From Hexactinellida sp. DTS-2022 (lineage: Eukaryota; Porifera; Hexactinellida), in contig JAPNXP010000010.1 of the NCBI GenBank assembly GCA_028753945.1, positions 3,103,042 through 3,167,041 on the forward strand: a stretch of DNA of 64,000 bases. The letters run 5' to 3'. The translations under genes were made by a program, and so were the position numbers. Numbering within the stretch: the first letter of the stretch is position 1; every line of letters begins with the position of its first letter. The notes below the pieces were generated by a model. It saw nothing but the letters and a program-made list of their open reading frames with translations. It searched no databases and was not told the origin of the DNA. This document shows, in pieces, positions 1 through 64,000 of this stretch.

Positions 1-352
1 ATTTTTGGTAGTTTAGTAGCTGACCCTTGAGTAACAGTCATTAAATGTTCACCGATGATGTGATGTGTGGTATCCTGAGTTTCCTGTGCTTTCCGTTTAA
101 TCCCTGTTTTAGTTTCGAGACAACTCACTGCGATCATATCCAGTCCATGGAGGTGCTCGTTTGTTCTCTTCACTATAATCATACCCTTAGTGTGCAATCT
201 TGCTTTGCACTCACCTTTTTTCTCACATTGCCAATGAGTAACATCACTACAGATTCTTTGTTTTCGAACACAAAACCTCCTTCAATTAGTTTTTGCCCTC
301 CTCTGCTTGACTTGATAAGCTTAAATTCAACTATATCCTGATTTGTTGCCAT
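1..352 (-). pseudogene. FLYWCH zinc-finger N-terminus of a MULE-type transposase (partial, runs off the left edge)
   Basis: An ATG at 352 opens a minus-strand frame that reads as a FLYWCH zinc finger: an initial FKLIKSSRGG block, a GFVFEN block, then after a one-base frame change near 235 the finger core HWQCEKKGECKARL and the closing EHLHG. The tail up to the window edge (KRKAQETQDTTHHIIGEHL) looks like the linker that follows this finger in MULE transposases. FLYWCH fingers commonly form the DNA-binding N-terminus of such enzymes. The catalytic core would lie to the left of position 1, so its state is unknown. The tandem-repeat end at 709-826 is the expected 5' terminus of the same element. 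The frame change could be a mutation or a sequencing error. Confidence is good for the finger, moderate for the MULE assignment. Confidence 0.7.
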
Positions 353-708
353 TGGTTGAATTTGCTTATATGTACGTACAAAGCTACAGAATATTCACTA
401 TTTATGCATTTCTCCTAGAACTATCTTTACATTTACAATAACTTGTTGAAGTTAGAAGACCGGGAATCTGAAACATAATTCCAGTGTACTGAAGGTGTTA
501 TAACATCCAAATATCAATTCACACCTCCGGGTAAGTCGACTTTACAATAACAACTCATTTACTTCAAGCAGAGTTACTTTCATAGGCAACCTATAGAGTT
601 TCTACAGGGTGTGGCTCATAGGATCTATACCATTATATAATTCTTCATATTATTACTCAATATTTCATTAATTAAACTGGATTATCCCTCGTTAATTACA
701 TATCAAAA

Positions 709-826
709 AAATTCGTACCGAACTGTCCTGTACCTAACTGTCCAGTATCGAATTGTCCGTGTACCGAACTGTCCGTACCGAATTGTCTGTACCGAAATGT
801 CCATGTACCGAACAGTCCGTATCCCC
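709..826. repeat. Minisatellite forming the MULE terminus
   Basis: About seven degenerate copies of a 14-16-base unit related to GTACCGAACTGTCC. Short frames here (696-893 minus, and the end of the frame that begins at 1402) are translations of this repeat and not genes. Confidence 0.8.
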
Positions 827-2344
827 TTTGCAGATGTAGGAGACCACTTTCATTGAACCTGCATCTAAGTGATAAATTAGTAACATGAACCACCTAAACA
901 CACAGAGGTAGCTATGCAATGGTGAGGCAGATAGGATGTTAATATCTGACATTGGAAGATGAGTTAAGCCATATCTCATCTCGTAAGGAAGCTTCAAAAA
1001 TTCTTCTTCATTAACATCGTTGAAAATGTCGATTGCATCTTTCACATGCCTATTTATAGGATAGCCACACTCAAACAACTCCATGTCTTTAAGTTGCTCT
1101 CGAGATGCTGTACATAGCTGACAAGATGCACCTCCAGCTCCACTTAAAAAACCGGACATTTTACCGTCGAACATAGTTCTCTTCACTTTGACGTTCACAT
1201 GACCTTGCAAAAGGTCTAAACCAATTGTTTCCAGGATATGAGTATCTGGGTTAATCAATTTATCCATTAAGTAATGAACATTCTCCAGATTTTCCTTCTG
1301 AGCAACTAATGCTATTGGCCTTGTTACAAGGGTGAATTTGGAGAAGGATTGGTCCAACTTTCGTTTCCTGTTTTGTCGACTAAAGCAAAGCTTTAAATGC
1401 AAAAAGGATAAAGGATTTGGTCGAGAGATTCGAATTAGTTGGTGCCTGGTTATAGATTCGATGAGATCCTGAGCCGTCTAAGCCATCAGCTATGGTTAAG
1501 GTAATCGGAAACTGAAATTCTTGAGGGACAGGGTTGAGTGCTAACAATCGTTCAGTAGTGATACTAACCAACTTTGAATATGGTATGTCGACACCAATTG
1601 CAACTCCATCTTCATTGTGTAACATTTCCATACAATTAGCTGAAGCTATGTCATTTCTGTGTGCAGCAACTCTTGCATACCCAGGAAATCGTATTTCTTC
1701 GGACTTGCAAATACGGCGTAGGTCAGTGTATTTTTTATTTCCTATTTCGAGGAGATCAATCAGAAAGGCCGCTTTCTCTAATGGAAACTCTTTCGTTTGG
1801 TTCCCTACATTTCCACTTGCAATTTGTTTGGAAATTATAGCAGACTCCCTATCATAACTTACATTGGAAATAGATTGTAATGCAAGAGATGCGATAGTCT
1901 TAGGGTCTGTATTCTCCCTATCAGCAAGAAAATAAATATGATTTAATAATACAGATAAATGTGTTCTAACTGATTGAAATGTGAGTTCTGAAATTGGTTT
2001 CCTACTGTCACTTGAACGAGATTCTACGAATGAAATAGAATTCAACATTTCACAATCAGATTTACGTTTTTGGAAGGGTTACTAGCTGCGGGATGATAGA
2101 AAGACATCTCTTCCCATGTGGTTAGGTCATTATTTCGGACAAATTCTCTACGAACACCTACCAAATCCTTAAATTTCTTGTTCAGGAGTGTGTATTCAGA
2201 TTCGGGTAAATCAAACAATTCTAGGATATTTCGAGTTGCTTTACGACAATTATCTTCGGAATTTTGAAGAAAAACTCTAGCTTCCTGATTATTCATAATA
2301 TGAAATAAATGATGAATGGAATGGTGTACTTTAGTTACAAGCAA
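827..2344 (-). pseudogene. RAG1L: RAG1-like (RAGL/Transib-related) transposase remnant
   Basis: Three overlapping minus-strand frames (2344-2042, 2048-1380, 1402-827) form one protein with two frame changes, near 2070 (an A run) and near 1390. The middle frame holds the KKYTDLRR and FPGYARV blocks, then DGLDGSGSHRIY with a candidate first catalytic Asp at codon 1487-1485, matching the RAG1/Transib DG...GSG(S/K)H-type motif. The C-terminal frame carries RPIALVAQKEN, FDGKMSGFLSGAGGASCQLC (a CxxC zinc pair near 1120, like CTLC of RAG1) and a PLHSY block near 920 followed by FRWFMLLIYHL. Where RAG1 has LHCD this copy reads LHSY, so the second catalytic Asp may be lost or lie elsewhere; I cannot align it exactly. 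The zinc-binding C-terminus with the catalytic Glu is missing because a MULE interrupts the gene at 827. RAG1-like cores cut DNA next to recombination-signal-like ends. No RAG2-like gene and no ends are visible. A plain Transib relative is the main alternative. Confidence 0.78.
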
Positions 2345-4007
2345 GATCTAAGTTTGAAATGTAAACAAATTCTGAATGAAATATATATACGTATATTGGG
2401 AAGATTAATGAATTCATATGATTGCGTATTAAAATATTGATTACTGCATAACAACAATTTGTAGCTATCGCTAGGCAACGCATGCACCATATAGCAATTT
2501 ACTAAAATTAATCACTAATTAATGTGCCAAATCATTGTATACCCATGTTTTATTTTAGTAATGAATATCAACTGTATTTCTAAGCTTGATCCGTTAATAA
2601 AAAGTGACAACCAATAATGAGTGATAATATGGGTACGCAACGAAAATCGGTGACACCCAATATGATATTTGAAAATAATACTTTAGTCATCTTTTGTCAA
2701 TCTGAAATGGTATTATTTTCATATTAGGATATCCAATGAATCATTTCATAATAAAAAGCTTTTGGTCCAGGATAGTCCAATACGTATAACTTTCTGATAT
2801 TTAGAATACGCAATCATCATATTTTATCTTCGGAGAATCCCTATGAATTAATACGTATAATTACAAAGCTAATTTTAACACACGAACCTGGAAAGAACTA
2901 GAAATGAAATTCAGAATTAGATGAGTCAATTCAAATGAAATGGAGTTCATAAGATCCAGTTATAATTCAAATTCAGATGATTTTATCTTGGCTCATTTTT
3001 TGAGAATTATTTTAGAAATCTTGTTATCATTTTACAGCCCCACTCGAATTGCTAGTGTATTACAACCAATCATAATATTAACAATAAAGTTCTGAATTAT
3101 TGGGGTTTCAATATTGCTCTTCACGATTTTGGAATCAATTCTTAGATTTGAGAGGATCATAAAAATTCCTATTCAGCCATATATTCCCACTTTGCTCCCC
3201 CCCCCCACCCCATTTTGCTGATTGGGGGGCTGGGGGTCACTGGGAGCGACCTCCCGGACCTTTCTGTGGATTTATTTTTTGTATGAAAGTGGTCCTTTTG
3301 ATCGACCAAGGGATAGAGGGTGAGAGTCACGTTTGTTTACTCAGTATATCCAGATTTTGTTCCTGAAGAAACAAATCTGGAAATATTTAGCAAACCTCCC
3401 AGTGCCCCCCCAAGACCCCCCCAAGACCCCCCCGAAGTGCCCCCCCCCCATCTTTGATTATAAGTTCCAAAACTTGACGCCTATGGGCAAAATCCACATG
3501 CATAAGTGCAAAATTATCTTTCCTTTTCTGGATGCATACGTGGCATCGTGATTCAATAGGTTCTTCATCACTGGATAAATCTGATTCTTCTATTTCTGAG
3601 TTTATTTGATCTGTTGATGTACTTAATATAGTTTTCTTCTCGCTTCCTATTGTTAAGGAAATGCAATTTATATACTCAAGGGGGTGCTATTATCTTATTT
3701 AAATATTTTGCTATGTATTTGGTTCGAAGGTCAGCATTTATACGAGTTATTAGTTTTGGCCCCCTCGTAATTTCTAACCCATTATCGTAACTTTTGATTT
3801 TCAAATCATGATCTGATAATACGTTATTCATGACCGTCATGAATTTCCAAATATTTGGATGGTTTATTTTAATTCACGACTATAACGATTTGTGGTATGA
3901 TTCAGCACCATTGCTTGTATTAATCTTGTAGTAAATACAGATAAACTTACACTCCCATCTATTCATGTTTTAGTAAATATTTCATAAAAGAATTAATAAG
4001 TCAGAAC
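2345..4007. other. Non-coding stretch with C-rich tracts
   Basis: No gene or recognisable element. It contains C/G homopolymer-rich tracts at about 3197-3240 and 3398-3455 (repeats of CCCCCCAAGA), which generate the short plus-strand frame at 3333-3551; I treat that as spurious. Confidence 0.6.
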
Positions 4008-4015
4008 AATTTAAC

Positions 4016-4463
4016 CAGGGTTGTATCAACTCATTTTGAGTTGGCAAAACAACTCATTTTTTGTCTACCAACTCATTCAAATTTCCTTCACCAACTCATT
4101 CAACTCATTCATTTTGCTGTTACCAACTCATTCAACTCATTCAAGAAAATGAGTTGATTCTGCCAACTCATTTTTTATTAAACTAATTGTAACTAACGTA
4201 TATCTTAAATCTTCAGTTTAATAATACATTTACAGCTGCGTCGATCGGCTCTCAAAAGTGATCCGGCCAAATTTGGATCTCCCTACGCATTAATGTTACG
4301 ACAAAGTGAAAGTTGTCTGGCCATGGTCGGAAGTAGGGTTGTATCAACTCATTTTTTGTCTACCAACTCATTCAACTCATTCATTTTGCTGTCACCAACT
4401 CATTCAACTCATTCAAGAAAATGAGTTGATTCTGCCAACTCAAAATGAGTTGATACAACCCTG
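4016..4463. mobile_element. hAT-type non-autonomous element (448 bp)
   Basis: Perfect 31-bp terminal inverted repeats that start CAGGGTTGTATCAACTCA are flanked by an exact 8-bp duplication, AATTTAAC, at 4008-4015 and 4464-4471. CAGGG ends with 8-bp duplications are the hAT signature. The interior is full of CAACTCATT repeats and contains a second copy of the terminus at 4334. Confidence 0.92.
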
Positions 4464-4582
4464 AATTTAACCATATAACACAATTGACGGTAGATTAATA
4501 GTTAAATATGTAGGTTGAATATCCTCTTCTACTAAAAATGTCAAAGCCATTAGTTTATGAATCCATGTTCTGAATACTTTGT

Positions 4583-5075
4583 TAAGCACATTATAGTCCA
4601 GCAATATGGTGCAGGAAATGGTTGAAATGTGCATTTTCGAGATAAAAGTATCAAATTTTGCACAATTGTAATATTATAGGTTCTGATCAACTTCAGCTAT
4701 GGCACATAGCAGAATTTTTGGAGGAACAAATTTTTCAGGGGGTCAAAAATTGGTGCCCAATCGAAATCGCAGGCAGTAGAAATAGAGGATAGCTCATTCA
4801 AATGCATTCTTAACGACTTTATATTGTCAGATTCGTGCTCAGCACTTAATTTCCAGCATTTTGATAGGTATATTGACCATATTTGGTGATAATATTTTTG
4901 GTTTTCCATAGCAACGGTGGGAATGTGATAACATTGCGATCTCCCAATTTGGAGTAACCATATCTAGTGACCCCTTGTTTTTCTCGGGTATGCGTACTGA
5001 GTGCGAATATACTATTAGAAACACTCTAAATATTAATTGTCGATCCAAAAAGTATGCATTTTCATATCCTGCTAT
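4583..5075 (+). repeat. Dispersed repeat, copy A
   Basis: The same sequence recurs in inverted orientation at 7045-7533, both copies extending over roughly 480 bases with clear divergence. Short reading frames occur in both copies but are not conserved in frame, so I do not call a gene. The family is not recognised. Confidence 0.75.
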
Positions 5076-7020
5076 TTTGATTCGCCATTTTAATACCTAT
5101 GATCCCTCAATATTTTCTCCAAAATATGTGAACCTTTTCAGTAATTGTATTTATGCAACTAGGGCGGACTGAGACAGTGCCAAGTGCACTGTCGGTAGGG
5201 CCGTTTTGACGTGAGCTGGCCATAAGCCTGCTATAGGGAGGGATCTGCCAGCTTACTTCCATATGTGGGTTTGCGTCACCCTACAAATATTTATATGTTG
5301 TTTTAAATAGTTACCATTTTAGTTATTAGACTTATAATTAGTCACAATTATGACTAGTTTTTATGTTGTTGTAACGCCATGTCGCCATCAGATATTAGTG
5401 TTAAAACTGAAGCAGCCGCTTCTCTCTGTTTATCAAACAAATGTATTAGTGAGATATCTCGCTCTTTCTGGCTGCATGGGACGATAAATTTATATTAGTA
5501 AAATTCAATTGTTGTTGTGCTTTTTTTTGTTTGCTTGTTTGTTTGTTTTTCCCGATTATATTAGAGTGATAGGTCGATATATGTAGAACGGATTTATTGT
5601 TGAGATAGAGACTCACTTCCAATGTTATGAGAAGTAATCATGTATACTGAGTCCGATTTTCATATTTACAAATTCCATTTTGAATCATAGCTGAACAACC
5701 AACCTCAGAACAACTATCAAAGATGAGATACTTGCGGACTTTGGGCGATTCATAGACAAAGGGCCATCGCTTGAATTGGAGGAATTTCTGTATATAAACT
5801 AGAATTGAATCCAGAGAAGGTCGAATTTTATCACTTCAATATATTATAAGTACAGTAGTGAAAGTATTTTCACTACTGTACTAATAGAATGCTTAGACAT
5901 CATTAGCTTAACAGTAATTAAATGGAGGGAAGCCAGGTTGAGTTTGAGGTAGGGCCAGAATATCTCAAGGGGCAAGGGTGTAGATCTGGGGAGCTAGGGG
6001 TCTTAAGTCCTCCCAGATTTTATATATACAACATGTAAACTATATACCCGTTCTATTTATATCACTCCGCATGCGGTGTTAGCCCCATCTACAGCCCTGA
6101 AAGGGTGCCATGGTCCTAGCTAGCCTTTTTTTGATGCAAGCTTTATTGTCTAATTAGAGTAAATGGGTCAATGTAGTTCGAATTATTGTGTGGACTGGAG
6201 TAAATGCGTCTCATACCATATAGATACTTAATAAAAACATAAAGGTCCATTTGATTCAAGAACAAAAGATGCATATGTTACAACATCCAATATTTTGACG
6301 ATATTGTGAGTAAAATGAGTGAAAATAGTAATGAAATGTTGGTTGGGACTGAAAGAGCTAATCATTTACCTAGTAGCAGAATCGGAATCGCCTCTCTTTG
6401 GGATGGTGCCATTAAATGACTAGGGGGGGGTGGCGGGGCGGTTAACAAATCACTATTACACAAGGCAGGCCTGTAGCCAGAATGTAGTAGTGGGTGAGGC
6501 TATTAGGATTGCAGGGGAGCTGAGTATAATAATTTAATATGAAGACCCTGGGTCAGAGTGCATTTAGGATTTGCTATAAGGGGGGTTGCGGTTTATAAAA
6601 CATCGCATCCCCAGCTTGGGGTCTGAGAGAGCAGTTAGCTCCCCAGTTGGGTCCACTGCGAAGCCCTTTGGAAGCCAGATACAATGCTACTAGTACTATT
6701 CACCCAAATTTCAATACCTACGTACAAGTGAGATACTAGAATATTCGAGGGTATTAATACAAAATGTGAGCATGAGGAAATTGAAACTCCAATAATATAC
6801 AATTCAACAACAAATCCAAATGTCAGATATATCACAAAAGTTAACCTAGCCGGCGAGCCTCCCCCTAGCTACTGGCCTGACACAAGGACGAATAAATGGG
6901 GAAGCATGTGCATTGTACTATGGAACTATGGCCGGTCCAAGCCTGCCTAGAAGTAGTACAAGTACAAAGACATGTTCTTAACGACTTTGTATTTTCAGAT
7001 TCGTGCTTAATTTCCAGCAA
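5076..7020. other. No gene seen
   Basis: AT-rich unique-looking sequence with a T/GTTT simple tract at 5520-5550 and a G run at 6421-6428. No coding or element ends recognised. Confidence 0.5.
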
Positions 7021-7044
7021 CTGCTACTTTTGATCTTGGATAAA

Positions 7045-7533
7045 TCTTGGCTTTGAGCTGGAATATGATAAATGCATACTTTTGGCTTGACAATTAATAT
7101 TTAGAGTGTTTCTCATAGTATATTCGCACTCAGTACGAATACCCGAGATAAACAAGGGGTCACTCGATATGGTTACTCCAAATTGGGAGATCGGAATGTT
7201 TGCCACATTCTTACAGTCGCTATGGAAAACAAAAAATATTCTCACCAAATATAGTCATTATACCTTTCAAAATGCTGGAAATTAAGTGCTGAGCACGAAT
7301 CTGACAATATAAAGTCGTTAAGAATGCATTTGAATGAGCTATCCTTTATTTATGCTGCCGGCGATTTCGTTTGGACACCAATCTTTGACCCCCTGAAAAA
7401 TTTGTTCTTCCAAAAATTCTGCTATGTGCATAGCTGAAGTTGATCAGAACTTATAATACTACAATTGTGCAAAATTTGGTACTTTATCTCGAAAATGCAC
7501 AATCTTGCACCATATTGCTGGACTATTATAAAC
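7045..7533 (-). repeat. Dispersed repeat, copy B (inverted)
   Basis: Inverted copy of 4583-5075, about 2 kb away. The pair could fold into a large stem. Confidence 0.75.
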
Positions 7534-8360
7534 TAATGGACATTTAATTTATCATCAAGTACCATTTTTATTGACCCGGCGCTTATTCGGAGAAATACGG
7601 TACCTCGTGTTAGGGTTGATCTAATATGCACGATTTCTGGGGTTGGACAACAATTAATTATGCAGATATAATCTGCGAGGGGCACCTCATTTAAACCTGA
7701 TTATCTCAATATCCTATCGATTATTCCAACCTGTGTGTTGCTAAATAGAGTCCTTTATAGACGAACTCTGTAGAGCAATCTCTTTCATGAAATGGACTAA
7801 CTAAAAGCTTAACTTATAAAACATTATGTCAGAATATATAAAATTATATGTATAAACAAATCTTAAAGAATTCCCACGGCCCAAAAAAGATAAACTTTCC
7901 CGCCACTGTATTTATTATTAATTCCAAAAAATCATATTGTCAGAAAACTTGAATTTCTGCTTGGGTAATCTAAAAATGATTGTGAAAAATATTTGGTCAA
8001 CCGAATATGACTATTGATTAACATTAAACAACTGGATGCTGTCGAAATCGGGGTTTTTACAACTGTTTTTTGTCTCATTGTAGTTTTTGTCTTGAAACTT
8101 AGTTAGATTGTTTAGTATTCGTACAATTCGTAATCAAATATTCGGATTTGTTTGTCGCCAGGCAGTATGATCAAATGGACAAAAAAACCCGTTTTCAACT
8201 GCATTCGGTTAGGTTATAATTTGTTTGTGCTGTTTTATTATGAAAGAGCAATTTTGGGCCACCAGAACAATCCTGGGCGCCTCGCAAAGCCCCAGAGGCG
8301 GAGAGTGGGGGGAGGGGCTCAAATTTTGGTGAGCTAACTATCAATACTTTTTATGGTGTA
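7534..8360. other. No gene seen
   Basis: AT-rich. A single fragment resembling the TA-element end CGAAATCGGGGTTTTT lies at about 8043-8060, without a partner end. Confidence 0.45.
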
Positions 8361-8529
8361 CAGTTGAAACCGGTTTTTTCTAACCATTTCTTTTCAGATA
8401 AACATAGTAAGAAAAATCCGATATTTAGAAAAACCGATGAAAAATACAGTATAATTTGAATTTCTTACAAAAGATTGATTTACTAATAGTTAGATAAACC
8501 GATAAGTTAGAATAAACCGGTTTCGACTG
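8361..8529. mobile_element. TA-inserting (pogo/Tigger-like) MITE, 169 bp
   Basis: Ends CAGTTGAAACCGGTTTTTTC and, inverted, CAGTCGAAACCGGTTTATTC, flanked on both sides by TA. The interior is AT-rich with no coding capacity. Confidence 0.8.
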
Positions 8530-9087
8530 TATTAGAAATAATGGTTGTCATTGAATTTACTAGATTTGCTACTTTCGTGTAAAATATTTCGCGTGGTTAT
8601 TATGCTTATTTGTAAAATTTTGATTCACGAAGTTGTTACTCGAAAATACCACAATATTGTTCTGTGTTAAAAACTAATTTACCTTTTAGGCTTCGAAGGA
8701 GTTTTATTTATTTTGATATTTACTTATTCACATGAATTTTGAACAGCATGATGTAATCTAACTTCCAATAATCTATGATATATACATATACAGGCGGTAT
8801 TTGTGATACACCGTGATCATGTAGCCCCACTTGCAATTCTAGTACTTACTTAGAGTTCTCAAGCTTGGAAAGTAAAAGTAAATTAACATCACTGGTTCCA
8901 TTGTCGGTGTTAAAACTATGTAGGATATATAGTACATACGTATACGTATAACTTTACAAATGCAATTATAAGTTTAGACCTGTCCTTTTTATAGGGCAGG
9001 ACCGAGAAGTAAGAAAGGTGTGTTTAGTTTAAATATTTTAAATACTGTATATTTATTCAAATTATGTTTACAGGATTGGATTTGAAC
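8530..9087. other. No gene seen
   Basis: AT-rich sequence without recognisable coding or element ends. Confidence 0.45.
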
Positions 9088-9513
9088 GCCCTGTTGCATG
9101 AGAAATTCAATTTCCGAGAGAATTTGAATTCAACCATGGATGCCGTGAGAAATTGAATTTCCGTGAGAATTTGAATCTCCAAATTCAATTCAAAGCAATC
9201 AAACAATAGTTCATTACTCATTTTATTATGACAATAATAAAGAATAACAATAGACCTGGCAAAATGACTAATTTAAAATATAGAATTACTACTAATTCTT
9301 TCATCAGGTCTAAAGATGATTATTTAGGTTTGCTAAATTCGGTGTTGTCATCCCATCATAGGTAAACCACTTGCAATCTACTGAAAAGTATTATTTGCAA
9401 TCTATAGAGACTAAAGATTCACATTCTATGTAAACAGGTTGTATTCAAATTCTCACGGCATCCATGGTTGTATTAAATTTCTCACGGCAATTCGAATTCT
9501 TTTGCAACAGCCC
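9088..9513. mobile_element. Probable hAT-like MITE with repetitive termini (about 426 bp)
   Basis: Imperfect inverted ends of about 75 bases share CTGTTGCA, CAACCATGGATGCCGTGAGA and repeated (G)AGAATTTGAAT blocks. Flanks TTTGAAC and TTTAACT are similar but not identical, so the target copy is uncertain. The frame at 9464-9673 overlaps the right end and is not a gene. Confidence 0.6.
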
Positions 9514-9795
9514 TTTAACTTTTCATCACCTAAAATTTGTACCCCTAGAAGTAAATGGGGCAGTTTGGATCGAACCCTTTAAAATTTCTGTCCTTCCTGT
9601 AATTAATTTAGATTTACATATTTTTCTTAATCTTTTAGTGAACCAAAATATTGACGTAAGTAAATCTTATTAAATGCCAACATTTGCTTTGCCCCCGACC
9701 GTCCTTAATCTTAATTTCCGGCCGGATTTATTTTTCTTCATCTCGTACATACTAGTATATTAGTTATGACTCGTATGAACCATTATTGTCTTGTT

Positions 9796-9938
9796 CAGTG
9801 GCGCACCCAGGGCCGTGCAATATGTATTTGAGTTACAGGCCCTTAAATGCATATACAACACTTATAAAATATTTCCCGGGCACTGAGAAAAGTTACCCAT
9901 GCTTGTGACGTGGAGGCCCGGGCCTCACTACGCCACTA
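9796..9938. mobile_element. hAT-type MITE (143 bp)
   Basis: Ends CAGTGGCG / CGCCACTA with flanking GTCTTGTT (9788-9795) and GTCTTGTA (9939-9946), an 8-bp duplication with one mismatch. Confidence 0.8.
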
Positions 9939-10014
9939 GTCTTGTATTTTAAATACAACTAGCGCGCGTCGCTTGCTAGGTCGCTTCGCGGCAGAACACA
10001 AACACACTCCTAAT

Positions 10015-10365
10015 ATTGATTATAAAGCGTAAATAGTAAAATTTAACAATGTGAAATTTTAGTGCTTACGTCATCACGCGATAATGAGTTAGCATATTGG
10101 CAATCTGGTGAGACCAATGTGTCCGCATCATTAATGTACATGTTCTATTATATTTTCAGATTTTTAGCTCTTAGAGGGCGGGAATTATGTGCGATTAAGT
10201 GAATTTTCAGGGTTCTCGAAATGTGACAATGACGTCATGACTTGTCGAGGTGTTAGAAATTTTGAGTGGAAACCTCAACTTTTTGGCGGGTGCCAAAAGT
10301 TACCCCTATATGCCAAAATCACATTTGGAAACCGTCCAGTTTCTTCAATTAACTCGGAACAAATA
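10015..10365 (+). repeat. Dispersed repeat with inverted copy at 32570-32940
   Basis: The two copies share blocks such as CAATCTGGTGAGACCAA, ATTAAGTGAATTTTCA and GGAAACCTCAACTT in opposite orientation. Reading frames at 10189-10501 are not preserved in the second copy, so no gene is called. Confidence 0.7.
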
Positions 10366-11650
10366 TATCAAAATATATACACATATATACCCAGGCTTGT
10401 GTTTTAATAGTATAGATGGAGTATATTGGGCATTGCAATGTGATTCTCTTAATCCATTGTATAGTAATCTTTATTGTTTAAATTTGAAGTTTACAATTTA
10501 ACAATAAAAAAATAAAAAATTACAGCTGTGCCGACTGCATTCTCATTTGGAGGCATTATATTTGGTGGCTCAAAAGTATCAACTTTACTTTTATATTTTT
10601 TCTCCCCTATAGTGGAATGTAATATATAGGTAACGATCCCTTCGGTTCGGTCTTGTCCGTTTCGCGATGAGCTAGCAGCTAGATATATTTGTGAAATTAT
10701 TATTATTTGTTTTTACGATTCTCCACTACTAACAATAATTATTTATCTATTCCCAGTTGACACAGTCTATTCACTAAATGCAGGGGCGTATACTCGGGAT
10801 GGGGATTGCCCGGATTGGTAGGGCCATTTATGCTAACTTGCATCATACTTAATAGAAGATGATGGCTCTTGACAAATTATTGGTAGGGCCATGGCCTCAC
10901 CAACCCTACCGGAGCCTACGCCTATGAAATGTATTAACCTATAATATCCTTTGCCTTCCATGTACATTCTATTTCATTCATTATTTACGATCAACAACAT
11001 TAGTTAGTCACCTCATAACTTCGTGCATATTAAATTTGTTATCAGCATACTTGTTTACCCATTATAACAAGTGAGAGATACTTTAGCCCAAATGATTTCA
11101 TGATGTATTTCCAATCAACAATAATTAATTTTAATTTGTCAACAGCAATTGGAATTACTAAAAGGTTCATTCTGAATTTAAACCAATTGTTTACCTCTTT
11201 ATAAACGACAACAAGATATAAATATATATATAAAACTGATTTGTAAATGCAGATTTCAAAATCAGCATCCTCTATTCCCCGAATACTTGCCGGGGGCTTG
11301 AATAAGCGCTGGATCAATAAAAATGACAATGGTATGATTAAATTTGAACACATTAGTTTGTAACTGGAGTAAAATTCCTTTGATTTTGGCAACTTCGGTA
11401 TGTATGCTGTCGGTGAGAACCATTAGAACCGAATAAATATTATTTTCTGGATTTTTCAAAAAGGTTTCAGGATAATTTTGGCCCACGAAACAATAAGCGC
11501 CGGGGCGCTTATTCAAAGTAAACGGTACTCGTTTACTGAGAATAACATATTAAATTAAGTTTATATTCCCATTATATATGCGTTTTAAATCATCTATCTC
11601 TCTAATACAATTTAGGCAAGCAAACAAATGCATAGGCAGGATCGATTCTT
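10366..11650. other. Repeat-derived non-coding stretch
   Basis: A truncated relative of the hairpin sequence of the 16-24 kb array (GCTGTGCCGACTGCATTCTC) lies at 10523-10565. A possible small element (CAGGGGCGTATACTCGG ... CCTACGCCTATG) spans about 10781-10927 without a clear target copy. The minus frames at 11042-11516 show no recognisable domain. Confidence 0.45.
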
Positions 11651-11675
11651 TACAGTAGAACTCGGTTATATGTTC

Positions 11676-12673
11676 CAGGGTTGCCGTGTGTATTGGAATT
11701 CCCATTGGGGATTCCCATACCCATGGGAATGGGAATCAGATATTATCCTTGGATATTCCCATTAGATACAAATACAACTGATCAGGCCTGGGGTCAATTA
11801 CTTTCAAATGTAATATATTACAATTACAATTACATAATTTTTCACCGTTACAATTACTATTACAATTACATTTCCAAATCTTGTCACATATTACAATTAC
11901 AATTACTTAATTTCCCCGTTACAATTACATTTCAATTACATTACCCAAGGTTGGATTTGGTGATAGTGTTAATAGAAAATGATAGAAGTTAAGCTAGTGA
12001 CTAAAAAGATTATGGAATGCAAAAATAGGAATGGATTGACATTAGAATCAGGTTAAATAAGTAGATATGCTTTCTATATTTATAGTATACTCAATGTATC
12101 TGCTTATCACCTGTAGGAAATTAAAAACTATTCAACTTGGTTCAATGTATTTTTCACATCTTCCTAGTTCTTCTCTATATAATTTATTAGTTAAGATTCG
12201 AAGTAATAGAAAAGTAATATAGAATTACATATTACAATAACATCAATTACAATTACTATTACTATTACATCCTATTTGGAAAACACAATTACAATTACTA
12301 TTACTAATACTTTTCAAATTGTAATAGTTACTATTACAATTATAATTACATATTACTATTACCCCAGGCCTGCAACTGATACAATGCCCTACGCCAGTTA
12401 CGGAATTTTGTCTACTACTTTATTTCTGAAATGTATAGCAGCCTATACCAATGTTGCGCCTGAAATGGACATCATATCTTGCATGACCCCTCAAATTTTG
12501 ATTAAGTCATAATTTGGTTTGGAATTTCCATTCTCATTCCCATCTTATTCCCACAGGATTTATTTGCTGATTCATAAGAGGATCCATATTGGAAACACAT
12601 TGTGATCCATATGGGAATTCCCAGAGAAATTCTGTGGGATGGGAATGGAAATTCCACTCCTACTGCAACCCTG
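11676..12673. mobile_element. hAT-like element with GGGAAT-rich ends (998 bp)
   Basis: Ends CAGGGTTGC / GCAACCCTG in inverted orientation, followed inward by palindromic runs of GGGAATGGGAAT. The flanks (GTTATATG, GTTATAAC) match only in part. It is split by the hAT element at 11783-12372. Confidence 0.65.
11783..12372. mobile_element. hAT-type MITE filled with ATTACA repeats (590 bp)
   Basis: Inverted ends CAGGCCTGGGGT with an exact 8-bp duplication CAACTGAT at 11775-11782 and 12373-12380. Long blocks next to both ends are made of ATTACA/TTACAAT repeats, which give the spurious frames at 11681-11992 and 12276-12512. Confidence 0.9.
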
Positions 12674-12759
12674 GTTATAACGTACCCTTCGGGAATGGAA
12701 AATAAGTACGTCTATCCGAGTGTGCCTACTAACCGAGTTTACCCTATATAGAAATACAT

Positions 12760-13075
12760 ACTGCTTTATAAACTTGGTTAATAAATCTAAAGTTACATCT
12801 GTGCCGACAGCATGTCCTTTTGGAGGAACTATATTTTGGTAGTTGGTTGATTAATAGTACCTCCAAAAGAAAATGCTGTAAAAATAACTCATTGAAAACA
12901 CTGATGGAACACAAATAACTGATTGGATGCATGAATATACTCTAGATCAATTAAATTACAGCCTCTGTTAATAAAACTCTGTTCTGTGGAGAGGATACGG
13001 ACCTACAGTAATAATAATATACCAAAGTAGTAAGATCAATACTGGGCCACTATACTATAGTATAGTCGGCACAGT
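12760..13075. repeat. Right end of a palindrome-ended element
   Basis: A degenerate hairpin (TGTGCCGACAGCATG at about 12798, with its partner near 12860-12885) is followed by the typical right terminus: TAATAAAACTCTGTTCTGTGG, then the palindrome ACTATACTATAGTATAGT and CGGCACAGTA ending at 13075. Confidence 0.7.
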
Positions 13076-13131
13076 AAAAAGACCCAAGACAGTGATTTAG
13101 ATCTGGCCCACCACGTAGTAGTCGGCACATT

Positions 13132-13278
13132 CATAGGCGTCGGACGTACCCGGCCACCCGGCATGGGCCGGGCAGCCCGAAGGGGCTACCCGGCTCTACC
13201 CGGCGTGAATGTAGCGGCCCCGGAATCGATTGGGCCGGGCGGCCCAAAGGGCCGGCGGGACCATTTCCGACGTCTATG
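13132..13278. mobile_element. GC-rich hAT-type MITE (147 bp)
   Basis: Ends CATAGGCGTCGGA / TCCGACGTCTATG, flanked by an exact 8-bp duplication GGCACATT (13124-13131, 13279-13286). A second copy with its own duplication lies at 56176-56299. The interior is built of GGCCGGGC blocks and stands out from the AT-rich surroundings. Confidence 0.9.
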
Positions 13279-13286
13279 GGCACATT

Positions 13287-13750
13287 TAAAATTCAAATAA
13301 AATCCCAGACGCCGTTCGTATTCCTAAAAGATCTAGATGGTAATAAATATTCAGAGTATACTTTCTTTTCAGCACATTTACTGTGTCTACTAAGTTGTGA
13401 ACCAGTGTTTAATTAACTGCCTTGCTTTGTATCTTCTAGTTCAACATGGTCTGAGATTATGAGGTAAGTATTTTGTAATTAGATAGACTATCGAAATCAT
13501 ACTTTATTTTTGCATTTTCTTTTAGATTGGGATGATACTTAATTTTTTAAAATTATTTATCATTATTTAACACTTTTTAGTAAATACATTTTAGTTAACA
13601 CAGTCCATTTTATCTTATTAGGGACAGTATAAGTAGTATAGAGGTGGAAAAAGAGATTTTCTAGCTGTTGCAAGCCAAATGATAGGATAATTTGTACGCT
13701 CGTAACCTGTTTTTCTAACCAATTCTTTGCATGGAAATACAGTAGGAATA
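13287..13750. other. No gene seen
   Basis: AT-rich sequence without recognisable coding or element ends. Confidence 0.45.
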
Positions 13751-13755
13751 ATCCA

Positions 13756-14405
13756 GGCTCAAGGCTGGATTCGGTTAACCGGCTAACCGGTTAACCGTTG
13801 CTGACATCGGTTAACGGTTAGAGATTTTATTAAACAGTTAGCCGGTCTGTTGAATATCAGCAGAGTTATTGGGAAATTAATGTATACAGTATTAAAAATC
13901 TTTGAATTTTATCAGAATATGTTAGTCCCAAATCCATTTCTCATCACCACTTAATAAATTTTCTGAAACAACATTGATTTAAATTTACCTAAAGCAAGAA
14001 ATGTATCAGTTAATATACTTATGCGGTTATACTTTATACAGCTGAGTCTTATTCTGTAGTATAATCAAATTTTTATAAAGGATTTATTGTATTGAGTAGG
14101 ATGGGCGGTTAGCCGGTTAACCGTGGCGAGAAATCGAATTGTAACCGTAGCCTCAGATCGGTTAACCAACCCCACCCTTGCCAGGGTGTTATCCAGGCGT
14201 GCTTGGGCCCGCCTAAGGAGCTTATTTGGAAGAATTTTTATCTAGGCGTACAAAAATCGATTCTAGTCATACAATATCGAGAGTTGCTCCAATAGACTTA
14301 ATACAAGATGACTAATCTAGGCGTACAAAATTAAACCTGAACGAGCTCTAACAAAATCTTGGAGCGGGGAAATTTTTCCTGGATGAACGCCTGGAATAAT
14401 CCTAT
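13756..14405. repeat. Nested palindromic elements rich in GGTTAACCGG
   Basis: Inverted ends CAAGGCTGGATTCGGTTAAC and CGGTTAACC...CACCCTTG (to about 14179) enclose AT-rich filler. From 14181 a CAGGGTGTTATCCAGGCG end begins, related to the hAT MITE at 59373-59554, with a partner GAACGCCTGG near 14390. Target copies were not resolved. Confidence 0.5.
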
Positions 14406-14609
14406 AGAAATAACAATTCGATTATGGATAGAGTATGCATCAATTGTAGTAGTATTTTTACATATCGTATAAATGTTCTTAATTGCTTTTTTGATATTTT
14501 GGTTCATTATTATTTAAGTTCGTACAGCGAACCTGTTTTTCTAACACTGGGGTTTCCTACCTAACTATTTATTCTAAATATGCAAGAAAATCAAATTTGG
14601 TTATGCGTA

Positions 14610-14781
14610 CAGTCGAAATCGGGTTTTTTTTCCTCTCCGGTTTATTTTGCCTCCTTGCTTCTCCTTGTTTCTTCATAACCTCATTGCACTGTATAATGTT
14701 AAATACGGGTTTTTTTGCGTATCGGATTTTTTTGCCTCTTTTTCCATGCATTTAGGGGGGCAAAAAAACAGATTTCGACTG
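14610..14781. mobile_element. TA-inserting MITE, CAGTCGAAATCGG family (172 bp)
   Basis: Inverted ends CAGTCGAAATCGG / CAGTCGAAATCTG flanked by TA. Related copies lie at 37819-37977 and 48072-48257. All share the interior TTTTTTGCGTATCGG and CCATGCATTTAGG blocks. Short frames on both strands here are spurious. Confidence 0.85.
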
Positions 14782-15129
14782 TATTTTCAATCGGCGATAG
14801 TATACTTATATCAAGTAATATACTGTATTTACTATTTTAGTTCAGCTTTGCAATTTAATATATTGGGTTCTTTGGTTGGGTCACAAATGCTGAAAATTCA
14901 AAATTGTATAATTGAAGAGAGAATGAGTTGAAATGCTTGCTCTAATTTAACCGAGTGTTACAATCTCTGAAATTGGTTGAAATACTCGGAAGTCAATGGG
15001 CCAACAAAGATAGAAATGATTTATGTATTTGATTTTAGCATAATCTACTATATCATCATTTAAATGAGTAAACATAATATAAATTTTATACATACATACT
15101 ATATTGTTTGTTATAAAAACTTATACTAT

Positions 15130-15702
15130 CAAAATATTTTCCAACAATTTAAATATATAAAATCATTTCAAATCATTTGTATTTCGACGCCTCATGGTGT
15201 TTAGACTCATTTAACAAGTTGTTATAGGACAAAGGAACGGTTGATAAATTTAAAGTTTATTTCTAACATAAACCATCTTGAGTTTAATGCCATTCATTCA
15301 TTATGTATTGATAATAAATTATATTATTAGTTATTTATTTTAGCAAAGTTATCCACGGTGAGTGAGTTAAGTCAACAAATTCCTTATATTATATTCCATT
15401 GTATAGTAATACTACAATTAAATAGAAGCCAGCTGGAATTTAGTTAAATCAATATATTTATTGCAATTTGAAGCAATAGAGTAGATTTAACAAGTTAAAT
15501 CAATATAAATATTACAAGTTAAACAATAGAATTAGATTTAACAGTTTTACAGAAACTGAAGTGTGAGTGAACAAAGAAATTTCAACACCCATTTATGGCA
15601 TGAATTAAACGATTTACGAAATTTCTTCATCTCCCATCAGAAGTAGAATTTTATGGTGAATCCAATGGTGAAATAAAGAATGCGGGTTTAATATAATATT
15701 TT
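15130..15702 (-). repeat. Inverted partial monomer of the 16-24 kb array
   Basis: Reverse-complement match to about 19150-19660: shared blocks TGAGTTAAGTCAACAAATTC, GAAGCCAGCTGGAATTT and CATGAATTAAA. It ends at the palindromic terminus at 15703. Confidence 0.75.
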
Positions 15703-15883
15703 TACTGTGCCGACTATACTATAGTATAGTGGCCCAGTTCTAATTCTTAGTGCTTTGGTTAGTTATTATTATTATTATTACTGTGCCGACTATACTATAG
15801 TATAGTGGCCCAGTTCTAATCTTAGTGCTTTGGTTAGTTATTATTATTATTATTACTGTGCCGACTATACTATAGTATAGTGG
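15703..15883 (+). repeat. Triplicated palindromic terminus (about 75-bp period)
   Basis: Three consecutive left termini begin TACTGTGCCGAC at 15703, 15779 and 15854. Each has the 18-bp perfect palindrome ACTATACTATAGTATAGT, then GGCCCAGTTC, CTTAGTGCTTTGG and an ATT run. A fourth terminus follows at 16544 after the hAT element at 15892-16504. Confidence 0.9.
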
Positions 15884-15891
15884 CCCAGTTC

Positions 15892-16504
15892 CAGTGGTGC
15901 TCTGCTCTATTTATAACTATGGGAGCGGTAGTGTGATTCCAAAAATTGAATAAATTGACAAGTAAATGATTAAGTAATCACTCACAAAATAACAAACCAC
16001 TAGTACAGTTAACTCCCGTTATAACGAAGTCGGATTTAACAAAGTACCTGCTTATATTGAAGTCATTCAATGGTCAGGAAATCCTTCTATCATATTACAT
16101 TATTAAAACTTTAGCTATACCGAAATGGAATTAACTAAATTTTGCTTATAACGAAGTGATTTAAATCCCATATACCCTCTAAGGCTAAGCTATTGATTTA
16201 CTCCGGTTATAACAAACTCTGCCTAAAACTAAATGAAACCACGATCCCGATTACTTCATTATAACGGGAGTTGACTGTACTTCAATATCTCATTATATTT
16301 CTGAGATTGGGAATTTCTAGTTTTAACTCCACGTTTATATTGGGCAGAATTGTAAGCCATATCAACCTAGTTGTTAATAACTTGTTATAGTCTCACAAAC
16401 CGCAAATAATAAAATTTAAAAGTAAAGTATGGGAGCGGCGCTCCCACAATCTGAAACACTATGGGAGCGGCGCTCCCACCCGCTCCCACAGCATGACACC
16501 ACTG
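15892..16504. mobile_element. hAT-type element (613 bp) inside the palindromic terminus
   Basis: Ends CAGTGGTG / CACCACTG flanked by the exact 8-bp duplication CCCAGTTC (15884-15891, 16505-16512). It carries GGGAGCGGCGCTCCCA palindromes near its right side and hosts the TA element at 16006-16277. Confidence 0.9.
16006..16277. mobile_element. TA-inserting Tigger-like MITE (272 bp)
   Basis: Ends CAGTTAACTCCCGTTATAAC and its inverse CAGTCAACTCCCGTTATAAC, flanked by TA. This terminal motif is typical of pogo/Tigger elements. The interior repeats TATAACGAAGT-like blocks. Confidence 0.88.
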
Positions 16505-17679
16505 CCCAGTTCTAATCTTAGTGCTTTGGTTACCGATTATTATTACTGTGCCGACTATACTATAGTATAGTGGCCCAGTTCTAATCTTACTGCCTTGGTT
16601 ATTATTATTAGTCCGTAGCTCATCCACTGAACAGAGAAAAGTTAACTAAGAACCCAAAATTTCAGGATATGTGTCTCATGGGTTACAGATGTGCACCTGG
16701 GGTCACGATTTTTTATTACATTTATTTGGACACATTTTTGCACCTGTTTAATATTGAAACAGGAACAATAAATAGTACCCGAAAATTAAATTTATTTGCA
16801 TTCGATAGAGAATTAAATTCTACACCTTTTCACAGTGCACGAATTTTCAAATTGTACTTAGTTTGTACCACAATTGAGTTACAAGTTTCCTGTGTTTACT
16901 AACACTTCATTTCAATTGAAAGTGTTAAATCTAATTCTATTGTTTCAACTCGTTATTATTATATTGATTCAACTTGTGAGATCGAGTAGGCTTCTAATTT
17001 CCAATTGAAAAAAAAGATAATATATTTCATAACAACGACAGATTATGTGATTATATTTACTTCTGCGAGAATATTACTGCATTAATATACTGACCTCATT
17101 AATTATAATTAATTAAGTCAGTATATGACTTATATAGATGATCCCAATTTGTTTACTAGCGGTTATCGAGTGTGCGGAATAGAAATTTGATAGCCAAATT
17201 AATTAATTAATTATTTATGACAAAATAATTAAACTTAATAAATATAAGTTGACATTGAAATTGGTGTTAAATTATAAATAACATTAATAATTATTTATAC
17301 TAATTAATTAAATATCATAAATCTCAGAGATCATAGAAGATAGAAACAAACTTTCAATTTATCAATTGGTCCTTATGGCACGTGCCACCTATACAAGTGG
17401 GTCTTGACACTTTGAGGTGATGATGACATCGTCAAAAAAATGTGTTTTTAAAAATTTTGTGAATTCTATATTTAAAATGGGTTAGTTGATGTTGGGTGAT
17501 GACGCAACACTCGCATAAAAAATGCTGAGTCATCAGCTATTATATACTACTCAAACTTGAATATCTCTAAATGAAGTGAACTAAATGGAAACTTCCACCA
17601 CTCTAAGGGTCGATACCTTCTGTAACACCTTTTTGAAATACTTTAACACCTTCATAGTGATGATGACATGGCGAAAAAA

Positions 17680-17800
17680 AAATCCAAAATTGCAGGCTGT
17701 GCCGACAGCATGTTCCTTTGGAGGCACTATCAATAAACCACCATCAAAATATAGTGCCACCGAAGGAACATGCGTCGGCACAGGCTGCAATTTTGGATTT
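17680..17800 (+). repeat. Long hairpin, monomer 1
   Basis: Two arms of about 50 bases (AATCCAAAATTGCAG...GCACTAT and its inverse) separated by about 20 bases. The stem includes TGTGCCGACAGCATGTTCC paired with GGAACATGCGTCGGCACA. Confidence 0.9.
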
Positions 17801-18886
17801 TTATTGTTATTATTATTCTTCCGTAGCTCATCCACTGAACAGAGAAAAGTTAACTAAGAACCCAAAATTTCAGGATATGTGTCTCATGGGTTACAGATGT
17901 GCACCTGGGGTCACGATTTTTTATTACATTTATTTGGACACATTTTTGCACCTGTTTAATATTGAAACAGGAACAATAAATAGTACCCGAATATTTAATT
18001 TATATGCATTCGATAGAGAATTAAATTCTACACCTTTTCACAGTGCACGAATTTCTAAATTGGGTTTCATTAGTGCCACAATAGAGTTGCAAATTTCCTT
18101 TGTGTACTAACACTTCAGTTCAATTGAAAGTGTTATATCTAATTCTATTGTTTCAACTTGTGATTATTATATTGATTCAACTTATGAGATCGAGTAGGCT
18201 TCTATTTTCCAATTGAAAACTAAGATTATATATTTCATAACAACGACAGTTTATGTGATGATATTTCCTTCTACAAGAATATTTTTGCACAATGGATACA
18301 TGACATATTTAATTCTAATTAATTCGCTCTGTGTTTAACTTATAGAGACGGTTCCAATTAGATTATTGGGGTTATCGAGTGCGCTGAATTTAAATAATAG
18401 AATAAAATTCAATTTAGATTATTAATTATTGCAAATAATTGAACTTAATTTATTTTGATGTACATAATATTGGTGTTAAATTATTAATAGATTAATTAGA
18501 TATTTATACTAATTTTCTAAATTTCATTAATCTCAGAAATGATAGCAGATAGAAACAAACTTTCAATTTATCAATTGGTCCTTATGCCACGTACCACCTA
18601 TACAAGTGGGTCTTGACACCTTGAGGTGATGATGACATCGTCAAAGGAATGTATTTTTACAATTTTGTGAATTAAATAATTCGAATGGGTTGGATGTTGT
18701 TGTATGATCACCCAACACGCACATAAAAAATGCTGACTCATTACTTATTATATTCTACTGAAACTTGAATATCTTTGAAATGAAGTGAGCTAAAACGAAA
18801 CTTCTACCACTCTAAGGGTCGTTGCCTTTTGAAACACCTTTCTGAAATAATTTAACACCTTCATAGTAATGCTGACATGGCGAAAA

Positions 18887-19007
18887 AAATCCAAAATTAC
18901 AGCCTGTGCAGACAGAATGTTCCTTTGGAGGCACTATCAATAAACCACCATCAAAATATAGTGTTACCAAAGGAACATGCGTCGGCACAGGCTGCAATTT
19001 TGGATTT
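18887..19007 (+). repeat. Long hairpin, monomer 2
   Basis: Same stem as monomer 1 with a few substitutions (GCAGACAGAATG in the left arm), leaving mismatches at those stem positions. Confidence 0.9.
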
Positions 19008-20275
19008 TTTTATTATTTATCCGTAGCCACTCCACAGAACAGAGTTTTATCAACTAAGAGCCCAAATTTTTAGGATGGGTGTCTCATGGGTTACAGACGT
19101 GCACCTGGGGTTACGATTTTTGATTAACAAATTTTGGACACATGTTTAACACCTTTCAAAATTTGTCTGGACCATAACTCAAGAAATGTTTTACTAAACC
19201 CCCAAATTTTATTTCATATTTGGATTCATCTTAAAATTCTGCGTCTTTTGGGAGAAGAAAGTATTTAAAAATGGTTTTAATTTTTGCCATAAATGGTGGT
19301 TGAAATTTCTTTGTTTACTCACACTTCAATTTCTGTAAAAGTGTTAAATCTAATTCCATTGTTTAAACTTGTAATAATTATATTGATTTAACTTGTTAAA
19401 TCCTCCTCTATTGATTCAACTTTCGATAATTAAATTGATTCAACTTATAAATTCCAGCTGGCTTCTATTTAATTGTAGCATTACTATACAATGGATTAAA
19501 TTAAATTAATTTATATAAGGAATTTGTTGACTTTACTCAACTCACCGTGGATAACATTGCTAAAATAAATAACTAAGAATTTAATTTATTATCAATAAGT
19601 AATGAATGAATGGCATTAAACTAAAGATGGTTTATGATAGAACCGTTAAGATTTTACATTCCACAACAACGACAGATTAAGTGATTATATTTATTTCGGC
19701 GAGAATATTCTTGTACAATCAATTTACTGACGTAATTAATTATAATTAATTCATTTTGTATTTAACTTAGAGACGGTTCCAATTGGATTATTGGGGTTAT
19801 CGAGTGCGCTGAATTCAAATATGATAGTGAAATTCGATTTAAATTAATAATAAGTGCAAATAATTGGACTTTATTTATTTTGCTGTACATAATAATTGTG
19901 TTAAATTATTAATTTATTAATTAAATATTTATACTAATTAGCTAAATTTCATTAATCTCAGAGATGATACAAGATAGAAACAAACTTTCAATTTATCTAT
20001 TGGTCCTTATGCCACCTACCACCTATACAAGTGGGTCTTGACACCTTGAGGTGATGATGACATCGTCAAAGAAATGTATTTTTACAATTTTGTGAATTAA
20101 ATAATTCGCATGGGTTGGTTGGAGTTGGGTGAATACCCAACACGCACTTTAAAAATGCTGAGTCATCACAGATTCTACTGAAACTTGAATATTTCTTAAA
20201 TGAAGTGAGCGAAATGGAAACTTCCACCACTCTAAGGGTCGTTGCCTACTGAAACACCTTTCTGTAATAATTTAA

Positions 20276-20995
20276 GGTTAAATTACCCCACGGGAATGAA
20301 ATCTCTTGTATTAATCTGTAATTGTTAGAAATAGATCAAGGTACGATACAAAGCAATAAACAAAAAAGAAAATGTCTCAATATATTATACTTTTTATTTT
20401 TTGTCGGTTTCAATATTTGGCTAATACAAATCTCCCATAGGGCGATTTCAAAAAGTGGTGGTCGATATTATAGTGTAATTTGGCAATGCGGCCATCAATG
20501 TTTGTTATCAGAATCAATATTGAAAGATTATAAGCGTACGGAGTTGGTAGTCGGTTTACATTTTTGAATTATGACTCTGAAATTATTTTTCAAACATTTT
20601 ATCAAATATCTCATAAAAAACATGACCTTTTTAATGATTTCTTTAGTTCAAAAGGTCGCAACTTTTTTTATTTAGGTCAAATCAAAATTCTAAACCAGTC
20701 ACCTACAGCATATAACGATGATCTATGTGATATATCGCACATAATATGTCTTTAGCTAATAATGATCTTGAGATCGACACACTTATCAGGTGGAGTCTGA
20801 AGAAATCCCCCTATGGGACTTTTGTATTACCATAAAACTGCACGCCCCATAAAATCGAATTTATTCAAAATAATTCGATTTCGTTTTCAGTTTCGATATA
20901 GCTATAATGTCTTCTATTATATATGTGAAAATTAAACATCTTACTTCAAAACGAAATTTATGTGTTTTTTTACATGAATCTGCCGTAATTTAACC
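20276..20995 (+). mobile_element. 720-bp TTAA-inserting element, copy 1
   Basis: Flanked by TTAA on both sides (20272-20275, 20996-20999), with inverted ends GGTTAAATTAC / GTAATTTAACC. It interrupts array monomer 3 at the point where other monomers read TAATTTAACACC. A second copy of the same 720-bp length at 34944-35663 differs at only a few positions by eye. TTAA target use is typical of piggyBac and Kolobok relatives. Frames of 81 and 63 codons inside lack any recognisable domain; I do not call them genes. Confidence 0.92.
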
Positions 20996-21033
20996 TTAAC
21001 ACCTTCATAGTGATGATGACTAGACGAAAAAAA

Positions 21034-21147
21034 ATCCAAAATTGCAGCTTGTGCCGACAGCATGTTCCTTTGGAGGCACTATCAATAAACCACAACCAAA
21101 ATATAGTGCCCCCAAAGGAACATGCGTCGGCACAGGCTGCAATTTTT
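21034..21147 (+). repeat. Long hairpin, monomer 3
   Basis: Same stem; the loop is CAATAAACCACAACCAAAAT-like and the outer right arm is shortened by an A/T change. Confidence 0.88.
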
Positions 21148-21734
21148 TTAAATCCGTAGCCACTCCACAGAACAGAGTTTTATCAACTAAGAGCCCAAAT
21201 TTTTTGATGGGTGTCTCATGGGTTACAGATGTGCACCTGGGGTTACGATTTTTGATTAACAAATTTTGGACACATCTTTGACACCTTTCAAAAATTTTCT
21301 GATCCATAAACATAAGATGTTTTACTAAACCCCAAAATTTTATTTCACATTTGGATTCACCATAAAATTCTGCGTCTGATGGGAGAAGACAAATTTTTAT
21401 AGTGGGTTTAATTCATGCCACAAATCGGGGTTGAAATTTATTTGTTTACTCACACTTCAGTTTCAGTAAAAATGTTAGATTTAATTCCATTCTTTCAACT
21501 TGTAATAATTATATTGATTAAACTTGTTTAATCTTACACTATTGTTTAAACTTGCGATAATTATATTGATTCCACTTGTGAAATCGAGTAGGCTTCTTTT
21601 TCTATTTGAAAACTAAGATTTACATTCCATAACAACGACAGATTATGTGATTATATTTACTTCTGCGTGAATATTCTGCACAATGGATACACTGACATAA
21701 TTAATTCGCTCTGTCTTTAACGGGGGAGTTACAC

Positions 21735-22330
21735 TAGTCAGAATTTCGGAGTTGTCATAAGTCAGAATATTGCTAGTTGTCACAAGTAAGAATGTTTTTA
21801 TGGACTGTTGTCACAAGTCAGAATAGTTTTTGGACTGTTGTCTCAAGTCAGAATAGTTTTTTGGACAATTGTCACAAGTCAGAATAGTTTTTTGGACTGT
21901 TGTCACAAGTCAGAATGTTTTTTTTGGACTGTTGTCACAAGTCAGAATGTTTTTTTTGGACTGTTGTCACAAGTCAGAATGTTTTTTTTGGACTGTTGTC
22001 ACAAGTCATATTGTTTTTTTTGGACTGTTGTCACAAGTCAGAATAGTTTTTTGGACTGTTGTCACAAGTCAGAATGTTTTTTTTGGACTGTTGTCACAAG
22101 TCAGAATGTTTTTTTTGGACTGTTGTCACAAGTCATATTGTTTTTTTTGGACTGTTGTCACAAGTCAGAATAGTTTTTTGGACTGTTGTCACAAGTCAGA
22201 ATGTTTTTTTTTGGACTGTTGTCACAAGTCAGAATAGTTTTTACAAATTGTTGTTACAAGTCAGAATGGTTTTATAAATTGTTGTCACAATTCAGAATGG
22301 TTTTTATAAATTGTTGTTACAAGTGAGAAT
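21735..22330 (+). repeat. 31-32-bp tandem array, left MULE end
   Basis: Repeats of GACTGTTGTCACAAGTCA with variable T-run spacers. Not CRISPR: the spacers are all T-rich variants of one unit. Confidence 0.92.
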
Positions 22331-22497
22331 TATTATTAATATTTTAAAAATCATCATTTCCCTGAGAAATCTTTTCCGTGTTGTAATTATATTGACTGTT
22401 TAATGAAATATTGATAAAGGTATGAAAAAACACAAAGTGAAATTATAGCTTGTTGGATGGATACTGAAGATGGAAGATAGTGAATTGATTGCCATTT

Positions 22498-22791
22498 ATG
22501 AAGTAAATATTTCAAATCGAGTTTCGATAATTGATCGACAAATTGGACAAGGTTGTCCCAACTCTACAATTTGTTGGCTACAGCTTGAACAACAACTTGC
22601 ATGGCGACATGGCATAAAATCCAAGTTGTTGCTCGTGGAGAGAGACAAACGACACAACTATTTCCTTGATTAAGACTCTCATTAGGACTTTGATAAGGAG
22701 TTTCATTATCAAAATATTCTGAATCGCTTGAATGGTAACTGTCCTCTATAGATATTTTACCAATAGTATGACTGAAAAACTTAAAATTCAT
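22498..22791 (-). pseudogene. C3HC4 RING-finger tail of a MULE transposase
   Basis: Minus-strand frame from 22791 with an acidic serine-rich lead, then CVVCLSPRATTW. One base is missing from a T run near 22625; in the next frame the finger continues as MPCRHASCCSSC, CPICRSIIETRFEIF and a stop at about 22498. All eight zinc ligands of a C3HC4 RING are present across the break. RING fingers usually act in ubiquitin transfer or protein contacts; here the domain most likely formed the C-terminus of the transposase of the parent element, because the MULE at 25723-32248 has the same RING in that position. No catalytic core remains in this copy. Confidence is high for the RING, moderate for its origin. 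Confidence 0.8.
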
Positions 22792-22979
22792 ATATCTATT
22801 ATATAGTGCCTACGATTAGAGTTCAGAAATCGGCCTAATTTCAGTGACAATAACGAATAGTCTCCAAATGTATCAGAAGTGATGAAATTATATAACATGA
22901 ATTGTATCTACAAGTGTGAAAATTAAATCGAAGAAATAAAAGTAATTGAGGATTCTTAAAAGTGAGAACTGTGGTGACA

Positions 22980-23260
22980 ACAATGGAAAAACTATTCTGA
23001 CTTGTGACAACAGTCCAAACAAACTATTCTGACTTGTGACAACAGTCCAAAAAACTATTCTGACTTGTGACAACAGTCCAAAAAAACATTCTGACTTGTG
23101 ACGACTGTCCAAAAAAACTATTCTGACTTGTGACAATTGTCCAAAAAACTATTCTGACTTGTGACAATTGTCCAAAAAAACATTCTGACTTGTGACAACT
23201 AGCAATATTCTGACTTGTGACAACTAGCAATATTCTGACTTGTGACAACATCGAAATTCT
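22980..23260 (-). repeat. 31-32-bp tandem array, right MULE end (inverted)
   Basis: About nine inverted units of the left array, shortening toward the end to CTAGCAATATTCTGACTT units. Confidence 0.9.
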
Positions 23261-23844
23261 GACTAGTGCATGCGCCTCGTCTTTAACATATAGAGAGGGT
23301 TCCAATTAGATTATTGGGGTTATCGAGTGCGCTGAATTCAAATATTATGATGAAATTCAATTTAGATTATTAATTTTGCAAATAATTAAGCTTAATTTAT
23401 TTTGCTGTACATAATAATGGTGTTAAATTGTTAATAAATTAATAAATTATTTAAACTAATGAAAAATAATTAATTAAATATCATAAATCTCAGACATGAT
23501 ACAAGATAGAAACAAACTTCCAATGTATCAAGTGATCCCTATGCCACGTAACACCTCTACAAAATGGCTCCTGACACCTTGAGGTGATGATAACATCCTA
23601 AAAAAATGTGTTTCTACAATTTTGTGAATTCTATATTTCGAATGGGTTGGTTGGTGTTGGGTGATCACCCAACACGCACATAAAAAATGCTGACTCATCA
23701 ACTATTATATTCTAATGAAACTTGAATATCTTTGAAATGAAGTGAGCTAAAACGAAACTTCCAACTCACGAAGGGTCGTTGCCTTTTGAAACACCTTTCT
23801 GAAATAATTTAACACCTCATAGTGATGATGACATGGTTAAAAAA

Positions 23845-23963
23845 TATCCAAAATTGCAGCCTGTGCCGACAGCATGTTCCTTTTGAGGCGCTATCAATAA
23901 CCGCCATCAAAATATAGTGCCACCTAAGGAACATGCGTCGGCACAGGCTGCAATTTTGGATTT
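23845..23963 (+). repeat. Long hairpin, monomer 4
   Basis: Same 50-base arms; mismatches from TTTTGAGGCGC in the left arm. Confidence 0.88.
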
Positions 23964-24175
23964 TTTTGAATTATGGATTAGACAAATTTTCAAAGTTGTC
24001 AAAGTGGTATAAAAAAATCGTTCTTCGAAAATTTGTAACATATGGGACACCGATGCTAAAATTTGAGCCCCGGAGAAATCTAACTCTGGCCTGTAGAGCG
24101 GATACAGACTAAAAAAAACAACCAAGGCAGTCATTTCAATACTGGGCCACTATACTATAGTATAGTCGGCACAGT

Positions 24176-24861
24176 AATAATCTTTCTACCATGACTGCAA
24201 TCGGATCTGCCCTGTCCTGTGATGCTCTGCTCTCTCACAATCCGACTCGTGTAAGTCCATGATTTTCCATTGTATTCTCATTCCATTTAACTTTATCTCT
24301 CTGATCCAGCAGTGGTACAGTTATTCCTCAAAGATATTCGCTTGCGGCGCGAATTGGACCGTGCACTGTAGACTCGTTTCTTCTAATTTGGAGTATTGTA
24401 TAAGAATTTGCATATCCTGTGATTTTCAATTTACTGGTAATACTAATGACTTCACTAGGCTACTAGAAAACGACACAATTTTATATCAATATGTATTTTC
24501 ATTCCATTGATTCAAGAACTAGTCTCAAATATAATGGGTGGAGAAATATCACAAATACATCAAAACAGCTCGACATATTCCGCTAATATGATATCGAAAT
24601 TCAAGATGCATGCAAGATTTCCCCAGTCAACTACCTTACCTGACTGCTCTATCGGAGAATCCATAAAAGTATTCAATAATTCTGTTTCGTTTCCTGGGAT
24701 GACCAATAACTCTCAAGTTTGACCTGAGTAAGTTCCCCTTCGTAACTGGTATTCCATTCAACCGAACTTCTCAGCTTGTTTCTGTAGCCGTTAGGATACT
24801 ACACAAATTGTGCACTGCTCATTAGTTTCAAAGGAAGACTGAATCAGTAGGTGTCATGGAT
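24176..24861. other. Unrecognised stretch between elements
   Basis: Two open plus-strand frames, 24259-24510 (83 codons) and 24507-24722 (71 codons), overlap at ATGA. Neither shows a domain, signal or repeat relation. The region ends at the fold-back element. I list it as unassigned rather than as genes. Confidence 0.4.
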
Positions 24862-25640
24862 GAACCTACTATATTATACGGCTAGATAAGTCAAGTATTT
24901 GCTCATTTCATTTCCAGGCCAGTGTTTACTTTCTAATTGCTCGTAAAATAAATTACCTATCTTTATGGAATAAACTAAACTTAGGTTTTCAAATACGCCA
25001 GAAACATCTAAGATACTTTTGAGAATGATTTATCATCGGATTTAACCACAATGACGTAATCAAATATACATACCCATATATGGAAATTATGTTAAATAAA
25101 TGTTAATTTTTTAGATAATTTGAGAATCTAACTTACCGTTTTTATCCTAATGCATTTTTCTTGTTAAAAACTAACTACAGTAACAAATTATGTCATTCCT
25201 TTCACTCAAATTCTTTTCAACGTCAATGTAAGTTAATAATTATACTATTGTTATCAGACCATATATTTTGTATTTTTTGAAATTTATAGTTAGATTTTAA
25301 TCTAAGTCTTAAAAGTGCTGTTTGACGATGTACATGTTGCCCAGTTAGTTTAATGACCGTTCTTGTGACCTATTTAGCTAATATTCAGTGAACTTCATAA
25401 TTAGTATTAATTACCATATATGGGTATGTATATTTGATTACGTCATTGTGGTTAAATCCGATGAGAAATCATTCTCAAAAGTATTTTAGATATTTGTGGC
25501 GTATTTGAAAACCTAAGTTTAGTTCATTCCATGACGATAGGTAGTTTATTTATCGAACAATTAAAAAGTAAACACTGGCCTGGAAATGAAATGAGCATAT
25601 ACTTGACTTATCTAGCCGTATTATATAGTAGGCCATGGTG
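24862..25640. mobile_element. Fold-back element with about 230-bp inverted arms (779 bp)
   Basis: Left arm 24862-25090 (CCTACTATATTATACGGC ... CATACCCATATATGG) matches the right arm 25407-25640 in inverse with few differences. The outermost CCTACTATA resembles the ends of the P-like family at 62713, so this may be a P-derived MITE. It splits a right-end fragment of a palindrome-ended element. Confidence 0.8.
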
Positions 25641-26009
25641 TAACCAATTCGACACCTCTTCTGAAAATTTCGGCTCTTTTTAATTAAACTCTGTTTTGCG
25701 GACTGTCTACGGACAAATATACGGGGCGCCGGCATTAGATCGAATTCTTTAGTTGTCAATAGATCGAAAATGAACAATTGTCGATAGATCGACTCAATTT
25801 CTAAGGAGATTGTCTATAGATCGACTCTTTTTTTATTGGAGATTTTACTTAAAAACTGGCTCATTTTTACTGATAAAGATTGAAAAGTGAATTGATTTTG
25901 AAAGATTGATTAATTGATGTTAAATAAATGAAAAATAAATAAGAAATAATGTAATGAAAGAGTAATGATTGAAATAAAAAAATAGTTGAAAGAATAGATA
26001 ATTAAATAA

Positions 26010-26878
26010 ATATCTGAAGTCTGTTTTCAATTGGAGCTCGACAAACTGGGAATGGTTGTTCTAAGTCTACTATTCTTTGGATGCAGTCCGAGCGATAGGT
26101 AGCATATCTACAAGGCATAAATAACCAAGTTGTTGTGCGAACTGTCAAACAAACCGCGCAGGTATGATCTGTAATTTGATCGGCAACGTCATTCTCTAAA
26201 TCCGATTCAATGTCCGATTATTCTGTCTCAGCTGTCACAACACTTCCAACCGTATGGCTAATTGCTTGTATATACTGCCAAGGAGTGTATGCTCCACTCC
26301 GTAGTTTTTCCTCCCACCTTTCTTCTAATATGACTTTCTTCTTCTTCCTTGGCCTTGATATATCTTTTCCCAGTCTTAGTCTCCCAATTTCATTATCAGT
26401 GTCAGCTATTATATCATTTAGTGTTGTCATAAAATTCCAAATTCTTGGATGAGATATCTTTATAATTGATTTAAGTTTCGCATGGTAGCTTTCTGCACCA
26501 TTGTTTGTTGTCGCTTTAGCTTCGTATATAGAGAGTTCCTCAGGGGTTGTCTGGAGCAACCAACGTCTTTTGAAATACTTAACAAGTTTATCCATTTTCA
26601 TAAATTATGTTGCAGACAGATCCGGAGCTTGTATGAATAGGTAAGTTGGACTTATTAGACTTGAAGTAAAAAGGGATTGCCATCAGCTGCTTTACAAATT
26701 TAGTAATTTCACTGTTCTCATGGAAACTTAGAGTGAGACCGAGCTTTTGTACTTTTGCCCAAATGCGGTGGGTATAATGGAACCAACAACCATTAATCTT
26801 GATATTAGGGAATATTTCCTTGAAACTATTTCTAGGCGCAGATTCCCAATCTGATACAACCGTCATAGGTTTAAACAT
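26010..26878 (-). pseudogene. MULE transposase, C-terminal half with degenerate RING finger
   Basis: Follows in sense from 31007 after removal of the P-like insertion. It holds the second catalytic block VVSDWES (Asp codon near 26851), the GCWFHYTHR zinc-type motif, and after a frame change near 26595 the third block NNGAESYH (Glu codon near 26493). An in-frame TAA at 26218 precedes an acidic linker and a RING-like tail: CAVC, then MPCRYATYRSDC and FPVCRA. Compared with the intact RING at 22498-22791, the His and two Cys ligands are replaced (Tyr, Arg, Phe), so the finger is probably non-functional. The protein would bind its element ends through the N-terminal FLYWCH and cut and paste DNA by the DDE core. 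Confidence 0.82.
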
Positions 26879-27384
26879 AGCATTCTATACATAAGGCAAT
26901 GGTGCTGATTGATGGACTTGGACCAGGGATTGGTTAGGTCAGTCAAATTAAATTTTGCGTAAAGCTTATTTTACTGCTGGCATTTAGCATTGTACACCCT
27001 AAACTAACCATTATAATTCATTCTACACAAATTTGCACCAAAAATGGTACATAGGAAGAAATGTCGAAAACTTGTGTATAGCTAATTTTTAACCAACCAT
27101 AATATTTATATAGTATTATTTACTTCTTAGTTAAAAGTTTTGAAAATCACTGTTAAATTCATTTCACGACACTTATCTTCATCAGAAATGTTCCCCAACA
27201 GTACAATTCATTTGAAACTTCTAATAGCATGTCTTATGTTGTCCCAGGCTGCAAGTCTAATTATAAAAGCCAAGATGAGTCTACCTCTGCTTTTCATTTC
27301 CCAAGAGACCCGAAGTTACTTGAAGAATGGTTCAGGGCACTTCCACTGCCACGGAAGGACTATGAAACCAACAAGCAGATGAGG

Positions 27385-27439
27385 GTAAGTATCTATAATT
27401 TCCATTTATTGATTGCCATATTTACATAAGTTTCTTTAG
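27385..27439 (+). other. Spliceosomal intron of the P-like gene (55 nt)
   Basis: GTAAGT at the start and TTTCTTTAG at the end. Removing it joins the two halves of the THAP finger in frame (KQMR then VCIRHF). Confidence 0.85.
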
Positions 27440-28568
27440 GTATGCATTCGTCATTTCAAAGATGATATCGAAAGGACCATATCCTACGATGACGGGGTTC
27501 ATACTGTTACAATTTCCAGAGATAGAATAGCTCTGAAGAAGACAGCGGTACCCAGCATTTTTCCCAACTGTCCTTCCTATCTTTCTGAATTGAATTCCAA
27601 GCCAAAGAGACTATGCCTAGATGACAAAGACTGACTGCTGATGGAATCTGCATACTCCAAGAGCATAACTGACAACGAAGAAACGGTGGATAACTTCCTA
27701 GTTAATTCATATTCTGATCTTCTTTCTAAGCTAAATTTAATCGACCTACCAAACGGCTGGATAACTAATGTGTATAACAGCACCCCTTTATTTTTTACAA
27801 AAATCGTTATTTTAGAAACCGCACTTTTCATCGACCGATCTGTATTAGTTAACGATGATTTGTGCATCAAAGCATTTGATAATAAAAACGTCACCATTCC
27901 GATCTCGCGAATTTATATTAATGACACTCGCCAAGTTGAGACCATCCTCGATGAAGTAGATACATTTTCACACTTACTTCAAACTATTAACTCTCAAACT
28001 GAATGTTCTATTAACAACCAAATAAAACTTGCTATCCATGAACTCGAAAGTGCAATTAAGCTTGTTGATGGTGACTCGATATACCTAGACATAGATGATT
28101 TACATTGCAGTAGCGAATCTCTGAGTATTTCATTCCACTTTTTAGTTGGGAAACTGAGAAATTTGATAAACGCTAAAAGTCGTCGACGGTATGATATTTA
28201 ACTCAAGTATTTTCACTAAAATTCATGGAATATCACCTGCATGTTACCGACTTATTCAATCATCCAAATTGCTTAATCTTGCCTCACGAGAGAAATTTGA
28301 TTGGTATAAAAAACACTCTGGGTATTGAAGGTGATTACTTTCAAATTCTAAAGGAAATAACTTCCAAATTTAGCCATAGGGAACGCCATATGATACTTCA
28401 AATGGACGAAGTTCACATCCATAGTGATGCTTCATATATAGGAGGTAAAGTTTTGGGCGCCAGCGACAACCCTAGCGACTCCCAAATAACTGTTCTCAAT
28501 GATGATTTCCAGTCTTATGAAAAGGTTTTCCACCATTGTTCGTCTGATTCCGTTAGGGTCTTCCTCTA

Positions 28569-28750
28569 GTGGGGTCAAAAATTAAGATTCCGTGACCAAC
28601 CTCTGGATAGTTAAGTTTTATGCCTGATTCTGATACCTTAGGATATAACTCGCGATTTAAGCTCCCTTCCCGGTCTGGAAAGTTTGGGCAAACTTTTTTA
28701 TAGCGACAAATAGCCAGAGGTTGGTCACGGAATCTTAATTTTGACCCCAC
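28569..28750. mobile_element. TA-inserting MITE, GTGGGGTC family (182 bp)
   Basis: Inverted ends GTGGGGTCAAAAATTAAG, flanked by TA at 28567-28568 and 28751-28752. Removing the element with one TA restores the reading frame of the P-like transposase. A longer relative lies at 44436-44674. Confidence 0.92.
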
Positions 28751-31006
28751 TACTCCGCGGCTGATTTATATTCAATTATTAATAAAACAATTGGTGATAC
28801 AGAGAGTAGTGATTTATTTGTTGAGGCAATATGTACCGATAATTATCCTTTAAATGTCAGTGTATTTAATTTATTTTCATATGACGCGAAAATATTGCAA
28901 CCGCGAGTTGTACATCCATGTAACCCAACGCGGAACCTTATTTTATTCTTTGACATAGTCCGCATTATGAAATCAATTCGTAATAACTGGTTAAATTTAA
29001 AAGACTTTGAGAAAACATTTATTTATCCTGATTTTGAGACTTGCACCGATGATATTCCACTACCAGTAATCATACCATCTACTCAGCTTAAAGTTTCTAT
29101 ACCTGTTGCTAATATTATTTTGGATCCGAGGGAATTGACTAAGTCAAAATACCCTCCAATATGCTTTGCAGCATTTGACGACCTCAGAACCTTATTTAAA
29201 GCTGACAAATTTTCCATAATTAAGAGAGCCCCCAAACTAACATCAAAAGCATGTTGGCCATCTCATTTAGAGCGACAAAATGTAAACTTAGCTCTTAAGA
29301 TCTTTCTTGAATCAACAGCAGCGGGGCTCTCTAGTTTCTATAATGAGAATACAACAAATGAAAATCGCCATATCATCAAATTCATGCATTTGATAAATAA
29401 AATCTGGAACATTTTCAATGTTAATTGCGTCGGAAAAGATATTCACTTCAACAATCCAAATTTTGCTCCGCTTCGCTTGAACGATTTTTGGACCATGTAG
29501 TTAAATGGCTGGATTGTTGGAAATTACTTCCCACGTCTAGAGGGAAGCTTACACCACAAACATTCACTAGTTTTAGACATACTTGTATTGCCCTCCCTCT
29601 CTAAGTACAGAGATTGACCCTTGAAAGCGGTTTGAATATTTGCTGACGTCTCGAATACAAAATGACCCATTAGAACATCATTTTGGGCTTTATCGTCAAA
29701 TGCCTGGTTCAAACTATAATATATCTTACTGTCAAATCTTGGAAAGTAAACGTCGACTCCAATTAACTTATCTCCTCAAATTTTTTTACATAAATCAACA
29801 GTCTGATAAAATATCTCTTAAAGAATATTTGAAAGATTTTACACAGGAGAACGATGAAGAAATGCACCCAGAGTTTGATTTTGAGTATGTTACAAGTGAA
29901 ATACTTAACATTCCTAACCCTATATTTGATAATTCGAAAATTGAATGCCTAAATTACGTGGCTGGGTATGCAATCTTTTCGTACCATAAAAATTCTAAAG
30001 AATGTCGAGACTGCGAAGTTTTTTTAACATCTCCCAAAGATTTTCAAGTTTTTAACGACACCGGAATTCAATGATCGAATTCCTTGATAGAGGCTCACTT
30101 AAGTATCCATCTGAAATTATCTACCAATCTCTCATCATAATGTATGAAATATTTTTGAAAATCGATAACCATTCACATCCAAGCAAACTATTTTACGAGG
30201 GATCCTGCCGTCGGAATTTGGTTCAGTTGTCAATGTCACTTATTATTGTAGAAGAAAAGTATAGTGAAATATGGAGGCAATGGTTTGTTTGTATGATTCC
30301 AAAATTGGAAATTCTTAAAATTTTTATACTACTGTAGCTAATTGTATTTTATCGAAGAAGGTTAGAAACATTAATTCGATAGTTATTTGTCGAGACAATA
30401 GCAAACTTAAAAAATTCAGTACATAATTCTTCTAATCTTATAGATAGCTTCCTTACATGCCGATATACCAGTGCACATCTACTACCATCATTTGACTGTA
30501 TTCTCTACATTACTATCATTTAGACGAGGTCACGAGGAGCACCACTAACACATACAATCAAGCCGCTCATTCAGGACACATCGTAACCACATTCCCTCCC
30601 CCAGTCGTCATAGATGTACTACTGCCTAACTGCTCTTCTAGTAACTCAGACCACTATTCTATTAATTTAGCCTCATACTATGTATTATCTTTGATTGTTG
30701 CTTTTATACTTATTTTATGTTATGAATCGTATATATATAATATATTAAATACATTAAATATATACCCTTACAATTCGTAATTTTCTTAGAAGGGTGGTGG
30801 ATTATCAATTATTTCCCTTCACATTGATAGTCTACATTAATTTAGAGCTGTATTGGGATTTAGATCTAAAACCAAAGTAACTGACCTAACCAATCCCTGG
30901 TCCAAGTCCATCAATCAGCACCATTGCCTTATGTATAGAATGCTATGGTTTAAAATTTGGTAAACTAGAAAAAATTCGATCCAATATTTCAATGTGCTGC
31001 TGTCAG

Positions 31007-31635
31007 CTACTGAGTTTTGGATGTCATCAAGCAATGTATTGCTGGCAGTGTATATCTATCAACTACAACAAAAATTGTCCACAGTTGATAAAACTGAACA
31101 GGAACGGTATAATATGTTCCGTTAAATTGGATGTCTATGATTTCGGGCAATAAATTCATCATAGTTTTAGAGTAGAATATAACTGCAAACTTGAGTATGT
31201 AGAGATATCGTAAACTTATGGTGTTTCCCATAGGTCGTACCTGGTAACATTTCAGAAAATTCTTCAGCGCTAAGAGGAATCTTTGATTGTGTTTTTCCTT
31301 CGTGATCTGTACATAGAAGACTCACATTCGTTGAACGAAATTCTACATGCGAAAGGGTCCGTTCTGGTCTCATCATCAAATAATTTTCTTACACTACCTT
31401 GTGAATTTTCGATCTTCTTGGGGTAACGGTTTTTCAAATCATATACTTCTGATTCATATGCATTGATATCATGGTTATGAATAGAACATGGATGTATACA
31501 ATCAGATTCAAGATTCAATTTACATGTCCCTTTACAACCATTTTTCCATAAAACACATCTCAAATATGCTCTTGTCTCCTTAACCTTGTATTTCACGTAT
31601 TTGAAACCATCGCTTGTTGTATATATTTTTTCCAC
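31007..31635 (-). pseudogene. MULE transposase, N-terminal half with FLYWCH-like finger
   Basis: Starts at an ATG at 31635. The finger reads FKYVKYKV, YLRCVLWKNGCKGTCKL and IHNHD. After a frame change near 31290 the core begins: FYSKTMMNLLPEIIDI followed by QFNGTYYTVP near 31123. Active family members have Asp in the position of this Asn (compare VDGTF in the intact gene at 54448-55827), so the first catalytic residue is lost. MTSKT closes the fragment shortly before the P-like insertion. The C-terminal half is at 26010-26878. Confidence 0.82.
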
Positions 31636-31814
31636 TAGTGCGCATATAACTTCCTAAGGTGTTTTCCATGATTTCGAATTTTTAGATATGAATTTGTTGA
31701 TGAAATTATCAAGTAACTAGCTTTTTATAAAAAGTCAATAAAATCGATTGATGTTTTGATTTCACATTAAATGTGATAGACATGAATATTAATAATGATA
31801 AATAGTATCAAATC

Positions 31815-31971
31815 AGGGCCGTAGCCACCAATTAAAAGTGGTCCGGTTAGACCTGGCTGGATACAGTACCAACAGGACCAAGTGGTCAGGTAAACCTGTC
31901 CAAACTGACCAAGTGGTGCCAAAAGTGGTCAAGTTGAAACCTGACCAACCGGACCAGTGGCTACGGCCCTG
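31815..31971. mobile_element. Short element with CAGGGCCGTAGCCAC ends (157 bp)
   Basis: Inverted ends CAGGGCCGTAGCCAC / GTGGCTACGGCCCTG flanked by CAAAT on both sides (only 5 bases match, where hAT elements usually give 8). The interior repeats GGTC/GACC words. It sits in the 5' part of the MULE. Confidence 0.75.
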
Positions 31972-32027
31972 CAAATCATTTGTTTATAAATATCTGTATG
32001 TCATGTCTATTTTATGTATTAAAAACC

Positions 32028-32248
32028 ACAACAATCGATCGACAGAGTCGATCTATCGATCGACAATCTCCTGAGAAATGGAGTCGATCTATCGACAATC
32101 TCCTTAGAAATGGAGTCGATCTATCGACAATCTCCCAAGAAATGGAGTTGATCTATCGACAACCTCTTTAGAAATGGAATCGATCTATCGACAATTGTTC
32201 ATTTTCGATCAATCGACAACTAAATTATTCGATCTAATGCAGCGTCCC
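32028..32248. repeat. About 32-bp tandem units at the right MULE end
   Basis: Five or six units with GTCGATCTATCGACAATC and TTAGAAATGGA. The inverse partner at 25740-25830 retains only two or three units. Confidence 0.85.
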
Positions 32249-32257
32249 CAAATATAC

Positions 32258-32310
32258 CAAAGCACTGAGACCAATACTGGGCAACTTACTATAGTATAGT
32301 CGGCACAGTA
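32258..32310. repeat. Right terminus of the palindrome-ended element split by the MULE
   Basis: CCAAAGCACTGAGACCAATACTG-type sequence and TATAGTATAGTCGGCACAGTA, ending 32310. The palindrome is shortened here. Confidence 0.75.
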
Positions 32311-32569
32311 TTCTATACTATAAAAACACAAGGTGGGTGTATATATATATACTGTGTAGTGCAGCGGCACAACCATACAATTGTTCACTTTTTGATAAAA
32401 GCTCCAAAATTGTACATATGGCCGATATAGACACTCCTTCAATTGCCTCAATATCCAAAAATGTTGGCACTACTTCAAAGTACATGTGTACTAATTTTGG
32501 TGCTTTTATGAAATATATGAACAATTTGTTAAAATTTATGGCTATGCCGCTGGACTAATATTTGTTTAT

Positions 32570-32940
32570 ATAATCCGAGTTGATTGAAGTGGACGGTTTC
32601 CAAATCTTATTTTGGGCGTATAGGGGTAACATTTGGCACCCGACAACAAGTTGAGGTTTCCACTCAGCATTTATCACACCTCGACAAGTTATGTCGTCAT
32701 TATCACAATTCGGAAACATGAAAATTCACTTAATCGCACTCAATTCTTAATCACTAAGAGATAAAATCTGAAAATTTAATAGAACGTGTACACTAATGAT
32801 GGGGACACGTTGGTCACACCAGATTGCCAATATGCTTACTCATTATCGCATGATGACATAATCACTAAAATTTCACATTATTAAATTCGACTATTTAGGC
32901 CTATTTACGCTTTATAATCAATGTTAATAGAAACAGTGTA
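32570..32940 (-). repeat. Dispersed repeat, inverted copy of 10015-10365
   Basis: See the partner copy; shared blocks in inverse orientation over roughly 350 bases. Confidence 0.7.
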
Positions 32941-33103
32941 TTATACAGCCGTTTGTATAAACTCTCATATTCCTGGTCTGATCCAATTCTCATACGCCTA
33001 AATCACAAATTAATGTTATTGTATAGGAGAGGATTAACTCATACTCTTAAACTCGATCATACAATTTTTCCCACCCAGACATAGGTGAATACCCATCCAA
33101 ACT

Positions 33104-33754
33104 TTATAACTTTCCGGGACATCCAAATAGTCTACACGGAAGAAAAAAATAACGCCTCTTTCGACTCACTCCAAACTAACCAGTCTCTACATGTAATATC
33201 ACCATTTTTAAAATTACGTTTTGAGAATATATATTGGGAAAAGAACATTTCTTAGTGTCTTTAGGGAAATGTGATGTATGAAGTGTTGGTCCTGATCTCA
33301 CAGCCATTTCAATTTCTACCTTATTTGGCTTCTCATGAATAATATTACTCCCAATGTCATAGCAAATATTGGGTATCGAACTAACTAGTGAGTCATCGTG
33401 TCCGTGTGATCCTCTTGGTGAGTCTACATTTTTCTTTAGAATAGCTTGCTCATCTTTGTTGAATACTACTTTTTCAACTTTGGAAACCCCGGAAATTTTA
33501 CTTGTATTCGTTATATCCTCTGAAGATATAGTATCTGGAATATCAATATAGATATTATCAATGTCACTTGTTGACTCGTATTGAGACAAAATACATGTTG
33601 CTACTGGAATCAATATTATGTCCGTCCTCTGAGATCCGACGTTAAATAGTGTGAGGTTGCTTTTGTTAACAGTACAAAATTTTTGCTTATTGGTTTTCCG
33701 TTTCTGTGCACCAGATTTGTATTTTCTTAGTATCGAGTCAAAGTTATCTAACAT
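33104..33754 (-). pseudogene. hAT transposase N-terminus (TTF-type/ZMYM1-like), truncated
   Basis: A 192-codon minus frame begins with a basic segment (LRKYKSGAQKRKTNKQK), runs through a low-similarity acidic stretch and enters a TTF-type zinc finger: RSGPTLHTSHFPKD and SFPNIY. Near 33195 the frame changes, and the finger continues as KNGDITCRDWLVWS and LFFLPCRLFG, ending at a stop near 33104. The RDWL-WS and PC-LF words are hallmarks of the DNA-binding finger of one hAT transposase branch. No dimerisation or catalytic domain is seen downstream, so this is an N-terminal fragment. The finger is convincing, the rest inferred. Confidence 0.72.
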
Positions 33755-34780
33755 TATGTAAAAATACTATATTAATTAACAGGATATTGAACAGTAATGT
33801 ATTTAATTTAACAATAATTATTGCCGAAATTTAATGTCAACATCCATTAATTCAAAGTCCTGATAATTTGAAATCCCACTAAATTGACAGAGTGCTGTAA
33901 TCACTCGATGGTGGAATTAACGGATTTTGACTATATTGCCAAAAGTTATGTAGATATTGCATTATATTTCTCCTATTCAATATACTGTTTATGTACTACG
34001 GAATTGAAATTTATGGTATCATTGGAATACGTACAAGTGCAAATACAGGAGCCCCATATTAGGTCTTCCCCGGGCCCCATAATTTGTCTCAGCGGGCCTG
34101 ATTAGATGCTGATGGTTGTAAATTATGGAGAGAGAAGTGTTCATCTTGTAGTGTGAATGGTTCCATGTCCTTCAGAAGGTTGTATTCGTAGCTGGGAATT
34201 GTTTCTTAGCGAATAAGGTTAAAAATTACAATTCTATGGTGACTTTCAAGAATACTGGTGAAGCTAAAGTTAAAAAATTCCATTAAATAATATGTATTCA
34301 TGTGTGTATTCTTAGTTGATTTGATTTTGTGTATTGTTAATTGGAACCACAAATATATTTTATCATTTTACAATACGTAACAGAAAGATTTAGTCATGTT
34401 CCCGTCAGAATAATAAATTAGTGCGTGACCTTCGTTATATATAATGAGATTATTTGCACGTAATTCTTTATATGGTAATACTCAAAGATTATTGAAGTTA
34501 GGCCTTGAAAATGTATTATCAATGAATAGGAAGTTACCGATTGCGGATAGATCAGTATTAGGATAGTTCACATAATATTGATAGTTTTTGAGTTATGGCT
34601 CATTTTAGGAAATATACATTTCCCTGGCAACCGAGAAATGTGTCAACATTCCATTTATAATTTCTATATATTTCATTCAACTAGTTATGGACATCCTCAT
34701 GTTCCAATTTTGAACATTTATAACGCGTTTAAGTATGTTAAAAGCAGGCTATAAAAACACGATCTTTCCCACGAAAAATA
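33755..34780. other. No gene seen
   Basis: AT-rich; the 73-codon plus frame at 33884 has no recognisable features. Confidence 0.45.
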
Positions 34781-35740
34781 GCGATTACGTAATCAAATGG
34801 TGATATATCACATTTCTAAAGGGTGTTATGAATGCCTTGATATCATGTTCCTAACTTCCTATATAATTATAATGCATTTCTCAGGTCTGTCATTACTAGC
34901 TATTGAGATAATGATATGTCAGCTAATAATCAATGGCCTTTAAGGTTAAATTACCCCACGGGAATGAAATCTCTTGTATTAATCTGAAATTGTTAGAAAT
35001 AGATCAAGGTACGATACAAAGCAATAAACAAAATAGAAAATGTCTCAATATATTATACTTTTTATTTTTTGTCGGTTTCAATATTTGGCTAATACAAATC
35101 TCCCATAGGGCGATTTCAAAAAGTGGTGGTCGATATTATAGTGTAATTTGGCAATGCGGCCATCAATGTTTGTTATCAGAATCAATATTGAAAGATTATA
35201 AGCGTACGGAGTTGGTAGTCGGTTTACATTTTTGAATTATGACTCTGAAATTATTTTTCAAACATTTTATCAAATATCTCATAAAAAACATGACCTTTTT
35301 ATTGATTTCTTTAGTTCAAAAGGTCGCAACTTTTTTTATTTAGGTCAAATCAAAATTCTAAACCAGTCACCTACAGCATATAACGATGATCTATGTGATA
35401 TATCGCACATAATATGTCTTTAGCTAATAATGATCTTGAGATCGACACACTTATCAGGTGGAGTCTGAAGAAATCCCCCTATGGGACTTTTGTATTACCA
35501 TAAAACTGCACGCCCCATAAAATCGAATTTATTCAAAATAATTCGATTTCGTTTTCAGTTTCGATATAGCTATAATGTCTTCTATTATATATGTGAAAAT
35601 TAAACATCTTACTTCAAAACGAAATTTATGTGTTTTTTTACATGAATCTGCCGTAATTTAACCTTAAGTAATCCATGGTCCAGCAAAATCTACCCAGTAG
35701 TAAGGCCTTATTTAACGAGGGTCACGATTAGTATAATAAT
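34780..35740 (+). repeat. Dispersed repeat hosting TTAA element copy 2
   Basis: 34780-34943 and 35664-35740 match 49745-49950, which lacks the element (reads CACTTTAATTAAGTGATCCATGG) and so represents the empty site. Confidence 0.78.
34944..35663 (+). mobile_element. 720-bp TTAA-inserting element, copy 2
   Basis: Same length, ends and TTAA flanks (34940-34943, 35664-35667) as copy 1 at 20276-20995, with only a few base differences (for example GAAATT for GTAATT near the left end). Such identity points to recent movement. Confidence 0.93.
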
Positions 35741-36039
35741 GAGAAGTTCGATGCTGTTGCGAGATGTTTGATGAAACTAATGAGTGATGAATGTACCGTG
35801 TTGCCTCTTATAATGTATTTGTGACCTGTAATTGTAAAATTATGTATATAACTAAATATATGTTGAATTATATATTCATATTAAATCAGCTGTGTTCAAT
35901 TTTAGTTTGCTTATGGGGTGGAAACCGTATTATCAGTGATATGATGGTTCTAAAGCTTTTAGAAAGGTTTAACTGACTAAAAATATACATCTCTAAATTT
36001 GCTATTGCCTGTATTTTATCGTTTATATCGGCTAACCCA

Positions 36040-36093
36040 TCCCTGGTCCAAAATACACATTTTGATGTTAGGTCTTATGTATAGTAGGCTATG
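36040..36093 (+). mobile_element. Right end of a second P-like family
   Basis: GGCTAACCCATCCCTGGTCC and TTAGGTCTTATGTATAGTAGGC are the inverse of the left end at 62713. The flank GCCTGTGC (counting the shared G) matches GCCTGTGT before the left end at 62713 in seven of eight bases. Only a terminal fragment is present here. Confidence 0.75.
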
Positions 36094-36195
36094 CCTGTGC
36101 ATAATATAAATATTTTCTGAGGCTGCAATTTGATTGATTGATTGAAAATAAATAAATCATACGTTTATTCTATTGCATGTTTTCTTTTACTATTA

Positions 36196-36387
36196 CAGTC
36201 GGGTTCTTTTATTATGAACATTCAAGGTACCAAAAATTGTGTCCATAATAAAGAGACTTCATAATAAGCGAACTCAACTTAATACAAACCCTATGTAATG
36301 TCAAATTGGGACCATAGGACTTGTTCATAATAAAAAATCTTCATATTAAGCAGACAAAATCTTGTCCATAATAAGCAGACCTGACTG
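36196..36387. mobile_element. TA-inserting MITE (192 bp)
   Basis: Ends CAGTCGGGTTC / GACCTGACTG flanked by TA; interior blocks TCATAATAA and AAGCAGAC. Tigger-like by ends and target. Confidence 0.8.
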
Positions 36388-36760
36388 TATTTGGATTCGA
36401 GTAATCCTTATCGTGTAATTTAAATTTATTGAGCAACGAGCCCTTCAGTCTCGGTCGCTTTGCTACGGATCGGTGAGACAGACCTCAAGTATAAGTCCGC
36501 TATGCGGCCTTACTCCTCACCCTTTCTGCAATGGACAATTGTAGAAAGGGTCGTTATATACATCCATTTATAAGATTTCCATAGTTTTAACTTGATTTTT
36601 CATATTCTGAATTCATATATGCGAAATTAGTGTCAGCATACTTGTCTACCTATAATACCCGTTGAAATCTAACTTCTAGGTCGATTTTGAATATTGATTA
36701 ATTTGTTTACCTATTTTGTATAAACAACAACAACAAATATTCATATTATAAATTTTTGAG

Positions 36761-36904
36761 AATACTTATCCACCCATCATCGGCGTTTGTATTAAAAACC
36801 TCGCTACTTTCTACCGATGAAGTTTTTTATAAACATAAAAAAACAATCGGTAGAAAGTAGCGAGGTTTTTTAATACAAACGCCGATGATCGGTGGATAAG
36901 TATT
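36761..36904. repeat. Isolated long hairpin (58-bp arms)
   Basis: AATACTTATCCACCCATCAT... pairs with the inverse at 36846-36904 almost without mismatch; loop of 27 bases. The flanks at 36630-36690 and 36915-36975 are themselves a direct duplication (CATACTTGT-TACCTATAATACCCGTTGAAA). Confidence 0.9.
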
Positions 36905-37815
36905 CCCTAAATTGTATACGCGAAATTCGTGTTTAGCATACTTGTTTACCTATAATACCCGTTGAAAGCTAACAATTTTTAATAAGTATTGTATTTTAGA
37001 GCATTACTAAATTATTTTAAGCATTGCCATTTGATTTTCTAATTTAATTAGGCCACTGTTTGTTGGATTCTTGTTTCAGCTCCACCGCCCGCGTCAGATT
37101 TCTCTCCCGCACGAATATTGTCATTATTTTCATTATCACACCTACATTTCAAAGTAAGGCCACTGTTCGTTGCCAATTTTATGGTATGGTAAAATAGCCA
37201 TAAATAGCTATTAACAAAATCAGAACCTTTAACAAGCAATATTACACATCCACCACATTTTATCAATAAGCACTCACAAATTAGAATATTTGCTCAGATA
37301 ATTATTAACTATGTCGTCATCAAATAATGAGATAATGATAATGAAATTCCGCCCGCCCGCATCCTCAGATAGACTTCGTGTGGAGCTGAAGCAATATTAC
37401 CATTAACACTGGTCTTAGATATAAATATTATTTTTTGCATAGAATAATGTATTTGCTTATAAATGAAAAATATAAATAAAATCTCGTCCACCGTCCGTAT
37501 TTTCTGAAAATATATGGATGGTAAACAATACTTTATTTTACTTGGCCTTACAATGGAATTATAAATTAATATGTCTCATATAAGTATTTAGGTAGTATAC
37601 TATACTATGTTAAATTTAGATTTAAAAGTTTTGGACAAGTTTGGTTTGGAATATCGGAATCTCATGTTATAAAGGCCTATAGAAAAATGTATTTACTTAA
37701 CTAATCCAAACAAATTCACTAATCGGTATAGAATTTTTTAAATTCGGAAACACCTCTGTTCGGATTTACGGGAGTGTACTGTAACATGTTACGAATCTTA
37801 TTCACATTATAAACA
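36905..37815. other. No gene seen
   Basis: AT-rich; minus frames of 72 and 60 codons at 37048 and 37309 show no domain. Confidence 0.45.
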
Positions 37816-37818
37816 CTA

Positions 37819-37977
37819 CAGTCGAAATCGGGTTTTTTTGCCTCCGGGTTATTTTTCCCCCTTGTTTCTTTATAACCTCGTAGCACTGTATAATGTTATA
37901 CACGGGTTTTTTGCGTATCGGTTTTTTTTGCATCTTTTTCCATGCATTTAGGGGGCAAAAAAAAAACGATTTCGCTG
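37819..37977. mobile_element. TA-inserting MITE, CAGTCGAAATCGG family (159 bp)
   Basis: TA flanks and the same interior as the copy at 14610-14781. Confidence 0.85.
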
Positions 37978-38334
37978 TACTACTAAATTTTTTAATCTTT
38001 CGAGAATGATCTCCCCGGTTAGCGAGATGAGATTTATAATCAATGACTTAGTTGGAAATTATACAATTGGTTATGACGCCAAATACGTACATGCTTTAGA
38101 ATATCAAAATATTGCAACAGTGGCTTACATCTCTCCAAAATTCACTAGATGTGTTCTCGATGTATTTAATACCCAATGTTACTAGTCTATTTTGAAGGTC
38201 CTTTTAATTCAATAAATTTGTTATATTATATTATCATAATCTATTACCAAATAATTGGTATATACTGTTTATTAGATAGAGATTTAGTAATTTAAAATTA
38301 CAAATTTTTAACAATTAGCAAAATTTGATAATTC

Positions 38335-40165
38335 ATGGCGACAAGATCAGCAACAACTATCAGGCTAATCAGACAGCCCCTTCCCGCGATTGACGAGCTC
38401 TGTCAGTTGCCTCTTTCAAGTACGACTCTCCGGCGGGTATTCTTTGAAATGAAGTCAAAGAAATTGACACTGGCTACCGCTTCCAGTACCATCGCTGGCG
38501 AGGTACTGTCATTCTGGCCTCGCGAACATCCCAACAATAGCGAAGCCACAAGTAATTAGCAAACTGAAGGCTCTCCATCAGCATTACGTTCGAGTGGCGA
38601 AGAACAAACATCGCAATAGCGCCCCGCAAGAGAAGTTGGAAGCTCAGTTAACTGTGCACCTCAGTACACTGTTTGACATCACGCATGCAGACTGGCAGAA
38701 ACTGACCAAGATACTCGCTGACCGTCAGTTTCTGGTATATCAACGTGGCCCACTTAATATGTCAATGGCTACAGAGGACACCAAGTTCAGACGTTCTGTA
38801 GAGAAACGCCTCAAGCGAAAGGAGTCCGAACAACGTCAGACAGCAGCATAAGAGCCTTGCTCTCCCAGTGAGCCTAATTTAAGGCTCAGGTATACTGTAG
38901 AGCACTTCTACTAAAGATATTTACCCAATTTAATTAAAATATTACTGCGGATATACTTCATCTTCAGGATGCCAAAAATGCAATAATATTGGCAAATATA
39001 GTAAGAGAGGAAAAACAAATTTCTAATTTTAACATATTTGCGGAATAGATATATCAGCAATGATAAACAAGACCAATATTATTCATGATAAAATATGTAT
39101 AGCTTCTTTGCTTCCTCGGGCCTAGAGGTAGAGCTCTTCAGTCAATTTAAATCCCATTGGGGCTTCATTGATCAGTCTAAAATGAGCCACTTGGTACTGA
39201 TGAGGAAGGTCAGGGCGCTGTACACCGATGAGATGACGTGGCTTGTATCGCGTAGGGCCGAGGTAGTGGAGAAACTCAGTCAACACCTAATGGAAGTCCA
39301 ACCGCGTGATGATTACAGATAATTCGCCCATTTGACGTTGCGCCTCCTGGGAGAAGAAACAGATGCTAAATTCCGCACGCCGTGTGCATATCATCGCAAG
39401 ATGGATGGAAAAAAAACATTTATTGCCTGATATCTTCGGATTCCGCCATCAATTTCATTTGAGCCGTCGGGAGATCGGGAGCTTGCGGCGTATTTGTTTG
39501 TTCGTCTGCACTATACACGCGAACTTTTGGTTCGCTGTGCCAATGGCATGGCAACTGCCGCACCAATCAACGATCTCCGTATGCTACAGATTGTTGAGCA
39601 GTTCGCGAGTGTCGACAGCAAGTTGTCATCAATGGCAGAGAAGAAGATGAGGCTCCACCTGTGGTACTTGAGCGATGATCTTGCTGGGTTGTCCTTGTTC
39701 TGCGACGACATCAGTGCACATGACAGGACCGCGATTGCGAACGCACTGCAACATTAGCCAACACTTTTGATGAACCTGTGCGTCGCCTATCTCCAAACTT
39801 GATTGGATCCTTCCAAGGTAGGACCATCTCGACTCTCGAGCTTCATTCTCCACGCTCAATCAAGTTGTTTGACGCTCTGAATCTTCCTCTGGAATTCCTG
39901 ACAGCAGCTGTTGATACGTGGTGGAGCGATGACTTCAAAGCATCATGCAAAACTATCCGTGCGTTGAGGGTTGTCAATGACGCTGTCGAGCGCGCTATCA
40001 AGTTTGCAACAGATTTTAATGAATTTCTGAAAAGAACGAGGAACAACGCCAACTGCTCTATCGGATAGTGGAGTACCACCGCAATCAGTTGCCCACAGAT
40101 GCATCAAAAACTCAACCAATGATGAGCACAACTCGAAAATACAACTGATGGTTTAGAGGGCACAT
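38335..40165 (+). pseudogene. Pseudogene of an uncharacterised multi-copy invertebrate family
   Basis: A series of plus frames reads as one protein with several frame changes. The segment 38335-38851 gives TLRRVFFEMK, an ANIPT block, RVAKNKHRNS, HLSTLFDITHADWQKL and DRQFLVYQRG. After an insertion-like gap (38880-39090), 39480-39757 gives RMRLHLWYLSDDLAGLSLF (KKMRLHLWYLSDDL) and 39778-40068 gives FDALNLPLEFLTAAVDTWW and RALRVVNDAVERAIKFATDF. A last frame change leads to ERQLLYRIVEYHRNQLP. I recall proteins with these LFDI-HAD, HLWYLSE and VVND-AERA words as multi-copy, uncharacterised genes in many invertebrates; function unknown, mobile origin likely but unproven. Base composition is clearly GC-richer than the flanks, which suggests a more recent or foreign source. 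Confidence 0.62.
38883..39090 (+). repeat. Left part of a GGCTCAGGTATAC element
   Basis: Follows a TTAA at 38879-38882 and matches the left part of the TTAA element at 57968-58666 (TATACTGTAGAGCACTTCTAC, then TTTACTGCGGAT). The right end is not found, so this is a fragment inserted in the pseudogene. Confidence 0.6.
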
Positions 40166-41455
40166 TAAATAAACACGATTATTAAATTTGTTTATGTTTT
40201 GAAAGATTTGGATAATCAATAGGTTACGTTCATTCCAAATCTATTAGGTCTTCACATACAAATTTCAGCTCATTCTATTATGCTAAGTTGCTAACCCGGG
40301 GAGACATTGTGGCCTTGAGAGACTGGTTAATGGTATAGGTTTGGGCTAATAATTGGTAGATTTCACTTTGGTGTATAAACCATCCTTTCAGAGGGTGTGC
40401 GAGGTTCAGTTCGGAATTTGTTTTAGGCAACCCTAATATAGTGATAATTTGTGCAGAGATTATACAACAATATTGATTTTTTTCTTTCCTTGGCCCCATA
40501 ATTTCATATTTTATTTATAAATACCATTACCAGTTGAATTCGACAAGGAATTTGATTATAAAGTATTTGAACATCAACATTATGAATTCATATATTCAAG
40601 CTTCTAGCAGTATAATAACATCAGTAGTTGCTTCAAAATGGAGGTTGACATAAATTGAATTGTTAAGTTTAATAAAATGGAAAATATTTTAATATAATTT
40701 TCAGGGAGGTGTTAAACTTATTAACTATATAATTAGTTAATTAAATATATAATTTCTTATAATTACGAGGCAATTAGAATATACAAATTATGACTTCATA
40801 TTATAAGACAGCATAATTTAAATACTCTAAGTGCTCAATTTTTAGCAATTACGATCATTTTCAGTGAGATACAGCCACATTTCTATTTGTGCCACTTGTG
40901 CCATAAGTGGCAAGTGGCAAAAACACTTATGCCAGTTGTTAGATGTTGTAAATAATAGACATAAAATAACAGTATTATGAAGTTTAGAACCATAGCAATA
41001 ATTAAACTACACTTTAGTTTAAACAGCATCAATAAATTATTAGAAGCGTATTGTGTCTGAAATAGAATTCCTGTTGTTCAGATACTATTTGCCGGTCAGT
41101 GTATTTATGAGAATATAAGTACGTATTGACAATGTATACAGTCAAATATTAGATGCAGTGAAACAGGTGATGTAGTGATATATATATATATATAATGAAT
41201 AAGCTGATATATATTGGATATAGTGATATAATGATAAGGTCGGGCCCGTCCGGGAATAGCTGTAAAGTTTCCAATTTCCGGTATTTACTACATAATGGTT
41301 TTATATCATCTTTGGATGCATCTCCTTATGCCGCATCTCCATTCCAAATTTTATAGCAAAATATAGAAAACTTTCAAAGATACCGACTTTTTCGTGACCT
41401 CCACTTAAGCCACATCTGTAGGGAGTCATTTTTTCCCACCCCGCCATCTCCAGCC
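40166..41455. other. No gene seen
   Basis: AT-rich. A block GAGATACAGCCACATTTC ... GCCACTTGT at 40868-40930 recurs at 49452-49510. A short TA microsatellite lies at about 41178-41195. Confidence 0.5.
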
Positions 41456-41906
41456 ACAACTTTTGTCGTTATGGATGACAGAAATAATGTAAATTTGGCA
41501 CTTAAGATTTTTCACGAGTCAACTTCAGCTGGCTATTAGCTCTCAATTTTGAAAGGAAAAGTAAAATGCCAAACCAAACTGTTGATTTTCTGAAGTTAAT
41601 TAATGACATCTGGAAAATGTTTGATGTAAATTGGGTCGGAAAAGGTATACGTTTTAATGACGACTTTTCTAGACCTCTATCTCCAAACGACTCTCGAATC
41701 TATTTCCTACGAAATGTAGTTAGCTGGTTAGATTGTTGGAAAAACCTTCCCACTGTTAAAGGAAACTGTCACCTCAGACATTCACAAGTCTGAAACACAC
41801 TTGCAACGCACTGCCCTTGCTTGAAGATATGATTTGTACCAAACATGGTTTCCAGTACCTGTTGACATAAAGAATACAAAACGATCCTTTACATCATTTT
41901 TGGTTT

Positions 41907-42161
41907 CAGTGGCGTATCGAGGATTATCGTGAGGGGGTGCTTTGGAGCGAGCTTAGCGAGCGATGGTAAGGGGGGTCTGGGGGGCAAGCCCCCAAATTTT
42001 TTAAATCTTAGACGCTCAAACATCGAAGTACAGCTATTCTTGGCACATAGTAGGAGTATAATATTGTGCAGTTGTGCCAAATTATAAATAACAACATATC
42101 CTTTTTGGAAACCAGTTATGAGGGGGGTGTTTGAACACCCAAATCCCCCCATGGATACGCC
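41907..42161. mobile_element. hAT-type MITE in the P-like copy (255 bp)
   Basis: CAGTGGCGTATCGAGG at the left and CATGGATACGCC at the right; flanks TTTGGTTT and TTGGGTTT are an 8-bp duplication with one change. It carries GGAGCGAGCTTAGCGAGCGA and a run of GGGGGG/CCCCCC, motifs shared with the elements near 60200 and 63160. Confidence 0.8.
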
Positions 42162-42859
42162 TTGGGTTTGTATAGACAAATGTCAGGTTCCCACTAACAA
42201 ATCTCCTATAGCCAAATCCTATAATCCGAACGCAGATTACAACTCTCTAACATACTAAAATTGTTTGACATCAAAACTAAATCTGATACCATTCATAAAC
42301 CTACACTCATGGAATATTTGAATACCTTTTCTAGTGTTACTGATGATGGCGAGGACTCAAATTTTGAATTAGAAAAACTTATCACAAATTTAGAACAGGT
42401 CACCCTTCCAGAAATAGCTATTTCTCAAGTTGAGTGCCTCGCATTTGCGGCAGTAATGCAGCTTTTTCATACCTAAATAAATCAAATGGCTGTCCAATGT
42501 GTAGAGACTTTCTTACGACTTAAAATTCATACAGGTTAACGATGACATTGGTAACCAGTTTAAACTAATAGAATTGTTGGATAGAGGTTATCTGAAATAC
42601 CCATCGACTTGTGTAATCGATATTACAAAAATTATATATGACATATTTAGTAAATCGACAGTCAAAAACAACTTTTTGAGAACTTTTATACTGGTTCGTC
42701 TCGTACAAAACTTGTTAAGTTAGCTTGTATAAGGACAGAAACAAAGTATGGTAATATATGGAGGGTTTGGTGTGATTGTAGCATGTCACGTTGGGATATA
42801 TTGCAGAAATTATTTGTGACTCTTTCTAATTGTTTACTTTCCAATGAAGTAAAGTATTC

Positions 42860-43310
42860 AGAGAATGAAAGGTTCACGAACGAAGTTTTTGAACTTAAAC
42901 TGGGCGAACTGAAGGCAGGAATTTATGGCATTTACGCTGAACGAACTGAACGAACGCCAACGGTTACCTGAACGGAAGTTGAACGAACCGAATGAACGAA
43001 CTGAACGAAGGAACTGAAAGAACTAAACTGAATATCGATAAATTAGAAATACTGAATCATTAATCCAACGTAAAATATAAATAGATCACTACTCATACCT
43101 GCTTGTCATACCTAATAACCACCACCAACTCATCTGAACTGAACTAACTGAACGAACGCCGATCAGCCCGTTGAACGAACTGAACGAACGCTGGTGGTGT
43201 TAAGTTAGGAAGTGAACGTGAACGAACTGAACGTGCGTTAATTTGAAATGAACTGAATTGGGTTTATTCAGTCCGTTCGTGAACCTTTCATTCCCTACAA
43301 GACATATAAT
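42860..43310. repeat. GAACGAACTG minisatellite element
   Basis: Inverted ends GAATGAAAGGTTCACGAACG enclose many degenerate copies of GAACGAACTGAACG. It interrupts the tail of the second P-like transposase. Target copy not resolved. Confidence 0.7.
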
Positions 43311-43752
43311 GCGATGGTTCTAGGTCACGACAATTCTAAACTTGAAAAATTCAAGAACTAATTCTGTTTGTATTTCTTTTAGTTCGAACCTTCTCTCCAC
43401 ACTCTTAATATGTTTCGAAGTAAAGTCCGTCTCTTAGCACAACTCCGCCACATGAGTACAAGTCTGTCGATGAAGTACAAGTCTGTCCCGATATGTTCTT
43501 TAACTCCAATGTATATTTTGTGTTTATACCTGTATGAGCTATACGTATATATTTACATTGTGTCATAGTTGTTTCATTCCGGAAAAAAATAATTACGAAG
43601 ATCAATTACGTCCTGGTATCTTTGACAATTACTGGTCATTAATGCTTAATTCAACTATAAAACGTAATAAAGGAAAAATATAAATTTGAATATACTAACC
43701 AAACTCTGGTCCCAAAAAAAATTGACTGCCATTGCCTTGTGTATAGAATGCT

Positions 43753-44400
43753 ATGAATGATCGTTTCGAGTAAATATACAGCTCATTTTGTTAACATTTG
43801 AAATCTTGATCTCTCTATACACAAATTGAGTTCATTTTGTTAAACCAGATATTTGGGCCTCTGGAAGTGCGAAATTCCAACTGAACTGACAAATCCACAT
43901 TACTAAAATGGTCACAACTCATAAAATACATGACCCTGAGTCATCAAACCAAATTATATAGATAGATAAAACCTCTAACAACATTCGGAGCAATAAAGCA
44001 ATTACCAAAACACCATTCTCGACACTAATATCCGCGGACGATGTGGTGTTCTTGCCTTTAATCACGAAATATTACCCCTATTTCCTAATTTGTTATTTTT
44101 CTTAGATTATTTAACGTGCAACTATACATCTTGACCAGTAGAGTCCTACTACACCGAATTTGGTTTATAGTATTAGCTACGTATTGTTGGATCGCACACA
44201 AGTTTGTGTTTTGACCATATATGGGCATAGAAATGTTATAATTTTTGATGACTAAGTCAAATATCCATCTAAACGATAGATAGTAGAGCTCAGTTCTAAT
44301 CTCCGAACACATCAATATTCTCTATTCTAATGAATAGTGTATTATAAAAGCTTATGGTATGTATAATTGGAATGATATAAATAAACAAATAACTTATATA
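43753..44400. other. No gene seen
   Basis: AT-rich; a 76-codon minus frame at 44085 has no recognisable domain. Confidence 0.45.
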
Positions 44401-44797
44401 GAGCTGAGCTTTAGTAGAGTTCAGTTTTTCAGTCAGTGGGGTCAAAAATTAAGATTCCGTCACCAACCTCTGGCTAGATAAGTTTTATGCCTGATTCTGA
44501 TACCTTAAGAGTATATCTCGCGATTTAAGCTCCCATGCCGGTCTCGAAAGTTTGGGAAAACTTTTTATAGCGACATGGGAGCTTAAATCGCGAGATATAT
44601 ATTAAAGTATCAGAATCAGGCATAAAACTTTACTAGCCAGAGGTTGGTCACGGAATCTTAATTGTTGACCCCACTAAGTATGTGTATTCAGGCACTGAGA
44701 AAGGTCAGTTTTTTCCATAGGGTTTGATATTGACCTTTAGAAAGTAAGCCTGGGGTTTTAGTATGGAAAAAATCTGAACTCTACTAGAGCTCAGCTC
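44401..44797. mobile_element. MITE with GAGCTGAGCT ends, hosting a TA element (397 bp)
   Basis: 24-bp inverted ends GAGCTGAGCTTTAGTAGAG / inverse, bordered by TATA. The element at 44436-44674 lies inside it. Confidence 0.8.
44436..44674. mobile_element. TA-inserting MITE, GTGGGGTC family (239 bp)
   Basis: Longer relative of 28569-28750 with the same 40-base ends. Internal arms TTAAATCGCGAGATATA form an extra palindrome. The left flank is CA instead of TA. Confidence 0.85.
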
Positions 44798-44901
44798 TAT
44801 ATAAGCATTCTCTAAATTAAATGCCCATATATGGTGGTGGCAATGGCATAACAAAAAATGATGACGCAACTAGAAAAACAACTTCCCAACCATGGGCGAT
44901 A

Positions 44902-45382
44902 CAGTGGAACCCCGCGTATCGGGGCACCTCCGTCCAAACCCTCAGCGCCCCGATACGAGGGAGTGCCCCGATATCCGGGATTCGAAGAGAACTCCAATAT
45001 GTTTGGTTAAAACAATTAAGTTAGCACCTACACAACGAATCAAACACATATAGTCAAAACCTAGAGTTAAGGCTAATATTTAAGCAGTACTACACATTAC
45101 AATTTCACATAATAATTTACCTACACTAGGAGTCACAAATCTATGATATTCACGGAATATCTTTTTATGAAAAACTCCCTCGATTACCTCAGAGCGTGTG
45201 TGGGTGACGCTTAGTGGCCATTACAAAGAATACTAAGCTGCTCAAAAGTAAATCATGTTACTAATGCGAAAATAATCTTCGGTTGAGTGCCCAGATACGC
45301 GGGGTTATTTTTAATGGGAAAAAAACAAATTCCCCACGGATGCCCCGATACGAGGGGTGCCCCGATATGCGGGGTTCTACTG
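44902..45382. mobile_element. TA-inserting MITE with GTATCGGGGCA ends (481 bp)
   Basis: CAGTGGAACCCCGCGTATCG at the left and its inverse CAGTAGAACCCCGCATATCG at the right, flanked by TA. Tigger-like. Confidence 0.85.
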
Positions 45383-45384
45383 TA

Positions 45385-46098
45385 GAGGTTAATCTAACCG
45401 CCTAGTACTATTTGCAATGTATTTCAAGGCCCATATGCAACTAAATCTCTATTTGAATCGTGTTTTTATATTAAGATTTACATTCTTGGTTGTGCCACTT
45501 CGACACAATTCAAACTAATAAAAATCTTGTCCAGGGTGGTTTAAAGAATTTATACCTCAAAATGTACCAAACAAATCTGGTAAAATTTCTACAATGTTCC
45601 CAACATCTAAGTGAATTAAATTTATTAGTAAATTGTGGATAAAGTATTTTTTGCAAATATGGGAAGTGTTTTCGTTCTAAAATATACCAAAAAATCAAAA
45701 AAACCGGTGATCCGGATAAAATATAATGAGAATTGTAACTTTAGAAGTTTAAAAAGCTTCCAACACAAATTCCGCAGTTGTAATAGATTCAAAACAATAT
45801 TTCTATTTGCTTTTAAATCCTTGCTAATAATAATTGTACTCATGAAAATTGTTCAGTGTTGCATTATAATCATTGAGAAGCTAAAATCAGATATTAAAAA
45901 AAATGCATACCAAGAAAAATGATGAAAGTTCAGTTACTAACTTACTATGCTTGAAATTCTTTTCATATATAGTACCAGGGGCGGCGGAAGCGGTCAGGCC
46001 GGTCAGGCCAACTGACCACTCGTACGTCACTTGTTAGGACGTCAAGCATGGCCTGACACTTAAAACTGCTTCCACCGTTGTTAGGGAAGTGTCTAGAC
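45385..46098. other. No gene seen
   Basis: Includes an open but featureless 95-codon plus frame (45635-45922) and GGTCAGGCC/GGCCTGAC inverted words at 45993-46055 that hint at another small element. Confidence 0.45.
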
Positions 46099-46737
46099 CA
46101 GGGTTGCCAATCCAATTCAATCGAGAGAACTTCTCGATTATCGATTGCAAATTTTGTATCGATTGGATTGCCCAAAGTTTTCATCGATTGGATAATATCG
46201 ACGGATTTCTATCGATTATCGATTTTTACCCGATTTTTTCGATTTACGAGTAAGGCGAATAGTATTAATATATTTATTTGGTTGGACTGTTGCATGGCAG
46301 AATTGCTACCTCTATTAGTGGTACCATGGATATTCATAAGCCGTGGCAGAATTGCTGCCCATTGTTTTATGACTTCTTTGATTGAATAATCAATCATGCA
46401 TGCGCAACTTAGTTACGGTCCACCTTGTCTACTTTTACTGAAACATTATACGTTGTACTAGTATTTTTAGAATTGTATCTTGTTTCTAGAATAGTGAGGT
46501 TAAATTGAAGATACTAAAAATGTATCTTGTAGAAAAGTATGCATTTTTAATACAGTAACATTATAACGAAATAATTTAGAGGTAAAATCCCCTCACAGAC
46601 GGGATGGGAGTGTGCTTCTTCTGATTGCACTTAACGAATGTTTAATTTAACTAGAATTTCAATATTATATTTACAAAAAATCGATAAATAATCGACAGAA
46701 AATCGACCAAATACTCGAATAACATCGTGTTGGCAGT
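46099..46737. mobile_element. Possible hAT-like element with ATCGAT-rich ends
   Basis: The left end CAGGGTTGCCAATCCAAT is followed by many ATCGATT words, and the right side (46675-46737) has inverse ATCGAC words ending TGTTGGCAGTG. A related left end lies at 50253. No clear target copy. Confidence 0.5.
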
Positions 46738-47340
46738 GTAGTTGTGCGCTTTGTATAACAAATTGTGCAGCTCTTCATGTAGAGGAATCATGAAGGTCTG
46801 CCCACGTATATTCTGCATTAGGATTTCCTACAAATGACAACATTATAAGAAAAATATTTCGGAATTTTACAAATATTCTGGATTGACGTCAATTGGAAGT
46901 GTAAAGCTAAAATAACAATGAGTGTCAATAAAGATTACACTCAATGAATTAAACAGTATAGGTGAAAACAGAACGTTACTTTTAAGTTATTGAGGTGTTA
47001 AAATATAGATTCTGTAGAAAATCCGAAAAGAATCTTGTACATCTTAAAATGGAATATTTTACTATTAAAACACTATTTTATCTTTTAAATAACAACTCAA
47101 TCACAATGAATTAACCTGTGAGGCGTTGATTCCTACTCTAGTATCGAGGCTTACTTTCTTCTTATTATTCTTGGGACTAGAGGATCTTATCATCCTTATC
47201 ATCCTTCTTTAGAGGTGCACTGATTACATTTGAGAATAATTATGAAAATAATTATAATCGAAAGAATTAAACGAACATTAGTAACAAGTCATAGACTGTG
47301 TTATGTATGAATTAAATATCGTCATCAGTAACTAACTGAT
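46738..47340. other. No gene seen
   Basis: AT-rich sequence. The block CCCTCACAGACGGGATG seen nearby at 46590 recurs at 62330. Confidence 0.45.
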
Positions 47341-47889
47341 TAGTGTTAATTCATTCATTAACTTTCTTATCATATTTTATCTTCTGCTTGAGTTGTTCAA
47401 ATTTTACGCAGTACATAGCTGATTGCTGTGTAGAAGTTCGAGATTCATCGATGTTGCTAACTGCTTCGAGGGGATTATCAGGAGGTGGGCAAAATATGTC
47501 GTTCACCCCTTCGAAATCATCTAGTGGATCTGTGACTTCAGAGAAAATCGATTCTTCCAAATCAAAGTCTTCCTCATCGTTGGTCTGCAGGTTGTTAATG
47601 GTGGACAAGAGATCTTGATGCCGGGACTCTCTTCCCTATATAACCTTGAATGGAGTTTGTCCGAGGGATTTTTTCTTACAGGAGTTCATTGCATCACAGC
47701 CTGTTTGAGCAGTTTGGACCAATGATCCCTTATCTGACTCCCCATTTTAATCAGTTTTCTATATGGATAATTCGTAATTGGGTCTAAATTTTATATTACA
47801 AAATGCTAACTGTTTCAGAATAATATTGTGCGCTTCGACTAAGACGTTTGCCATCGGGTGGTAAGCACGAGTGCAACGATTGTCTATAC

Positions 47890-48871
47890 CAGGGGTCGGC
47901 AACCCCGGCCCGCGAGGCGAAATTATCCGGCCCGCTGCTCTCTATAAACCTGCTCATCGTGACCCCCGATTCGGTCATTCAAATGAAACCCAACATCATA
48001 CACCCTCGCTAGAGGTGTTGCGATTCAAGAAATTCTGTTCCGATTGTGAAATTGTACGGATTAGTGAAGTACATTCGAAATCGGGTTTTTTTGCCCACCT
48101 AAATGCATGGAAAAAGAGGCAAAAAAACCAGATACGCAAAAAAACCCGTATTTAACATTATACAATGCTATGAGATTATGAAGAATCAAGGAGAAGCAAG
48201 GAGGCAAAATAATCCGGAGAGCAAAAAAAACCCGTGGCAAAAACCCCGATTTCGACTGTAGTAATATGATTTCTATAAGCCTCTATAAAATGAAACCCTG
48301 ATAATCTGAACGAAACAAGTCCAAACATTTTAAATCCAAACTAAACATATATTAAACATAGTTTACTACCTAAATACTTCATAATTCCATTAAAATATTC
48401 AAATTTTTTTCCAATTTATATGAAAAATAGTTTTGGATCTGCTGTTCGGAATAGCGAGGATCGGATTTGCAAGGGTGTAGGTACAATATTTTTATAAATA
48501 ATAGTGGTAACATTGTTAGACCGAATTAGTATATACCAGACCCCCACTTAGAATAGTATAGGTATTCACTAGTGCTAGTATATATTAGAGTCAATTAGTT
48601 AGTTTAGTATTGCATACCAACTTTATTTCTGTTATTCTCTATTGTCAGTATTCTCAAGTAATAATAGTACGTTGTATCTATAACAGTTACGTTTCCGTCT
48701 AAGCGAGCACTCCGCTCACAACAATATTATTAAGAAAAGTCAATGATATTTAGTAGTAATTAACAATTCTACAATGGAACAGTATGACCAAAGGATAGTA
48801 ATTCGCTTGGCCCGAATAATGTAGTAAATTTCTCAATCTGGCCCGCAGGCTGAAAAGGTTGCCGACACCTG
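47890..48871. mobile_element. hAT-type element (982 bp) in the integrase gene
   Basis: Ends CAGGGGTCGGCAACC / GGTTGCCGACACCTG with the exact 8-bp duplication GTCTATAC (47882-47889, 48872-48879). Contains the TA element at 48072-48257. No transposase gene. Confidence 0.93.
48072..48257. mobile_element. TA-inserting MITE, CAGTCGAAATCGG family (186 bp)
   Basis: Inverted orientation relative to 14610-14781; one end has lost bases (CATTCGAAATCGG). TA on both sides. Confidence 0.83.
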
Positions 48872-49346
48872 GTCTATACCCAATTTCTGGTAGAATTCCT
48901 TAAATATCTGTTAATTACAATAAATAAAAATACAATAAATATATGTACAAATAACTATACATACTAGTATAATGTTAGTGTCTAAAATTAGCTAGTTATC
49001 ACTAATCTAACAAACAGTATTACATTATACTACTCACACTGCTTGTGAACTCTTTGCCCTGGTCGTGCTGGATAATATCAGGTAATCCCATATCGAGATA
49101 GATGTCCTTCAGATTCTGAATAACTTCTTGTGAAGTCTTATTCTTGAGAGGACGTACTGCATCATATTTGCTCAGGTAGCATACAGTGACTATAATGTGT
49201 TTATAGCCGTATTCACTCTCAGGTAGGTAGCATATAAGGTCCATTCCTATATGTCTCCACGTTTTAGACGGTGGTAATGGTTTGAGTTTCTTTTGCAGTT
49301 GAGGTGGCAAGGCCGCTGTAATCTGACATTTATGACAAGTCTTTAC

Positions 49347-50252
49347 CTTTATAATATAATAAAGCTATTACTATTGTATGATTTAATACGACTTTGATAC
49401 AAAGTTAAGTGAATAGTTTCTAATCATTATGTATTTTGGGATTATTTTCCACTGAGATACAGCCACATTTCCTTATGTGCCACTTGTCCCACCAGTAGCA
49501 CGTGACATATACAGAGATGCCACTTCATGGATATTGGTTAAGCATGACTTAAAATCATAATGTTATGATATTTATCATTTTATTACAAGATAAAGTCATT
49601 TGAGAGTAGTTTAATTCAGCAGGCTTATTACACAAACGAGAAGTATTTTGTAATTCAGGAATAAAACTTCAGTTGTTTAGAATGTTCAAATGAAACGAGA
49701 TAGGTAGGACAAAATAATTCGCAACCAAAATTACCAAAACGTTATCAGATGATGACATATCACAATTCTGGAGGGTGCTATGTATACCTGGATCCATATT
49801 CCTATATAGTTATAATACACTTTTCAGCTCTATCATTGCTAATTATTGGAATAAAGATCTATTCTCCTATTTTCAATGCACTTTAATTAAGTGATCCATG
49901 GTTCAAACCAGCACTCAGACCTTTATATCGAAGGTCACGGGTTTATCTATATTATGATCTCAAAATCATAGTATTCTTAAATTCATAATAAAAAGTAAAA
50001 TAAGCCAAAATTCCTTTATAGAGTCTCATAATATCACTGTATAATTTCTAATAGCACATCCATGGTTTACTAACTAGTAGTGTCTCAAAATCTCACGCGT
50101 CTCAAAATATCATGCAGCAGGCCTCCTGATCCCCTGGAGAGTCAAAGATGGAAACCATCAAGTGTTGGCTTGCTGTGAACACTCAGTGGCGGTTCCAGTG
50201 CGGGGGGAGGCCATCAAATCCAGGGCTCAGCCAAGGTTGTTGGTATAATTAT
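49347..50252. other. Repeat-derived stretch, empty site of the 720-bp element
   Basis: 49745-49950 is a copy of the repeat around 34780-35740 without the TTAA element. 49452-49510 matches 40868-40930. No gene. Confidence 0.6.
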
Positions 50253-50390
50253 CAGGGTTGCCAAATCCAATCCAATCGATGTAAACTTTGGCAATCGATA
50301 TCGATAAACTATCCAATCGATGATAAATTTTATCGATTATTTGTCGATTTTCTATAGATTATTGTCGATTATTTGATGGTGGAAAAGAAG
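50253..50390. repeat. ATCGAT-rich hAT-like left end
   Basis: CAGGGTTGCCAAATCCAAT followed by ATCGAT words, similar to 46099. The opposite end is not seen. Confidence 0.5.
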
Positions 50391-50715
50391 AGGAAGTTGT
50401 AAGTTAACAATGTTTCATACGATAACTACAAATTATCATTTTATCCTTTTATTGTAGAAGAGAGATTTTATGGAGATTTTACTCGGATGGACAAGAGATC
50501 TCTACCCCAGCTATACAGATACCCAACGTGCTAGATACATACATAAAGCACTGTATTCCGTGGTAAGTTAAAATAATCTAACAATACACTCATACAACTC
50601 AAATTCAGTTAAATTAATATATTTGTTCAGTCTATACGTACCTTCGAAAGCGGGGTATAACATTTAAATTATTTTTATATTAATTAAATTGTAAACAAAT
50701 TAATATTCTTAAGGA

Positions 50716-51177
50716 ATGCAGTATCTAAACACAATGCTATGGGAATCATTTCACGACGCAGTTCCGCTTCGTAATACATACGACACACCTATGGACCCAA
50801 AAATCACTGTGATAGATGAAAACTGGCAGCGTAGTAAATGCGATATGTTGGGGATATCATTTGAATCAGTTTGAAGACAACCATATATTAGCGTTGGGAA
50901 GTCACTTAGCAGTTTTGAACCTTGGGAAACGGAACTTATCGAAGGAGATGGTAATTGTCTATTTCGATGCCTATCCAAATTAGTTACTGGGAGTGAAAAA
51001 AGCCACCTACAGATTTGTTCTATCATTATCGCCAGTGAAGGAACAAGGAAACTAGGATGGTATTTTAAAATCAAACAAATTACACCGTGTGAATACCTTA
51101 CCACAGGGAAACTAAGGATTTGGAAATTCTCCGGCCAAAGATTTTATGTAGTCCAGCCAAACTATACCATCCTATAA
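50716..51177 (+). pseudogene. OTU-type cysteine protease domain fragment
   Basis: Two in-frame segments separated by one TGA (50872-50874). The first reads MQYLNTMLWESFHDAVPLR and on to DENWQRSKCDMLGISF; the second contains ELIEGDGNCLFRCLSKLVTG, with the GDGNC box (Asp-Gly-Asn-Cys at 50947-50958) that holds the catalytic Asp and Cys of OTU proteases, then KSHLQIC and GWYFKIKQITPCEYL. OTU enzymes remove ubiquitin; in invertebrate genomes OTU domains also occur inside transposon proteins. The expected catalytic His near the C-terminus is not evident. A possible upstream exon (50459-50562) is flanked by TTTATTGTAG and GTAAGTT, but two of its frames are open, so I do not assign it. Host gene or element origin is undecided. 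Confidence 0.62.
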
Positions 51178-51845
51178 TATAACACAGTTACAGCAAATGA
51201 AAACTAGTCCGACCATAGCCGGACCAGCAGAACAGCGTGTATTCCTATGCCAAGGATATTTCTTGAAAAGGGCAATAGAAATTTTCTAAGCAAGTCAAGG
51301 AGATATTTGAATCTGATTATATATGGATTTGAGCACCCCAGGTAACTCCGTTCGCACGGAGTTCCCAGAGGTGCTCAAATCCGTATAGAATCATATTGAT
51401 TCGTGATTTCCACACTAAACTTTGATTGAGCATTTTGTTTTTTAATATTTGATATGTCAAGGGAATCTCAAACTATTTCTCGTGTCAATGTTTATAATGA
51501 ACAACGGGCGAGCGTAGCGAGCGTGCGAAAATATTTGGGCGCTCGAAACCTCTAGAAGTCCAGAATTTGTCGGGACAACACTGCTGGTATGATCTGGAAG
51601 CAGTGAATACCTGTTTAATATACGTACGAGTTCAACCTAGAAATCTGAAAATAAGTACAAGTATAATTTAATACAATAAATTGAACAGGTTTAATTCCAA
51701 GAAAATATTCCAAACTACTGTTAAATGATTTGTAAACTTTTTATCCTGAAGCTCCATTCCCCACCTGAGGATCCTAAATTCCCCACTGGTGGGTAATTCC
51801 CCACCCGTTAAGTACCAATTTTAACTTGTAAATTCGAGCTGCCTT
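51178..51845. other. No gene seen
   Basis: An inverted pair TTTGAGCACC ... GGTGCTCAAA lies at 51328-51384 (TATGGATTTGAGCACC and its inverse). GGGCGAGCGTAGCGAGCGTG occurs at 51508-51527. Confidence 0.5.
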
Positions 51846-51852
51846 CTATTTA

Positions 51853-52033
51853 CAGTCGACTCCGCTTAATAGAGCCTTGAGACCAGGTTGTTTTGACCCA
51901 TTAAGCGGAGAAACCGATTAACCGAAAATATTTCAAGCCAAACTGTAATTCTGTCCTATAAATCCTGTGAAATTTTGACCCAAATAAGCGGAGAAACCGA
52001 TTAACCGGTGGCTCAATTAAGCAGAGTTGACTG
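51853..52033. mobile_element. TA-inserting Tigger-like MITE (181 bp)
   Basis: Ends CAGTCGACTCCGCTTAAT / inverse CAGTCAACTCTGCTTAAT, TA on both sides. Related to 57803-58683. Confidence 0.85.
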
Positions 52034-52039
52034 TACTTG

Positions 52040-53345
52040 TAGTAAATACTATATTAATCGATTAAAGCAAATTTAATTATATATGGAATTAATTGAGAAA
52101 CTCAACTTACCGTGACATTGCTAAAATATCTACTATTTATAATTTAATTACGATTTCAAAGTCAACTTTCAATTATTTTGTTATAAATAGTAATAAAATT
52201 AATTTCGAACAAAATTTCAATTCCGCACACGATGAACCCTAATACAAATTGGAAGTATCTATATAAGTTAAATATAGACTGAATTGATTATAATTAATTG
52301 CGTGAGTATATTAATAGTACAAATGTATTCTTGCAGAAGGAAATATAATCACATAGTCTGTCGTTTTTATGGAATGTAACATCTTAGTTTTCAATTGGAA
52401 AATAGAATGGAAAAATACTCGATCTCAAGTTGAATCAATATAATTATCGCAAGTTCGAACAATAGAATTAGATCTAAAACTTTCAATTCTCTATCGAATG
52501 CATATAATCTGATTATTTGGGCACTATTTATTTTCCTTTTGTGAGATTGAATAGGTATAAAAAGTGTACAAAAATGTAGCAAAAAATCGTGACCCCAGTT
52601 GCACATCTGTAACCCATGAGATCCTCCAAAGGAAATTATTGTCAGCACAGCTGCAATTTTTGATTTTTTTCGCCATATTATGAACGCCTAAAAGTGTTTA
52701 GACCCATTTATCAAGTTGTTGCTGGACAAAGGAACGATTGCTAAATTTGAACTTTGTTTCTATCTTAAACCATCTTGTGTTTAATGCCATTCATTTATTA
52801 TGTATAGATATTCAATTATATTAAAAATATTAATAATTATTTATACTAATTTGCTAAATAGCGTTAATCTCAGAGATGATACAAGATAGAAACAAACTTC
52901 CAATTTACCAATTGATCCTTATACCACGTACCACCTCTACAAATGGGTCTTGACACCTTGAGATAATGATGACAACCTCAAAAAAATGTAATTTTACAAT
53001 TTTGTTAATTTTTCATTTCGAATTGGTTGATTCAAACTTGGTAGGTGTTTGGTGAACAGCCACATGCAAATAAAAAATGTAGACTGAATCACCTATTATA
53101 TTCTTCTGAGACTGAATATCTCTGAAATTAAGTAGGCTAAAACGAAACTTCCACCTTTTTAAGGCTCGTTGCCTTCCGAAACACTTTTCTGAAATGATTA
53201 ACACCTAAACAGTGATGATTCGCGGCGAAATAAATCTAAAATTACACCTGTGCATACAGCATGGTCTTTTGGACGGACTATCAGCCCACCAACTACAAAA
53301 GGATAGTCAATGAATATGCTGTCGGTACAGTTGTAATTTTAAATC
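52040..53345 (-). repeat. Two partial inverted monomers of the hairpin array family
   Basis: 52040-52680 and 52680-53345 match parts of the 16-24 kb monomers (AACCCATGAGA, CCACCTCTACAAATGGGTCTTG, AGGCTCGTTGCC). Degenerate hairpins lie at about 52620-52665 and 53228-53345. Confidence 0.72.
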
Positions 53346-54069
53346 TTTTATTTACTGTGACGACTTTACTATAGTATAGTTGCCCAGTATTGAAATTACT
53401 GCCTTGGTACATTATTATTACCAGCGCTTCGCTTGCCAAGTCGATACGCTGTATAACACAACCACACACCATCCGCTTCGCAGTTGGTGTGTGGTTTATA
53501 TAATTCTAACCAAGGAATTTTTCAGGATCGCGAGATGCTCCTTTTGGAAATAGTTTTAGGAAATTTGGAAGTTAAATAAATATAATTATTACAAGCTGAA
53601 ACAATAGAATTAAATTTTTACAGTTTTACTGAAACCGAAGTGTGAGTAAACAAAGGAATTTCGAATTGGTGCCATTTCGCCTACTCCCACTTTGCCTACT
53701 CCCATTTCGCCTACTAATTGTATAATAGTGCCATTTCGCCTACTCAATGGAATGCATTGTTTAACACACAATTCTAAGTTTTCAATAACTATTTAGCTTC
53801 ACAAAACATTAATGGATTAAATAACACGAGCCCTTCGGTCTCGGTCGCTTCGCGACGGATCACTCTCTCACGAAAGTCGCTTCGCGACTTTTGTTCGTTC
53901 GTGTTAGGCACTACGCGATTCAATTAACGGCCGCTTCGCGGCCTTTCCCTCCCCAAAAGCAATCACATTAATAATGATTTTTAATAGCTCAATAAATTTC
54001 AGTTGCACGATAAGAAAGCTCGAATCAAAATAATACTAAAAGAAAAACAGGCAATAGAATAGACAAATG

Positions 54070-54400
54070 ATTGATTGGTTGAATTAATTTATTTTCAATC
54101 AATCAAATTGGAGCCTCAGAAAATATTTCTATTATGCACAATCTATTTATACTAATTGATGAAATCTGCTAATCCATACTAATAAACCCTCGAATTTAAT
54201 TGGCTAACAAATTTTGTCACCTTCAAATGTGAATATTTCTCTTCAAAAACCAATAGATCGTTGTCGCAGTACAAAATTACCCCTGTATAAAAATTTTCAG
54301 CTTTCTGGGACTCGTAGTCTTTCCAATCAATTCTGGACAAACACACAAACAAACACACAAACAAACAAACAAACAAACACACAACAATTCCTCTTTTAAT
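54070..54400 (-). repeat. Dispersed repeat with AAACAAACAC tract
   Basis: 54146-54400 is the inverse of 62455-62705 (CAGAAAGCTGAAAATTT, ACTGCGACAACGATC and GTTTGT runs). 54070-54145 is the inverse of 36095-36150. Together they form the uninterrupted version of a target that carries a P-like element elsewhere. Confidence 0.78.
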
Positions 54401-54447
54401 ATATAGATAAATAAATAATACTGGAGCATAATAATAATTAATTAATG

Positions 54448-55827
54448 TTAAACATGTGCTGAGATAGCACGAATATATTCCTTCAGTGTAATAGTGTCCT
54501 GACGTAATCTGTTTTTCAAGATCTCTATTTTGTTGTCCTTCTCTATGTATTTCTTTGCCCTTTTGGGAGTCTGGGAGCCTATTGCAAGTTGAGCGATGGA
54601 AACTTCAGTATTCGCCTGCTCCTGTTTGAATATTTCAATTAATTCATAAACATTGGGGTGGGATTTTTTTGCGATACGTTTAAGCTTGTTATGCCAACCT
54701 TCAATGTGATTGTTGGTTCTTGGACTGTTGGAGTTTATTTCATATACATTCCATAAACCGAGAGAAAAATTACCCACCAGCCATGTTTCCTCAAAGTAGG
54801 TTATGAATTCATCAACTCTGTGTAGATTTGGGGCTGTTGCTTTTACCTCTTGCCAGGCTAAGCGTACATTTCGAACAGGTACAAAGGCAAGTGCTACTGT
54901 CTGCCGTATGAAACAACAGAAAGAAGCATCCTCCCGATATGCAATCTGAAGTCCAAGTTTCGATATTTTTCGATTCACTGCTTGAGTGAAATGAAAAAAA
55001 CACCCATTTACCTGTGAAGATGGAAACGTAAGCTCAATTGCCTGTATAATTGCTAGCTCAAAGTCTGTTAGGATTTCAGCTGGGCTCATTATGTATCCAA
55101 GGTTTCGGGATTTTTGCTTGACAAGCTCAAACGCTCGCAAATATATAGCACGGGATTTTCCAGGAAGTAGACTGTAAGCAAATGGGAATTGTTTCCCATA
55201 CTTCATAGAGTGTAGAGTAAATATCTGATTAAACAGTTTAGGACAAGTTTGAAATGTTCCATCAACGTAAATTTTCTCGGATTCTGAAAGATGTTTAAGG
55301 TTGTCAGCTGTTGAAAATATAATGATTTTATCATTCCCCTCTCCGTCTTCTGTCATCAAGAACAGCTCCCCAGCATGTGTTTTTGACCATTCTCCTTCAA
55401 AGTGAACTTCATCCCTAGACTTTGGAAGTGGTGGAAGTCTATTTCTTCTTATTCTATAGAGGGAGGACTTCATGGAGTAGAGTGTAGGTAATTTTGCAGC
55501 TACTTGGTCCATATTTTCACTAGCTGAGACTTCAACTAATTGTTGCTGATACACTGACGGTATTGGATCGATCGTTTCCTTTATTTTCGTCTTCATCATT
55601 TCTACTGCTTTGCAAGCTATCATCTCAGCTCTATCAGGTGGATGGGTATGCTCACCTGCTCTGCTTGATACAATCTCGCTTTTGATCGTTGTTAAACTTC
55701 CACTACAACTGCGACTCTTTGCACATCTCCAAAAGATACTATAATTCCGACCTCGCCTATTGATAACATACCTATAGCCCTCAAATATTAGCGAACGAGC
55801 GCCTCTGGTTGTTGTTACAAATTCCAT
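54448..55827 (-). CDS. MULE transposase, FLYWCH type, intact 459 codons
   Basis: Catalyses cut-and-paste movement of its element in the nucleus. Residues 1-65 form a FLYWCH zinc finger (FVTTTRGARSLIFEGY, FWRCAKSRSC with Cys35, Cys41, and HTH closing at His60/His62) for binding the ends. The DDE core runs from about 180 to 385: YVDGTF with Asp189, LTDFELA with Asp255, GCFFHF (Cys276, His279) and NNHIEGWHNKL with Glu376. A basic tail (PKRAKKYIEK, 421-430) may aid DNA binding or nuclear entry. The start ATG at 55827 immediately precedes the finger as expected, and no frame break or stop is present, unlike every other transposase in the window. It lacks the RING tail of the 25.7-32.2 kb MULE. Inverted ends surround it at 53669 and 56077, so the element may still be mobile; promoter and poly(A) signals were not identified. 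Confidence 0.93.
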   Translation of the reverse strand: MEFVTTTRGARSLIFEGYRYVINRRGRNYSIFWRCAKSRSCSGSLTTIKSEIVSSRAGEHTHPPDRAEMIACKAVEMMKTKIKETIDPIPSVYQQQLVEVSASENMDQVAAKLPTLYSMKSSLYRIRRNRLPPLPKSRDEVHFEGEWSKTHAGELFLMTEDGEGNDKIIIFSTADNLKHLSESEKIYVDGTFQTCPKLFNQIFTLHSMKYGKQFPFAYSLLPGKSRAIYLRAFELVKQKSRNLGYIMSPAEILTDFELAIIQAIELTFPSSQVNGCFFHFTQAVNRKISKLGLQIAYREDASFCCFIRQTVALAFVPVRNVRLAWQEVKATAPNLHRVDEFITYFEETWLVGNFSLGLWNVYEINSNSPRTNNHIEGWHNKLKRIAKKSHPNVYELIEIFKQEQANTEVSIAQLAIGSQTPKRAKKYIEKDNKIEILKNRLRQDTITLKEYIRAISAHV

Positions 55828-56175
55828 ATTGAGTCAAAGTTTGATAAGGCAAATACTCAACTGTTTAGTATTTATAAGATTAGTTTGATTAGAATCACCT
55901 CTGTGTTTTTTGCACTTGAGAACATAAACATGTTGTTAAACAATGCATTTCATTGAGCAGGCAAACCCACACAAATATTGATAACATAAAAATGTGTTAA
56001 ACAATGCATTCCATTGTGTAGGCGAAATGGCACTATTATACAATTAGTAGGCAAAATGGGAGTAGGCGAAACGGCACTAACCCTTTGAGTTATGGACCAG
56101 ACAAAATTTGAAAGGTGTAAAAAAAGTCCTAAATTTGTTAATCAAAAATTGTGACCCCAGGTGCACATCTGTAAC

Positions 56176-56299
56176 CATAGGCGTCGGACCCACCCGGCCA
56201 CCCGGCCCATAGTTGTGTTAGTGATTCCGTGAATGTAGCGGCCCCAGAATCGATTGGGCCGGCCCCGAAGGGCCGGCGGGCCCATTTCCGACGCCTATG
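56176..56299. mobile_element. GC-rich hAT-type MITE (124 bp)
   Basis: Ends CATAGGCGTCGGAC / TCCGACGCCTATG with the exact 8-bp duplication TCTGTAAC (56168-56175, 56300-56307). Second copy at 13132-13278. Confidence 0.92.
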
Positions 56300-56459
56300 T
56301 CTGTAACCCATGAGACACCTGTCCTGAAAATTTGGGTTCTCAGTTAATAAAACTCCCTTCTGTGGATTAGGTACGAATAAATAATATTAATAATAACAAC
56401 TAACCAAAGCACTAAGACCAATACTGGGCCACTATACTATAGTATAGTCGGCACAGTAA

Positions 56460-57800
56460 AAACATGTATAGAATTTCCATATTTTCGTGCAACAATGTTG
56501 CAAGAAAATTGAACATGTACAATTTCCATTCAAAATATTGCGTGGAAATATTCAACATACATGATGGAGCAAAACAAAGTTGCATGCAATAGTTGAATCG
56601 TGCATGGCGGGCTTAAGAATCGTTGTGCAGTCAGTAGCACACTGCAATTGCAATACCACAGACACCACGTGTACCAAAGGTTTAACAGCTCTAATTAAGC
56701 GGAACCTATTAGCTATACTATGCATTTTATCAATTTTCCGGGTATTATAGGGCAAAGGATTCGAGAAGCGGGTGTTAAAAATTTAAAATTCGGCGATTAG
56801 TAGCTCTACTTCATATTTTGTATGTACTTTAATATCAAATTCGTGTGTACTTTAGTATTACATTATTAAATTACAAATTGTTTGTACTTTTTAATACCTC
56901 AAAATCTCGCAATATAGCTAGGCTTAGAATGTAATCAAGAATCAAAGAATTATGAAATACTTTCCACTGGAGGGACGTCAGGGGTTTATCTAAGATTTCC
57001 GAGCTGGCACTTTATTATGGAGGTTTAAATTTTCCGGCACCCTAAAGGTATTAGCCATAATAAATAATCAGTATTATTCAATGATGCGGCACTATTTTAA
57101 GGCGGTAAATTGCTACGGTGCACAAACAGTTGTTTAACCAAGTATTTCTGGACCAGAAAATCTTGCCTTACACCCGGCACCTAATTAAGTGCCATCCCGG
57201 CACCTAAATCGAATCGCAATTCACGCACTTTTCCACCTCAACTGTTGCCTGGCCGGCACCTAAAAGTGCCGGCCAGGCACCTAGATAAACCCCTGATGGA
57301 CGTCCACCTATAATTTTAGCGTCATATGATTGACAATGATTGTTCATATTAGACGAAATCTCTAAATATATTGGAGGAATAGACGATATTGATTTCTACC
57401 TGTATGTATATGGACTGTAAAGTTATTTGTTATGAAGTGGGTTGGAACAGTCCTCGTTATGATATGATGAAAAGATCCTCCTAAAGGGTGAGATTTTTGA
57501 AAATGAAGAGGGATTGCTCAATGTTAAACCGTAAAATGGGTGTCTTTGTTCCTGAGAGGTACTTTGTCGCTCAATACCTTTTTATGAAATGTGTTCATAG
57601 AATTGCGGTATAATATTTATTTGCGTTATTTGAGAATTTCATTCAAAAATTATTCAATGTGAATTATAGTTGTTAAATTAATGAATAAAGATGAGACTCT
57701 TGAATCTATTATAATTAATAACTGTTAATGTTTTATTATTATTATTGTTGTTGTTGTTAAGTAATTAATAATTCGATAAATCGAAAATTTACAAATTTTT
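56460..57800. other. No gene seen
   Basis: A 67-codon minus frame at 56552 has no domain. 56990-57295 contains words GGCACCTA(A/G) and TGCCGG in both orientations, bounded by GGGGTTTATCTAAG and CCTAGATAAACCCC, probably a further small element of about 315 bases without resolved target copy. Confidence 0.5.
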
Positions 57801-57802
57801 TA

Positions 57803-58683
57803 CAGCTTGCTTTTTTCACACATCGGGACCAGGTTGTTTTGACCCGATTAAGCGGAGAAATCGATTAACCGAAAATATTGTACGCCAAACTGAAATTCTG
57901 TCCTATAAATCCTGTGAAATTTTGACCCGATTAAGCGGAGAAACCGATTAACCGGTGTCCCAATTAAGGTTCAGGTATACTCTAGAGCACTTCTACCAAA
58001 AATATTAACCTCATTTACCTGAAATTTTTACTGCGGATTTGAATCATCCTTCTATTTGCAAAAATGCAATAATATTTCAATGACAAGTAACTGGGAAATT
58101 TTAGGTTTTCAAATTTTACTCATTTGTGTAAGAGATTTTTTAGTAATAATGAACCTTACGATAGTAAATACTGTTTAAATGCGTTTATCTATATCTTGTT
58201 TATCCTGCATCGTCTGGGATTGTTCAAATATAATATATTTTTAATTTTCTTGATTAACACGTGATGTCAACTTTTTAATCGAAATTTTCCTATCCAAAAT
58301 CCGCAAAGCTCTGCAAATATTACTAATTTAATAAATCGCAAACGATACAGGATGGATCTAGACGAGATCTATCCGAAACCGTTGAGAATTCGATTCTACG
58401 TGCAAAACTGAAAAAGTTTCTTATCTACACAAATCTGAAAATGTTAGTTTTGCGATAGCGGGTTTTGAAAAAAAAAATTTACATCAATTATTCCTAGATT
58501 GAGGTGACCAAAGTGTGTTAAACTGGAAAAATAATAGGAATTCTTCTTAGAAATCTCTTGAGAGTACTTATTGGTATCAATACAATCCAAAAATGCAATA
58601 AAAGAGAGATAGACAATGATTTGGATTTTATCTAAATTTTCGAATTTTGTAGAGTATACCTGAACCTTAAGCGGAGTTGACTG
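57803..58683. mobile_element. Tigger-like element split by a TTAA element
   Basis: GACCAGGTTGTTTTGACC and GATTAAGCGGAGAAA match the TA element at 51853-52033; the right end AAGCGGAGTTGACTG plus TA is intact, the left end degenerate. Confidence 0.65.
57968..58666. mobile_element. TTAA-inserting element (699 bp)
   Basis: Ends GGTTCAGGTATACTCTA / TAGAGTATACCTGAACC with TTAA on both sides (57964-57967, 58667-58670). A left fragment of a relative lies at 38883. No coding capacity; piggyBac- or Kolobok-like by target. Confidence 0.9.
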
Positions 58684-58962
58684 TATTTAGAGTTATCGGA
58701 TTTTATTGTTGTCAAGTCCTAAATATACAAGTAATTACTGTTGATATGCTTTTGAGAAACTCAATTAGGAGAATTTGTATCTTGTTTATTATTAGATAAT
58801 CCATAATTGTAACTGAACAGTTCCAAATTACGTATGATTCTGTTGTTATAAATCATTGTCATGCAAACTATAAACAATATAAAGAATAGGCATTCGCATT
58901 TGAGTTGTTCTCTCCAACTTTTTGAAACAACTAAAACTCTAATTTGCTACACTTAGAAAATA

Positions 58963-59985
58963 TGTCAGAAATGCTAATAATATCGAAACTTGGCATCGAA
59001 GGAAACAAGGAAGCAAGGAAACAGGTTCAAGAAATCATGGACAAGTCTTGGAGGAAAAGAAATACCTACTGGAACTATTGCTTCTTTCTAAGAAGTTGAA
59101 ATATATTGAAGAAAGCTTTCTCCCAAATTACAGCTGGATGGATTTAGAGATTGATGGAAATATAGTTAGCAAACGGTTATTCCATTATCTGATAATTATA
59201 CATATTGTGATCTTTTTCTGCGATGGTTTAATCAATGTCATGTATAAAGTGCAAGACAGGAGTAATGGAATTATTTGAAATGAACTACATTACTTGTGCT
59301 TCAAAGTTATTGTTCCGGTGCAAGGAGTGCTTCAATTCAAAAACTAATTCTGATTCTATAAATCCACTCGACCAGGGTTTCATCCAGGCAAAATATTCTG
59401 CGAGCCTAGATTAAGTTTGATCTCGCTCACACGCGCCTAAAATACTCAATTTGTATTACGTCTATGGGAGCATCTCGAATTTCGCGCGCCTAAAAAAATT
59501 ATTTTCAAAATTACGCGCCTGTAGGCGCGTCGCATACACCTAGATAAAACCCTGCACTCGACCTTTCATGTGTCTAGGTACTCGAATCGTTGATCAGAAT
59601 TCCGAGAGTTGAGGCACTTATCATGCATGTTTGGGCCTTCCAAACATGCATGATAAGTTCGCCATATTTGTTCACAAAGATTCACAAGGAGGTACTGTTT
59701 CAGCTGAGAAGGAAGCTGAAGCGAGCATGGAAAGGGCAACAATGGAGTTAAAATCTCAGATGCTCATTGATTCTGCTACCAATTGCGTCTATGTTACTGC
59801 TTCTATAGACGGTGCCTATTATACTTCGAATTGCTTCTCCTCCACTGTATCCACGGCAAATTCTTGCATACAAAGTATCCTCCAACAGATGTATTTATGT
59901 AATCGCTATGAAGAAAAAGACAAGAAATGTACGTTATCAGAGCGTGACAATGGGAACTGGAATATAATAATACAGTTAATTATAA
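58963..59985 (+). pseudogene. Mutator-like transposase fragment (SIDGAY type)
   Basis: Degenerate plus-strand pieces. 59283-59372 gives ITCASKLLFRCKEC, a zinc-type CxxC segment; 59613-59965 gives CLGLPNMHDKFAIFVHKD, EAEASMERATMEL and VTASIDGAYYTSNCFSS, where the Asp of SIDGAY is a candidate first catalytic residue. These words resemble a Mutator-like transposase domain seen in many uncharacterised invertebrate proteins (recognised from memory, unverified). Upstream 58963-59278 is open in parts (MSEMLIISKLGIEGNKE) but not recognised. The piece is interrupted by the hAT MITE at 59373-59554 and ends at the TA element at 59991; no further catalytic residues follow. Confidence 0.5.
59373..59554. 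mobile_element. hAT-type MITE (182 bp)
   Basis: CAGGGTTTCATCCAGG / CACCTAGATAAAACCCTG with the exact 8-bp duplication CACTCGAC (59365-59372, 59555-59562). GCGCGCCTAAAA words inside; related to 14181-14400. Confidence 0.92.
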
Positions 59986-59990
59986 TAATA

Positions 59991-60678
59991 CAGTCGAGTT
60001 CGCTTAATGCAGTGGTTCTCAAACTTTTCACAGCGCTTACCACTTCATCAAATATTAGGGTCTCCGCGTACCATCATTATAACCGATATTTAAATACACC
60101 CCTGAAAACGACGTACATCATCTCGTACTAAAGTACATTTCTATTGTATTTAATAACTATTCAATTTTGATGTATTTTTAAAGTATAATGATCTACCCCC
60201 TCTCAAGGGCATAGCTAGGAGAAAGTCTCTCCGCGGTCAAATGTGCAAGCAGCGAGCGTAGCGAGCGACCTAAGGGGGTTTGGGGAGTATACCCCCAGGA
60301 TTTCTTTGCAGAGTTAATGTAACTACTGATCTACCAGCAGGAAGCATAATTTGCTAACAAAAACAAAATACAATTGATTTAGAATGTGTAATCTAGCAAC
60401 ATTAGAGAATTGAAGGTATTGACGGTGTTGAATAATATCAACAATAAACTGCCAACAATTCAAAGGCTTAATTAGGGTAGGAGCAAGTGTCCCCCCCATT
60501 CCCCTGACTCCTCCTTTCTCCGCCTATAGCTACGCGTACCACTAGAAGGAGCTCGCGTACCACCAGTGGTACGCGTACCACAGTTTGAGAACCACTGGCT
60601 TAATGGGTAGACGAATAATTGGGACAAACGGCTAGGAAACGGATTTTCCATAGCTGTCCCGTTAAGCGGCTTCCACTG
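59991..60678. mobile_element. TA-inserting Tigger-like element hosting a hAT element
   Basis: CAGTCGAGTTCGCTTAATG at the left, GTTAAGCGGCTTCCACTG at the right, TA on both sides. All but about 100 bases is the nested hAT element. Confidence 0.82.
60010..60597. mobile_element. hAT-type element, CAGTGGTTCTCAAAC ends (588 bp)
   Basis: Inverse ends CAGTGGTTCTCAAACTTTT / CAGTGGTTCTCAAACTGTGG and the exact 8-bp duplication GCTTAATG (60002-60009, 60598-60605). A third element (GGGCATAGCTAGGAGAAAG ... CTTTCTCCGCCTATAGCTA, about 60206-60530), with AGCGAGCGTAGCGAGCGACC inside, is nested in it. Confidence 0.93.
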
Positions 60679-60858
60679 TAGTATATCAATAATAATACAT
60701 GTTATTGAGAATTAGATGCATAATTAAACATTTTACAGGCGACACATGACCTCATGAAACAGTTGGTAGGTGTTTAAAATAGTCAAATTTGGTTAAGAAA
60801 TTATCTAAATTGTTAAACACATTTATTTTAGACTCAGATGCTGACAGAGGAAAGTTTT

Positions 60859-61370
60859 CGGTATATTGTTTGCAAGCAGAAACTTTTGTTTACTTACTGT
60901 TTGATATAGAAACAATAAACTAATAGGGGCAAAGATCAAACCCCGGCAGTGGGATATTCAATTTAGGTGAGTATATTGTTTGCAAGCAGATACTTTAGTT
61001 TACTTACTGTCTGATATAGAATCAATGAACGAATAGGGATAAGGAGCCCACCCGGGTGGGATATTCAATTTAGGTGAGTATATTGTTTGCAAGCAGATAA
61101 TTTGGTTTACTTACTGTCTGAAATAGAAACAATGAACGAAGAGGGCTATATTTCTTTCCCCGGCAGCGGGTGCATCAATTTCGGTGAGTATATTGTTTGC
61201 AAGCTGAGACTTTGGTTTACTTAATTAATTATTTAGTAACAATAAACGAAGAAATCCCCTAGGGAGATGGAAATCCCGTGAGTTTATTGTTTTGCAAGCT
61301 GAGACTTTGGTTTACTTAATGTCTGATATATAAACTATACACGCACAGAGCCCCGAATGGGAAATTTTTT
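60859..61370 (+). repeat. Tandem repeat, five units of about 95-110 bp
   Basis: Each unit starts TATATTGTTTGCAAGC, continues TTTGGTTTACTTA and AACAAT(A/G)AACGAA, and ends in (C/T)GGTGAG. Units begin near 60858, 60970, 61079, 61187 and 61280; the last two are more diverged. Confidence 0.9.
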
Positions 61371-61683
61371 ATTTTCGTCTACTAAAATTATTTATTCGCC
61401 TTAATTTTTATATTTTGCTTTTATCATTTATCATACTTTCTTAAATTGAAAAAAATGTTTATACAAAGTTAAGATTGAGGCGGATAAGTACGTATATTGA
61501 TCATGCGCGGCGCAAGGTTTTTCGAAATGGGTGGGCAGAGTGGAGGCAACCAATTTTTCAGGGGGGCAACTTTTTCATCTGTTAGAATTTATCTGAAAAC
61601 AAGGGAGATTCGATGAACTTGTCATACTTACAAACTATCCAGGAATATAGAGACTTAATCGAAATCTAGGGGGTTTTTTGAAG

Positions 61684-61875
61684 GATTGGTTAGTTCTAAT
61701 TATGCGGATTTCTCTGATATACCTTGATGATGCAACAGCCCCACTCCCATCAGGAGGGGATGGTGGGAGGAAATTGATGTAAGTACGTATATTGTTTGTC
61801 AGGGAATTCATTGGTTAGCTCTAATTATGCGGATTTCTCTGATATAGCTTGTAGATGCAACAGCCCACCCCAACC
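61684..61875 (+). repeat. Direct duplication of about 65 bp
   Basis: GGTTAG(T/C)TCTAATTATGCGG through GATGCAACAGCCC occurs twice (61684-61745, 61811-61870). Confidence 0.8.
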
Positions 61876-62454
61876 AAGAGGTCGGGATCATCTAATTATA
61901 TTCCAGTACACTTTGTTTGCATATCTTATCGTATTCTATTCTCTGACGTATATGAAACGAAGCCACACGCAGCGCGCTTTGCGCCGAGTAGGTCGAGTAA
62001 GTTTTTACTTTTAGACATTGTCCAATTTGTTCAATTGTATTTTTCTTTATTGACCATAAATCGAAAAATTGAGGTGATACTTTATTTCTATTTCTATTTC
62101 ATTTGTGGTTTTTGGGGGGATGATTGTTTTCTGTTCTGTTTTGTTTTTTGTATTGTTTATAATATTCTTGTTTTTTTGTAAGTGCAATTTAGTCTACGGG
62201 CTACTAATTAAACCTTTACTTTATTTCTATCTTTCTTTCCTTACTTTCGATGTACACGTATATGCTAATATGATTAGCTATATCTAAGTCTACATAATAA
62301 TTCTAACTATGAATATATTTTTCAAAAACCCTCACAGACGGGATGAGATTGTGCTTCTGGTTGCACAGGCCGCACCCAATGTTTGATTTAAATATAATTT
62401 CAATGTTCAAATTACAGATCATCTTAATTTAATACTATGATCCATATATATATC
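61876..62454. other. No gene seen
   Basis: T-rich on the plus strand; frames at 61855-62287 are long phenylalanine/valine runs from T-rich DNA. I see no domain, so no gene is called. Confidence 0.5.
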
Positions 62455-62705
62455 TATCAATATATATATTAAAAGAGCAATTGTTGTATGTTTGTGTTTG
62501 TGTGCTGTGGTTTGTTTGTCCAGAATTAATTGGAATGACTACAAGTCCCAGAAAGCTGAAAATTTGTATACAGGGGTAATTTTGTACTGCGACAACGATC
62601 TATTGGTTTTAGGAGAAATATTTACATTTGAACGTGACAAAATATGTTAGCCAATTAAGGGTTTATTAGTATCGATTAGCTAACTTATTCAATTAATATA
62701 AATAG
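62455..62705 (+). repeat. Dispersed repeat, inverse of 54146-54400
   Basis: AT-rich start (ATATATATT, AAAAGAGCAATTG), GTTTGTGTTTGTG tract and CCCAGAAAGCTGAAAATTT; it ends where the P-like element starts at 62713. Confidence 0.8.
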
Positions 62706-63060
62706 CCTGTGTCATAGCCTACTATACATAAGGCCTAACATCAAAATGTGGATTTTGGACCAGGGATGGGTTAGCCGATATGAATTGATTTAAAAGGGAA
62801 TATCATTTATTGGCTATTTCTGATACTAAATAGTCTATAATATGCCAAACCAACCATAAAATTGGTCAATTTGCAACCAAGGTTAGTTTTGAAGTTGAAA
62901 TTCTTAATAACCCATAATGTATATATTGACTGATGTACATATATAAACATTTATCAAAAAATTTGTATTTCCACTAATATCTCGTTATTCCTCACTATTT
63001 CTCATTATTAATCCACCTTTCTGATACTTTCCAATCTGTTTCCGTTTACCTAGCTGTTAT

Positions 63061-63165
63061 CATGCCCAACAACTGTTCTGCACCAGGTTCTAAAAGCAAT
63101 TATGACCCAACCGACAGAACACCTGTGTTCAAGATGCCACAGAAGATGGATGAACTGAGACTAGG
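63061..63165 (+). pseudogene. THAP zinc-finger exon (start of a P-like transposase)
   Basis: An ATG at 63061 opens MPNNCSAPGSKSNYDPTDR, then VFKMPQKMDELRL, which parallels the THAP start of the first P-like gene (VVPGCKSNY, FHFPRD). The second zinc Cys is Ser here (PGS), while the first copy has kept it and lost the other. The exon is cut at about 63163 by an element starting AGGGCGTCGCCACGGGG, so only the first third of the finger remains. Confidence 0.72.
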
Positions 63166-64000
63166 GCGTCGCCACGGGGGGGGGCATAGGGGGCAATGCC
63201 CACCCTGGTAAAAATCCACGCCCCGGGGCAATCCCCCCCATGGTAAAATATATTGAACTATTTTATTCCTCTGATTCATTGATGCTATTGAATTCAATTT
63301 AATGAGTTCACACTTTCCAATCCATTTGAGTCATATCCTTGTACGAGGCTCCAATTTTCCCCTGTAGATTGATCAAGATCCCTAGACACCTCAAATTTTT
63401 TTCTCGCTCGCTTCGCTCGCTCGTCTAAAATGTAAATCTACACTTATATTGAAACGAATTACACGAACAAAACATTCTATTATGTGTGTCAAGATATACA
63501 TACAACACATGTTATTTATTCTTATTAAGTTTGACATAAATCAAAATAATCACTTAGGAACCAGATAATATTGAAATATATAGTTTCACAGAGAATCCCT
63601 GTACGCTTGAATAGGGTATTAAATTACACAAAACAAAATGCTACATTTAGGGTTAGGCATTTTTCTGTATTATTCGACAAACAATCAATAATTTATCCAA
63701 ACTAGTAATCCATATACAAATTTATTACATCCCTGTACGCCTGGACAGAACATCCAAAATGGTTGAAATCCCTGTACGCTTGACAGGAATGGACTGTTAG
63801 TAATCTATGTAGATGCGCCTTGTAGGATATTCCTAGTTATTTTGGCAACTTTTGTTCTAACTACCAATCAACTGTTTTACAAACCCAATACACTTTTTAC
63901 TTTTGACCTGTTACCTGTCAAAATTGACTTTTTATTGTCATTATAGGAAGTAGTTAAGCTGTATTATTTGCTGGAGTTGCAAAATTCTTGTTATTGTATT
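63163..64000. other. Insertion and unassigned sequence to the right edge
   Basis: Begins with a G-rich block and GCCCCGGGGCAATCCCCCCC, includes CTCGCTCGCTTCGCTCGCTC at 63403-63422, and later three CCCTGTACGC(T/C)TG words (63597, 63731, 63769). No end or gene recognised; the frame at 63100-63297 minus is spurious. Confidence 0.45.

Follow-up and report, generated by a model that had tools for sequence, protein, structure and literature searches.

The locus raises the question of whether this genome, probably that of a glass sponge, carries a relative of RAG1, the enzyme behind the rearrangement of antibody genes, and, if so, to which branch of the superfamily that relative belongs. We analyzed a stretch of 64,000 nucleotides, here called the window (C2:3103042-3167041 in a 112.4-Mb, 18-contig assembly), in which an initial annotation had seen a RAG1-like transposase spread over three frames. 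The window copy is very probably a dead, interrupted cut-and-paste DNA transposon of the RAG1/Transib superfamily, of RAG2-less Transib type and most like Transib Subgroup I, from a large family with recent activity. As a single locus it is ordinary, a dead and nested transposon copy. As a family, the elements would represent a notable sponge lineage of Subgroup I-like Transibs with RSS-like, consistently asymmetric ends. What is new is a Transib-type lineage; the kind is already known.

The window copy and the transposon that splits it

A RAG1-related transposase gene lies on the minus strand of the window between 3194 and 827, represented by its 5' two thirds and broken by three frameshifts (Table 1). 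The three-frame protein of the initial annotation is present, on the minus strand, where four pieces between 2296 and 857 encode approximately the first 480 residues, and each of the sequence blocks that it had named (KYTDLR, FPGYARV, ADGLDGSGSH, and CQLC) was located within them. Homology to sister copies starts at 3191-3195, supporting the assigned 5' terminus. The 5' heptamer of the window copy is CAAAGTG, compared with CACAGTG in the sister copies; the 3' terminus is CACAGTG at C2:3097311, and a G/C tract adjoins both termini. Because of the three frameshifts, the split gene, and the mutated 5' heptamer, the window copy is dead and cannot make an enzyme.

The boundary proposed at 827 proved exact, as another transposon ends at base 826. 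The insert between the two parts of the window copy is 5.6 kb long (C2:3098246-3103867), carries inverted GGGGATACGG at both ends, and is flanked by TGCAAA on both sides. Beyond it, the 3' part of the gene (locus L042) matches residues 477-706 of the homologue P0001, reads LHKLLAHS and SEESIESLNK, and ends without a CCHC tail. Inside the insert, locus L038 is a 95% match to part of another locus, L027, and a short-spacer end of the family lies at C2:3098811. Another member of the family appears to lie within the insert in the opposite orientation, from C2:3098811 to approximately C2:3102322, giving three nested elements, a reading based on the sequence outside C2:3098601-3100099.

Table 1. Features of the interrupted element, in window coordinates
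Feature	Position	Strand	Remarks
One end of the intruding transposon	1-826		terminus GGGGATACGG at 826; GTACCGAACTGTCC tandem units 715-821; inverted other end at C2:3098246
6-bp target duplication TGCAAA of the gene-splitting transposon	827-832		by eye; other copy at far end, in L042
5' part of dead Transib-type element	827-3194	-	5' terminus 3194; cut at 826/827 by another transposon
5' terminal inverted repeat	3168-3194	-	heptamer CAAAGTG 3194-3188, 7 bp, second motif ATGGCTGAATAGG 3180-3168
Transposase piece 1	2075-2296	-	N-terminus MNNQEARVF...
Transposase piece 2	1386-2069	-	nonamer-binding-like domain, then RAG1-like region, first catalytic Asp
Transposase piece 3	1327-1380	-	short third-frame stretch ending ...GNESWTNPSPNSPL
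Transposase piece 4	857-1327	-	second catalytic Asp, CQLC, long zinc-domain insert, PLHSY
KYTDLR	1733-1716	-	piece 2
FPGYARV	1688-1668	-	piece 2
ADGLDGSGSH	1490-1461	-	piece 2; first catalytic Asp, aligned with RAG1 D600
FDGKM	1171-1157	-	piece 4; aligned with D708; D codon 1168-1166
CQLC	1123-1112	-	piece 4; zinc Cys pair (C727/C730)
PLHSY	922-908	-	piece 4; H795

Active site, accessory domains, and relationship to RAG1

The active site was compared with that of mouse RAG1 in an L-INS-i alignment. Residues D600, D708, C727, C730, H795, H937, H942, and E962 are kept in all 16 full-length sponge rows, and the first five of these are carried by the window pieces. The initial annotation had taken LHSY, in place of the LHCD of RAG1, to suggest loss of the second catalytic Asp or a divergent arrangement. 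The reading as a loss fails, as D708 of mouse RAG1 belongs to GYDEK, whose counterpart in the window copy is FDGKM, and the column is Asp in 41 of 41 aligned rows; what LHCD contributes is H795, a His that LHSY retains. Loss of the second Asp was therefore rejected. The DDE triad and the Cys2/His2 zinc residues align with those of RAG1 and HzTransib, as expected of a Transib superfamily transposon. It is highly improbable that the protein only resembles RAG1 and comes from a different DDE superfamily such as hAT, P element, or CMC/Chapaev.

The joined window pieces matched at least 121 proteins at E≤1, far beyond chance, in a search that scored the 7992 candidates with the most shared words; the top match (E 1.8e-138) is 49% identical and spans the entire query. 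All 19 homologues that are named among the 120 listed come from Oopsacas minuta, a glass sponge, and the host is probably a hexactinellid other than Oopsacas. General-purpose searches were less informative: querying the PDB with only the 232-aa window ORF returned nothing useful, Pfam gave two matches on three raw window ORFs, both sub-threshold, NCBIfam gave sub-threshold matches only, on three homologues, and the Pfam RAG1 profile fails on three of nine homologues. GTDB species genomes scanned with alignment A1 gave 16 pattern stretches, none of them a relative by tblastn; this prokaryote scan is weak because only two peptide patterns were used.

Sponge, classical Transib, and RAG1/RAG1L sequences form three separate groups in unrooted trees. 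With the root taken outside RAG1/RAG1L, the sponge rows lie outside that group in three of three trees (support 100/100), and membership in it was rejected. They are placed beside Transib only by midpoint rooting and by profile scores (161 bits for HzTransib vs 71 for amphioxus RAG1L). One tree drew a long-branch warning for mouse RAG1; the same groups were obtained in trees without it. The initial annotation is partly supported: the transposase is related to RAG1, with a catalytic core that aligns, and the RAGL origin that it suggested is improbable.

The rival that survives best is that the window holds the fossil of a true RAGL (RAG1L) element whose family lost its RAG2L partner, and several domains must be weighed in this light. 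From C730 to the LH motif, the zinc insert measures 64-66 residues in the sponge proteins, similar to RAG1 (63) and RAG1L (59-66) and unlike classical Transibs (16-29 in 12 rows). The N-terminal domain of the sponge proteins matches the nonamer-binding domain (NBD) of RAG1 in a profile comparison (E 1.3e-5). A single-sequence phmmer search with the RAG1 NBD stretch gave nothing under E 0.85, and the sponge N-terminal profile found 0 of 42 RAG1L proteins, many of which are fragments. A profile of the classical Transib N-terminal domain (seven sequences) gave no match to the RAG1 NBD. Of the 19 rows of A1, 14 went into alignment A2; A3 took seven of eight segments, with 12 proteins tried. An NBD equivalent is reported for Transibs of either subgroup (Tao et al. 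2022, PMC9435367), and our profile recovers none in classical Transibs. A CCHC tail occurs in part of the sponge proteins: with loosened spacing it is present in 10/19 homologues, 8/14 ORFs of this genome (several near-identical), 23/42 RAG1L proteins, and 0/70 classical Transibs, and with the published spacing Cx2Cx3GHx4C in 0/14 ORFs of this genome.

These shared domains are what a RAGL fossil would display, and sponge and RAG1L sequences could be sisters because the trees are without a root. The position outside RAG1/RAG1L and the profile scores speak against this origin, as does the lack of a RING match by Pfam in nine homologues. The RAG2-like neighbour that the initial annotation had proposed to look for did not emerge, as 11 elements with intact frames contain no second ATG-started ORF >99 aa in a search without introns; Pfam RAG2 searches of the whole genome were silent, and their controls equally so. 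We consider descent from a RAGL element improbable and retain the reading as a RAG2-less Transib-type element. One further protein, P0224 (762 aa), is a distant relative with a 68-residue zinc insert and, by eye, a CCHC tail; it is possibly a Subgroup I Transib of another host.

Copies in the genome and the structure of their ends

When piece 2 was searched against the assembly, 151 matches were listed (scoring covered 150 of the 457 first-look candidates, and some copies count as two matches). Full copies, which the initial annotation had proposed to look for, do exist: 13 of the 151 lie in stop-free frames >700 aa and give ATG-started ORFs of 708-751 aa, although one of them, L021, ends by eye in unrelated sequence. 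Another site is 95% identical to the middle piece over 226 of 228 residues. Loci L013 and L014 share 99.78% identity across 2784 bp, and L014 and L015 share 99.09% across 3082 bp. The target duplications of L014 and L015 differ (CATTT and TAGTA, respectively), and their open frames measure 710 and 708 aa; the end finder gave no end pair for L013. These copies point to a family that is large and recently active.

Between subfamilies, dN is 0.24-0.43 and dS is beyond estimation in five of five pairs. Close pairs have dN/dS of 0.68 and 0.55, and two further pairs have three differences with dS 0. Constraint is weak in the close pairs and thus apparent only on a longer time scale. The 13 open frames and the divergence between subfamilies could also be expected of a domesticated RAG1-like host gene, a proposal rendered scarcely credible by the many copies, terminal inverted repeats, target duplications, and near-identical copies at different sites, and by the broken and interrupted state of the window copy.

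The ends of Transib superfamily elements start with CACWRTG and are accompanied by 5-bp target duplications. A finder that was blind to the flanks identified 10 loci with inverted CACAGTG repeats and 5-bp duplications at the heptamer. A second finder, which was restricted to starts matching CA[CAT]NNTG and preferred equal flanks in its ranking, found paired ends at 19 of 32 loci and none at 13 of 32 (L038 was left out). One pair, at L037, arose by chance and is uncounted, leaving CACAGTG-type pairs in 18 of 32 loci, the kind of ends that the initial annotation had proposed to search for. Fourteen of these have identical 5-bp flanks, two match at four of five bases, and two mismatch; the heptamer is CACAGTG in 35 of 36 ends and CACATTG in one. 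Locus L020 passed the second finder solely through its flanks. The flank-blind finder recovers 10 of the 14 loci with exact duplications. Target duplications of 5 bp are also given for Transib in a passage of PMC7204232.

The second finder overlooked L034, L035, and L036 (C11, C12, and C18), which have CACAGTG at both ends and, by eye, AAATG on both sides. These sister copies of the window element share the same sequence and flanks where printed, with equal repeat spacing, as if they lay inside a larger duplicated or mobile stretch.

In 13 of the 18 pairs, the distance from the heptamer to a second end motif, approximately GGRAATAGG, is 9-10 bp greater at the 3' end than at the 5' end, as scored by a script that excluded equal spacing; four pairs are without the motif and one is a chance result (L020, shift -19). 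The pattern CACAGTGGN{5,19}GRAATAG occurs 319 times in the genome, compared with three times for the pattern read backwards. Short ends (N{8,12}, RAATAG) number 345 against four in the control, and long ends (N{17,21}, RAATAG) 281 against five. The distance from heptamer to RAATAG is mostly ~13 and 22 bp, judged from the lengths of the matches listed.

Pairing of the ends was counted on C1-C4, the contigs with complete lists of both end types, which hold 98 of the 345 short and 72 of the 281 long ends, the long pattern allowing N up to 21. Among 33 neighbouring inward-facing pairs within 6 kb, 32 combine one short with one long end; shuffled labels gave a mean of 16.3 mixed pairs and a maximum of 26 in 2000 shuffles. 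The 33 pairs are not independent, since several derive from the same short families. In 28 of them the ends are 0.4-2.3 kb apart, presumably marking non-autonomous elements, as this is too short for the whole gene plus ends. Examples of such short elements, in which one CACAGTG end has the short and the other the long spacer, are C1:2191915-2193017 and C2:2986879-2988649. As read from sequence, the pairing of one short with one long end is reminiscent of the 12/23 rule.

Proposed mechanism and comparison with known systems

Intact relatives encode one protein of ~710 aa with the DDE site of RAG1 and the zinc-binding Cys2/His2 residues. By homology, a dimer would join one short-spacer and one long-spacer end and nick next to CACAGTG. 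The element would be freed through hairpins on the flanking DNA and inserted by a 5-bp staggered cut. The sequence itself shows the 5-bp duplications, the CACAGTG heptamers, the short/long pairing, the near-identical copies at different sites, and the conserved catalytic residues.

In the definition of Tao et al. 2022 (PMC9435367), Subgroup I Transibs are marked by the alpha11-alpha12 region, which these authors call the RAG2-binding region, by CTT1, and by asymmetric TIRs; their main text refers to hundreds of further metazoan Transibs. Compared by description, Subgroup I (ctenophores, Hydra Transib-9) resembles the sponge family in its single RAG1-like gene, in the asymmetric TIRs seen here both as the shifted second motif and as the mixed pairs, in the alpha11-alpha12 zinc insert (by length only), and in part in the CCHC-type tail. 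The sponge family differs in its many copies, in a CCHC tail that is missing or differently spaced, and in its host, the words sponge and Porifera being absent from the main text of PMC9435367. A passage in Kapitonov and Koonin 2015 (PMC4411706) describes autonomous Transibs in one or a few copies. Term searches of the main text of the Oopsacas and Aphrocallistes genome papers met neither Transib nor RAG1, and no paper on Transib in sponges was among the literature matches listed, a set apart from subscription papers and Repbase.

Classical Transibs (HzTransib, 6pqn; the insect-type P0120-P0223) are set apart from the sponge family by their short zinc insert, the absence of the CCHC tail, and an N-terminal profile without a RAG1 NBD match. 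RAG1L/ProtoRAG and vertebrate RAG1 share the catalytic core and the length of the zinc insert with the sponge proteins, and RAG1 also an NBD-like domain. The sponge heptamer equals the RSS consensus and the bipartite ends are asymmetric in the manner of 12/23, although the sponge distances run to RAATAG and those of RAG1 signals, 12/23, to the nonamer. Unlike RAG1L and RAG1, the sponge family forms a separate tree group, with no RING found and no RAG2L seen in the element.

We tentatively suggest that glass sponges may keep a high-copy, recently active Transib-type lineage with most RAG1 features, namely a RAG1-type NBD, a zinc insert of the RAG2-binding type, exact CACAGTG heptamers, and paired short and long ends. 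If true, the logic of the 12/23 rule and the DNA-binding domain would predate the acquisition of RAG2, in a RAG2-free transposon. The pairing offers a countable statement on an early 12/23-like rule and, given the long stop-free frames and the many shorter elements with the same ends, a pre-RAG2 cooperation of paired ends and NBD is therefore testable.

The window also holds other features. A 251-aa ORF at 28745-29497 (plus strand) scored 23.6 bits against the TNP-like GTP-binding insertion domain, below the cut-off of 24.8, and is perhaps a P-element-like remnant; the neighbouring 188-aa ORF at 27635-28201 had no domain match. A 461-aa ORF at 54451-55833 (minus strand) contains FLYWCH (E 5.5e-11) and MULE transposase (1.6e-13) domains and is apparently a MULE-type transposase.
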